Shown here: positions 1 through 36,159 of the stretch, piece after piece
Position numbering within the stretch: the stretch's first letter is position 1
Layout of the letters: the number at the start of each line of letters is the position of its first letter
Origin: an uncultured Eubacteriales bacterium
GTDB lineage: Bacteria; Bacillota; Clostridia; Oscillospirales; Acutalibacteraceae
Length of the DNA: 36,159 bases
NCBI GenBank assembly: GCA_900315815.1
Contig: ONAS01000009.1
Coordinates: 1 to 36,159, forward strand
Direction: 5' to 3'
Translations under genes and position numbers: made by a program
The notes under the pieces: generated by a model
The model's input: the letters and a program-made list of their open reading frames with translations, nothing else
Told to the model about the DNA's origin: nothing
The model's database searches: none

Positions 1-1223
1 AGGCGATCTCCGGTACTGAGGACATCGCGCGTGTCGCCACCATTTCTTCCGGCGACGAGTTCATCGGCAAGCTGATCGCAGAGGCGATGGAAAAGGTCTC
101 CACCGACGGCGTCATCACCGTTGAAGAGTCCAAGACCGCCGAGACCTACTCCGAGGTCGTCGAGGGCATGATGTTCGACCGCGGCTATATCGCGCCCTAC
201 ATGGTCACCGATACCGACAAGATGGTCGCCGAGATCGACGACGCTTTCATCCTGATCACCGATAAGAAGATCAGCAATACACAGGAGATCCTGCCCCTTC
301 TGGAGCAGATCGTCCAGTCGGGCAAAAAGCTCGTCATCATCGCCGAGGACGTTGAGGGCGAGGCGCTCACCACGCTGGTGCTCAACAAGCTGCGCGGCAC
401 CTTCACCTGCGTTGCCGTCAAGGCTCCGGGCTTCGGCGACAGACGCAAGGAAATGCTGCAGGATATCGCGATCCTGACCGGCGGTACCGTCATCACCTCC
501 GATCTGGGTCTGGAGCTCAAGGACGCCGACCTCACCCAGTGCGGCCGCGCAAGACAGGTCAAGATCACCAAGGAAGACACCATCATCGTTGACGGCGCCG
601 GCGACGCGGAGGAGATCAAGAACCGCGTCAGCCACATCCGTCAGCAGATCGAGACCACGACCTCCGATTTCGACCGCGAAAAGCTGCAGGAGCGTCTGGC
701 GAAGCTCGCCGGCGGCGTAGCTGTCATCAAGGTCGGCGCTTCCACCGAGGTCGAGATGAAGGAAAAGAAGATGCGCATCGAGGACGCCCTCTCCGCTACC
801 AAGGCGGCTGTTGAGGAAGGCATCGTCGCGGGCGGCGGCGTCGCGCTGATCAACACCATCCCCGAGGTCGAAAAGCTGCTTGACGCCACCAACGGCGACA
901 CCAAGACCGGTGTGCAGATCGTCCTCAAGACGCTCGAGGCGCCCATCAAGCAGATCGCGAAGAACGCCGGTCTGGAGGGCTCCGTCATCGTCGAGAACAT
1001 CAAGCGCGAGGGCAAGGTCGGTTACGGCTTCAACGCGCTGGATGAGGAATACACCGACATGATCGCCGCGGGCATCGTCGACCCGACCAAGGTCACCCGC
1101 TCCGCGCTGCAGAACGCCGCTTCCGTCGCCTCCATGGTCCTCACCACCGAGAGTCTGGTCGCCGACATCAAGGAGCCCGCGCCTCCCGTCGCGGCCGCTC
1201 CCGACATGGGCGGAATGTACTGA
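1..1223 (+). CDS. groEL: Chaperonin GroEL (Hsp60), 3' part
   Basis: The reading frame is open from the left edge (first whole codon at base 3) to the stop at 1221-1223, giving 406 residues of a protein normally about 540 long. Roughly the first 140 residues lie outside the window. Recognisable GroEL segments are [40 protein letters not shown] with [33 protein letters not shown] and the C-terminal methionine/glycine tail DMGGMY. GroEL forms the ATP-driven double-ring cage that folds cytosolic proteins with GroES. groES would be expected just upstream, outside the window. The gene ends in a strong intrinsic terminator at 1243-1269. Identification is secure; only the 5' end is missing. Confidence 0.97.
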
Positions 1224-1242
1224 TCCCGATAACGCTTTCAAA

Positions 1243-1269
1243 AGCCTGCTCTGCGGAGCGGGCTTTTTT
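1243..1269 (+). terminator. Intrinsic terminator of groEL
   Basis: A 9-bp stem (AGCCTGCTC at 1243-1251 with GAGCGGGCT at 1256-1264, one G-T wobble) encloses the loop TGCG and runs into six T residues (1264-1269). It lies 20 bases after the groEL stop. Confidence 0.9.
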
Positions 1270-1298
1270 GCGTCCTTTTTCCGATGTATCGATTTTTT

Positions 1299-1328
1299 GC
1301 ATATCGCCGAAAAAATCGCGCATACTGT
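1299..1328 (+). promoter_or_regulatory. Sigma-E-like sporulation promoter for the cotF-type genes
   Basis: GCATATC (1299-1305) and CATACTGT (1321-1328) are separated by 15 bases. This fits the sigma-E consensus (KMATATT, 14-15 bases, CATACAMT) with few mismatches. It lies between the groEL terminator and the first coat-protein start codon, which is where a mother-cell promoter is expected. Sigma-K recognises a related -10 element (CATANNNTA), so the exact mother-cell sigma factor is uncertain. The call is inferred from sequence match and gene context. Confidence 0.55.
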
Positions 1329-1356
1329 TATTACCAAACATTCAGGAGGTAATGAT

Positions 1357-1530
1357 ATGACCGACAAGGAATTGCTCTATATCGAGGACGCACTCGGACA
1401 TGAGCAGTATTTTCAGCAAAAATGCGACGAGACCGCCCAAAACCTGCAGGATCCTGAGCTGAAGCGCTGTGTGGAGAACCTCTCCGACCGCCACGCCCAG
1501 ATTTTCCGCCAGTTTTATTCACTGCTGTAA
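1357..1530 (+). CDS. Small CotF-type spore coat protein (57 aa)
   Basis: The start is the ATG at 1357, preceded by AGGAGGT at good spacing. The reading frame is open upstream to 1297, but that region is the putative promoter. The product is 57 residues, acidic and helical, with segments such as EDALGHEQYF and CVENLSDRHAQIF. This resembles the short partner proteins that precede CotF-domain coat proteins in Clostridia. Such proteins are predicted components of the mother-cell-assembled spore coat. It is followed 12 bases later by a second coat-type gene with its own ribosome site. Assignment to the coat rests on family resemblance, tandem arrangement and the sigma-E-like promoter. Confidence 0.7.
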   Translation: MTDKELLYIEDALGHEQYFQQKCDETAQNLQDPELKRCVENLSDRHAQIFRQFYSLL

Positions 1531-1542
1531 GGAGGGACAACG

Positions 1543-1794
1543 ATGGACGACAAGAACCTGATGCAGAATCTTCTGCTGCTCGAAAAGGGCGTATGCGACC
1601 TGTATATGCACGGCGCCGTGGAAAGCGGCACCCAGAACGTGCACCTCGCCTTCAACTCCGCCTTCACCGACAGCCTGTCGATGCAGAACGAGATCTATTC
1701 CAAGATGACCGAGAAGGGCTGGTATACCCAGAAGCAGGTCGACCGCAACAAGATCGACACCCTCAAAACGCAGTATTCCTCCTTTAACGGGTAA
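1543..1794 (+). CDS. CotF-family spore coat protein (83 aa)
   Basis: The start ATG at 1543 has a strong AAGGAGGG site upstream. The 83-residue protein carries the CotF-domain pattern: a helical segment with LLLLEKGVCDLYMHGAVES, a central stretch with VHLAFNSAF, then SLSMQNEIYSKMTEKGWY and a Gln/Lys-rich tail. In related Firmicutes CotF-domain proteins are spore coat constituents. They are made in the mother cell and can be proteolytically matured. The gene is cotranscribed with the 57-aa protein and ends just before a bidirectional terminator shared with the convergent gpsA. The specific coat layer cannot be told from sequence. Confidence 0.85.
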   Translation: MDDKNLMQNLLLLEKGVCDLYMHGAVESGTQNVHLAFNSAFTDSLSMQNEIYSKMTEKGWYTQKQVDRNKIDTLKTQYSSFNG

Positions 1795-1831
1795 CAAAAA
1801 GCCCCTCGTCAGAGGGAGCCTCACAAGCACA

Positions 1832-1865
1832 AACAGACGGCAGTCATCTGGCTGCCGTCTGTTTT
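1832..1865. terminator. Bidirectional terminator between the cotF-type genes and gpsA
   Basis: A perfect 12-bp stem (AACAGACGGCAG at 1832-1843 with CTGCCGTCTGTT at 1852-1863) has an 8-base loop and short T-runs on both strands. It sits between two convergent transcription units. A second small hairpin (CCCTC/GAGGG near 1803-1815) precedes it on the plus strand. Confidence 0.8.
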
Positions 1866-1937
1866 GTCCGGGATTGTCTCATTTTGCGAAAGGACAGGTC
1901 AGATACGTGTATCCCGACCCGACCCTACATATGGTTG

Positions 1938-2900
1938 TCAGAATTCCTCTTTGATCGAGCGCAGGAAGAGGGCGGACAGCTCCGCCTCAGGAGACGCGCT
2001 CTCAAAGAGGATGCGGTACACTGCCGTCGTGATCGGCAGCTCCACACCCAGCTTGTCGGCAAGCTTGCACAGCGCCTTGCTGGTCATGACGCCCTCGGCG
2101 AGCTTGTCGAATTTCTTGCCCTTGATGAAGTCCTCGCCGTAGCGGCGGTTGTGGCTCCACGCGGAGAACAGGGTCGCCTCGTAGTCGCCCAGATGACACA
2201 GTCCGTAGGCGGAGATGGCGTTGCCGCCCGCCGCCTCGATCAGCCGTGCGATCTCACGCGTGCCCCGCGCCATCAATGCGCCTTTGATAGAGGTATAGCC
2301 CGCGCCGTCCAGCATGCCCGCGGCGATACCGATGACATTCTTGGCCGCTGCGCCGATCTCGGAGCCGATCAGGTCGGTGCCTATGTAAAAACGGATCAGC
2401 TCGCTGTTGAACGCCTTGACCAGACGCTCCTTGAGCAGATCGTTGTTCGAGTCGATGACCATACAGTTGGGGATGCCCCTGACGTAGTCCTGCGGATGTC
2501 CGGGTCCGACCCACACCGCGACGGGCGTCTTGCTCTCGTCCACAAAGTCGCCGACGACCTCGGACAGACGGCTGCCGGTGGCGACCTCGATGCCCTTCAT
2601 GCACAGGACGATCGCCTTGCCGTCCAGATCGTTTTTTGCGATGTCCTCCATGTACGAGCGCAGATACTGGGACGAGATGGAGATGACGATCACCTCGGCG
2701 CGCTCCACGGTGTAGGGAAGGTCGTAGGTGACCTCGATGCTGTCGGGGAAGGTGAGGTAGTCGTTGTGATGGGTGGTCAGAAGCTGCTGCAGCTCCGGAG
2801 CGTCCTTGAGTCCGCAGGATACGACCTCATGACCGATGCGGTCGAGGTACCATGCGATACAGCTGCCCCAGCGTCCGCAGCCTAATACGGAAATTTTCAT
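1938..2900 (-). CDS. gpsA: NAD(P)-dependent glycerol-3-phosphate dehydrogenase, divergent
   Basis: The start is the ATG at 2900 with AGGAG seven bases upstream, giving 320 residues. An N-terminal Rossmann fold has GCGRWG at residues 7-12. The second domain shows the family block around Lys187 (SEIGAAAKNVIGIAAG) and MARGTREIARL, GLCHLGDYEATLFS and a basic SHNRRYG. GpsA reduces dihydroxyacetone phosphate to sn-glycerol 3-phosphate for phospholipid synthesis in the cytosol. The oddities are GPGH (residues 132-135) where most GpsA proteins read GPSHA, and LGDYEAT in place of LGDLV. It may therefore be a diverged second paralogue. It is transcribed downstream of the probable 6S RNA. Confidence 0.85.
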   Translation of the reverse strand: MKISVLGCGRWGSCIAWYLDRIGHEVVSCGLKDAPELQQLLTTHHNDYLTFPDSIEVTYDLPYTVERAEVIVISISSQYLRSYMEDIAKNDLDGKAIVLCMKGIEVATGSRLSEVVGDFVDESKTPVAVWVGPGHPQDYVRGIPNCMVIDSNNDLLKERLVKAFNSELIRFYIGTDLIGSEIGAAAKNVIGIAAGMLDGAGYTSIKGALMARGTREIARLIEAAGGNAISAYGLCHLGDYEATLFSAWSHNRRYGEDFIKGKKFDKLAEGVMTSKALCKLADKLGVELPITTAVYRILFESASPEAELSALFLRSIKEEF

Positions 2901-3039
2901 AATGATTCTCCTAAAGAAATATGACCGTTTTGAAGAGTGAATGCCGTTCAAGACGGAGCGCTCCCCGTGTCAAAGGGCAGACGGCAGGGGAGGGGATCTC
3001 CGCGGCCGTTTTGCCCGAGCGATTCAATGGATAAAAAAG

Positions 3040-3200
3040 TATCCCACCTGACCGCAACAGTCGTTAGATAACCTGCCTACATAATGACAGGTGGGTGCCC
3101 GCCCTGCGGCTTTAGGCTCCCTTCGTCCAAAGGGTCTGGGAGGTCTGCACACCGCCGAAGGAGCTAAGCTCCCGATTTAAAAAGTGTAGGGTTATTTGTG
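3040..3200 (-). ncRNA. ssrS: Probable 6S RNA
   Basis: There is no ORF here, but the minus strand folds as a long imperfect rod. The outer stem is AACCCTAC (plus 3186-3193) with GTAG-GCA-GGTT (plus 3069-3080). The middle stem pairs CTTAG-CTCCTTCG with CGAAGGGAG-CCTAAAG, closed by a GC-rich apical region. The minus-strand segments GCGGTGTGCAGACC, GGGAGCCTAAAGCCGC and GGGCACCCACCTG resemble the conserved 3' half of 6S RNA (compare E. coli GAGAAGCCUUAAAACUGCG and CACCUUG). A T6 run (plus 3033-3038) follows CAGGTGGG, which could pair with CCCACCTG. 6S RNA mimics an open promoter and binds sigma-A RNA polymerase. Ends are approximate; the call rests on recall of the consensus. Confidence 0.65.
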
Positions 3201-3268
3201 ACCGATACGCGCGTCAGGCAGGATAGTGCCTGAGTTATTCAGTTTTTGCACCCGCTCGGGGCGATGCT

Positions 3269-3577
3269 TTATGTGTCGACGTCTTCGTTAAGGTCGTCAA
3301 ACAGCTCTTCAAAATGCTTTTCGAATTCGGCGGCAAGCTCATCCACCAGAGCGTCGTCATCGACCTCGACGAGCTGTTCCTCGCCGTCCTCCTCGATGAC
3401 CTCCATGATGTAATATTCGCCGTCGTCCTCGACCGCCTCCTCGGCGGAATCAAAGATGGGATACAGGGCATAGAAGACGCCCTTGTCGTTTTCTATCGTG
3501 TCCAGAATCTCAAAGGTATGCTCAACATTTTCCTCGTCGACCAAAGTGATGAGGTCGGGTCTGAATTCGTTATCCAT
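3269..3577 (-). CDS. DUF1292 family protein (YrzB-like)
   Basis: The protein has 102 residues and starts at the ATG at 3577 with AAAGGAG upstream. It is highly acidic, with the family pattern near the N-terminus (ITLVDEENVEHTFEILDTIE), a central YALYPIFDS and an EEYYIMEV-like strand (GEYYIMEVIEEDGEEQLVEV). A glutamate/aspartate-rich helical tail follows. DUF1292 proteins are small cytosolic Firmicute proteins of unknown function, often found near ruvX or fur-type genes. A good sigma-A promoter lies upstream at 3605-3633. It is followed on the same strand by the 6S-like RNA. No biochemical role can be assigned. Confidence 0.88.
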   Translation of the reverse strand: MDNEFRPDLITLVDEENVEHTFEILDTIENDKGVFYALYPIFDSAEEAVEDDGEYYIMEVIEEDGEEQLVEVDDDALVDELAAEFEKHFEELFDDLNEDVDT

Positions 3578-3604
3578 TCAATACTCCTTTGATTTTATGA
3601 GTCC

Positions 3605-3633
3605 ATTTTACACTGATTGCAGCGGTAAGTCAA
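3605..3633 (-). promoter_or_regulatory. Sigma-A promoter of the DUF1292 gene
   Basis: On the minus strand TTGACT (plus 3628-3633) and TAAAAT (plus 3605-3610) are separated by 17 bases, 28 bases upstream of the DUF1292 start codon. Confidence 0.75.
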
Positions 3634-3868
3634 TAGCAAAATTTAGCTTATTAACAGTATATGCGGATTTTTTTGGTTTATTATTATCCTGATTTGAGAG
3701 GGTAACAAAATTGAGATTTTAATTTTCTTAATAAGAAATATATTCGTGCTGCCGCGGCGTGCTTCACCGTTGATCACCGATCCCCGATCCGATGCATCGC
3801 CGGGCGCGGCGCACAGCTGTGCCGTGATGACAAAATGCGCTTGTGCCATGCCTTTTTTCGATAAAAAC
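3634..3868. other. Intergenic stretch between divergent promoters
   Basis: The first half is AT-rich and the second half (about 3748-3850) is GC-rich. No ORF with a ribosome site, no convincing RNA fold and no repeat was recognised. It separates the divergent DUF1292 and sugar transferase promoters and could hold regulator sites that cannot be named. Confidence 0.5.
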
Positions 3869-3897
3869 TTGAAAAAAGCACGCGGATATAGTATAAT
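3869..3897 (+). promoter_or_regulatory. Strong sigma-A promoter of the exopolysaccharide pair
   Basis: TTGAAA (3869-3874), a 17-base spacer and a perfect TATAAT (3892-3897). The expected transcript start is near 3904, which bears on the choice of start codon for the next gene. Confidence 0.85.
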
Positions 3898-3912
3898 ACT
3901 GCTATCTATAAA

Positions 3913-4650
3913 ATGGAGGCAAAGGGCGTTTTGCGGCGCCTGTACCCGAAGCTTATGTTTTTGCTGAAGCCATATGAAAAGCTCCCGCCGGAATTACGGA
4001 ATGATTCCGTGCGTACATATTATGATATACTGGCGAAAAAGCGCCCGAGCATCTTCTTCAAGCGGGTGACGGACATCCTGCTCGCGCTGGTGATACTGGT
4101 GTTCCTGCTGATACCGATGGCGGTGATCGCCGTGATAGTCAAGACGACGTCCAAGGGGCCGGTCTTTTACCGTCAGGAGCGCGTGACCTCCTATAACCGG
4201 CATTTCCGCATCCTGAAATTCCGCTCCATGACCGTCGGCGCGGACAAGGCGGGCGCGCTGGTGACGTCGGCGCATGACTGCCGTGTGACGAAGGTCGGCG
4301 CGACGCTGCGCAAATACCGCCTTGACGAGCTGCCCCAGATCTTTCACGTGCTGTCCGGCAAGATGAGCTTTGTCGGGACGCGTCCCGAGGTGCCGCGCTT
4401 TGTGGACCGCTATACGCCCGAGATGGCGGCGACGCTGCTGATGCCCGCCGGCATCACGTCGCTGGCGTCGATCCGCTACAAGGACGAGGACGAGATCATC
4501 GGCAGCGTCAGCGATCCCGATGACGTCGACCGCATTTATCTGGAAGAGATCCTGCCCGAGAAGATGAAGTATAATCTGGAGTACCTCTCCGGCTTCAGCT
4601 TCCGCGGCGATATCAGGCTGATGATCGATACCTTCCGGAACGTTATCTGA
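3913..4650 (+). CDS. Bacterial sugar transferase (undecaprenyl-phosphate sugar phosphotransferase)
   Basis: The 245-residue protein belongs to the bacterial sugar transferase family (WcaJ/EpsL type). It has a hydrophobic membrane anchor at about residues 53-77, then GPVFYRQERV, LKFRSM, and the block LRKYRLDELPQ, LSGKMSFVGTRPEVPRFV and GITSLASIRY. These enzymes move a sugar-1-phosphate from a nucleotide sugar to undecaprenyl phosphate and so start exopolysaccharide or cell-wall glycan repeats at the inner membrane face. The ATG at 3913 has no ribosome site and lies about nine bases from the predicted transcript start. An in-frame TTG at 3931 is preceded by GGAGG (3915-3919) and may be the true start. 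A polymerase-like membrane protein follows after 16 bases. Confidence 0.92.
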   Translation: MEAKGVLRRLYPKLMFLLKPYEKLPPELRNDSVRTYYDILAKKRPSIFFKRVTDILLALVILVFLLIPMAVIAVIVKTTSKGPVFYRQERVTSYNRHFRILKFRSMTVGADKAGALVTSAHDCRVTKVGATLRKYRLDELPQIFHVLSGKMSFVGTRPEVPRFVDRYTPEMAATLLMPAGITSLASIRYKDEDEIIGSVSDPDDVDRIYLEEILPEKMKYNLEYLSGFSFRGDIRLMIDTFRNVI

Positions 4651-4666
4651 AACCCGAAGGAGGATT

Positions 4667-6121
4667 ATGATGAAGAGATTCAAGGCCGCCGTGCTGGACG
4701 CCTCGCTGTTCAGACGCAGCTATATCATCGTTCTCTTGCTGTGCAATGTGACCCTGCTGCTGATCCCCGCGTATATCGCGCTGGTCGTGACCTTTTTCTG
4801 GGGCGCGTTTTTGGTGATCCGCAACGAGATCAAAAAGCATACCGCCCTCAAGACCCGATACGGCATGTGGCTGATCCTGTTTCTGATCGGGTCGGTTTTC
4901 ACACTGGTTTTCCATATCAGCAGTCAGCTGATGACCAATGTCTACAACGTGATCATGCTGCTGCACGCGGCGATCTGCTTTTTCATCTTCTACAGCGTAC
5001 ATACCGAAAAGCATCTCAATTTCCGCCGCGAGTTTTATTCGATCTGCGCCTTTGTTGTCTACAGTACCACCGTGCTGGGGATCATCGGGCTGGCGTGCCT
5101 GATGGCGGGCATCAAGGTCGAGATCTTCCACATCGGCTTTATCGTATTTGAAAACCGCTTCACCGGTATGTACATGAACCCGAACTATCTCGGATATATC
5201 TCGGTATTCGCGATCTTCTGCTGTCATGCCCTGACCAAAAAGGACTTTATCACGATCTCCGGCAGAGAGCGGGTCAGCCGCATCTGGCTGGGCTCGTGCC
5301 TGGCGGTCAACGGCGTCTCGCTGCTGCTGTGTGATTCCAACGCCTCGATGGTGCTGATGATCGGCTACGCGACCGTTTTCTGCGCCTATAAGATCTTCTG
5401 CAGTGATTTTCAGTTCGATTTCAAAAAGCTGGTCAAGAAGATCACGGCGTCGCTGCTGGCGGGCGTCTTTATTGTGGCGTCGCTGCTGTTCGTGCGTCAC
5501 ATCACCCAGATCGGCTTTGCCGAGATCGTTCGGATGACGAGCACGATCTCCGTTCTGCAGGACGCGGATATTTCCGACGAGGAAGTCATTACCTTTGAGC
5601 ATGAGAACAAAAACGTCGATTCCGGCAGGCTCACCCTGTGGAAGCAGGCCGCCGAGATGTTCACCGTCAGCCCCGTGACCGGCGTCGCGAGGGGCAACAT
5701 CTATGAGATCGGCGAAAAGCTCTTTGAGCACGGCGTGAAGTTTTCCGGCAAATACGGTGTGTTCGCGCCGTATATCACGGATTTCCATAACGGCTACATC
5801 ATGATCATCATCAGCGCCGGCGCGCTCGGCTTTGTGCTGTTCCTCATTTTCCTGATCAAATTCATGTGGCGGATGACGCGGCATGTGCTGCGCAACAATA
5901 CGCTCGGCGAAAGCATGCTGCCGTGTATGTACGCGTTTTTGTGCGCGTATCTGGTCTTTGCGATGGTGGAGATCACCATTCTGTTCAATATCACGTTCAT
6001 GGTGGTGTCGTTCTGGCTGGTCATGGGATATTCGTCGTGCTTCCTGACGAGGTTCGAGCCGGATCATCCGATACGCACCTTCACGCTGTTCAAAAAACGC
6101 TTCCGCAGAACGCTTCTGTAA
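4667..6121 (+). CDS. O-antigen ligase/polymerase-like membrane protein
   Basis: The 484-residue polytopic protein begins MMKRF, with AAGGAGG just upstream; the second ATG at 4670 is an equal candidate. About ten to twelve hydrophobic segments are visible. A long non-membrane loop lies between about residues 285 and 360 and contains GRLTLWKQAAEMF, GVARGNIYE and an HNGYIMIIIS segment. A large loop followed by an H-N-x-Y motif is typical of the O-antigen ligase (WaaL)/Wzy polymerase superfamily, which joins or polymerises undecaprenyl-linked glycans on the outer face of the membrane. It sits directly behind the initiating sugar transferase in one operon. The pair looks like a minimal glycan module, but no glycosyltransferases or flippase accompany it here. 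Confidence 0.8.
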   Translation: MMKRFKAAVLDASLFRRSYIIVLLLCNVTLLLIPAYIALVVTFFWGAFLVIRNEIKKHTALKTRYGMWLILFLIGSVFTLVFHISSQLMTNVYNVIMLLHAAICFFIFYSVHTEKHLNFRREFYSICAFVVYSTTVLGIIGLACLMAGIKVEIFHIGFIVFENRFTGMYMNPNYLGYISVFAIFCCHALTKKDFITISGRERVSRIWLGSCLAVNGVSLLLCDSNASMVLMIGYATVFCAYKIFCSDFQFDFKKLVKKITASLLAGVFIVASLLFVRHITQIGFAEIVRMTSTISVLQDADISDEEVITFEHENKNVDSGRLTLWKQAAEMFTVSPVTGVARGNIYEIGEKLFEHGVKFSGKYGVFAPYITDFHNGYIMIIISAGALGFVLFLIFLIKFMWRMTRHVLRNNTLGESMLPCMYAFLCAYLVFAMVEITILFNITFMVVSFWLVMGYSSCFLTRFEPDHPIRTFTLFKKRFRRTLL

Positions 6122-6171
6122 GGATCTGCCGGCAGGATGTATTTTTTGCCCTGTGACGGACGACAATATGC

Positions 6172-6666
6172 TTGGTGATAGCTGTGAAAGTATTTTTAAA
6201 ACGAGACACATCCGGGCTGTACTCCCGCTTTGAGATCCTTGACGATCGCGGGAGGCTCAAATATACCGTGCGCGGGAAGAATACCCCGTCGGGAGAATAC
6301 GTGAGGATCCGCGATAAGGACGAGGCGGTCGTCTGCAAGATCCGCCGTCTGGGCTTCAGCGCTCTCTCGATGTTCGCAATCCGCGCCGATGACGAGACCG
6401 TCCGGCTGAATATCGCCGTTGCCGGAGCGGTCGCTACGGTACGCTTCCGCGGGATCAGCTTCTGCATCCGCGGCGATGTACTCACGGGCAATTATGATAT
6501 CCTTGACGCGGACAACAGCGTTGTCTGCACGGTGTACAAGGATTTTGCAAAGAGGACGCTCACGCTGAAAATGAGCTCCGAAGAAAGAGAGCTTTTCTGT
6601 ATCGGGGCGGCGGTCTGTATCGACAGCCTGTCGGTGAACACGACGCCCGCGCTGCAGATGACATAA
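6172..6666 (+). CDS. LURP-one-related (tubby-like) protein
   Basis: The protein has about 164 residues and is built of short beta strands: VKVFLKRD, SRFEILDDRGRLKYTVRGK, GEYVRIRDKDEAVVCKIRR, then SFCIRGDVLTGNYDILDADNSVVCTVYKDF. This is the repeated strand pattern of the LURP-one-related/YxjI family, which shares the tubby C-terminal barrel and has no established bacterial function. The frame opens at a TTG (6172), with GTG codons at 6175 and 6184 as alternatives. No strong ribosome site decides between them. It is 50 bases downstream of the polymerase-like gene and may be cotranscribed. A GC-rich hairpin without a T-run (about 6668-6693) follows the stop. Confidence 0.68.
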   Translation: MVIAVKVFLKRDTSGLYSRFEILDDRGRLKYTVRGKNTPSGEYVRIRDKDEAVVCKIRRLGFSALSMFAIRADDETVRLNIAVAGAVATVRFRGISFCIRGDVLTGNYDILDADNSVVCTVYKDFAKRTLTLKMSSEERELFCIGAAVCIDSLSVNTTPALQMT

Positions 6667-6714
6667 ATATACGGCGCTCCGTAAAGACTCGGAGCCGCAA
6701 AAACGGAGGTTATT

Positions 6715-7194
6715 ATGGACAGGTTACTACAGCTTTTATCTGAGAATTCATCCCTTACGACCGCGGAGCTTTCGATGATCCTCGGCGAGCCTGAGGATTA
6801 TATCAGCGCCCAGATCAGGGAGTACGAAAAGAGCGGCATCATCCGCGGCTACCGCGCCGTCGTCAACTGGGACGCGGTACCGGAGTCCGGCGTCGTCGCG
6901 CTGATCGAGCTGAAGGTCGCGCCCCAACTGCAAAAGGGCTTTGACGAATTTGCGGAGAGCCTTCTCGGCTATGAGCAGGTCGAGTCCGTCTATCTGATGG
7001 CGGGCGCCTACGATCTGCTGCTGACCGTCAAGGGACGCACCATCCAGGATGTTTCCGCGTTTGTCGCGAAGCAGCTCGCCGCGATGAACGGTATCCTTTC
7101 CACCGCGACGCACTTTATGCTCAAGCGCTATAAGGAAAACGGCGTCTCGCTGGTGGACGTTGACAAGAAGGACAGAAGGGAAATGGTACTCTGA
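6715..7194 (+). CDS. Lrp/AsnC-family transcriptional regulator
   Basis: The 159-residue protein starts at the ATG at 6715, with CGGAGG upstream. The N-terminal helix-turn-helix spans about residues 5-50 (LTTAELSMILGEPEDYISAQIREYEKSGIIRGY). A C-terminal RAM-type ligand domain follows (VVALIELKVAP, VESVYLMAGAYDLLLTVKG, THFMLKRYKENG). Family members are feast/famine regulators that bind amino acids and DNA as octamers. Its stop overlaps the start of the aminotransferase gene (TGATG at 7192-7196), so the two are translationally coupled. A local role in controlling this aminotransferase is plausible but inferred. Confidence 0.93.
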   Translation: MDRLLQLLSENSSLTTAELSMILGEPEDYISAQIREYEKSGIIRGYRAVVNWDAVPESGVVALIELKVAPQLQKGFDEFAESLLGYEQVESVYLMAGAYDLLLTVKGRTIQDVSAFVAKQLAAMNGILSTATHFMLKRYKENGVSLVDVDKKDRREMVL

Positions 7195-8360
7195 TGAATT
7201 ATTCCGATAAGCTGACGGAGTCGATACAGACTGTCAGACCCTCGGGCATCCGCCGCTTTTTCGATATCGTCAATGAGATGGACAACGTCATCTCGCTGTC
7301 GGTCGGCGAGCCGGATTTCCAGACGCCGTGGCATGTCCGCGAGGCGGGCATCACCTCGCTGGAAAAGGGACGTACATGGTATACGCCCAACCGGGGCTTC
7401 AAGGAGCTTCGTCAGGAAATAACAAATTTCTATAAAAGAAAATACAATGTGGAATACGATCCGCTGACCGAGGTGGTCGTCACCGTCGGCGGTTCCGAGG
7501 CGATCGATATCGCCATCCGCTGTATGGCGGGCAAGGGCGACGAGGTGCTGATCCCGGAGCCGTCCTTTGTGTGCTATGTTCCGCTTACGATCATGGCGGG
7601 CGCGACACCCGTGGTCATCGAGACGAAGGCAGAGGATCATTTCCGCCTGACCGCGCATCAGCTGGAGGAGAAGATCACCGAAAGGACAAAGCTGCTGATC
7701 CTGCCGTTCCCCAACAATCCCACCGGCGCGATCATGGAGCGCGGGGATCTTGAGGCGATCGCCGAGGTCATCCGCAGGCACGACCTGATGGTGCTCAGCG
7801 ATGAGATCTATTCCGAGCTTACATATAACGGCAAAAAGCACGTCTCGATCGCCGAGATCGACGGCATGCGCGAGAGGACGGTCGTCATCAACGGCTTTTC
7901 CAAGGCGTATGCGATGACCGGATGGCGTCTCGGCTACGCACTGGGGCCAGCCGATGTGATCGCCATGCTGACCAAGCTGCACCAGTACTGCATCATGTCC
8001 GCGCCGACGACCGCGCAGTACGCGGCGATCGAAGCGCTGAGAAACGGCGACGACGATATCCGCATGATGTGCGATCAGTATGATATGCGCCGCCGGCTCG
8101 TGGTCGGCACGCTCAATGATATGGGACTGTCCTGCTTTACGCCGGAGGGCGCGTTCTATGCGTTCCCGTGCATCCGTTCCACCGGGCTGAGCAGCGAGGA
8201 GTTCTGTACACGCCTCCTGCAGGCAAAGCACGTCGCGCTGGTCCCCGGATCCGCGTTCGGCGAATCCGGCGAGGGCTACGCCAGACTGTCCTATTCGTAT
8301 TCCATCCAGCACCTGAAAGAGGCGCTGAAGCTGATAAGAGAATTTATTTCGGAGTTGTAA
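7194..8360 (+). CDS. PLP-dependent aminotransferase, class I/II
   Basis: The 388-residue fold-type I aminotransferase starts inside the stop of the upstream regulator. Visible motifs are VGEPDFQTP (37-45), YTPNRG, the GGSEAID cofactor loop (99-105), PFPNNPTGA (171-179), LSDEIYSEL (201-209), the Schiff-base lysine K237 in GFSKAYAMTGWRLGY, and R245. The enzyme transfers amino groups between an amino acid and a 2-oxoacid in the cytosol. Close relatives are annotated as aspartate, aromatic or broad-range aminotransferases, and the substrate cannot be told by eye. Coupling to an Lrp/AsnC regulator suggests amino acid-responsive control. ispE follows after one base. Confidence 0.93.
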   Translation: MNYSDKLTESIQTVRPSGIRRFFDIVNEMDNVISLSVGEPDFQTPWHVREAGITSLEKGRTWYTPNRGFKELRQEITNFYKRKYNVEYDPLTEVVVTVGGSEAIDIAIRCMAGKGDEVLIPEPSFVCYVPLTIMAGATPVVIETKAEDHFRLTAHQLEEKITERTKLLILPFPNNPTGAIMERGDLEAIAEVIRRHDLMVLSDEIYSELTYNGKKHVSIAEIDGMRERTVVINGFSKAYAMTGWRLGYALGPADVIAMLTKLHQYCIMSAPTTAQYAAIEALRNGDDDIRMMCDQYDMRRRLVVGTLNDMGLSCFTPEGAFYAFPCIRSTGLSSEEFCTRLLQAKHVALVPGSAFGESGEGYARLSYSYSIQHLKEALKLIREFISEL

Positions 8361-8361
8361 C

Positions 8362-9237
8362 ATGATCACCGTAAAAGCTCCCGCAAAAATCAATCTGACC
8401 CTCGATATCCTGGGCAAGCGTCCCGACGGATATCACAACGTCGCGATGGTGATGCAGACGGTTTCGCTGTATGATACCGTCACCGTCGATTTTTCCGACG
8501 GCGAGGGCGACGGCATCGCGGTGTCCTGTCCCGCATATCCCGACGTGCCCTGCGACGAGCGCAATATCGTCTGCAAGGCGGCGCGCGCCTTTTACAAGCA
8601 CACCGGTGTCAAGCCCCGTCCGCTGACGATCGCGGTGGATAAGGTCATCCCGACACAGGCGGGGCTTGCCGGCGGATCGTCCGACGGCGCCGCGGCGGTG
8701 CTCGCGCTGAATCAGCTGTACGATACGCGGCTGAGCATGACGGAAATGGCGGAGATCTGCGCACGCTTCGGCTCGGACGTTCCGTTCTGCCTGCTGGGCG
8801 GTACGATGCTCGCCACCGATACGGGTACGACCCTGAAAAAGCTGACCGCGATGCCGAAGTGTCATATCGTCATCTGCAAGCCGGATATCTCTGTCTCAAC
8901 CGCGGAGGCGTACGCGCGGTGCGACGCGCGTCCCGCAAAGGGCTTCCTCTATACCGACGAGCTGGTCAAGCGCCTGTACAGCCGCGATATCCGCGGACTG
9001 GCGGCGTGTCTGTACAACGAGTTCGAGCAGGTGATGGAGCTGGAGCAAATCAACGAGATCAAGCGGATGATGCTGAAGGAAAAGGCGCTGGGCGCTTCCA
9101 TGAGCGGCTCCGGCTCGGCTGTCTACGCGATATTCCTCAATGAGAAGAAGGCGCTCAGCTGTGTTGAGAATCTGAAAAAGAAATATCATAACGTATTCCT
9201 GACTCAGCCGACCAAAACGGGCTGTTTCATTGAATAA
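8362..9237 (+). CDS. ispE: 4-diphosphocytidyl-2-C-methyl-D-erythritol kinase
   Basis: This is a 291-residue GHMP kinase. Key features are the N-terminal KAPAKINLTLDILGKRPDGYH block with catalytic Lys9, the ATP loop PTQAGLAGGSSDGAAA (97-112), Asp139 in FGSDVPF, and the C-terminal GSGSAVYAIF strand. IspE phosphorylates CDP-methylerythritol in the MEP pathway for isoprenoid precursors, so this organism makes isoprenoids by the non-mevalonate route. The start ATG is one base after the aminotransferase stop, with GGAG just upstream. Its stop codon overlaps the proposed -35 element of the spoIIR promoter. Confidence 0.96.
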   Translation: MITVKAPAKINLTLDILGKRPDGYHNVAMVMQTVSLYDTVTVDFSDGEGDGIAVSCPAYPDVPCDERNIVCKAARAFYKHTGVKPRPLTIAVDKVIPTQAGLAGGSSDGAAAVLALNQLYDTRLSMTEMAEICARFGSDVPFCLLGGTMLATDTGTTLKKLTAMPKCHIVICKPDISVSTAEAYARCDARPAKGFLYTDELVKRLYSRDIRGLAACLYNEFEQVMELEQINEIKRMMLKEKALGASMSGSGSAVYAIFLNEKKALSCVENLKKKYHNVFLTQPTKTGCFIE

Positions 9238-9260
9238 ACCGAATTTTACCTGCCGACAAT
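9232..9260 (+). promoter_or_regulatory. Possible sigma-F promoter of spoIIR
   Basis: GAATA (9232-9236), 15 bases, then GCCGACAAT (9252-9260), compared with the sigma-F consensus GYATA, 15 bases, GGNNANANT. Five of the six fixed -10 positions match and the spacing is ideal. spoIIR is a classical sigma-F target, which supports the assignment. The -35 overlaps the end of ispE. Confidence 0.45.
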
Positions 9261-9279
9261 CTACATAAGAAAGGCAGGT
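9248..9279 (+). promoter_or_regulatory. Inverted repeat enclosing the spoIIR ribosome site
   Basis: ACCTGCC (9248-9254) is perfectly complementary to GGCAGGT (9273-9279), with an 18-base loop. The 3' arm contains the AGGCAGG ribosome site of spoIIR. If the transcript starts upstream of the first arm, the hairpin could mask translation initiation. From the proposed sigma-F start point the first arm would be lost. This is a reading from sequence only. Confidence 0.35.
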
Positions 9280-9286
9280 AATATTT

Positions 9287-9883
9287 TTGAAAAGATTTTG
9301 CACCCTCCTGATCCCCGCTCTGCTGATCGCGTTTCTGGTGTCGGTCGTCCCGTTCGTCGATTCCTGCAGAGAATTGTCCGACGACGTACTGCGCGTGCAT
9401 ATCCTCGCAAATTCGGATTCCGCCGCCGACCAGAGTCTCAAGCTCGCGGTGCGTGACCGCATTTTGGAACATTGCTCGGTGTATTTTGATCAGTGTGAGG
9501 ACAAGAACGAGGCACTTGCCGTGACGCGTGAGCATCTGGATGAGATCGAAGCGGTCGCGCAGAGCGAGATCCACGCCCACGGCTTTGATTATCCCGTCAA
9601 AGCGGAGGTCGGACAGGCGTACTTCGATACCCGATACTACGAGGAGTTCACCATGCCCGCGGGGTGGTACGATTCCCTGCGGCTGACGATCGGCGGCGGA
9701 GGCGGAAAAAACTGGTGGTGCGTGATGTATCCCGCACTGTGTGTCGGCGCCGCGTGCCGCGAGAAGATGAAGGAGGACCTGTCTGACGGCGAATATCGCG
9801 TCGTGACGGCAGATCGGGTGGATTTCCGCTTCAAGCTGGTGGAATACTGGGAAGAGCTCGTGAATTTTTTTCGCGGGGGCTGA
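9287..9883 (+). CDS. spoIIR: Stage II sporulation protein R
   Basis: The 198-residue protein starts at a TTG (9287), with AGGCAGG upstream. The N-terminal hydrophobic segment (about residues 7-24) is a signal or membrane anchor. The family core follows: DDVLRVHILANSDSAADQSLKLAVRDRIL, then YTMPAGWYDSLRLTIGGG-like and GKNWWCVMYPALCVG. SpoIIR is made in the forespore, crosses into the intermembrane space and triggers the SpoIIGA protease to activate pro-sigma-E in the mother cell. Length and motif order match the family. It is a strong sign that the organism can form endospores. Confidence 0.95.
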   Translation: MKRFCTLLIPALLIAFLVSVVPFVDSCRELSDDVLRVHILANSDSAADQSLKLAVRDRILEHCSVYFDQCEDKNEALAVTREHLDEIEAVAQSEIHAHGFDYPVKAEVGQAYFDTRYYEEFTMPAGWYDSLRLTIGGGGGKNWWCVMYPALCVGAACREKMKEDLSDGEYRVVTADRVDFRFKLVEYWEELVNFFRGG

Positions 9884-9889
9884 CAAAGT

Positions 9890-9950
9890 CCGATAAACCG
9901 CCGTATCGGTGCAGTATACTGTATACAAGGCGATCCAAGCCGATAAACCG
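9890..9950 (+). promoter_or_regulatory. Palindrome centred between two direct repeats upstream of addB
   Basis: CCGATAAACCG occurs at 9890-9900 and again at 9940-9950, exactly 50 bases apart. Midway lies the palindrome GTATAC-T-GTATAC (9914-9926, centre 9920). The geometry suggests a protein-binding region. No good sigma-A promoter and no canonical Firmicute SOS (LexA) box was recognised. The stretch also separates spoIIR from addB. Confidence 0.4.
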
Positions 9951-10030
9951 AAAACCGATGATCGTGCCGCTCTGCGGATGCGATCGGATCAACAGGATAA
10001 AGAGAAATTACAACGATACAGGAGTCAAAA

Positions 10031-13000
10031 ATGCTGCGATTGATTCTGGGCCGCTCCGGCTTCGGAAAAACCGAATATCTGCGCCGCACGATCGCCGATA
10101 TGGCGCGTGCGGGCGACGACAAGCTGTTGGTGATGGTCCCCGACCAGATCACCTTTGAAACCGAGACCGCGTTTCTGGATCTGCTCGGTCCCGCCGATGC
10201 GGGACGCGTGCTGGTCCTGGGCTTCTCACGGCTGTGCGACTATGTCTTTGAGGCGACGGGGAACCGATTCTCCTCCTTTGCCGACGAGGGCGTGCGGAAT
10301 CTGGTGATGAGCCTCGCCCTGGAGCAGGTCGCCGACCGGCTGACGATATTTGAAAAGCGTGCGGGATCGCGCGATCTGCGCGAGATCATGCTGTCGGTCG
10401 TGAAGGAATACAAAAAGTGTTCTCTGACGGGCGATACGCTGCGCGCCGCCGCCGAAGCGGTGGAGGACGAAACGCTCGCAAAAAAGCTGACGGACAGTGC
10501 GCTGGTCTACGACGCCTACAACGCGATCATGGAGCAGAGCTATATGGATCCGCTGGATTCGCTGACAAAGGTCGGCGAGCTGCTGGGAGAGCATCCGCTG
10601 TTCGAGGGCTATACCGTTGCCGTCGATTCCTTCTACGGCTTCACCGCGCAGGAGTACGGCGTGATCGAGCGCCTGATGGTCCAAAGCAGGGACATGCTCG
10701 TCGCGCTGACAGACGACGGCGGTCAGGGGGACGATACCTCGCTGTTCTACGCGCCGCAGAGGACCCGCGCACGGCTGAGCAGGATCGCCCGCGCTCACGC
10801 GGTGGAGATCGCGCCGTATGTGCGGCTCACACAACCATACCGGTTCAGCGCTCCCGCCCTCGCGGCGGTGGAGGAGAACCTGTACCGTCTCGATAAGGTC
10901 CCCTTTGAGGGCAGCGCGGACGCGGTGCGCGTATATGAAGCGTCCGGCATCTATGACGAGTGCGATCATGTCGCGCGGACCATACGCCGTCTGATCGAGG
11001 ACGGCTTCCGTTATCGCGATATCGCGGTGATCGCGCGTGATACCCAGAAATACGCGGGCGTGCTGGACGTCTGCTTTGATAAATACGATATCGCTTATTT
11101 CATGGACGAGCCGGTCAATATCGACGCGATGCCGATCGTGCGGCTGGTGTCCTCCGCCTTTGATGTCGCGTGCCGTAATTTTGACCGCGACGATGTGCTG
11201 ACCCTGCTGAAAACGGGGCTGTGCTCCTATGAGCTGAGTGATATCTCCGATTTTGAGAATTACATTTACGTGTGGGATATCAGCGGCAGACGGTTCTTTG
11301 ACGAATTCACCGCGAATCCGTCCGGCTATTCCGACACGTTTACCGATGAAGACAGAGAACAGCTGAGCCGCGTCGAAGCCCTGCGCGCCGATATCGTCGG
11401 CAAGCTGAGGACCTTTGCGCGGTCGATCCGCGACGCCGACGGCAGGACGATCGCAAAAGCGCTGATGAAACTGCTGTACGACCTGAAATGCGACGAGAAC
11501 ATCGACCGCCTGTGCGATGAGATGGAGAGCAGGGGAGAGGACGATCTGAGCGCGGATCTGGTGCGGATGTGGGGCGTGATGTGCGAGCTGCTGGACAAGA
11601 CCGTCGCGGTGATCGGCGATTACGCGATCGATCCGCGCCGTTTCGCGGAGCTGCTGTACGTCAACTTTTCCAACACCGAGGTCGCGAGCATCCCGAGAGG
11701 ACTGGACGAGGTGGACGTCGCCTGTGCGGACCGTTCGCTGATCAGCGGCAAAAGGGCAGTCTTCATCATCGGCGCCAACGAGGGCGATTTCCCCAGAACG
11801 CCGGTCGAGGCAGGCGTCTTTACCGACAGCGAACGCTGTATGCTCAAGGCGATGTCGCTCCCGCTGTCCGATTCTGTCAGAGAGCTGTTCTCTACCGAGC
11901 GGTATTATGTCTATTCCGCGCTGACGGCGGCGTCCGAGCGGCTTTACATATCCTATTACACCGCCGATCTGGTCGGCGAGAAGCGCGCTCCGTCGGATAT
12001 CCTGACGGAGCTTTACGGCATCCTGAAGTCACTGAGCGTGACGTCGTTCGACATGGTGCCGGTGACCGAGCATCTGCTGTCGGAGCGCGCGGCGTTTGAT
12101 TATCTGATCGAGCGATACCATAGCCATTCGGCAGACGCAGAGGCGATCCGCGCTTATTTCAAAGACAGCGAGGTGTACGCCCCGATGATGGCGGCGATCG
12201 ACTCGCTGGAGGGACGCACCCGCCGCCGCATCACCGTTCCCGGTCTTACGCAAAAGCTGTTCGGAGCGGAAATGCGCCTGTCGTCGACAAGGATCGAATC
12301 GTATCACCACTGTCCCTTCGGCTACTTCTGCGAGTACGGACTGCGGACCAAGGATCGCCGCCGTGCCGAAATGAACGCGCTGAAATACGGTACGATGATC
12401 CATTATGTGTTCGAATCCTTCTTCGGCGCCCACGACCGCGCGTCGTTCGATACGATGACGGAAACGGACGTCGCGAAGGAGGTCTCCGCCCTGCTGGACG
12501 GTTATCTTGAAACACACTTCGGCGGCGAAAAGGATAAGTCAAGACGCTTTCTGTACCTGTTCAACCACATCAAGGCGACGGCGGTCAAGCTGGTGTGGCA
12601 TCTGCTGGAGGAATTCGCGCAGAGCGATTTCACGCCCGTCGACTTCGAGCTGGGCGTCGGCGAGGATATCCCCGCCTATACGCTGGAGCTGGAAAACGGC
12701 CTGAAGCTGACCGTCAGGGGCAGTGTGGACCGAGTCGATCTGTGCGAGCTGGACGGCGTGCGGTATGTGCGCGTCGTCGACTACAAGACAGGGACAAAGC
12801 TGTTCAATCTCAGCGATATCTATTACGGCATCAACCTGCAGATGTTCATCTATCTCGCGGCGATCGAACGCGGCGCTCAGGATCGCTACGGCGACGGTCT
12901 GACGCCTGCGGGAGCCTTGTATATGCCGGCGGTGACGGCGAACGTTTCCGCCGACGGCACCGCGACCGAGAATGAGGTGCGCAGGGAAATACTGAAGAAA

Positions 13001-13393
13001 TATACGATGAAGGGCGTCATCCTGGACGACAGCCGCGTGATCACCGCCATGGAGCACGACGGCAGGGGCGTGTATATCCCCGTCAAGCTCAAGGGCGATC
13101 AGGTGGCGTCCGGGAGCGGCTCACTGGCGACGATCGAGGAGCTGGGCGCGATCTTCCGGCGTGTGGATATCCTCATGCGTCAGATGGCAGAGTCGCTGTA
13201 CGACGGCGTTGTGGATGCGATGCCGCTCAAGGGCGATTATGACGCGTGCAGATACTGCCGTTATCGCTCGGTCTGTCTGCGGGACGAGGACGCGCCCTCA
13301 CGCGAGGCAAAGAATATGAACAAGGCGGAGCTGTTCGAACGGCTTCGCACAGAGGAGGCACAGGATGGCGAAGCAGAGAACATGGACGGCTAA
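10031..13393 (+). CDS. addB: ATP-dependent helicase/nuclease subunit B (AddB)
   Basis: The 1120-residue protein starts at the ATG at 10031, with AGGAG upstream. The N-terminal ATP-binding loop reads GRSGFGKTE (about 7-15), followed by VPDQITFETE and a degenerate helicase core. The C-terminal RecB-like nuclease has VVDYKTGTKLF near residue 915. Four iron-sulfur ligands are present: Cys761 (HCPFGYF) and Cys1073, Cys1076 and Cys1082 (C-x2-C-x5-C), the AddB arrangement. With AddA it resects double-strand breaks up to Chi for RecA loading. The gene overlaps addA by 29 bases, so the subunits are translationally coupled. Confidence 0.96.
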   Translation: MLRLILGRSGFGKTEYLRRTIADMARAGDDKLLVMVPDQITFETETAFLDLLGPADAGRVLVLGFSRLCDYVFEATGNRFSSFADEGVRNLVMSLALEQVADRLTIFEKRAGSRDLREIMLSVVKEYKKCSLTGDTLRAAAEAVEDETLAKKLTDSALVYDAYNAIMEQSYMDPLDSLTKVGELLGEHPLFEGYTVAVDSFYGFTAQEYGVIERLMVQSRDMLVALTDDGGQGDDTSLFYAPQRTRARLSRIARAHAVEIAPYVRLTQPYRFSAPALAAVEENLYRLDKVPFEGSADAVRVYEASGIYDECDHVARTIRRLIEDGFRYRDIAVIARDTQKYAGVLDVCFDKYDIAYFMDEPVNIDAMPIVRLVSSAFDVACRNFDRDDVLTLLKTGLCSYELSDISDFENYIYVWDISGRRFFDEFTANPSGYSDTFTDEDREQLSRVEALRADIVGKLRTFARSIRDADGRTIAKALMKLLYDLKCDENIDRLCDEMESRGEDDLSADLVRMWGVMCELLDKTVAVIGDYAIDPRRFAELLYVNFSNTEVASIPRGLDEVDVACADRSLISGKRAVFIIGANEGDFPRTPVEAGVFTDSERCMLKAMSLPLSDSVRELFSTERYYVYSALTAASERLYISYYTADLVGEKRAPSDILTELYGILKSLSVTSFDMVPVTEHLLSERAAFDYLIERYHSHSADAEAIRAYFKDSEVYAPMMAAIDSLEGRTRRRITVPGLTQKLFGAEMRLSSTRIESYHHCPFGYFCEYGLRTKDRRRAEMNALKYGTMIHYVFESFFGAHDRASFDTMTETDVAKEVSALLDGYLETHFGGEKDKSRRFLYLFNHIKATAVKLVWHLLEEFAQSDFTPVDFELGVGEDIPAYTLELENGLKLTVRGSVDRVDLCELDGVRYVRVVDYKTGTKLFNLSDIYYGINLQMFIYLAAIERGAQDRYGDGLTPAGALYMPAVTANVSADGTATENEVRREILKKYTMKGVILDDSRVITAMEHDGRGVYIPVKLKGDQVASGSGSLATIEELGAIFRRVDILMRQMAESLYDGVVDAMPLKGDYDACRYCRYRSVCLRDEDAPSREAKNMNKAELFERLRTEEAQDGEAENMDG

Positions 13394-16300
13394 TCAGCTC
13401 AGCGCGATCACCGCGCGCGGCGGCTCCGTCATCGTGTCCGCCGCGGCCGGCTCCGGAAAAACCACCGTACTGGTGGAGCGTGTGATCCGCATGATCACCG
13501 ATCCCGACCCCGAAAAGCGTGTGGACGTCGACCGCCTTCTGATCGTGACCTACACCCGCGCCGCGGCGGCGGAGCTGAGGACGCGGCTGTTCAACGCGCT
13601 GGCGGAGGCGATCCGCGAGAATCCCTCGGACGCGGGACTGGTGCGTCAGCAGGCGCTTTTATCAAAGGCGAACATCTCCACGGTCGACTCCTTCTGCTCG
13701 TCGCTCGCGCGTGAATTCTTTTATGAGCTGGATATCGACCGCAAATATCGTATCGGCGAAAGCGGCGAGCTGGCACTGCTCCGCGCGGACGCGATGCGCC
13801 TGACGCTGGATACGATGTATACCGAGGCGCACCCGAATTTCTTTGTGCTCGTGGAGACCTTCGCGTCCTCCAAGAACGACGCCGCGCTCGAGGCGAACAT
13901 CAACCGCCTGTACGATTTCATCATGTCCCATCCGTTCCCGGACAGATGGCTGGACGAGAAGCTGAGATACTTCGACGATTTTACCGATGCGTCGACCTCC
14001 GTATGGGGCAGGATCATCAGCGATTATACCGTCGACGCGACGGAATATATGGAAAGCCTCTACGAGCGGGGATACAGCGCGATCTCGCTCGAGGAGGAGA
14101 TCTTCAAAAAGGCCTGCGGGCTGTATCAGTCCGACCGCGCCTTCCTGGATCGCCTCGAGAAAGCGGTGAAGCGTTCAAAATGGGACGAGATCCACGCGGC
14201 GCTGCAGTCGTTCGTTCCCGGCAGATTCGTCGTGCGCGGCTATTCCGACCATCCGCTCAAGCTGGAAGCTTCTGCCGCGAGGGACGCGTTCAAGGGCGTT
14301 ATCGCCAATCTGCAGAAGCTCTACGCGCAGGACGATGCGATGTGCCTGTACGATATCGAGCTGCTCAAGGACTACGCGGCACAGCTGTTCCGCGCGGTGC
14401 GTCTGTTCCGTGAGAATTACACCGCGCTCAAGCGCGACCGCAATCTGGCGGATTACGCCGATCTGGAGCATTGGGCGGTGGAGCTGCTGGTGGACGGCGG
14501 GACTATGCGCCGCACGCCGCTGGCGGAGGAGATATCGCACCGCTTCAGCGAGATCATGGTGGACGAATTCCAGGACGCGAATGAAACGCAGGACGTGATC
14601 TTCCGCGCCCTGTCCGATAACGACAGCAATCTGTTCGTGGTCGGCGACGTCAAGCAGAGCATCTACGGCTTCCGCCACGCGATGCCTGAATTATTCCAAA
14701 GAAGAAAAAACGGCGCGGTGCTGTATCACCCTCAACAGCCTGTCTTTCCCGCAAAGGTCATTTTGGAACAGAACTTCCGCAGTGAAAGATCGCTGCTTGC
14801 CGCCGTCAACTATTTCTTTACAAAGCTGATGTCGCCGTCGGTCGGCGATATCGAATACAACGAAGAGGAGCGCCTGTATCCGGGTCTGGATTACGACGCG
14901 CCCGTTTCCGCGCCGATCGAGCTTGCGCTGATCGATAAGGAGGGCGTCGGGGAGAAGAATCCCGCCGTGTGCGAAGCGCGGCTGATCGCCGAGCGCATCC
15001 ATGAGCTGATCGCGCAGGGCTATCCCGTCAAGGACGGCGACGGTTACCGACCCGTCCGATGCGGGGACATCGCGGTCCTCATGCGCAACATGACCAAGGC
15101 GCCCAAGTACATAGAGGTTCTGAATACCTGCGGACTGCGCACGCACAGCAAAAGCGGCGACAGCTTCCTGGACAGCCTTGAGATCATGCTGATCTCCAAT
15201 ATGCTCAGGGTCATCAGTAATCCAGCGACGGATATCCCGCTGCTCAGCGTGATGATGAGCCCTGTGTTCGGCTTTGACGCGAACGATCTGGCGAGGATGC
15301 GCAGCGCGAATCGGAACGGTTCGCTGTACGCGGCGCTCACGCTGGACGCGCAGGCGGGAAACCGCAAGAGCACGGCGTTTCTGGAGGAGCTGCGGTATTA
15401 CCGCGAGCTGTCGGCGACGGTGCCGCTGTCAAAGCTGATCAATGTGATCTACGAGCGGTCGTCCTTCATGACGATCGTCAGCGCGCTGGACAGCGCGTCG
15501 TCGGCGCGCAATAACCTGCGGATATTCTTTGACTACGCAAAGACCTTTGAGAGCAATACCCACAAGGGGCTGTCGGCGTTCGTGAATTACCTCGACCGTC
15601 TTGTCGAGAACAAGTCCGATCTGCCGTCTGCCGCCGCGGAGGACAACGCGGGAAGCGACGCGGTCACGGTCATGAGCATGCACTCCAGCAAGGGTCTGGA
15701 ATTCCCGGTGGTGTTCCTTGCGGACACGTGTCACAGCTTCATCAGCGACACGTCGGAAAAGGTACTGCTCCATCCGAGGTACGGCTATGTGCAGAAGCGG
15801 TACGACGCGGTCAATTCCGTCAGCTATAATACCATGCCCTATGAGGCGCTGGCGCTCGAGATCAAGCGCAGTGAGATGAGCGAGGAGCTGAGGATCCTGT
15901 ATGTCGCGCTGACACGTGCGCGGCAGAAGCTGATCGCCGTGGCGACCCCTCAGCACGGTGTGAAAAGCTATCTCGGCGGGATCGCGAAAAAGCTGTCCGG
16001 CGAGCGCAATCTGACCCCGTATGTGGTGCGGTCGGCAAGCTCGATGGCGGACTGGCTGACCATGTGCGCGATGCTCCATCCCGACGGCGCGCCTCTGCGC
16101 AATCATATCGACGCGCAGATCGATACAGAGCCGACGGCGGATTTTGCCTATGACTGCCGCGTGGTCGAGCTTCCGTTCGACGCGGAGGATCGGCAAGGAG
16201 CCGACGATCAGCGAGAGCAGGAGGCGGCGGTCGAGCCGAACGGTCTGATCATCGAAGAGCTGAAACGGCACGCGCGGTTCGTATATCCGTACGGCAGTCT

Positions 16301-16928
16301 GCGCGGACTGCCGGCAAAGGTCGCGGCTTCTGCGCTGGCGCATAAGCAGTCGGCGAGAGCGGGCGAGAGGTATCTTTCCCGCCCCGCGTTCCTGAGCAGA
16401 GAGAAGCTGAATTCCGCGGAAAAGGGAACCGCCCTGCACTCGTTCATGCAGTTCGCGGATTTTGCCGCGGCGAGAGAGGATATCGGCGCGGAGCTGCGAC
16501 GACTGACGGACGCGGGATACCTCACCGGAGTGCAGGCGGAGAGCATCGATCTCGAACGCGCTCAGCGGTTCATCCATAGCGGGCTGGTGACGCGCTGTCT
16601 GAACGCGCGGCAGGTGTACAAGGAATACCGCTTCAATGTGCGGATCCCCGCCGCGGCGGTGACCGACCGTGATGACGAGAGCATCCGCGGTGAAACGGTG
16701 ATCCTGCAGGGCGCGGTCGATCTGGCATTTGAAGAGGACGGCGCGCTGGTAGTCGTAGACTACAAGACCGACAGGGTCAGACATCCCGAGCAGCTGCGTG
16801 AGATGTACGCCGCACAGCTGATGCTGTACAAGGACGCGCTGACACAGTGCCTCGGCTTACCGGTAAAGGAATGCACCATCTATTCCGTGCGTCACGGCGC
16901 GCAGGTCGTGGTGTATCAGTCAAAATAA
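13365..16928 (+). CDS. addA: ATP-dependent helicase/nuclease subunit A (AddA)
   Basis: This is a 1187-residue superfamily 1A helicase. Visible motifs are Walker A AAAGSGKTT (26-34), VTYTRAAAAELR, motif II VDEFQDANETQ, motif III VGDVKQSIYGFRHA, motif IV QNFRSE, MSMHSSKGLEFPVVFL, and motif VI LYVALTRARQKL. The C-terminal nuclease domain has GAVDLAFEEDGALVVVDYKTD with Asp1132 and Lys1134. AddA is the 3'-5' translocating helicase and one of the two nucleases of AddAB, which processes broken DNA ends for recombination. The start ATG lies inside the end of addB, with AGAGGAGG upstream. An intrinsic terminator follows. Confidence 0.96.
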   Translation: MAKQRTWTANQLSAITARGGSVIVSAAAGSGKTTVLVERVIRMITDPDPEKRVDVDRLLIVTYTRAAAAELRTRLFNALAEAIRENPSDAGLVRQQALLSKANISTVDSFCSSLAREFFYELDIDRKYRIGESGELALLRADAMRLTLDTMYTEAHPNFFVLVETFASSKNDAALEANINRLYDFIMSHPFPDRWLDEKLRYFDDFTDASTSVWGRIISDYTVDATEYMESLYERGYSAISLEEEIFKKACGLYQSDRAFLDRLEKAVKRSKWDEIHAALQSFVPGRFVVRGYSDHPLKLEASAARDAFKGVIANLQKLYAQDDAMCLYDIELLKDYAAQLFRAVRLFRENYTALKRDRNLADYADLEHWAVELLVDGGTMRRTPLAEEISHRFSEIMVDEFQDANETQDVIFRALSDNDSNLFVVGDVKQSIYGFRHAMPELFQRRKNGAVLYHPQQPVFPAKVILEQNFRSERSLLAAVNYFFTKLMSPSVGDIEYNEEERLYPGLDYDAPVSAPIELALIDKEGVGEKNPAVCEARLIAERIHELIAQGYPVKDGDGYRPVRCGDIAVLMRNMTKAPKYIEVLNTCGLRTHSKSGDSFLDSLEIMLISNMLRVISNPATDIPLLSVMMSPVFGFDANDLARMRSANRNGSLYAALTLDAQAGNRKSTAFLEELRYYRELSATVPLSKLINVIYERSSFMTIVSALDSASSARNNLRIFFDYAKTFESNTHKGLSAFVNYLDRLVENKSDLPSAAAEDNAGSDAVTVMSMHSSKGLEFPVVFLADTCHSFISDTSEKVLLHPRYGYVQKRYDAVNSVSYNTMPYEALALEIKRSEMSEELRILYVALTRARQKLIAVATPQHGVKSYLGGIAKKLSGERNLTPYVVRSASSMADWLTMCAMLHPDGAPLRNHIDAQIDTEPTADFAYDCRVVELPFDAEDRQGADDQREQEAAVEPNGLIIEELKRHARFVYPYGSLRGLPAKVAASALAHKQSARAGERYLSRPAFLSREKLNSAEKGTALHSFMQFADFAAAREDIGAELRRLTDAGYLTGVQAESIDLERAQRFIHSGLVTRCLNARQVYKEYRFNVRIPAAAVTDRDDESIRGETVILQGAVDLAFEEDGALVVVDYKTDRVRHPEQLREMYAAQLMLYKDALTQCLGLPVKECTIYSVRHGAQVVVYQSK

Positions 16929-16943
16929 TTCCGATGAAGAAAA

Positions 16944-16976
16944 AAGGCGGTACCCGAAAGGTACTGCCTTACTTTT
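16944..16976. terminator. Bidirectional terminator between addA and the flavoprotein operon
   Basis: An 11-bp stem (16944-16954 with 16960-16970, one G-T wobble) has the loop CGAAA, with T-rich sequence after it on the plus strand and an A-run before it (T-run on minus). It separates two convergent units. Confidence 0.85.
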
Positions 16977-18558
16977 ATGCTTCTATGATTTTCTCGGCAA
17001 CTTTGATGCCGTCGACTGCCGCGGAGACGATGCCGCCCGCGTAGCCCGCGCCCTCGCCGCAGGGATACAGTCCCCTGAGGCTGACGCTCTGCATGTCCTC
17101 GCCGCGGATGATGCGGATGGGAGAGGACGAGCGGCTTTCGACCGCCGTCAGTACGGCGTCGGGGTGAGCAAAGCCCTTCAGTCTGCGGTCGATCATCGGG
17201 ATCGCCGCGCGGAGCGCATCCGTAACGAACGGCGGGAGGGTGTTTTCCATCCGGGAAAAGGTCGTCCCCGGACGATAGCTCGGGAGCACCTCGCCGAAGC
17301 GGTCGGATTCTCTGTCACGGAGAAAATCGCCGACGCGCTGGATCGGCGCGTGATAATCGCCGCGTCCCGCGAGGAACGCCTTCTTCTCCAGCTCCCGCTG
17401 GAAGTACATGCCCCTGAGCTTGTCGTCGCCGGGGATGTCCTCCGGCGCGACGGATACCAGCAGCGCGGCGTTGGAATTCACCCGATCGCGGGCGAATTCG
17501 CTCATGCCGTTGGTGACAACGGTGTCCTCCTCGCTCTGAGAGGCGACGACAACGCCGCCCGGACACATGCAGAAGGTGTAGACGCCTCTGCCGTCCTTCA
17601 GGTGGACGCTCTGCTTATACGCCGCGGCGGGGAGCCTTTTGTACGCTTCGCCGTATTGGGAGCGGTCGATGCGTTCTCTGAGATGCTCGATCCGCGCTCC
17701 TACGGAAAAGGGCTTCGGCTCCACGGCGATCTGCTTCTCCGCGATCATTTCAAAAGTGTCGCGTGCGCTGTGACCGATCGCAAGCACCAGCTCGCTGCAT
17801 TCGATCAGCCGCTTTCCGTTTTTGTCCTCGACCTCAGCGGCACAGACCGCGTCGTCACGGACGCGGATATCGCACAGCCGTGTATCAAAGTAAATGTCCG
17901 CGCCGAGGGACAGCAGGTCCCTGCGCAGATCGCGGACGGTATCGTAGAGTCTGTCCGTGCCGATGTGCGGCTGGGCGTTGTACAGGATCTCTTCGGGCGC
18001 CCCGTGCGCGGCAAATTCGGTCAGCACCTTGCGGGCGCGGCTGTCCTTGGTGCCGGTGTTCAGCTTGCCGTCGGAGAACGCCCCCGCGCCGCCCTCGCCG
18101 AACTGCACGTTGCATTCGGTCCTGAGCGCTCCGCCGTTCCAGAAGGTCTGTACGGCCCTTGCGCGTTCCTCGATCGGTGAGCCGCGCTCGATCAGGATCG
18201 GCCGCACGCCGCTTTGCGCAAGGATCAGCGCGCAGAACAATCCCGCGGGACCTGCGCCGACGATCAGCGGTCGTTTGCTTGTGTTCTTCGGGATCGGCGG
18301 GGTGTAGCGGTACTCCTCACAGATCGCGGCGTTCTTTGACTTTGCCCGGGAGAGCGCCGCTGTTTCGTTGATATGAAGGTGTACGTCGACGCTGGTGACA
18401 TAGTGGATGTCATCTTTGTGACGCGCATCGATCGAGCGTCGGTAGAGCGCGGTGCTTTTGACGGCATCCGCGGGAATGCGCAGCTCGCGGGTGCACGCTT
18501 TGCGGATATCTTCGTCGGTATAGCCGAGCGGGAGCCTGACGTTGGAGATGCGGATCAT
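16975..18558 (-). CDS. FAD-dependent dehydrogenase of the COG2509 type
   Basis: The start is the ATG at 18558, which overlaps the upstream TGA (ATGA) and has GGGGGA before it, giving 527 residues. A DUF-like N-terminal domain of about 90 residues precedes the FAD-binding motif VGAGPAGLFCALIL (GxGxxG at 101-106). Family blocks GGAGAFSDGKLNTGTKD, LAIGHSARDTFEM, FSVGARIEHLR and a C-terminal GLYPCGEGAGYAGGIVSAAVDGIK complete the second dinucleotide site. These large, widely conserved FAD-dependent oxidoreductases have no firmly known substrate. It is the last gene of a three-gene operon with another flavoprotein. Confidence 0.85.
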   Translation of the reverse strand: MIRISNVRLPLGYTDEDIRKACTRELRIPADAVKSTALYRRSIDARHKDDIHYVTSVDVHLHINETAALSRAKSKNAAICEEYRYTPPIPKNTSKRPLIVGAGPAGLFCALILAQSGVRPILIERGSPIEERARAVQTFWNGGALRTECNVQFGEGGAGAFSDGKLNTGTKDSRARKVLTEFAAHGAPEEILYNAQPHIGTDRLYDTVRDLRRDLLSLGADIYFDTRLCDIRVRDDAVCAAEVEDKNGKRLIECSELVLAIGHSARDTFEMIAEKQIAVEPKPFSVGARIEHLRERIDRSQYGEAYKRLPAAAYKQSVHLKDGRGVYTFCMCPGGVVVASQSEEDTVVTNGMSEFARDRVNSNAALLVSVAPEDIPGDDKLRGMYFQRELEKKAFLAGRGDYHAPIQRVGDFLRDRESDRFGEVLPSYRPGTTFSRMENTLPPFVTDALRAAIPMIDRRLKGFAHPDAVLTAVESRSSSPIRIIRGEDMQSVSLRGLYPCGEGAGYAGGIVSAAVDGIKVAEKIIEA

Positions 18559-19772
18559 AGGCTGTCCCCCGCGCACATGCCGCTCGCCCAAGCGAACTGC
18601 AGATTGTAGCCGCCGCAGTCACCGTCGACGTCCAGCGCTTCGCCGATGAGATACAGCCCCTTATGACGCTTCGACTCAAAGGTACGCGGGTCGATCTCGC
18701 TGAGCTTCACACCGCCCGCGGTGACCTGCGCGTTCTTGAAATCCTGACGGGGAACGGTCCGGAAGCGCCAGTCGGAGAGGATGTCCGTCAGATGATTTAA
18801 TTCTGTAAAGGAAATATATTTGCAGGGCGTCGCCGGCTTCAGACCTGCCGTTCTGATCAGCGCGAGTCCGATGCTCTTGTGGAACATGCCGACAAAAATA
18901 TCGGCAAGCTCGCCTTGACGGTTGATCCTGACGCGCTGCTTCAGCTCGCCGAGGATCGCGTCGCGGCTCATTTCGGGCAGAAGGGATACGGCGATCTCAC
19001 ACCCCGCATGGCGGTTGGCGAAGCGCGAGAGATTGAACACGCAGATGCCCGACAGGGCGCTGTCGGTGAACTGCACTTCTCCGCACTCGGTTTTGATGAT
19101 CCGACCGTCGTGCAGCAGGCGTACCTCGGCATTCGCGCGGACGCCCTTGAGGGAGCGGAGCAGGACGCTGTCCGCCTTGACGGGCGAGAGGGAGGGAGTG
19201 GTTTTAGTCACGGCGAGCCCGAACGGGCTGAGGATGTCGGAGCTGTTTTCGCGCCCCGCGTGATCCGCTCTGCCTCCCGTGGCGATCACCAGCTTTTCCG
19301 CGGTGACGCAGACGTCGCCGCCGAGGATCTCATATTTGCCGCGCACCCGTCGGATCTCGCGGATATCCGCCCCGCAGACGGTTTCAACGCCGTAATCGAC
19401 GAGCCGCATCCGCAGAACATCGAGGACGGACGACGCGAGATTGGAGCGCGGGTAGACCCTGCCCTCGGCGTCGGTCCGGGTCATCAGACCGATCTCGTTG
19501 AAGTAACGGATGACGACGTCGGAGCTATATTTCTTGAAAAGAATATTGATCAGTTCCTCACTGCCCTCTCCGTGATAGCTGTCCGCTGCCGCGCCGCGGT
19601 GGCTGAGGTTGCATCTGCCGTTGCCGGTGACCAGCAGCTTTTTGCCGACGCGGTCGGCTTTTTCGAGGAGGAGGACGGTGCTGTCGGGATTGTTCACGGC
19701 GGCCCTGAGCGCGCACATCATGCCCGCGGCGCCGCCGCCGATGATCGCCGCGTAAATGTATCTGCGTTCCAT
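18555..19772 (-). CDS. HI0933/BaiN-family flavoprotein
   Basis: The 405-residue FAD protein has GGGAAGMMCAL at residues 12-22, the family signature GKKLLVTGNGRCNLSH, the YFNEIGLMTRTDAEGRVYP block and the C-terminal GLYLIGEALDVDGDCGGYNLQFAWASG. This is the NAD(P)/FAD-dependent HI0933 family. A few members act in bile acid 2-oxidation/dehydroxylation (BaiN), but most have unknown substrates and the bai assignment should not be transferred. The start ATG at 19772 is one base after the stop of the upstream membrane protein, and its stop overlaps the next start. The tight linkage suggests coordinated function with the other flavoenzyme. Confidence 0.88.
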   Translation of the reverse strand: MERRYIYAAIIGGGAAGMMCALRAAVNNPDSTVLLLEKADRVGKKLLVTGNGRCNLSHRGAAADSYHGEGSEELINILFKKYSSDVVIRYFNEIGLMTRTDAEGRVYPRSNLASSVLDVLRMRLVDYGVETVCGADIREIRRVRGKYEILGGDVCVTAEKLVIATGGRADHAGRENSSDILSPFGLAVTKTTPSLSPVKADSVLLRSLKGVRANAEVRLLHDGRIIKTECGEVQFTDSALSGICVFNLSRFANRHAGCEIAVSLLPEMSRDAILGELKQRVRINRQGELADIFVGMFHKSIGLALIRTAGLKPATPCKYISFTELNHLTDILSDWRFRTVPRQDFKNAQVTAGGVKLSEIDPRTFESKRHKGLYLIGEALDVDGDCGGYNLQFAWASGMCAGDSL

Positions 19773-19773
19773 C

Positions 19774-20256
19774 TTACTTGGGGGCGAAGATCGCGCCGAT
19801 CGCGCCGAAGATGCCCATCGACGCCAGACCCATGATCACGCCGGCGAGGATCACGCCGAGGAAGACGGCGATCACGCTTTTCTTGAAATCCATATCGAGG
19901 ATCGACGCCGCGAGGGTACCCGTCCACGCGCCTGTGCCGGGGAGCGGGATGCCGACGAAGAGCATCAGCGCGACATACAGGCCCTTGCCGCTTTTTGCCT
20001 CGAGCTTCCTGCCGCCCTTTTCGCCCTTTTCCAGGCAGAAGGTGAAGAATTTTCCGATGAATTTTTTGTCCTTGCCCCAGATGAGGATCTTTCTGGCGAA
20101 CAGATAGATGAACGGTACGGGGAGCATGTTGCCGATGATCGCGATGATATACGCCCACACCATATCGCAGTGGAAGCCGACGGCATAGGGGATCGCGCCG
20201 CGCAGCTCGATCAGCGGGACCATGGAGATCAGAAAGATGATGATATAATGTAACAT
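19774..20256 (-). CDS. Small multidrug export-type membrane protein (PF06695 family)
   Basis: The start is the ATG at 20256, with AAGGAG nine bases upstream, giving 160 residues. An ORF extension to 20274 lacks a ribosome site. Hydrophobic helices surround the family motifs MVPLIELRGAIPYAVG, NMLPVPFIYLFARKIL, a basic loop (KGEKGGRKLEAKSGKG), LFVGIPLPGTGAWTG and a glycine-rich last helix. The family is named for a putative drug export role, but the transported substrate is unproven. Re-entrant loops containing PLPGTGAWTG resemble the DedA/SNARE-associated family. It is the first gene of an operon with two flavoproteins and has a strong, dyad-bearing promoter. Confidence 0.82.
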   Translation of the reverse strand: MLHYIIIFLISMVPLIELRGAIPYAVGFHCDMVWAYIIAIIGNMLPVPFIYLFARKILIWGKDKKFIGKFFTFCLEKGEKGGRKLEAKSGKGLYVALMLFVGIPLPGTGAWTGTLAASILDMDFKKSVIAVFLGVILAGVIMGLASMGIFGAIGAIFAPK

Positions 20257-20291
20257 GTCATTCTCCTTAAACACAAATTATCACATATAGC

Positions 20292-20320
20292 ATTATAACT
20301 GAAATAGTACGCTATTTCAA
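20292..20320 (-). promoter_or_regulatory. Sigma-A promoter with embedded operator-like dyad
   Basis: On the minus strand TTGAAA (plus 20315-20320), 17 bases, then TATAAT (plus 20292-20297). The spacer holds a perfect 8-bp inverted repeat, TGAAATAG (20300-20307) and CTATTTCA (20312-20319), around TACG. The repeat covers most of the -35, so a bound repressor would block the promoter of the export/flavoprotein operon. Confidence 0.75.
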
Positions 20321-20359
20321 CCATAAATTAAAGGATTCCATGAAATTGATATTCAGCAT

Positions 20360-20388
20360 TTGACAACTTATTCCGATTGGATTACAAT
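20360..20388 (+). promoter_or_regulatory. Sigma-A promoter of the vanZ-like/MATE operon
   Basis: A perfect TTGACA (20360-20365), 17 bases, and TACAAT (20383-20388). The region is divergent from the minus-strand promoter at 20292-20320. A partial dyad (TGAAAT...ATTCA, 20341-20355), related to the other promoter's repeat, lies just upstream. Confidence 0.82.
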
Positions 20389-20419
20389 AGCCAATGAAAA
20401 CAAGAAGAGAAGGTGCCTT

Positions 20420-20902
20420 TTGAAGAACGGAAAACGATGGATCGCCCGGCTGATCTTTACACTGCTGAGCGCGGCGGCGATCGGCTTCATATTCTTTCAT
20501 TCGTCCATGAGCGCGGACGATTCCTCGCTGGAAAGCGGGGGTGTCGTTGAATGGCTCAACGCGCTGTTCCGCGGGATGGGCATCCCGCTTGAGCTGAATG
20601 ACCATATCGTGCGCAAGCTGGCGCACTTTACCGAATTCGGCGTATTGGGCGCGCTGTTGTCTGTGACCGTCTTTCTGTATCTCTCCAAGCGGCTGAGGAC
20701 GCTTCTGATCGCATTGCCGGCGGGACTTGCCGTCGCGGTATGCGACGAGCTGATCCAGACGACGTCACAGGGCAGGTCGTGCCAGCTCGGCGACGTTGTA
20801 ATCGACTTTTGCGGCGTGCTGACGGCCGCGCTGATCGTCCAGCTGGTTTTGTATCTGATACACAGGCACCGACTGAAAAAGGAAGGTAACGGGAATGAGT
20901 GA
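20420..20902 (+). CDS. VanZ-like membrane protein
   Basis: The frame is open from 20360, but that region is the promoter. The likely start is the in-frame TTG at 20420, with AGAAGG upstream, giving 160 residues. Four membrane helices are visible, with the VanZ-family signature VRKLAHFTEFGVLGALL near residues 60-76 and a polar CDELIQTTSQGRSCQLGDVVIDFCG loop-helix. VanZ-like proteins are small membrane proteins. The founding member raises teicoplanin resistance, but most homologues in Clostridia are not resistance genes and have unknown roles. It overlaps the MATE gene by eight bases. Confidence 0.85.
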   Translation: MKNGKRWIARLIFTLLSAAAIGFIFFHSSMSADDSSLESGGVVEWLNALFRGMGIPLELNDHIVRKLAHFTEFGVLGALLSVTVFLYLSKRLRTLLIALPAGLAVAVCDELIQTTSQGRSCQLGDVVIDFCGVLTAALIVQLVLYLIHRHRLKKEGNGNE

Positions 20903-22286
20903 GCTGACGCAGAATAAAATGGGGACGAAGCCCATGCTGCCCCTGCTGCTCGGGATGTCGCTTCCGGCGATGTTCTCGATGCTGATCCAGGCGCTGTACA
21001 ACGTTGTCGACAGTATCTTTGTCGCGTCCTACAGCCCGCTGGCGCTGACTGCGGTATCGCTGGCGGCGCCGATGCAGATGGTGTGCATTTCCTTTGCCGT
21101 CGGTACGGCGGTGGGCGTGAATTCGCTGATCGCGCGTCGGCTGGGAGCGAAGAATTTCAAGGAGGCAAACGCCGCCGCGACCACCGGCGTCATCCTCGGC
21201 ATGCTGAACTGGGCGCTGTTTCTGGTCGTCGGACTGCTCTTGTCCGGCGCGTTCATCTCGATGTTCACGAGCGACAGTCAGGTGCTGGAATACGGTACGC
21301 AGTATCTGTCGATCGTTCTGTGCGTTTCGGGCGGCATGATGCTCGGCAATATGGGTGAAAAGATCCTGCAGTCGACCGGCAACATGATCCTGCCAATGCT
21401 CAGCCAGCTGCTGGGCGCTGTCATCAATATCATTTTTGATCCGCTGCTGATCTTCGGCATCGGACCGTTTCCCGAGATGGGCGTCGTCGGCGCGGCGGTC
21501 GCCACCGTGTTCGGTCAGATCTGCGGCATGGTGTTCATCATGATCAACCTGTTTGCGAAGAAGCACGCCGTGAAGATCTCGTTCAAGGGCTTCCGCATGA
21601 GCGGTCAGGTGGTGAAGAACATCTACGCCGTGGGCGTCCCCGCGATCATCATGCAGAGCATCGGCTCGGTCATGGTATCGGGCATCAACGCGATCATTTC
21701 GATCGCGGATGTGACGCGGATCACGGCAAACGGCTACATCAACGCGTTCGGCGCGTATTTCAAGCTGCAGAGCTTTGTGTTCATGCCGGTGTTCGGACTG
21801 ACGCAGGGCACCTCGCCGATCATCGGCTACAACTACGGCGCGCGGAACAAGAAGCGCATGTACGCGGCGTTCCGCATCGCGGCGGTGATCGCTTTCTCGA
21901 TATTGACGGCGGGCTTTCTGGTGTTCCAGATCGCTCCCGAATGGATACTGTCGTTCTTTGCTTCCGGCGACGCCGAGGCGAACGCGCTGATGCTGGAGGT
22001 CGGTAAGCCGGCGCTCAGGATCATCAGCCTGTCGTTCTTCTTTGCGGCGTTCGGCATCATGTTCTCCGCGCTGTTCCAGGCGGTCGGCAAGGGCGTCTAC
22101 AGTATGATCCTGTCCGTCCTGCGTCAGCTGGTGGTCCTGCTGCCCGCGGCGTTCCTGCTGTCGAAGCTCAGCCTGGACGTGATGTGGTACGCGTTCCCGA
22201 TCGCGGAGATCTCCGCATTGGGGATCGCGCTGATCTTTTTCCTGCGTCTGCGCAGTCACGAGTTCAGAATGCTCGACGCGCAGTAA
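20895..22286 (+). CDS. MATE-family multidrug/Na+ efflux transporter
   Basis: The 463-residue protein has about twelve membrane helices in two homologous halves. Family marks include LPAMFSMLIQALYNVVDSIFVA near the N-terminus, GTAVGVNSLIARRLGAKNF, MGEKILQSTGNMILPM, and in the second half GLTQGTSPIIGYNYGARNKKRM and FQAVGKG. MATE transporters export cationic drugs or metabolites in exchange for H+ or Na+ across the cell membrane. The ATG at 20895 overlaps the end of the vanZ-like gene, with GGGAATG context, so the pair is coupled. The substrate is not predictable from sequence. Confidence 0.93.
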   Translation: MSELTQNKMGTKPMLPLLLGMSLPAMFSMLIQALYNVVDSIFVASYSPLALTAVSLAAPMQMVCISFAVGTAVGVNSLIARRLGAKNFKEANAAATTGVILGMLNWALFLVVGLLLSGAFISMFTSDSQVLEYGTQYLSIVLCVSGGMMLGNMGEKILQSTGNMILPMLSQLLGAVINIIFDPLLIFGIGPFPEMGVVGAAVATVFGQICGMVFIMINLFAKKHAVKISFKGFRMSGQVVKNIYAVGVPAIIMQSIGSVMVSGINAIISIADVTRITANGYINAFGAYFKLQSFVFMPVFGLTQGTSPIIGYNYGARNKKRMYAAFRIAAVIAFSILTAGFLVFQIAPEWILSFFASGDAEANALMLEVGKPALRIISLSFFFAAFGIMFSALFQAVGKGVYSMILSVLRQLVVLLPAAFLLSKLSLDVMWYAFPIAEISALGIALIFFLRLRSHEFRMLDAQ

Positions 22287-22312
22287 TATCATTCTTTTTC
22301 GCCTCATAAAAT
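22284..22312 (+). promoter_or_regulatory. Sigma-E-like promoter of the spoIVFB-type pair
   Basis: TAATATC (22284-22290), 14 bases, then CATAAAAT (22305-22312). This matches the sigma-E consensus (KMATATT, 14-15, CATACAMT) at all but two positions. spoIVFAB is a sigma-E operon in Bacillus. The -10 also lies in a hairpin formed by CCTCATA (22302-22308) and TATGGGG (22314-22320). Confidence 0.6.
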
Positions 22313-22327
22313 CTATGGGGTGATATT

Positions 22328-22708
22328 ATGAGTGAGATCAGGCGCGATGAGATCATATACGAAGAGGGCTGGCGCGAGGAAAAGCCGCTGTCGGAAGAGC
22401 GCGCGGCGCCGTCGGGAGAGATCCCCGCGGAGCAGACCGACGCTCCCCCGCAAAAGGAAAAGCAGGACGGCTCGCGGCCGCTGCTGACCGTACTGCAGCT
22501 GGTGCTGTGTATGGCGGCGGCGCTGGTGCTGTTTCTGCTCAAGGCGATGGACAGCAGCGCGTATCACGGCTTTATGAGCGCGTATGCCGAGGAGATGGCA
22601 AAGCCGGTCGTATCGCAGAAGGTTTTCGACGCGGTGGACTGGAACGCGCTGTTCGGCGGCGGGAAGGTGACCGTGACGGCGACGCCCGATGAGCTTCCGG
22701 ATCGGTAA
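22328..22708 (+). CDS. Single-pass membrane protein in spoIVFA position
   Basis: The 126-residue protein has an acidic, proline-rich cytosolic N-terminus of about 55 residues (with EEGWREEKP and PPQKEKQDGS), one transmembrane helix (about 57-78, LLTVLQLVLCMAAALVLFLL) and a short outer tail of about 48 residues. It overlaps the M50 protease gene by 20 bases and sits behind a sigma-E-like promoter. In Bacillus this slot holds SpoIVFA, which inhibits SpoIVFB and carries a C-terminal LytM domain. Here no LytM/M23 domain is present; the tail simply ends VTVTATPDELPDR. It may be a reduced SpoIVFA-type regulator. That role is inferred from position only. Confidence 0.6.
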   Translation: MSEIRRDEIIYEEGWREEKPLSEERAAPSGEIPAEQTDAPPQKEKQDGSRPLLTVLQLVLCMAAALVLFLLKAMDSSAYHGFMSAYAEEMAKPVVSQKVFDAVDWNALFGGGKVTVTATPDELPDR

Positions 22709-23255
22709 AACGGCGGTGACCGTCGGTTACGAGGCGGCGGCGGCACTGACCGCCGTGCTGATCCTCGACCGCGAAAACCGCGTGATCTGCTGTATCGCCG
22801 CGGCGATCCTGCACGAATCGGGACATTTGCTGATGATGCGGCTGTCCGGTGTGCGGGCGAGAGCGGTGACCCTGCGGATCTTTGATGTGCTGATCGAGGC
22901 GGAGCGTCCGCCCGGGATGCGCGCCGACGTTTGGATCACGCTGGGCGGCGTGCTGATGAATCTCCTGTGCGCGGCGCTGTTTCTGCCGGTCTGCCTCAGG
23001 CTGGCTGCCGCGAACCTTGCGCTGGGAGCGTTCAATCTTTTGCCGGTGATCAGCCTTGACGGCGGTCATCTGTATTATTTGCTTTTGTCACGGCGGTTCC
23101 TGCCGAAAACCTGCGCGGTCGTCGTCAGGCTGACGACCTTCGCGCTGCTGGTGCCGCTGTTCACGGCGGGACTGCTGATGCTGTTCCGCTCAGGATATAA
23201 TTATTCACTGCTGGCGATATCGCTGTATCTGCTGGCGGTATTGATGTTCAGATAG
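22689..23255 (+). CDS. spoIVFB: SpoIVFB-type M50 intramembrane metalloprotease
   Basis: The 188-residue polytopic membrane protein has the zinc site HESGH near residue 39 (AAAILHESGHLLMMRLSG) and the second M50 motif FNLLPVISLDGGHLYYLL near residues 115-131. These are the residues of site-2-type proteases. SpoIVFB cuts pro-sigma-K in the mother-cell membrane around the forespore, starting late sporulation gene expression. Length and motif spacing fit a SpoIVFB lacking the CBS domain found in some relatives. The ATG at 22689 lies inside the upstream gene without its own ribosome site, indicating translational coupling. A GTG further in (22719) is an alternative start. Confidence 0.8.
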   Translation: MSFRIGKTAVTVGYEAAAALTAVLILDRENRVICCIAAAILHESGHLLMMRLSGVRARAVTLRIFDVLIEAERPPGMRADVWITLGGVLMNLLCAALFLPVCLRLAAANLALGAFNLLPVISLDGGHLYYLLLSRRFLPKTCAVVVRLTTFALLVPLFTAGLLMLFRSGYNYSLLAISLYLLAVLMFR

Positions 23256-23264
23256 GAGTTCTGT

Positions 23265-25121
23265 ATGTACCCTAAGGAAATCGAAAAATACCTGCTCAAG
23301 GTCCAGAAGCCCGGCCGCTATGTCGGCGGAGAGCCGGGCGCGGTCGTCAAGGATAAGCGCGCCGTCGATGTGCGGTTCGCATTCTGCTTTCCCGACACCT
23401 ATGAGATCGGCATGTCCCACCTCGGCATCAAGATCCTGTACAGCCTTTTCAATGAGAAGCCGTACATCTGGTGCGAGAGGGTATTTGCGCCGTGGATCGA
23501 TATGGAGGAGCAGATGCGCGCGCATGCTATCCCGCTGTACGCGCTGGAATCGGGCGATCCGCTGACCGATTTTGACTTTATCGGCTTCACCCTGCAATAT
23601 GAGCTGAGCTATACCAATGTGCTGAATATGCTGTCGCTGGGCGGGATCCCGGTGCTGAGCAGGGACAGAAAGGATCTGAACCATATCGTGGTCGCGGGAG
23701 GCCCCTGCGCGTGCAATCCCGAGCCGATCACCGATTTTGTGGATATCTTTTTCCTCGGAGACGGGGAAGAGGTGGACCTTGAGGTCATCGAGCTGTACCG
23801 CGTGTGCAAGCGCGAGGGTAAGAGCAAAGAGGAGTTCCTGCGGCTGGCGGCGCAGATCAGCGGCGTATATGTGCCGTCGCTGTACGACGTCAGCTATCAT
23901 GAGGACGGGACGATCGCCGCTGTGACGCCGCTCGACGGCGCTCCCGCAAAGATCGAAAAGCGCGCGATCATGGATATGGACGCGTGCTACTATCCCGACA
24001 GCTTTGTCGTTCCCAATATCGAGATCGTCCACGACCGCGCGGTGGAGGAGATCTTCCGCGGATGTATCCGCGGGTGCCGCTTCTGTCAGGCGGGCTTCCT
24101 TTACCGTCCCGTGCGCGAGAAAAGCGTGGACTGCATCAACGAACAGTGCCGCGCGCTCTGCCGCAATACCGGCTATGACGAGGTATCGCTGTCGTCGCTG
24201 AGCTCCAGCGACTATACGCAGGTCGTGCCGATGCTGAAAAAGTTGAACAGCTGGGCAAAGCAGGAAAAGGTCAGCCTGTCGCTGCCGAGCCTGCGCGTCG
24301 ACGGCTTTACCGACGATATCCTTGACGAGATCAAATCCGTCCGCAAAAGCGGTCTGACCTTCGCTCCCGAGGCAGGGTCCCAACGCCTGCGCGACGCGAT
24401 CAATAAAAATGTGTTTGAGGACGAGCTGATGGATACCTGCCGCGTCGCGTTCGAGGGCGGGTACACGACCGTCAAGCTCTACTTTATGATCGGTCTGCCG
24501 ACCGAGACCATGGACGACGTCGCGGCGATCGCCGAGCTGGGACGCAAGGTGGTCGATACCTATTACAGCGTCGAAAACCGTCCCAAGGGGAAATCCCCGC
24601 GCGTGACCGTATCCGCTTCGTCCTTTGTGCCGAAGCCGTTCACGCCGTTCCAGTGGGAGCCGCAGGACGATATGGACACCCTGCGCGAAAAGCAGAAGCA
24701 TATCAGGGCGTCGATCACGACGAAGAAGATCACCTACAACTATCACGATTCCGATACGTCGTTCCTCGAAGCGGTCTTTGCGCGCGGCGACAGAAAGCTG
24801 AACAAGGCGATGCTGCTCGCCCACGAACGCGGGATGCACTTTGACGGCTGGGGCGACTGCTTCTCGCTGCAGCGCTGGCTGGATATTTTTGAGGAGTGCG
24901 GGATCGACCCCGCTTTCTATGCCAACCGCCGCCGCTCCTTTGACGAGATCCTGCCGTGGGATCATCTGGATTACGGCGTGACCAAGGAATTCCTGAAGCG
25001 CGAGTGCGAGCGGGCGTATGCTTCGAAGCCCTCTCCCAACTGCCGCGAGAACTGCATGAACTGCGGCGCGAAAAAATACGGCGGAGGTGTGTGCTATGAA
25101 AAACGCAAGAGTGTTCTTTGA
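23265..25121 (+). CDS. B12-binding radical SAM protein (TIGR03960 type)
   Basis: The 618-residue protein has an N-terminal cobalamin-binding-like Rossmann domain (about residues 25-200, including FAFCFPDTYEIGMSHLGIKIL and VVAGGPCACNPEP). A radical-SAM barrel follows, with the cluster motif C-x3-C-x2-C at Cys267, Cys271 and Cys274 (GCIRGCRFCQAGF), then LSSLSSSDY, FAPEAGSQRLRDAINK and KLYFMIGLPTE. The C-terminus adds a cysteine motif (NCRENCMNCGAKKYG). The family is nearly always paired with a DUF2344 protein, as here, and often lies near the rng-rplU-rpmA region in Clostridia. The substrate is unknown. The start has AGGAG upstream. Confidence 0.92.
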   Translation: MYPKEIEKYLLKVQKPGRYVGGEPGAVVKDKRAVDVRFAFCFPDTYEIGMSHLGIKILYSLFNEKPYIWCERVFAPWIDMEEQMRAHAIPLYALESGDPLTDFDFIGFTLQYELSYTNVLNMLSLGGIPVLSRDRKDLNHIVVAGGPCACNPEPITDFVDIFFLGDGEEVDLEVIELYRVCKREGKSKEEFLRLAAQISGVYVPSLYDVSYHEDGTIAAVTPLDGAPAKIEKRAIMDMDACYYPDSFVVPNIEIVHDRAVEEIFRGCIRGCRFCQAGFLYRPVREKSVDCINEQCRALCRNTGYDEVSLSSLSSSDYTQVVPMLKKLNSWAKQEKVSLSLPSLRVDGFTDDILDEIKSVRKSGLTFAPEAGSQRLRDAINKNVFEDELMDTCRVAFEGGYTTVKLYFMIGLPTETMDDVAAIAELGRKVVDTYYSVENRPKGKSPRVTVSASSFVPKPFTPFQWEPQDDMDTLREKQKHIRASITTKKITYNYHDSDTSFLEAVFARGDRKLNKAMLLAHERGMHFDGWGDCFSLQRWLDIFEECGIDPAFYANRRRSFDEILPWDHLDYGVTKEFLKRECERAYASKPSPNCRENCMNCGAKKYGGGVCYEKRKSVL

Positions 25122-25761
25122 GAAAAACGGTGCGTGCAAATATATCTCGCACCTGGATCTGAACCGCGTCATGCTGCGCGCCGTCGGCAAGAGCCGTCTG
25201 GATATCTGGCACACCGAGGGCTTTCACCAGCACGCCTATATCACCTTCGCGCTGCCGCTGTCGCTGGGCTTCGCGTCGACCTGTGAGAGCATGGACTTCC
25301 GACTGCTGGACGATCACGCCGATATGAGCGCGATCCCCGCACAGCTCAATGCCTGCCTGCCGGACGGCATCCGCGTGTATCGCTGTGCCGAGGCAAAGGA
25401 CAAGCCCGCCGATATCGATTCTGCGGTCTACGCGGTGCGCATGGAGCCGATGAATGCGGATGATATTTCCGATAAAGAATTATACAGCAAGCTGAACGAC
25501 TTTCTGGCACAGCCTCAGATCATCACGGAAAAAAAGACCAAGAAGGGGAAGAAGGATATCGACCTCAAGGCGTATATCCTCGACTGTGACCTGAGCGATG
25601 CGGACGGCGTCGGCATGACCCTGCGTCTGCCCGCGGGATCGTCGCTGAACATCAATCCCTCACTGATCGTGACGGCGTTTGAGGCGTACTGCGGCGCTGA
25701 GCTGCACGCCGACATCACACGCACGGCGATCCTCACCAAGGAGGGAAGACCCTTTGAGTAA
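25096..25761 (+). CDS. DUF2344/TIGR03936 radical-SAM-associated protein
   Basis: The ATG at 25096 is eight bases after GGAGG, which lies inside the end of the radical SAM gene, giving 221 residues. The signature start reads RVFFEKNGACKYISHLDLNRVMLRAVGKSRL, followed by HTEGFHQHAYITFALPLSLGFASTCESMDFRL, the conserved family core. DUF2344 is found as a separate protein or fused to TIGR03960 radical SAM enzymes; the two probably act together on one substrate, possibly an RNA or protein modification, which is unproven. A basic KKTKKGKKDIDLK stretch lies in the C-terminal half. Its stop overlaps the TTG start of the phosphatase gene. Confidence 0.92.
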   Translation: MKNARVFFEKNGACKYISHLDLNRVMLRAVGKSRLDIWHTEGFHQHAYITFALPLSLGFASTCESMDFRLLDDHADMSAIPAQLNACLPDGIRVYRCAEAKDKPADIDSAVYAVRMEPMNADDISDKELYSKLNDFLAQPQIITEKKTKKGKKDIDLKAYILDCDLSDADGVGMTLRLPAGSSLNINPSLIVTAFEAYCGAELHADITRTAILTKEGRPFE

Positions 25762-26446
25762 GAATTACGATATCGTCCTTCTGGACGCGGACGAGACCGT
25801 CTATGATTTCATCCTTGCCGAAAAAACCGCGGTCAGCCGCACGCTGGCGCATTACGGCGTGGAGCCGACCGACGAGGTCGTCAGCCTTTACAGCGCGTGT
25901 AATCTGCAGTGCTGGAAGGCGCTCGAAAGGGGCGAGCTCAGCCGTGACGCGCTGAAGACACTGCGCTTTTCGATGCTGTTCGAGCGGATCGGCCGAGAGC
26001 CGGTCGATTTTGCCGCCGTCAACAGGATGTATCTGGAGAACCTCGCACAATGCGGCTTCATGCTGCCCGGCGCGACGGATTTTGTAAAGAAGCTGCATGA
26101 GGAATACGATGTGAAGATCTATCTGTCCACCAACGGGCTGACCGTCCCGCAGACGGGACGCTATCGCCGCTCGGGGATCGACCGCTATGTGGACGGCATC
26201 TATATCTCCGAGCAGATCGGCGCGTCAAAGCCCTCGAAGGAATACTTCGACTTTATCTTTGCCGACCTCGGTGTCACGGACAAAAGCCGCGTGATCATCC
26301 TCGGCGACAGCCTGACCTCGGATATGCAGGGCGGCAGGAACGCGGGCATCACGACCTGTCGGTATCTGCGCGAGGGGACTCCCGACGGCAGCCCGCTGTG
26401 CGATTACGAGATCACGGAATACGATCAGTTTTTTGATATCATCTGA
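25754..26446 (+). CDS. YjjG-type HAD-superfamily phosphatase/nucleotidase
   Basis: The likely start is the TTG at 25754, overlapping the previous stop, with AAGGAGGG upstream, giving 230 residues. The reading frame is open further upstream but has no ribosome site. HAD motifs are DADETVYDF (Asp11 and Asp13), the YLSTNGLT motif II, the lysine in SKPSKEYFDF, and the acidic VIILGDSLTSDMQGGRNAG motif IV. The YjjG/YfnB family removes phosphate from nucleoside monophosphates and helps clear non-canonical pyrimidine nucleotides from the cytosol. It closes a long plus-strand run and is followed by a strong terminator. Confidence 0.9.
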   Translation: MSKNYDIVLLDADETVYDFILAEKTAVSRTLAHYGVEPTDEVVSLYSACNLQCWKALERGELSRDALKTLRFSMLFERIGREPVDFAAVNRMYLENLAQCGFMLPGATDFVKKLHEEYDVKIYLSTNGLTVPQTGRYRRSGIDRYVDGIYISEQIGASKPSKEYFDFIFADLGVTDKSRVIILGDSLTSDMQGGRNAGITTCRYLREGTPDGSPLCDYEITEYDQFFDII

Positions 26447-26452
26447 AGGCAT

Positions 26453-26491
26453 AAAAAAACCGCCTGCTCTTTTTCGGAGCAGGCGGTTTTT
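26453..26491. terminator. Bidirectional terminator between the HAD gene and the GH25 gene
   Basis: A perfect 10-bp GC-rich stem (26460-26469 with 26477-26486) is flanked by A7 on the left and T5 on the right, so the stem continues and it works on both strands. It separates two convergent genes. Confidence 0.92.
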
Positions 26492-26569
26492 GCGTGATGC
26501 CGATCCTTTGGCGGACGGATGCTTCAGGTCGGACGGATCGGTCGTCGCACTTTCCGGAGCAGGCGATTA

Positions 26570-27454
26570 TTACTTTGCGCCGGTCAGCAGCCTCCATGTG
26601 ACCGGACCGACGATACCGTCCGCGGTGAGCCGATGCTTTTTCTGGTAGACCCTGACCGCGTGATCGGTCTCTTTTCCGAAAACGCCGTTGACCTTCAGCA
26701 CCCTGCCGTCGGGATCCCTGTAGCCGAGCCAGTTCATCAGACGCTGGACGGTCTTGACCTGCGCGGCGGGACAGGCGTAATCCGTCCCCAGATAATAAAA
26801 GCCCAGCTGTACGCTCTGCGTGAACTTGTCCGCGGGGGCGGCTTTTGCTGCGGGAGCGGACGCATCCGAACCGATCACGGAGGTGTTCTCGATCAGGTTC
26901 ATATCCACATCGCCGCTGATCCCCGGGACGGAGCCACGGTCGGAGTACTGCCAGATATCGCAGGCGAGCTGATGGGCGCTTGCCCAATGCGCCAGCCAGA
27001 TGGAATACTTCGCGCTGAGCAGGTCGTAGTCGTGGTAATTTTCAAACCAGTCCGGATTGGAATAAACGCCGGGACGGAAGCCGCCCGCGCGGATCAGATC
27101 GCAGAAGCATTCGGTCATCTGCGTCAGGAGCGATCTGCCGAGCGACTTCTGGGATTCCTCCTCCATGTCGTAGTATACCGGCAGGTCAAAGCGCTTTCCC
27201 TGGATGCAGGCAAGGCACGCTCTTGCCTCAGCGGCGGTGCCCTCCATGCTGTACGCGTAGCTGTACCAGTAAGCGCCAACGTATAGCCCCGCCGCCCTTG
27301 CGCCGCGGTAGTGGTTTTCAAACTGATCATCCTTCTGGGCGGCTTCTCTGCCGTAGCCCGCGCGGATGATCACCGCACGGATCCCCGCCGCCTTCACCTT
27401 TTCGAAGTTGACGTCGGTCTGCCATGTGGAAATATCGATGCATTTGACGGACAT
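26570..27454 (-). CDS. GH25 muramidase with C-terminal peptidoglycan-binding domain
   Basis: The start is the ATG at 27454, with AAAGGAGG upstream, giving 294 residues; upstream ORF sequence lacks a ribosome site. The GH25 lysozyme barrel shows DISTWQ (Asp7), the catalytic pair Asp96/Glu98 in PVYYDMEEE, and the terminal IWQYSDRGSVPGISGDVDMN. An alanine-rich linker (about 210-228) leads to a PG-binding-1 domain ending VYQKKHRLTADGIVGPVTWRLL. It cuts the beta-1,4 bond after N-acetylmuramic acid. There is no signal peptide, so release would need lysis, a holin-type path or spore/mother-cell lysis. No phage genes lie nearby. Confidence 0.9.
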   Translation of the reverse strand: MSVKCIDISTWQTDVNFEKVKAAGIRAVIIRAGYGREAAQKDDQFENHYRGARAAGLYVGAYWYSYAYSMEGTAAEARACLACIQGKRFDLPVYYDMEEESQKSLGRSLLTQMTECFCDLIRAGGFRPGVYSNPDWFENYHDYDLLSAKYSIWLAHWASAHQLACDIWQYSDRGSVPGISGDVDMNLIENTSVIGSDASAPAAKAAPADKFTQSVQLGFYYLGTDYACPAAQVKTVQRLMNWLGYRDPDGRVLKVNGVFGKETDHAVRVYQKKHRLTADGIVGPVTWRLLTGAK

Positions 27455-27517
27455 ATTCTGCCTCCTTTTCAGAGTATCGGAACACATGGTTCCACCTATG
27501 CCGATAAATGACGAAAA

Positions 27518-27537
27518 GTTGCATAAAACTATGCAAC
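27518..27537. repeat. Perfect short inverted repeat upstream of the GH25 gene
   Basis: GTTGCATA (27518-27525) and TATGCAAC (27530-27537) surround AAAC, 64 bases upstream of the GH25 start on the minus strand and next to the glgB terminator. It could be an operator or an extension of the terminator structure. No clear promoter was found between it and the gene. Confidence 0.4.
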
Positions 27538-27569
27538 AAAAAGTACCCGGACCGTTTCGGCTCGGGTAC
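27538..27569 (-). terminator. Intrinsic terminator of glgB
   Basis: On the minus strand a GTACCCG / CGGGTAC stem with an inner AGCCG-AAA-CGGT helix is followed by five T residues (plus A-run 27538-27542). It sits 20 bases after the glgB stop and separates glgB from the GH25 gene. Confidence 0.85.
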
Positions 27570-27588
27570 GGTGATATCGGTGACAGAA

Positions 27589-29484
27589 TCAAGGCAGCTT
27601 GACGATGACGACCTCGAAGGGGCGCAGACCGTAGTTGAGGCGGAAGGGTCTGCCGTCGCACGGATTGTTGTCCGCGTACATTTTCGGACAGCCGCCCAAC
27701 TCGGCGGGTCCGCCCTGACCGGGGATGTTGTCATAGGTGCTGAAAAGGCGGGTGTACTCGCCGCCCATCGGAACGCCGCAGGCATAGCCGTTGTGGTACC
27801 ACGGGGAGAAGTTGCAGATCACCAGCACGGCGCCGTCGTAGTTGAACGGATTCCTGCGGATGTAGCTGATGATGTTTGCGTCGGCAAAGTCGCGGTTGAC
27901 CCATTCGAAGATGCGGCTGTCCTTGGAGTCGCGGTACAGCGTCGGGGTCGCCCGATAGATGGAGAGCAGACGCCTGACCGTCAGCATGACGTCGCGGTGG
28001 CTGAAATCGTCCTCAAGATGCTGCTCGAGCGCTTTGGTGACGTCCCACTCGGATTTCTGGGCGACGTCCTGACCCATGAACAGCAGCTTTTTGCCGGGGA
28101 AGGTGAACTGGAACGCGTACAGCGCCTTCATGGCGGCAAAGCGTTCGTCGTCATTGCCGATCATCCTGCCGAAGATCGAGCCCTTGCCGACATTGACCTC
28201 GTCGTGCGAGAGGACCAGGATGAAGTTCTCCGAGAAAGCGTAGTCCGCGATATGGGTCAGCTCGCCGTGATGATAGCGGCGTTCGTGATAATCGTAGGAC
28301 AGGTACTTGAGCGTATCGTACATCCAGCCCATGTTCCATTTGAGCGTGAAGCCCAGACCGCCGATATGGACGTCGTTGGTGATGCCGCGCTCGATGGAGG
28401 AATCCTCCGCCATCAGATAGCCGTCGGTCATCTGGGTGAGGTCGCAGTTGATCTGCTTGAGGAAGCCGGTGCTTTCGATGTTGATGTGACCGCCGTGGAT
28501 ATTCGGGCGCCATTCGGTGCGGCTGAAATCGGCGTACTGCATCGCGGCGACCGCGTCCACACGCAGGGAATCGATATGGAATTCGTTGATCCAGTAAAAC
28601 GCGCTGGAGATCAGGAAGGAGATGACCTCGGGCTTGCCGTGGTCAAAGGCATAGGTGCCCCAGATGGGGAACTCCGCCCTCAGCGGGTCGGCGGATTCGT
28701 ACAGCGGCGTGCCGTCAAAGCGGCCGAGCGCGAAATCGTCCTTCGGGAAATGCGCGGGTACCCAGTCGAGGATGACGCCGATGCCGCTTCTGTGGAGGCG
28801 GTCGACGAGATAGCGGAAGTCGTCGGGCGTGCCGTAGCGGGCGGTGGGGGCGAAGTAGCCCGTCACCTGATAGCCCCACGAGAGGTCAAAGGGATATTCG
28901 CAGATGCCCATCAGCTCGACATGGGTGTAGCCCATGTAGGTGACGTATTCGGCAAGACGGTCGCCCAGCTCGCGGTAATTCAGGAAGCCGTCCGTGTCGT
29001 CCTCATCGCGGAATTCCTTTTTCCAGGAGCCGAGATGTACCTCGTAGATCGCCATCGGGTTATCGACGACGGTGGTGTTGTCGCGGCGGCTCTGATAGTC
29101 AGCGTCATTCCACTGATAGCCCTCAAGGGGACAGACGATGGACGCGTTGTCGGGGCGCAGCTGATAGCGGAAGGCATAGGGATCGCTTTTCAGATGCTTC
29201 TCGCCGTCGGGACCGGTGATGACGTAGCGGTAAGCATCGCCGCTGTCAACGCCGGGGATGAAGCGCTCCCAGATGCCGTTGCCGTCGCGCTGCATCGGAT
29301 GCTCGTTTTCCCAGCCGGCGGAATCACAGATCACGCTGACGCTCCGTGCGTTCGGCGCCCATACGGCAAAGTTCGTGCCTTTGACGCCGTTCTCGGTGAC
29401 GATGTGCGCGCCCATTTTTTTGTAGACCTCATAGCTGGTGCCTTTGTGGAACAGATAGCTGTCCACGTCCGTAAAGATACCCAT
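27589..29484 (-). CDS. glgB: 1,4-alpha-glucan branching enzyme
   Basis: The 631-residue protein starts at the ATG at 29484, with GAGGA upstream. An N-terminal CBM48-type domain (about 30-120, GTNFAVWAPNARSVSV) precedes a GH13 barrel. That barrel has VDWVPAHFP, the nucleophile region DSLRVDAVAAM, MAEDSS with the general acid, and LSHDEV. The EVHLGSWKKE and WGYQVTGYFAPTARYG blocks are typical of GlgB. It makes the alpha-1,6 branches of glycogen. No other glycogen gene is adjacent, and the C-terminal all-beta domain is complete. It is transcribed alone from its own sigma-A promoter at 29537-29565. Confidence 0.95.
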   Translation of the reverse strand: MGIFTDVDSYLFHKGTSYEVYKKMGAHIVTENGVKGTNFAVWAPNARSVSVICDSAGWENEHPMQRDGNGIWERFIPGVDSGDAYRYVITGPDGEKHLKSDPYAFRYQLRPDNASIVCPLEGYQWNDADYQSRRDNTTVVDNPMAIYEVHLGSWKKEFRDEDDTDGFLNYRELGDRLAEYVTYMGYTHVELMGICEYPFDLSWGYQVTGYFAPTARYGTPDDFRYLVDRLHRSGIGVILDWVPAHFPKDDFALGRFDGTPLYESADPLRAEFPIWGTYAFDHGKPEVISFLISSAFYWINEFHIDSLRVDAVAAMQYADFSRTEWRPNIHGGHINIESTGFLKQINCDLTQMTDGYLMAEDSSIERGITNDVHIGGLGFTLKWNMGWMYDTLKYLSYDYHERRYHHGELTHIADYAFSENFILVLSHDEVNVGKGSIFGRMIGNDDERFAAMKALYAFQFTFPGKKLLFMGQDVAQKSEWDVTKALEQHLEDDFSHRDVMLTVRRLLSIYRATPTLYRDSKDSRIFEWVNRDFADANIISYIRRNPFNYDGAVLVICNFSPWYHNGYACGVPMGGEYTRLFSTYDNIPGQGGPAELGGCPKMYADNNPCDGRPFRLNYGLRPFEVVIVKLP

Positions 29485-29536
29485 AAATGTTCCTCAAATC
29501 AAATTAGTTTGCCGCTTCTGTGACGGTGCTATGATG

Positions 29537-29565
29537 ATTATAATGATTTATCGGTAAAAATGCAA
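29537..29565 (-). promoter_or_regulatory. Sigma-A promoter of glgB
   Basis: On the minus strand TTGCAT (plus 29560-29565), 17 bases and a perfect TATAAT (plus 29537-29542), 52 bases upstream of the glgB start. Confidence 0.82.
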
Positions 29566-29658
29566 GACCAAATCCGAAAAAAAGCGCATTGATTTGTTAC
29601 TTTTGACATATTTTTCCACGATATTCCGCCGCTTGGATGAAAACGCGGAAAGCTCTTC

Positions 29659-29687
29659 TTGACAAACGGCGCGTTTGATGATATAAC
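29659..29687 (+). promoter_or_regulatory. Sigma-A promoter of the serine acetyltransferase gene
   Basis: A perfect TTGACA (29659-29664), 17 bases, then TATAAC (29682-29687). An inverted ACCTAC (29686-29691) / GTAGGT (29703-29708) pair overlaps the -10 and the expected transcript start, a likely repressor site. The same half-sites recur in the metQ promoters. Confidence 0.85.
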
Positions 29688-29700
29688 CTACTTAACAGAT

Positions 29701-29724
29701 GGGTAGGTGCTGGAGCGCCTGCCC
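29701..29724 (+). promoter_or_regulatory. Stable hairpin in the cysE 5' leader
   Basis: GGGTAGGTGC (29701-29710) pairs along its whole length with GCGCCTGCCC (29715-29724) around the loop TGGA (10 bp, two G-U). It is not followed by a T-run, so it is not a terminator. It starts a few bases after the predicted transcript start and ends before the GGAGGG ribosome site, so it may protect the mRNA 5' end. Confidence 0.5.
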
Positions 29725-29746
29725 GATTGACGGAGGGAATGATACG

Positions 29747-30706
29747 ATGGCAGAGAATATTCAGCAGCGCATCAACGCGCTGACAGACGCCCTGATGGCG
29801 GATTACCAAGGCGGCAGGACCATTGACGAGATCAAGATGTTCGAGTATCCCGACAAGGAGATCGTCATCGATATCCTGGAAAAGATCAAGATCGTCGTCT
29901 ATCCGGGCTACTACAAAAACAGCAATTACCGCACCTATACGGTACGCAACAATATCGCCATCCTGCTGGAGGACATCATCTATAACCTGATCAAGCAGAC
30001 CTCGATCGTCCTGCGGTATTCCCCGGTCTATGAGGATTCCGACAGCGGCGCGATCGCACAGGCGGCTCAGCGCATCACCTTTGAGTTCCTGGAAAAGATC
30101 CCGAAGATCAGGGAGTACATCGATACGGATATCCAGGCGGCGTTCGACGGCGACCCTGCGGCGTACAACAAGGACGAGATCATCTGCACCTATCCGGGGC
30201 TGTACGCCATCTTCACCAGCCGCGTCGCGCATGAGCTGTATCTGCTCGGCGTTCCGCTGATCCCGCGCATCATGACCGAGCATGCCCACAGCATCACGGG
30301 GATCGATATCCACCCCGGCACCACCATCGGCAAGTATTTCTTCATCGATCACGGCACCGGCATCGTGATCGGCGAAACGACCGTCATCGGCGACAACGTC
30401 AAGATCTATCAGGGCGTGACTCTGGGCGCGCTGTCCACCAGAGGCGGTCAGAAGCTCAAAAACGTCAGGCGGCATCCCACCATCAGCGACAATGTGACGA
30501 TCTATTCCGGCGCGTCGATCCTCGGCGGGGAGACCGTCGTCGGCAAGAATGTCGTGGTCGGCGGCAACGCGTTCATCACCACCTCCATCCCCGAGGGCGC
30601 CCGCGTCAGCGTCAAAAGCCAGGAGCTGCTGTACAATTATGACGCAGGTCATCCGGTGGAGCGCAAGGAGATCGAGCCGGACGAATCGTGGTATTACAAT
30701 ATATAA
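29747..30706 (+). CDS. cysE: Serine O-acetyltransferase
   Basis: The start is the ATG at 29747, after CGGAGGG, giving 319 residues. An in-frame ATG at 29699 lies almost at the predicted transcript start and is not favoured. The N-terminal helical domain (about 1-180) is followed by the left-handed beta-helix of hexapeptide repeats (HSITGIDIHPGTTIG, FFIDHGTGIVIGETTVIG, LGALSTRGGQ, HPTISDNVTIYSGASILGGETVVG). The active-site His residues lie in DIHPG and IDHGTG. The enzyme acetylates serine to O-acetylserine for cysteine synthesis. It is longer than short EpsC-type enzymes. A C-S lyase gene follows after 21 bases and metQNI lies further downstream. Confidence 0.93.
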   Translation: MAENIQQRINALTDALMADYQGGRTIDEIKMFEYPDKEIVIDILEKIKIVVYPGYYKNSNYRTYTVRNNIAILLEDIIYNLIKQTSIVLRYSPVYEDSDSGAIAQAAQRITFEFLEKIPKIREYIDTDIQAAFDGDPAAYNKDEIICTYPGLYAIFTSRVAHELYLLGVPLIPRIMTEHAHSITGIDIHPGTTIGKYFFIDHGTGIVIGETTVIGDNVKIYQGVTLGALSTRGGQKLKNVRRHPTISDNVTIYSGASILGGETVVGKNVVVGGNAFITTSIPEGARVSVKSQELLYNYDAGHPVERKEIEPDESWYYNI

Positions 30707-30727
30707 GGATGAAACAGGAGAAGCGTC

Positions 30728-31879
30728 ATGTTTGATTTTGATACGGTATACGACAGAAGGATCCCCGGCGACATCAAGTACGAGACGATCGGCGGCACAG
30801 AGGATATCATCCCGATGTGGGTAGCGGATATGGATTTCAAAACCGCTCCCTGTGTGGAGGAGGCGGTGAAGGCGGTCGCCGCGCGGGGCATCTACGGTTA
30901 TCAGAGCGTGGATGCGGCGTATCGCCGTCTGGTGCGCGCGTGGTACGGCAGACGGTTTTCCTTTGAGATCGCGGACGAATGGATCGTGCCGTCGCCCGCG
31001 GTGATGTATTCCGCCGCGTGCGCGATCCGTGCGCTGACGAACGAGGGCGACGCGGTGCTGATTTTCGAGCCGGTCTACTATCCGTTCTCCAACGTTGTGA
31101 GGTCGAACCGCCGCAGGCTGATCGTATCCGAGCTGACCCGCGCCGACGGACGATATACGATCGACTTCGGCGATCTGGAACTCAAACTCACGGAGAACGA
31201 AGTGAAGGCAGTGCTGTTCTGCTCTCCGCACAACCCTGTCGGCAGGGTGTGGACGAGGGAAGAGCTGGAGCGCTTTGCGGATATCTGTCTGAAGCATCAT
31301 GTGTATATCATTTCCGACGAGATCCACTCCGATCTGGTCTACGCGCCGCACAGACATATCCCGATCGCGTCGCTGTCCGCGCGGATCGCCGCGCAGACCG
31401 TCACCTGCGCCGCGCCGACGAAAACCTTCAACCTTGCCGCGATCGAAGCGTCCAACATCATCATCGCGGACGAGGCGATCCGCACGGCGGTGCAGAAGGA
31501 GATGCGCGCAAGCTGTCAGATGGGGATCAACGCGTTCGGTATCGCCGCAACAAAGGCGGTCTATGCCGACGGGGAGCAGTGGCTCGACGAGCTTCTCAGC
31601 TATCTGGACGAAAGCAGGCGCATCCTGTGCGAAGCCTTTCCGCAGGGCGGGCGCGTCAGCGTCAGCGCGCCTGAGGGCACCTATCTCGCGTGGCTGGACT
31701 GCCGCGGGCTCGGCTTGTCCGACAACATGCTGTACAATCGGTTCCTGCTCACCGCGGGCGTCCGTTTGCACAAGGGCGGTACCTTCGGCGACAGCGGCAC
31801 GGGATTCATGCGGTTGAATTTCGCCTGTCCGCACAGCGTCCTGAGAGAAGCGATCCGCAGGATGAAAACCGTGCTGTAG
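30728..31879 (+). CDS. PatB/MalY-type PLP-dependent C-S lyase
   Basis: The 383-residue protein starts with the family hallmark FDFDTVYDRR, then MWVADMDFKTAP (about residues 28-39), the GIYGYQ segment, FCSPHNPVGRVWTREEL, ISDEIHSDLVY and the lysine-bearing APTKTFNLAAIEASNIII. MalY/PatB enzymes are aminotransferase-fold cystathionine beta-lyases that cleave C-S bonds in cystathionine or cysteine to release homocysteine or sulfide. The ribosome site is AGGAG at good spacing. Position between serine acetyltransferase and the methionine transporter supports a sulfur amino acid role. No clear terminator follows, so read-through into the metQ leader is possible. Confidence 0.9.
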   Translation: MFDFDTVYDRRIPGDIKYETIGGTEDIIPMWVADMDFKTAPCVEEAVKAVAARGIYGYQSVDAAYRRLVRAWYGRRFSFEIADEWIVPSPAVMYSAACAIRALTNEGDAVLIFEPVYYPFSNVVRSNRRRLIVSELTRADGRYTIDFGDLELKLTENEVKAVLFCSPHNPVGRVWTREELERFADICLKHHVYIISDEIHSDLVYAPHRHIPIASLSARIAAQTVTCAAPTKTFNLAAIEASNIIIADEAIRTAVQKEMRASCQMGINAFGIAATKAVYADGEQWLDELLSYLDESRRILCEAFPQGGRVSVSAPEGTYLAWLDCRGLGLSDNMLYNRFLLTAGVRLHKGGTFGDSGTGFMRLNFACPHSVLREAIRRMKTVL

Positions 31880-31953
31880 GCTGTTGTCATTGTCACGATT
31901 CCGACGCCGATTTGCGCAAAAGATTTGGCGGGAATGCCGAAATTCGGAAAAAT

Positions 31954-32057
31954 ACCAACCAACCTATTGACAAAGTAGGTAAATAGAGCTATAATGCGGT
32001 TGCAGTCGGATCCGGGAGAAACTTGCCACTTTTGCTTGACAAAGTAGGTTGGTTGGG
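31954..32057. repeat. Long inverted repeat flanking promoter P1
   Basis: CCAACCAACCTA (31955-31966) is the exact reverse complement of TAGGTTGGTTGG (32045-32056), the arms lying about 80 bases apart. The left arm abuts the P1 -35 and the right arm fills the P2 spacer. Each arm contains the ACCTA/TAGGT half-site seen at the serine acetyltransferase promoter. Confidence 0.75.
31967..31995 (+). promoter_or_regulatory. metQ operon promoter P1 (sigma-A)
   Basis: A perfect TTGACA (31967-31972), 17 bases and a perfect TATAAT (31990-31995). ACCTA (31962-31966) and TAGGT (31976-31980) flank the -35 as an inverted pair. Confidence 0.88.
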
Positions 32058-32065
32058 ATTATAAT
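32036..32065 (+). promoter_or_regulatory. metQ operon promoter P2 (sigma-A)
   Basis: A perfect TTGACA (32036-32041), 18 bases and a perfect TATAAT (32060-32065). TAGGTTGGTTGG (32045-32056) lies in the spacer. The transcript would start near 32072, eleven bases before the leader ORF ribosome site. Confidence 0.85.
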
Positions 32066-32098
32066 TCGATTGCAATCAAACGAAAGGAGAAGCTTGCC

Positions 32099-32188
32099 AT
32101 GACCGCTGCGATGATCACCGTGATGACGATGTGGATGTGCGGCATCATGTGCCGTGCTATGGCAAGCCGTGCCCTCATACAGCGTTGA
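32099..32188 (+). CDS. Met/Cys-rich attenuator leader peptide (29 aa)
   Basis: The ATG at 32099 has a full AAAGGAG site (32083-32089) nine bases upstream; TGA is at 32186-32188. Of 29 residues, seven are Met (positions 1, 5, 9, 11, 13, 17, 21), two are Cys (14, 18) and one is the single-codon Trp (12). The core reads MTMWMCGIMCRAM. The ORF ends inside one arm of a hairpin that competes with a downstream terminator, and the next structural gene is a methionine transporter lipoprotein. This is the layout of an amino acid attenuator peptide. It is too small for homology-based annotation. The function is inferred from codon content, translation signals, RNA structure and neighbours. Confidence 0.78.
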   Translation: MTAAMITVMTMWMCGIMCRAMASRALIQR

Positions 32189-32211
32189 ACTTTTCGGTGC
32201 TGTGGCGAGGG
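32172..32211 (+). promoter_or_regulatory. Candidate antiterminator hairpin of the met leader
   Basis: CCCTC (32172-32176) can pair with GAGGG (32207-32211) and ACAGC (32179-32183) with GCTGT (32199-32203). The left arm is covered by a ribosome reaching the leader stop codon. The right arm shares bases 32207-32211 with the terminator stem, so the two structures exclude each other. A separate 9-bp pairing, GCTTGCCAT (32092-32100) with ATGGCAAGC (32159-32167), brackets the leader ORF and covers its start codon. Confidence 0.6.
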
Positions 32212-32236
32212 GGCGTAATGCTCCCTTACTTTTTTT
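32207..32236 (+). terminator. Intrinsic terminator inside the met leader (attenuator)
   Basis: The stem GAGGGGGC (32207-32214) pairs with GCTCCCTT (32220-32227), with two G-U pairs and the loop GTAAT. Seven T residues follow at 32230-32236. It lies after the leader ORF and before metQ, so it must be bypassed for metQNI expression. Confidence 0.8.
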
Positions 32237-32252
32237 GTCAAAGGAGATTCGT

Positions 32253-32312
32253 ATGAATACCACAAGATTCCTGATAACCTCCAATCTGTACAGTAAGCGA
32301 ATGTGTCGTTGA
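32253..32312 (+). CDS. Second short leader ORF ending in Met-Cys-Arg (19 aa)
   Basis: The ATG at 32253 has a perfect AAAGGAG (32240-32246) six bases upstream, straight after the attenuator T-run. The product is MNTTRFLITSNLYSKRMCR, with adjacent ATG and TGT codons just before the final Arg and stop. It would be translated only when transcription passes the attenuator. It could be a second sulfur-sensing leader peptide, a ribosome-loading ORF, or chance. Short peptides ending in Cys-Arg precede sulfur genes in Actinobacteria, which is only an analogy. Confidence 0.5.
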   Translation: MNTTRFLITSNLYSKRMCR

Positions 32313-32331
32313 TTGTCAAAATAAGTCATGA

Positions 32332-32364
32332 AAGCCTTTATAGAAACCAAGCCTTTATAGAAAC
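32332..32364 (+). repeat. Tandem 16-bp direct repeat before metQ
   Basis: AAGCCTTTATAGAAAC occurs at 32332-32347 and again at 32349-32364, a 17-base period. It lies between the second leader ORF and the metQ ribosome site. It may be a slippage product or a paired protein-binding site. Confidence 0.85.
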
Positions 32365-32404
32365 AATACTTATACCGACAAATCAACTCAAAGGAGAAAT
32401 ACCA

Positions 32405-33286
32405 ATGAAAAAGCTTATTTCCGCAGTACTGGTTATTGCACTCGCACTCACATCCGTGTTCGCGCTTTCCGCCTGCTCCAAGGAAGAGAGCAAGGACGGC
32501 GGCGACAAGGGCGCTTCCTCCGTCACCATCGCGATCCCGAACGACACCACCAACGAAGCACGCGCGCTGCTGCTTCTGCAGGAGCTCGGCTTCATCAAGC
32601 TGAAGTCCGACGCGGGCATCACCGCGACCGTCCGTGATATCGAGGACAATCCGAAGAACATCGAGTTCGCGGAGATCGAGGCGGCTCAGCTTCCCTCCGC
32701 TCTGCAGGATTATGACTATGCGGTCATCAACTCCAACTACGCGATCGACGCGGGCATCAACCCGGTCAAGGATTCGCTGGGCATCGAGGGTTCTTCCTCC
32801 GCTTACGTCAACATCATCGCCGTCAAGAACGGCAACGAGAACGAGCCGAAGATCAAGGCGCTGGTAGCCGCGACCGAATCCAAGAAGGTCGTTGACTTCA
32901 TCAACGAGAAGTATGAGGGCGCGGTCGTCCCCGCGGTCGACAACCCCACCGACGGCTTTGATCCCTCCATCGATTACGATGCGCTCAAGGGCACTACCAT
33001 CACCGTAGCGGCTTCTCCGACGCCGCATGCGGAGATCCTCGCGATCGTCAAGGACATCCTTGCCGAGAAGGATATCAAGCTCGAGGTCACCGAGTTCACC
33101 GATTACGTCCAGCCGAACCTGGTCGTAGACAACGGCGAGCTTGACGCGAACTACTTCCAGCATGTTCCGTATCTGGACGACTTCAACGCCGAGAACAACA
33201 CCGATATCGTATCCGCGGCAGGCATCCATGTCGAGCCGATCGGTCTGTACGGCGGCAAGCAGAGCAGCCTTGACGCTCTGAAATAA
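32405..33286 (+). CDS. metQ: Methionine ABC transporter substrate-binding lipoprotein
   Basis: The start is the ATG at 32405, after AAAGGAG, giving 293 residues. A lipoprotein signal (about 1-23) ends in the lipobox LSAC with Cys24, so it is anchored to the outer face of the membrane. The NlpA/MetQ fold has two halves: VTIAIPNDTTNEARALLLLQELGFIKLK, then the second lobe with TITVAASPTPHAEILAIVKDIL and VQPNLVVDNGELDANYFQHVPYLDDF. The order is unusual: family members normally start with the TPHAEIL lobe and end with PNDxTNxxRAL. Here the NDTTNEARAL segment is N-terminal, suggesting a circular permutation. It binds methionine or its D-isomer/sulfoxide for MetNI. Confidence 0.92.
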   Translation: MKKLISAVLVIALALTSVFALSACSKEESKDGGDKGASSVTIAIPNDTTNEARALLLLQELGFIKLKSDAGITATVRDIEDNPKNIEFAEIEAAQLPSALQDYDYAVINSNYAIDAGINPVKDSLGIEGSSSAYVNIIAVKNGNENEPKIKALVAATESKKVVDFINEKYEGAVVPAVDNPTDGFDPSIDYDALKGTTITVAASPTPHAEILAIVKDILAEKDIKLEVTEFTDYVQPNLVVDNGELDANYFQHVPYLDDFNAENNTDIVSAAGIHVEPIGLYGGKQSSLDALK

Positions 33287-33299
33287 TCATCGTTAGCTT

Positions 33300-33325
33300 A
33301 TGCACCGAGCAGCTGCCCGGTGCAT
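33300..33325 (+). promoter_or_regulatory. Intercistronic hairpin between metQ and metN
   Basis: A perfect 8-bp stem (ATGCACCG at 33300-33307 with CGGTGCAT at 33318-33325) is followed by a weak T-rich stretch. It probably gives partial termination or protects the metQ mRNA 3' end, making binding protein more abundant than the ATPase and permease. Confidence 0.6.
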
Positions 33326-33351
33326 CGCTGTTTGTTTGAAGGAACGATCAT

Positions 33352-34347
33352 ATGATAGAACTCAGAAATTTATCCAAAACCTTTCAGACGGCCGACGCGA
33401 CTGTTGAGGCGCTGAAAAATGTCAGCATCACCATCGGCGACGGTGATATCTTCGGCATCATCGGCATGTCCGGCGCCGGAAAATCGACCCTCGTGCGCTG
33501 TATCAATATGCTGGAGCGTCCCGACGAGGGCGCAGTGCTGATCGACGGCGTGGACGTCGGCGGGCTGAAGAACAAGGAGCTGCGCGCCATCCGCCGCGAG
33601 GTGACGATGATCTTCCAGGGCTTCAACCTGCTCATGCAGCGCACCTGCCTGAAGAACGTCATGTTCCCGCTGGAGCTGGAGGGCGTCAAAAAGGCTGACG
33701 CGAAAAAGCGCGCGATGGAGCTGCTGGAAACGGTCGGGCTCCCCGACAAGGCGAACGCCTATCCCGCGCAGCTTTCCGGCGGTCAGCAGCAGCGCGTCGC
33801 GATCGCGAGAGCGCTGGCGACCAACCCGAAGGTACTGCTGTGCGACGAGGCGACCTCCGCGCTCGACCCCAAGACCTCCCACGCGATCCTCAACCTGATC
33901 CGCGAGATCAATGAGAAGCTGGGCATCACCGTGATCATCATCACGCACCAGATGAGCGTCATCGAAGAGGTCTGCAATCATGTCGCGATCCTGGACCACG
34001 GCGTCGTCGCCGAGCAGGGCCGCGTCGTCGATATCTTCACACATCCCAAGAGCAAGGCGGCAAAGCATCTTGTGTTCCCCGAGGGCGAGCAGGAGATCCT
34101 TGTCGAAAACGCCGACTATCGCCTGCGCGTGATCTTCGGCGGCGCTAAGGCGGCAGGCACGCCGCTGATCGCCCAGCTGGCTAAGGAAAAGGGGATCGAG
34201 GCGAATATCCTCGGCGCCTCCACCAAGGCTGTCGGCGACAAGGCGTACGGCAATATGCTGCTCTCGTTTGCCGATGAGGACAGCAAGGACCGGGCGGTCG
34301 CGTTCCTGTCGGCGATCGAGGATATCATTGTTGAGGAGGCGGAATAA
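33352..34347 (+). CDS. metN: Methionine ABC transporter ATP-binding protein
   Basis: The 331-residue protein has Walker A GMSGAGKST (38-46), the Q-loop FQGFNLL, signature LSGGQQQRVAIARAL (about 142-156), Walker B VLLCDEATSALD and the H-loop ITHQMSV. The C-terminal NIL domain (about 255-331, YRLRVIFGGAKAAGTPLIAQLAKEKGIEANILGAS) is specific to MetN. In known MetN proteins it binds methionine and shuts transport off when the cell is full. It drives import through MetI with methionine delivered by MetQ. The last base of its stop is the first base of metI. Confidence 0.95.
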   Translation: MIELRNLSKTFQTADATVEALKNVSITIGDGDIFGIIGMSGAGKSTLVRCINMLERPDEGAVLIDGVDVGGLKNKELRAIRREVTMIFQGFNLLMQRTCLKNVMFPLELEGVKKADAKKRAMELLETVGLPDKANAYPAQLSGGQQQRVAIARALATNPKVLLCDEATSALDPKTSHAILNLIREINEKLGITVIIITHQMSVIEEVCNHVAILDHGVVAEQGRVVDIFTHPKSKAAKHLVFPEGEQEILVENADYRLRVIFGGAKAAGTPLIAQLAKEKGIEANILGASTKAVGDKAYGNMLLSFADEDSKDRAVAFLSAIEDIIVEEAE

Positions 34348-35048
34348 TGGCTGAGTTTTTTGCATCGAAGGATTGGCTGGATACGATCGATATCGTCAAG
34401 ACCGAGGTCCCTCTGGCGATCTGGGAGACGGTATACGTCACGCTGATCTCCACGCTGATCGCGCTGGCGATCGGACTTCCGCTGGGCGTTCTGCTCGCGG
34501 TCGGCGATAAGGACGGCATCATCCCGCTGCCCGCTCCGCTGAGACATTTTCTGAACATCCTGATCAACCTGCTGCGTTCGGTACCGTTTCTGATCCTGAT
34601 CGTCGTGGTCGCTCCGCTGACGCGTGTGATCATCGGCAAGGCGTTCGGTACCGCTGCGTCCATCGTACCGCTGGTGATCGCGGCGTTCCCGTTCATCGCG
34701 CGTCTGGTGGAAAGCTCCGTCAGGGAGGTCAACCCCAATATCGTGGAGATGGCACAGAGCACCGGCGCGTCGCCCCTGCAGATCATCGTCAAGGTGCTGA
34801 TCCCCGAAAGCGTCCCCGGTCTGATCTCCAATATCACGATCGCGCTGACCACGATCCTCGGCTATACCGCGATGAGCGGCGCTATCGGCGGCGGCGGTCT
34901 GGGCAAGCTGGCGATCAACTACGGCTACTATCGCTACAAGTATCTCGTCATGATCATCACGGTCATCCTGCTGATCATCCTTGTCCAGATCTTCCAGACG
35001 ATCGGCACCAAGCTGTCCGTCGCGTCGGACAAGCGGCTGAAAAAATAA
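34347..35048 (+). CDS. metI: Methionine ABC transporter permease
   Basis: The 233-residue membrane protein has five or six helices. It has the MetI start ETVYVTLISTLIALAIGLPLGVLLAV and the ABC-permease coupling loop ESSVREVNPNIVEMAQSTGASPLQIIVKVLIPESVPGL, followed by GYTAMSGAIGGGGLGKLAINYGYYRYK. It forms the channel dimer of the MetNI importer. Its ATG overlaps the metN stop (TAATG), so subunits are coupled. A terminator lies 17 bases after its stop. Confidence 0.95.
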   Translation: MAEFFASKDWLDTIDIVKTEVPLAIWETVYVTLISTLIALAIGLPLGVLLAVGDKDGIIPLPAPLRHFLNILINLLRSVPFLILIVVVAPLTRVIIGKAFGTAASIVPLVIAAFPFIARLVESSVREVNPNIVEMAQSTGASPLQIIVKVLIPESVPGLISNITIALTTILGYTAMSGAIGGGGLGKLAINYGYYRYKYLVMIITVILLIILVQIFQTIGTKLSVASDKRLKK

Positions 35049-35064
35049 ACATCACGCAAAATCG

Positions 35065-35101
35065 GCGTTTTAGTTCTGATAAGGAATTAAAACGCTTTTT
35101 T
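35065..35101 (+). terminator. Intrinsic terminator of the metQNI operon
   Basis: GCGTTTTAGTTC (35065-35076) pairs with GAATTAAAACGC (35084-35095), with one G-T pair, a 7-base loop and six T residues after the stem. Confidence 0.9.
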
Positions 35102-35189
35102 GCTGTCATCCGGGGCGCGGAACTGCGGACTATTGCTCCAAACAGACGGGGATCCTGTCGAAAAAAGCAAAAATTCTCCGTTATGGTGA

Positions 35190-35218
35190 ATGACATTTTC
35201 AAAATTGTATGCTATAAT
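35190..35218 (+). promoter_or_regulatory. Sigma-A promoter of the C39-like peptidase gene
   Basis: ATGACA (35190-35195), 17 bases and a perfect TATAAT (35213-35218), 33 bases before the start codon. Confidence 0.75.
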
Positions 35219-35250
35219 ATATCCAATAACTATGTCAGGCGGAAAAGCAG

Positions 35251-36045
35251 ATGATGAAAAAGAAACTGATCGTGATCGGCTGTGCGTGCGTCGTGCTGTT
35301 GATCACGCTGATTATCGTAAGCGTCAATACCGTAAAGAGCTTCAAAGAGGACAAGCAAGAGAATACCGCGACCGAGGCGACCGAGGCGCCGACCGAACAG
35401 CCCAAGCAGACGAAGTATATGATCGAGGGCGCGGAGGATAAGGTCATCCCTCAGACAGAGCTGAAGGCAGGGTGCGAGACCTACGCCTGCACCATGCTGA
35501 TGAACATCCTGGGCTTTGATCTGGATGAATTCACCTTTGCCGACAATTATCTCGACTGCCACTATGTCTATGAGGACGAGGAGACCGGCTATATGGAGGG
35601 TCCGGATATGTACAGCGCGTTCGCGGGGACCGCGTACGCGGGATGGGGCGTATACGCGCCGTCCATGGCAAAGAGCATGAACCGCTATCTCAGCGATCAG
35701 AAATCCGAGCTGAAGGCGTACAACTATGAGAACATCCCCGTATCGACCCTGTGCGAGGAGTACACGCAGAACGGTATCCCCGTCATGATCTGGGCGACGA
35801 CGGATATGCAGGAGCCGTATGTTTTCAATACATGGACGGTCAACTACGTCGATGAGAACGCCAAGACCGAGATCGGCGATTCCTTCAACTGGTACGCGCA
35901 CGAGCATTGTCTGGTGCTGGTCGGTTTCGATGACAAGGAATACTATTTCTGCGATTCCGCGGCGGGCGCTGTTTCACATTTCTCAAAGGAGCTTGTCGAA
36001 AAGCGCTATGAGCAGCTGGGCTCGCAGTGCATCGTGGTAAAATAA
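35251..36045 (+). CDS. Extracytoplasmic C39-like cysteine peptidase
   Basis: The 264-residue protein begins MMKKK, after AGGCGG, with a hydrophobic signal/anchor (about 5-25) and a Thr/Glu/Pro-rich linker (about 36-54). The catalytic domain has the Peptidase_C39_2 pattern: catalytic Cys75 in KAGCETYACTMLMNILG, the central WGVYAPSMAKSMNRYL, GIPVMIWATT, and His219 in HEHCLVLVGFDD, followed by YYFCDS with Asp235. Such proteins act outside the membrane. They are often called bacteriocin-processing-like, but no bacteriocin or peptide transporter gene is near, and substrates are unknown. It has its own promoter and stands alone. Confidence 0.83.
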   Translation: MMKKKLIVIGCACVVLLITLIIVSVNTVKSFKEDKQENTATEATEAPTEQPKQTKYMIEGAEDKVIPQTELKAGCETYACTMLMNILGFDLDEFTFADNYLDCHYVYEDEETGYMEGPDMYSAFAGTAYAGWGVYAPSMAKSMNRYLSDQKSELKAYNYENIPVSTLCEEYTQNGIPVMIWATTDMQEPYVFNTWTVNYVDENAKTEIGDSFNWYAHEHCLVLVGFDDKEYYFCDSAAGAVSHFSKELVEKRYEQLGSQCIVVK

Positions 36046-36159
36046 CGCATATCAAGGAGCTGTGAACCGCACCCCGTCAAGAGGACAGAGAAATAATTAA
36101 AAGAATATTTACAATGTAATAGTTTAGAAGTACCGCAAATTTTGGCTGGACAAGGGAAA
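36046..36159. other. Right-hand intergenic end of the window
   Basis: AT-rich sequence after the peptidase stop. No ORF with a ribosome site and no terminator with a proper T-run was recognised before the window ends. Confidence 0.4.

Follow-up and report, generated by a model that had tools for sequence, protein, structure and literature searches.

The question raised by this locus is what controls metQNI in a member of the Clostridia, where methionine genes are usually regulated by riboswitches or T-boxes. We refer to the whole 36,159-nucleotide stretch of DNA analysed here as the window. In silico, the region before metQ contains a short open reading frame (ORF1) with a Shine-Dalgarno sequence (SD), two mutually exclusive RNA pairings, and an enrichment in Met and Cys codons, and leaders of this kind are positioned before sulfur amino-acid genes in several families. 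The best explanation, in which we have considerable confidence, is a ribosome-mediated transcription attenuator that senses the charging of Met-tRNA (and Cys-tRNA) and controls metQNI. An initial annotation of this DNA had already interpreted it as a leader-peptide attenuator; our analysis supports that interpretation, with the comparative evidence carrying the case.

The metQNI locus

Three transporter genes follow the leader at 32405-35048, as initially annotated, and a lyase gene lies upstream of it:

32405-33286, + strand, metQ, methionine-binding lipoprotein, circularly permuted, Lipoprotein_9
33352-34347, + strand, metN, ABC ATPase with a NIL domain
34347-35048, + strand, metI, ABC permease
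30728-31879, PatB-type C-S lyase gene upstream of the leader (TIGR04350, 430 bits; cut-off 340)

Scores of the window proteins against the NCBIfam models of MetQ, MetN, and MetI fall short of the curated cut-offs, so the names given here stand for family-level similarity together with gene order and the NIL domain. MetQ residues 198-292 match the N-terminal half (4-98) of PDB chain 4k3f, while residues 38-177 match its C-terminal half (100-239). In the MetQ proteins encoded behind the leaders L033, L165, L166, and L168, Lipoprotein_9 is split into two stretches, of which the C-terminal one leads. The lyase gene is part of a sulfur gene cluster at 29699-31879, in which a hexapeptide-repeat protein (CysE-like by eye) adjoins the PatB-family C-S lyase. 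Downstream of metI, a Peptidase_C39-like protein is encoded at 35251-36045, and a 6S RNA (70.2 bits) is found on the minus strand at 3037-3227.

Leader ORF1 and its promoters

The leader upstream of metQ begins with the following elements:

31962-31995 (promoter match 31967-31995), + strand, upstream promoter TTGACA-17-TATAAT, 12/12 sigma-70 match, overlapping ACCTATTGACAAAGTAGGT
32036-32065, + strand, downstream promoter TTGACA-18-TATAAT, 12/12 sigma-70 match, with the second TTGACAAAGTAGGT, from a pattern match
32083-32089, + strand, SD AAAGGAG of ORF1, read from the sequence, with a similar SD in relatives
32099-32188, + strand, leader ORF1, 29 codons, 7 Met (start included) and 2 Cys, from the sequence, homologues, and conservation

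The features first annotated for ORF1, namely 29 codons, AAAGGAG, seven ATG codons (start included), and two TGC codons, are all present, and the encoded 29-aa peptide is MTAAMITVMTMWMCGIMCRAMASRALIQR. Met or Cys accounts for 8 of the 28 non-start codons (binomial P(>=8) = 4e-6, with the Met+Cys frequency of six window genes as background). Of all start-to-stop frames in the window that are 15-50 aa long (853, with each nested start taken as a separate frame), none exceeds this count. One longer frame, without an SD, ties with ORF1 at 8, and among the 88 short window frames with an SD the runner-up has 7. ORF1 has a trait of leader-peptide attenuators, being a short ORF with an SD that is enriched in codons of the regulated amino acid, and it probably lets the ribosome sense a Met/Cys shortage and decide the transcription of metQNI.

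An operator-like inverted repeat, ACCTATTGACAAAGTAGGT, is seen at 31962-31980 and 32036-32049, where it overlaps the promoters; in the second copy the left half is missing. TTGACAAAGTAGGT also precedes both other leaders of the same genome and those of most relatives, and sites similar to ACCTATTGACAAAGTAGGT precede metY and apparent other sulfur genes within the family. The repeat is a likely site of some regulator.

Searches for known RNA sensors

The ORF could be incidental if the sensor were a tRNA- or metabolite-sensing RNA, such as a T-box, an S-box, or an unknown riboswitch. T-boxes do exist in this genome, where the covariance model gives 7 matches, 4 of them over the cut-off, but all are on other contigs and none is at the locus. 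The SAM-I (S-box) model has no match at the locus or in the whole genome; the other SAM classes were searched at this locus only. No Rfam model matches 31880-32420 at E<=1, and the two paralogous leaders of the genome have no Rfam match at gathering score. The initial annotation had seen neither S-box nor T-box signatures, which these searches bear out, and on these Rfam searches an S-box, T-box, or other Rfam RNA is rejected for this locus. A T-box does precede a metQ relative in family f14 (L051, at 787-1053, 87 bits, E 6.5e-18); it falls below the gathering score of 93, and a search at that score returns nothing for L051. The occurrence in f14 of this T-box beside a leader ORF at another locus (L166) suggests swaps between sensors. 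Relatives share the reading frame, the SD, and the Met/Cys codons, which argues against an incidental ORF, and we consider an RNA sensor of this sort extremely improbable here.

Alternative hairpins in the leader

As leader-peptide attenuators require, the window has an intrinsic terminator between ORF1 and the structural genes, in addition to a hairpin that competes with it:

32168-32189 with 32193-32215, + strand, antiterminator hairpin (segment 2:3), from folding, a shuffle test, and pair counts in close relatives
32207-32214 with 32220-32227, + strand, intrinsic terminator (segment 3:4), with T tract 32230-32236 (T7), from a hairpin search, folding, and pair counts

The terminator is found exactly where it was first annotated. 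The antiterminator, originally placed at 32172-32183 with 32199-32211, is confirmed and proves to be longer. Its segment (32160-32219) folds at -26.7 kcal/mol (z -3.1), with 0 of 200 shuffles equally stable, and the gain from antiterminator pairing is significant against dinucleotide shuffles (p 0.03), while a synonymous-codon test finds no excess complementarity in the window (p 0.39). For the leader in full (32072-32240), none of 200 shuffles folds as well (z -3.6). Folding of this region had been suggested initially as a check for two competing states, and these do appear: the MFE structure is the terminator form and the centroid is the antiterminator form, 0.2 kcal/mol apart.

Across the leaders, the terminator 5' arm pairs with upstream RNA in 16 of 16 transcripts folded as truncated (by eye). 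The terminator detector gave a hairpin for 17 of 18 leaders; that of L163 was wrong and was set by hand, and the one it missed, in L032, is seen in the by-eye folds. Antiterminator gain over dinucleotide shuffles reaches p<0.05 in 8 of 17 loci, and the 13 less redundant loci, which are partly non-independent, combine to a Stouffer z of -5.5 and a Fisher p of 2e-6. Pairing is supported individually in the distant leaders L166, L127, and L128. Four leaders (L033, L049, L163, and L164) have gains at shuffle level (z +0.2, 0.0, +0.1, and +0.8, respectively) and form a subclass in which the stop codon is far downstream of the candidate arm (TCTCC) and is itself spanned by a different hairpin, e.g. 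CCGCC/GGCGG. When folding begins from another start point, the MFE structures of L049, L164, and L169 lack the antiterminator.

In most leaders of the genus, Arg-Tyr-Ala-Leu codons (CGTTATGCTC) pair with GAGCGTAAYG. This genus pairing is made by 95.6% of cells, compared with at most 68% when the arms are slid 1-3 columns, and one two-sided compensatory change (U-A to C-G) occurs in the window's own antiterminator. A pair-count shuffle control in close relatives is not significant (151/500), and a synonymous-codon null for the antiterminator gives p<0.05 only in L032 and L041 of 15 leaders. A protector hairpin like that of trp is present in the metQ leaders of the genus and is not general (78% of cells paired). 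The competition between antiterminator and terminator that had been proposed for the window is kept in close relatives; it has support in several distant ones, and not in all.

The bare terminator hairpin of the window is unremarkable (1 found versus 1.6 expected in shuffles; fold z -1.3), which fits a reading in which the hairpin is a common, unregulated partial terminator and ORF1 encodes a Met/Cys-rich peptide with its own function, such as metal or thiol binding. That the peptide is short, rich in Cys and Met, and conserved agrees with this as well. The examined leaders, however, sit between promoter and terminator and before sulfur amino-acid or amino-acid transport genes, the distal ORF codons pair with the terminator arm in close relatives, and the ends of the peptides vary. 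We regard a peptide with its own function as very improbable.

Distribution of related leaders

The same genome has two paralogous leaders, whose peptides are 52% and 45% identical to that of the window. One (C65) lies before a second metQ, downstream of an enzyme of Cys/Met metabolism, and the other (C99) before the permeases of a polar amino-acid ABC operon, for which the best models include those of ectoine, cystine, arginine, and glutamine systems, each an equivalog model scoring below cut-off. At L094, in another genome of the genus, four units follow one another: an ABC operon, the Cys/Met enzyme, a leader, and metQNI.

A search with the MetQ protein, which is blind to leaders, matched 14 of 59 genomes. 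The initial annotation had suggested looking for the short ORF at homologous metQ loci, and the outcome is mixed, for the most part in favor of the ORF. There are nine same-genus loci, including two of the window's own genome, with MetQ at least 71% identical. Six have a Met/Cys ORF1 and a terminator (the window, C65, L044, L045, L046, and L049), and three are without them: L047 and L048 have only a second short ORF, ORF2, described below, and L050 has neither ORF. Among more distant metQ loci, L053 has ORF2 without ORF1, and L051 has the T-box instead. Further leaders, spread over five families, precede metQ, metY, or an ABC operon for amino acids.

Several searches contributed to this distribution. 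Combining the operator with a Met-Cys-Gly pattern in genome contigs gave 17 stretches, 12 of which are leaders (several with the same sequence as loci found later), and the other 5 look like chance matches. A genus profile run on 100 same-genus genomes gave 18 matches at E<=1.3e-9, spread over 10 of the genomes (the own genome among these), and missed the genome of L049. The profile search of 398 family genomes gave 43 with E<=1, of which only L127 and L128, located before metY in two other genera, were accepted besides the own genome; loci were returned for 30 matches, and 29 of these (L127-L155) were checked by script for the operator and four were read. At the level of the order, the pattern MMxMCM(C/W) has 7 matches in 6 of 375 genomes and 0 in a reversed control, a low rate that is due in part to the strictness of the pattern. 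All 7 are short ORFs with an SD, before metQ (4) or metY (3), in families f14, f16, f19, and f21, and each is followed by a hairpin and a T-rich stretch, weak in L163 and L169. L033 and L167 have the same peptide and are probably from the same organism. Five metY genes were compared with NCBIfam, four of which score above the TIGR01326 cut-off and one, at L163 (a 319-aa frame), below it.

Searches with DNA had a shorter reach. The window leader found only the own genome's three copies among 150 family genomes. The C99 leader matched 7 of 150, and its matches outside the own genome, five short promoter/operator matches and one apparently inside a coding sequence, were rejected, none being a leader ORF. 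The exact operator is found in 8 of 300 family genomes, where part of the newly found loci were inspected.

The presence of leaders before transport and synthesis genes in five families (f1, f14, f16, f19, and f21) predicts a Met/Cys starvation regulon in anaerobes that include rumen and gut species.

Met and Cys codons as the probable signal

In the 18 distinct leaders, 188 of 605 non-start codons encode Met or Cys, and in the six leaders chosen without a Met/Cys pattern or profile the count is 59 of 188. Pairwise comparison of the 18 leaders aligns Met/Cys with Met/Cys in 69% of cases, versus 27% identity for other residues, a difference that is partly built in because many of the leaders were found by Met/Cys patterns or profiles. 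For the six found by whole-leader DNA or MetQ, the corresponding values are 69% and 47%.

The balance between the two amino acids changes with the gene that follows. Within the genus, leaders before metQ contain 7-9 Met, counting the start, and 2-3 Cys; for those before the ABC operon the numbers are 5-6 and 5-7, respectively, save for the shortened copy L031 with 4 of each. L030, which has the frame of a metQ leader and lies before an ABC permease, has 5 Cys. In these few independent cases, a Met:Cys content that shifts with the controlled gene speaks for codon-specific sensing. The initial annotation had named Met (or Cys) as the signal; Met stands, and since the ABC-operon copies are richer in Cys, Met and Cys together describe the signal better.

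These comparisons also bear on whether ORF1 might encode an arrest peptide, in which the nascent chain rather than empty tRNAs would stall the ribosome in response to, say, SAM, Met, or Cys, with the same downstream switch. A core shared between families extends beyond Met and Cys (MMxMCM, then W-T-C or C-G, then xMC), with G, R, and A recurring, and in the six leaders not chosen by pattern the other residues show fairly good retention too (47%). Against this, Met/Cys positions are kept more than others (with the selection bias described above), the Met:Cys ratio varies with the controlled gene, and L166 and L168 have little in common beyond the Met/Cys cluster. We therefore think an arrest peptide unlikely, and favor codon-specific attenuation.

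Proposed mechanism and relation to known attenuators

We infer translation of ORF1, stalling and its amino-acid cause, and termination and its relief as follows. Transcription would start at one or both promoters, and a ribosome would translate ORF1. With Met and Cys plentiful, the ribosome would reach the stop codon (32186-32188) and cover the antiterminator 5' arm, the terminator would form, and RNA polymerase would stop near 32236. Under a shortage of charged Met-tRNA or Cys-tRNA, the ribosome would be expected to stall in the Met/Cys cluster (codons 5-21), leaving the antiterminator 5' arm free to pair with the terminator 5' arm and allowing read-through into metQNI.

Classical leader-peptide attenuators are those of the proteobacterial trp, his, thr, leu, ilv, and phe genes. 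The window shares with them a short ORF rich in codons for the pathway's amino acid, alternative antiterminator and terminator hairpins, and a stop codon placed so that a ribosome would block the antiterminator. It differs in its proposed Met/Cys read-out, its clostridial host, the proposed control of a transporter, a second leader ORF after the terminator, and the location inside the ORF of the arm that a ribosome would block. The leader appears to work like these systems and we file it with them, a class assignment made from sequence and with the antiterminator unsupported in part of the family.

Cysteine leader peptides of Actinobacteria were reportedly the subject of work by Canestrari in 2020. 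The available text of Seliverstov 2005 (PMC1262725) places such peptides before cys operons, sees no conserved RNA structure before methionine operons, and describes no Met leader. The actinobacterial Cys leaders resemble the window in having a short ORF with Cys codons before sulfur genes, and resemble ORF2 in lacking a conserved terminator hairpin; they differ from the window in that no Met leader appears in that text. Among Firmicutes, histidine leader peptides in Bacilli are covered in the accessible portion of Naville and Gautheret 2010 (PMC2965389), which states that, apart from ermC, leader-peptide control was previously unshown outside Proteobacteria and Actinobacteria, and excerpts of PMC5794164 describe branched-chain leader peptides in Staphylococcus aureus. 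As far as these excerpts go, both are leader-peptide control in Firmicutes, as in the window, with other amino acids and genes. Parts of a further paper (PMC13236596) were drawn on for comparison and novelty. Methionine-reading leader-peptide attenuation was not found among the matches listed for the literature searched, which was mostly without subscription papers and is weak evidence of absence.

A second leader ORF

Between the terminator and metQ lies a second conserved short ORF, which the initial annotation overlooked:

32253-32312, + strand, leader ORF2 MNTTRFLITSNLYSKRMCR, after the terminator, with SD AAAGGAG at 32240-32246 and CGA-ATG-TGT at 32298-32306
32308-32317 with 32377-32387, + strand, predicted stem between the ORF2 stop region and the nucleotides immediately preceding the metQ SD, from a fold of 32240-32420 (z only -1.2)
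32390-32396, + strand, metQ SD

The ORF2 family core, N-[FLY]-[RYS]-x-x-R-M, is found across the class before metY and metQ. The pattern F-R-x-G-R-M-C has 21 matches in 391 class genomes, one per genome in 21, and 13 in a reversed control, so that single matches mean little. Thirteen of the 21 are short ORFs directly before metY (a label that here rests on the protein start), all with CGA. The other 8, not directly before metY, were dropped; L107 among them has CGA, apparently inside a gene.

All 28 ORF2 loci use CGA for the Arg that precedes Met (Thr in L033), with all six Arg codons allowed, some of these loci being close kin. This count represents 28 of 29 loci, L032 having been missed by the script. 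In the same 28 loci, the codon three earlier is CGT in 8, AGA in 5, AGG in 5, CGA in 4, TAC in 3, CGG in 2, and CGC in 1. ORF2 is a conserved, unnamed short ORF whose codon-level constraint asks for an explanation.

One explanation is that two serial leader peptides read sulfur amino acids, in which ORF1 would gate transcription and ORF2 (core N-F-R-x-G-R-M, with CGA-AUG and then often Cys) would gate translation in the manner of an ermC-type translational attenuator, base-pairing to the SD of the downstream gene and releasing it when a ribosome stalls at Arg-Met-Cys. The constancy of CGA would then make that codon, or those bases, part of the sensor. We hold this second gate tentatively and give it less than an even chance. 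At several metY loci the N-F-R-F-G codons complement the metY SD region. Over the 28 loci, the probability that the SD is paired to ORF2 averages 0.54, versus 0.37 with synonymous codons (Wilcoxon p 0.001), and it is 0.00 in L012, L033, L110, and L111. The window itself has 0.46 versus 0.37, which is not significant (p 0.37); in these codon and SD tests a TTG lying six codons ahead of the ATG served as the start of its ORF2. Tandem leader ORFs, mgtM and mgtP, are known from the Salmonella mgtCBR mRNA, where the signals in the available text of PMC3641672 are ATP and proline, both acting on transcription. Going by that text, two short ORFs in one leader, one of which senses an amino acid, are common to both systems, whereas in the window Met/Cys would be the subject of both ORFs, and translation the step that ORF2 controls. 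In both the window and C65, the predicted partner of the ORF2 end is the stretch immediately ahead of the metQ SD, with different sequences forming the stem.
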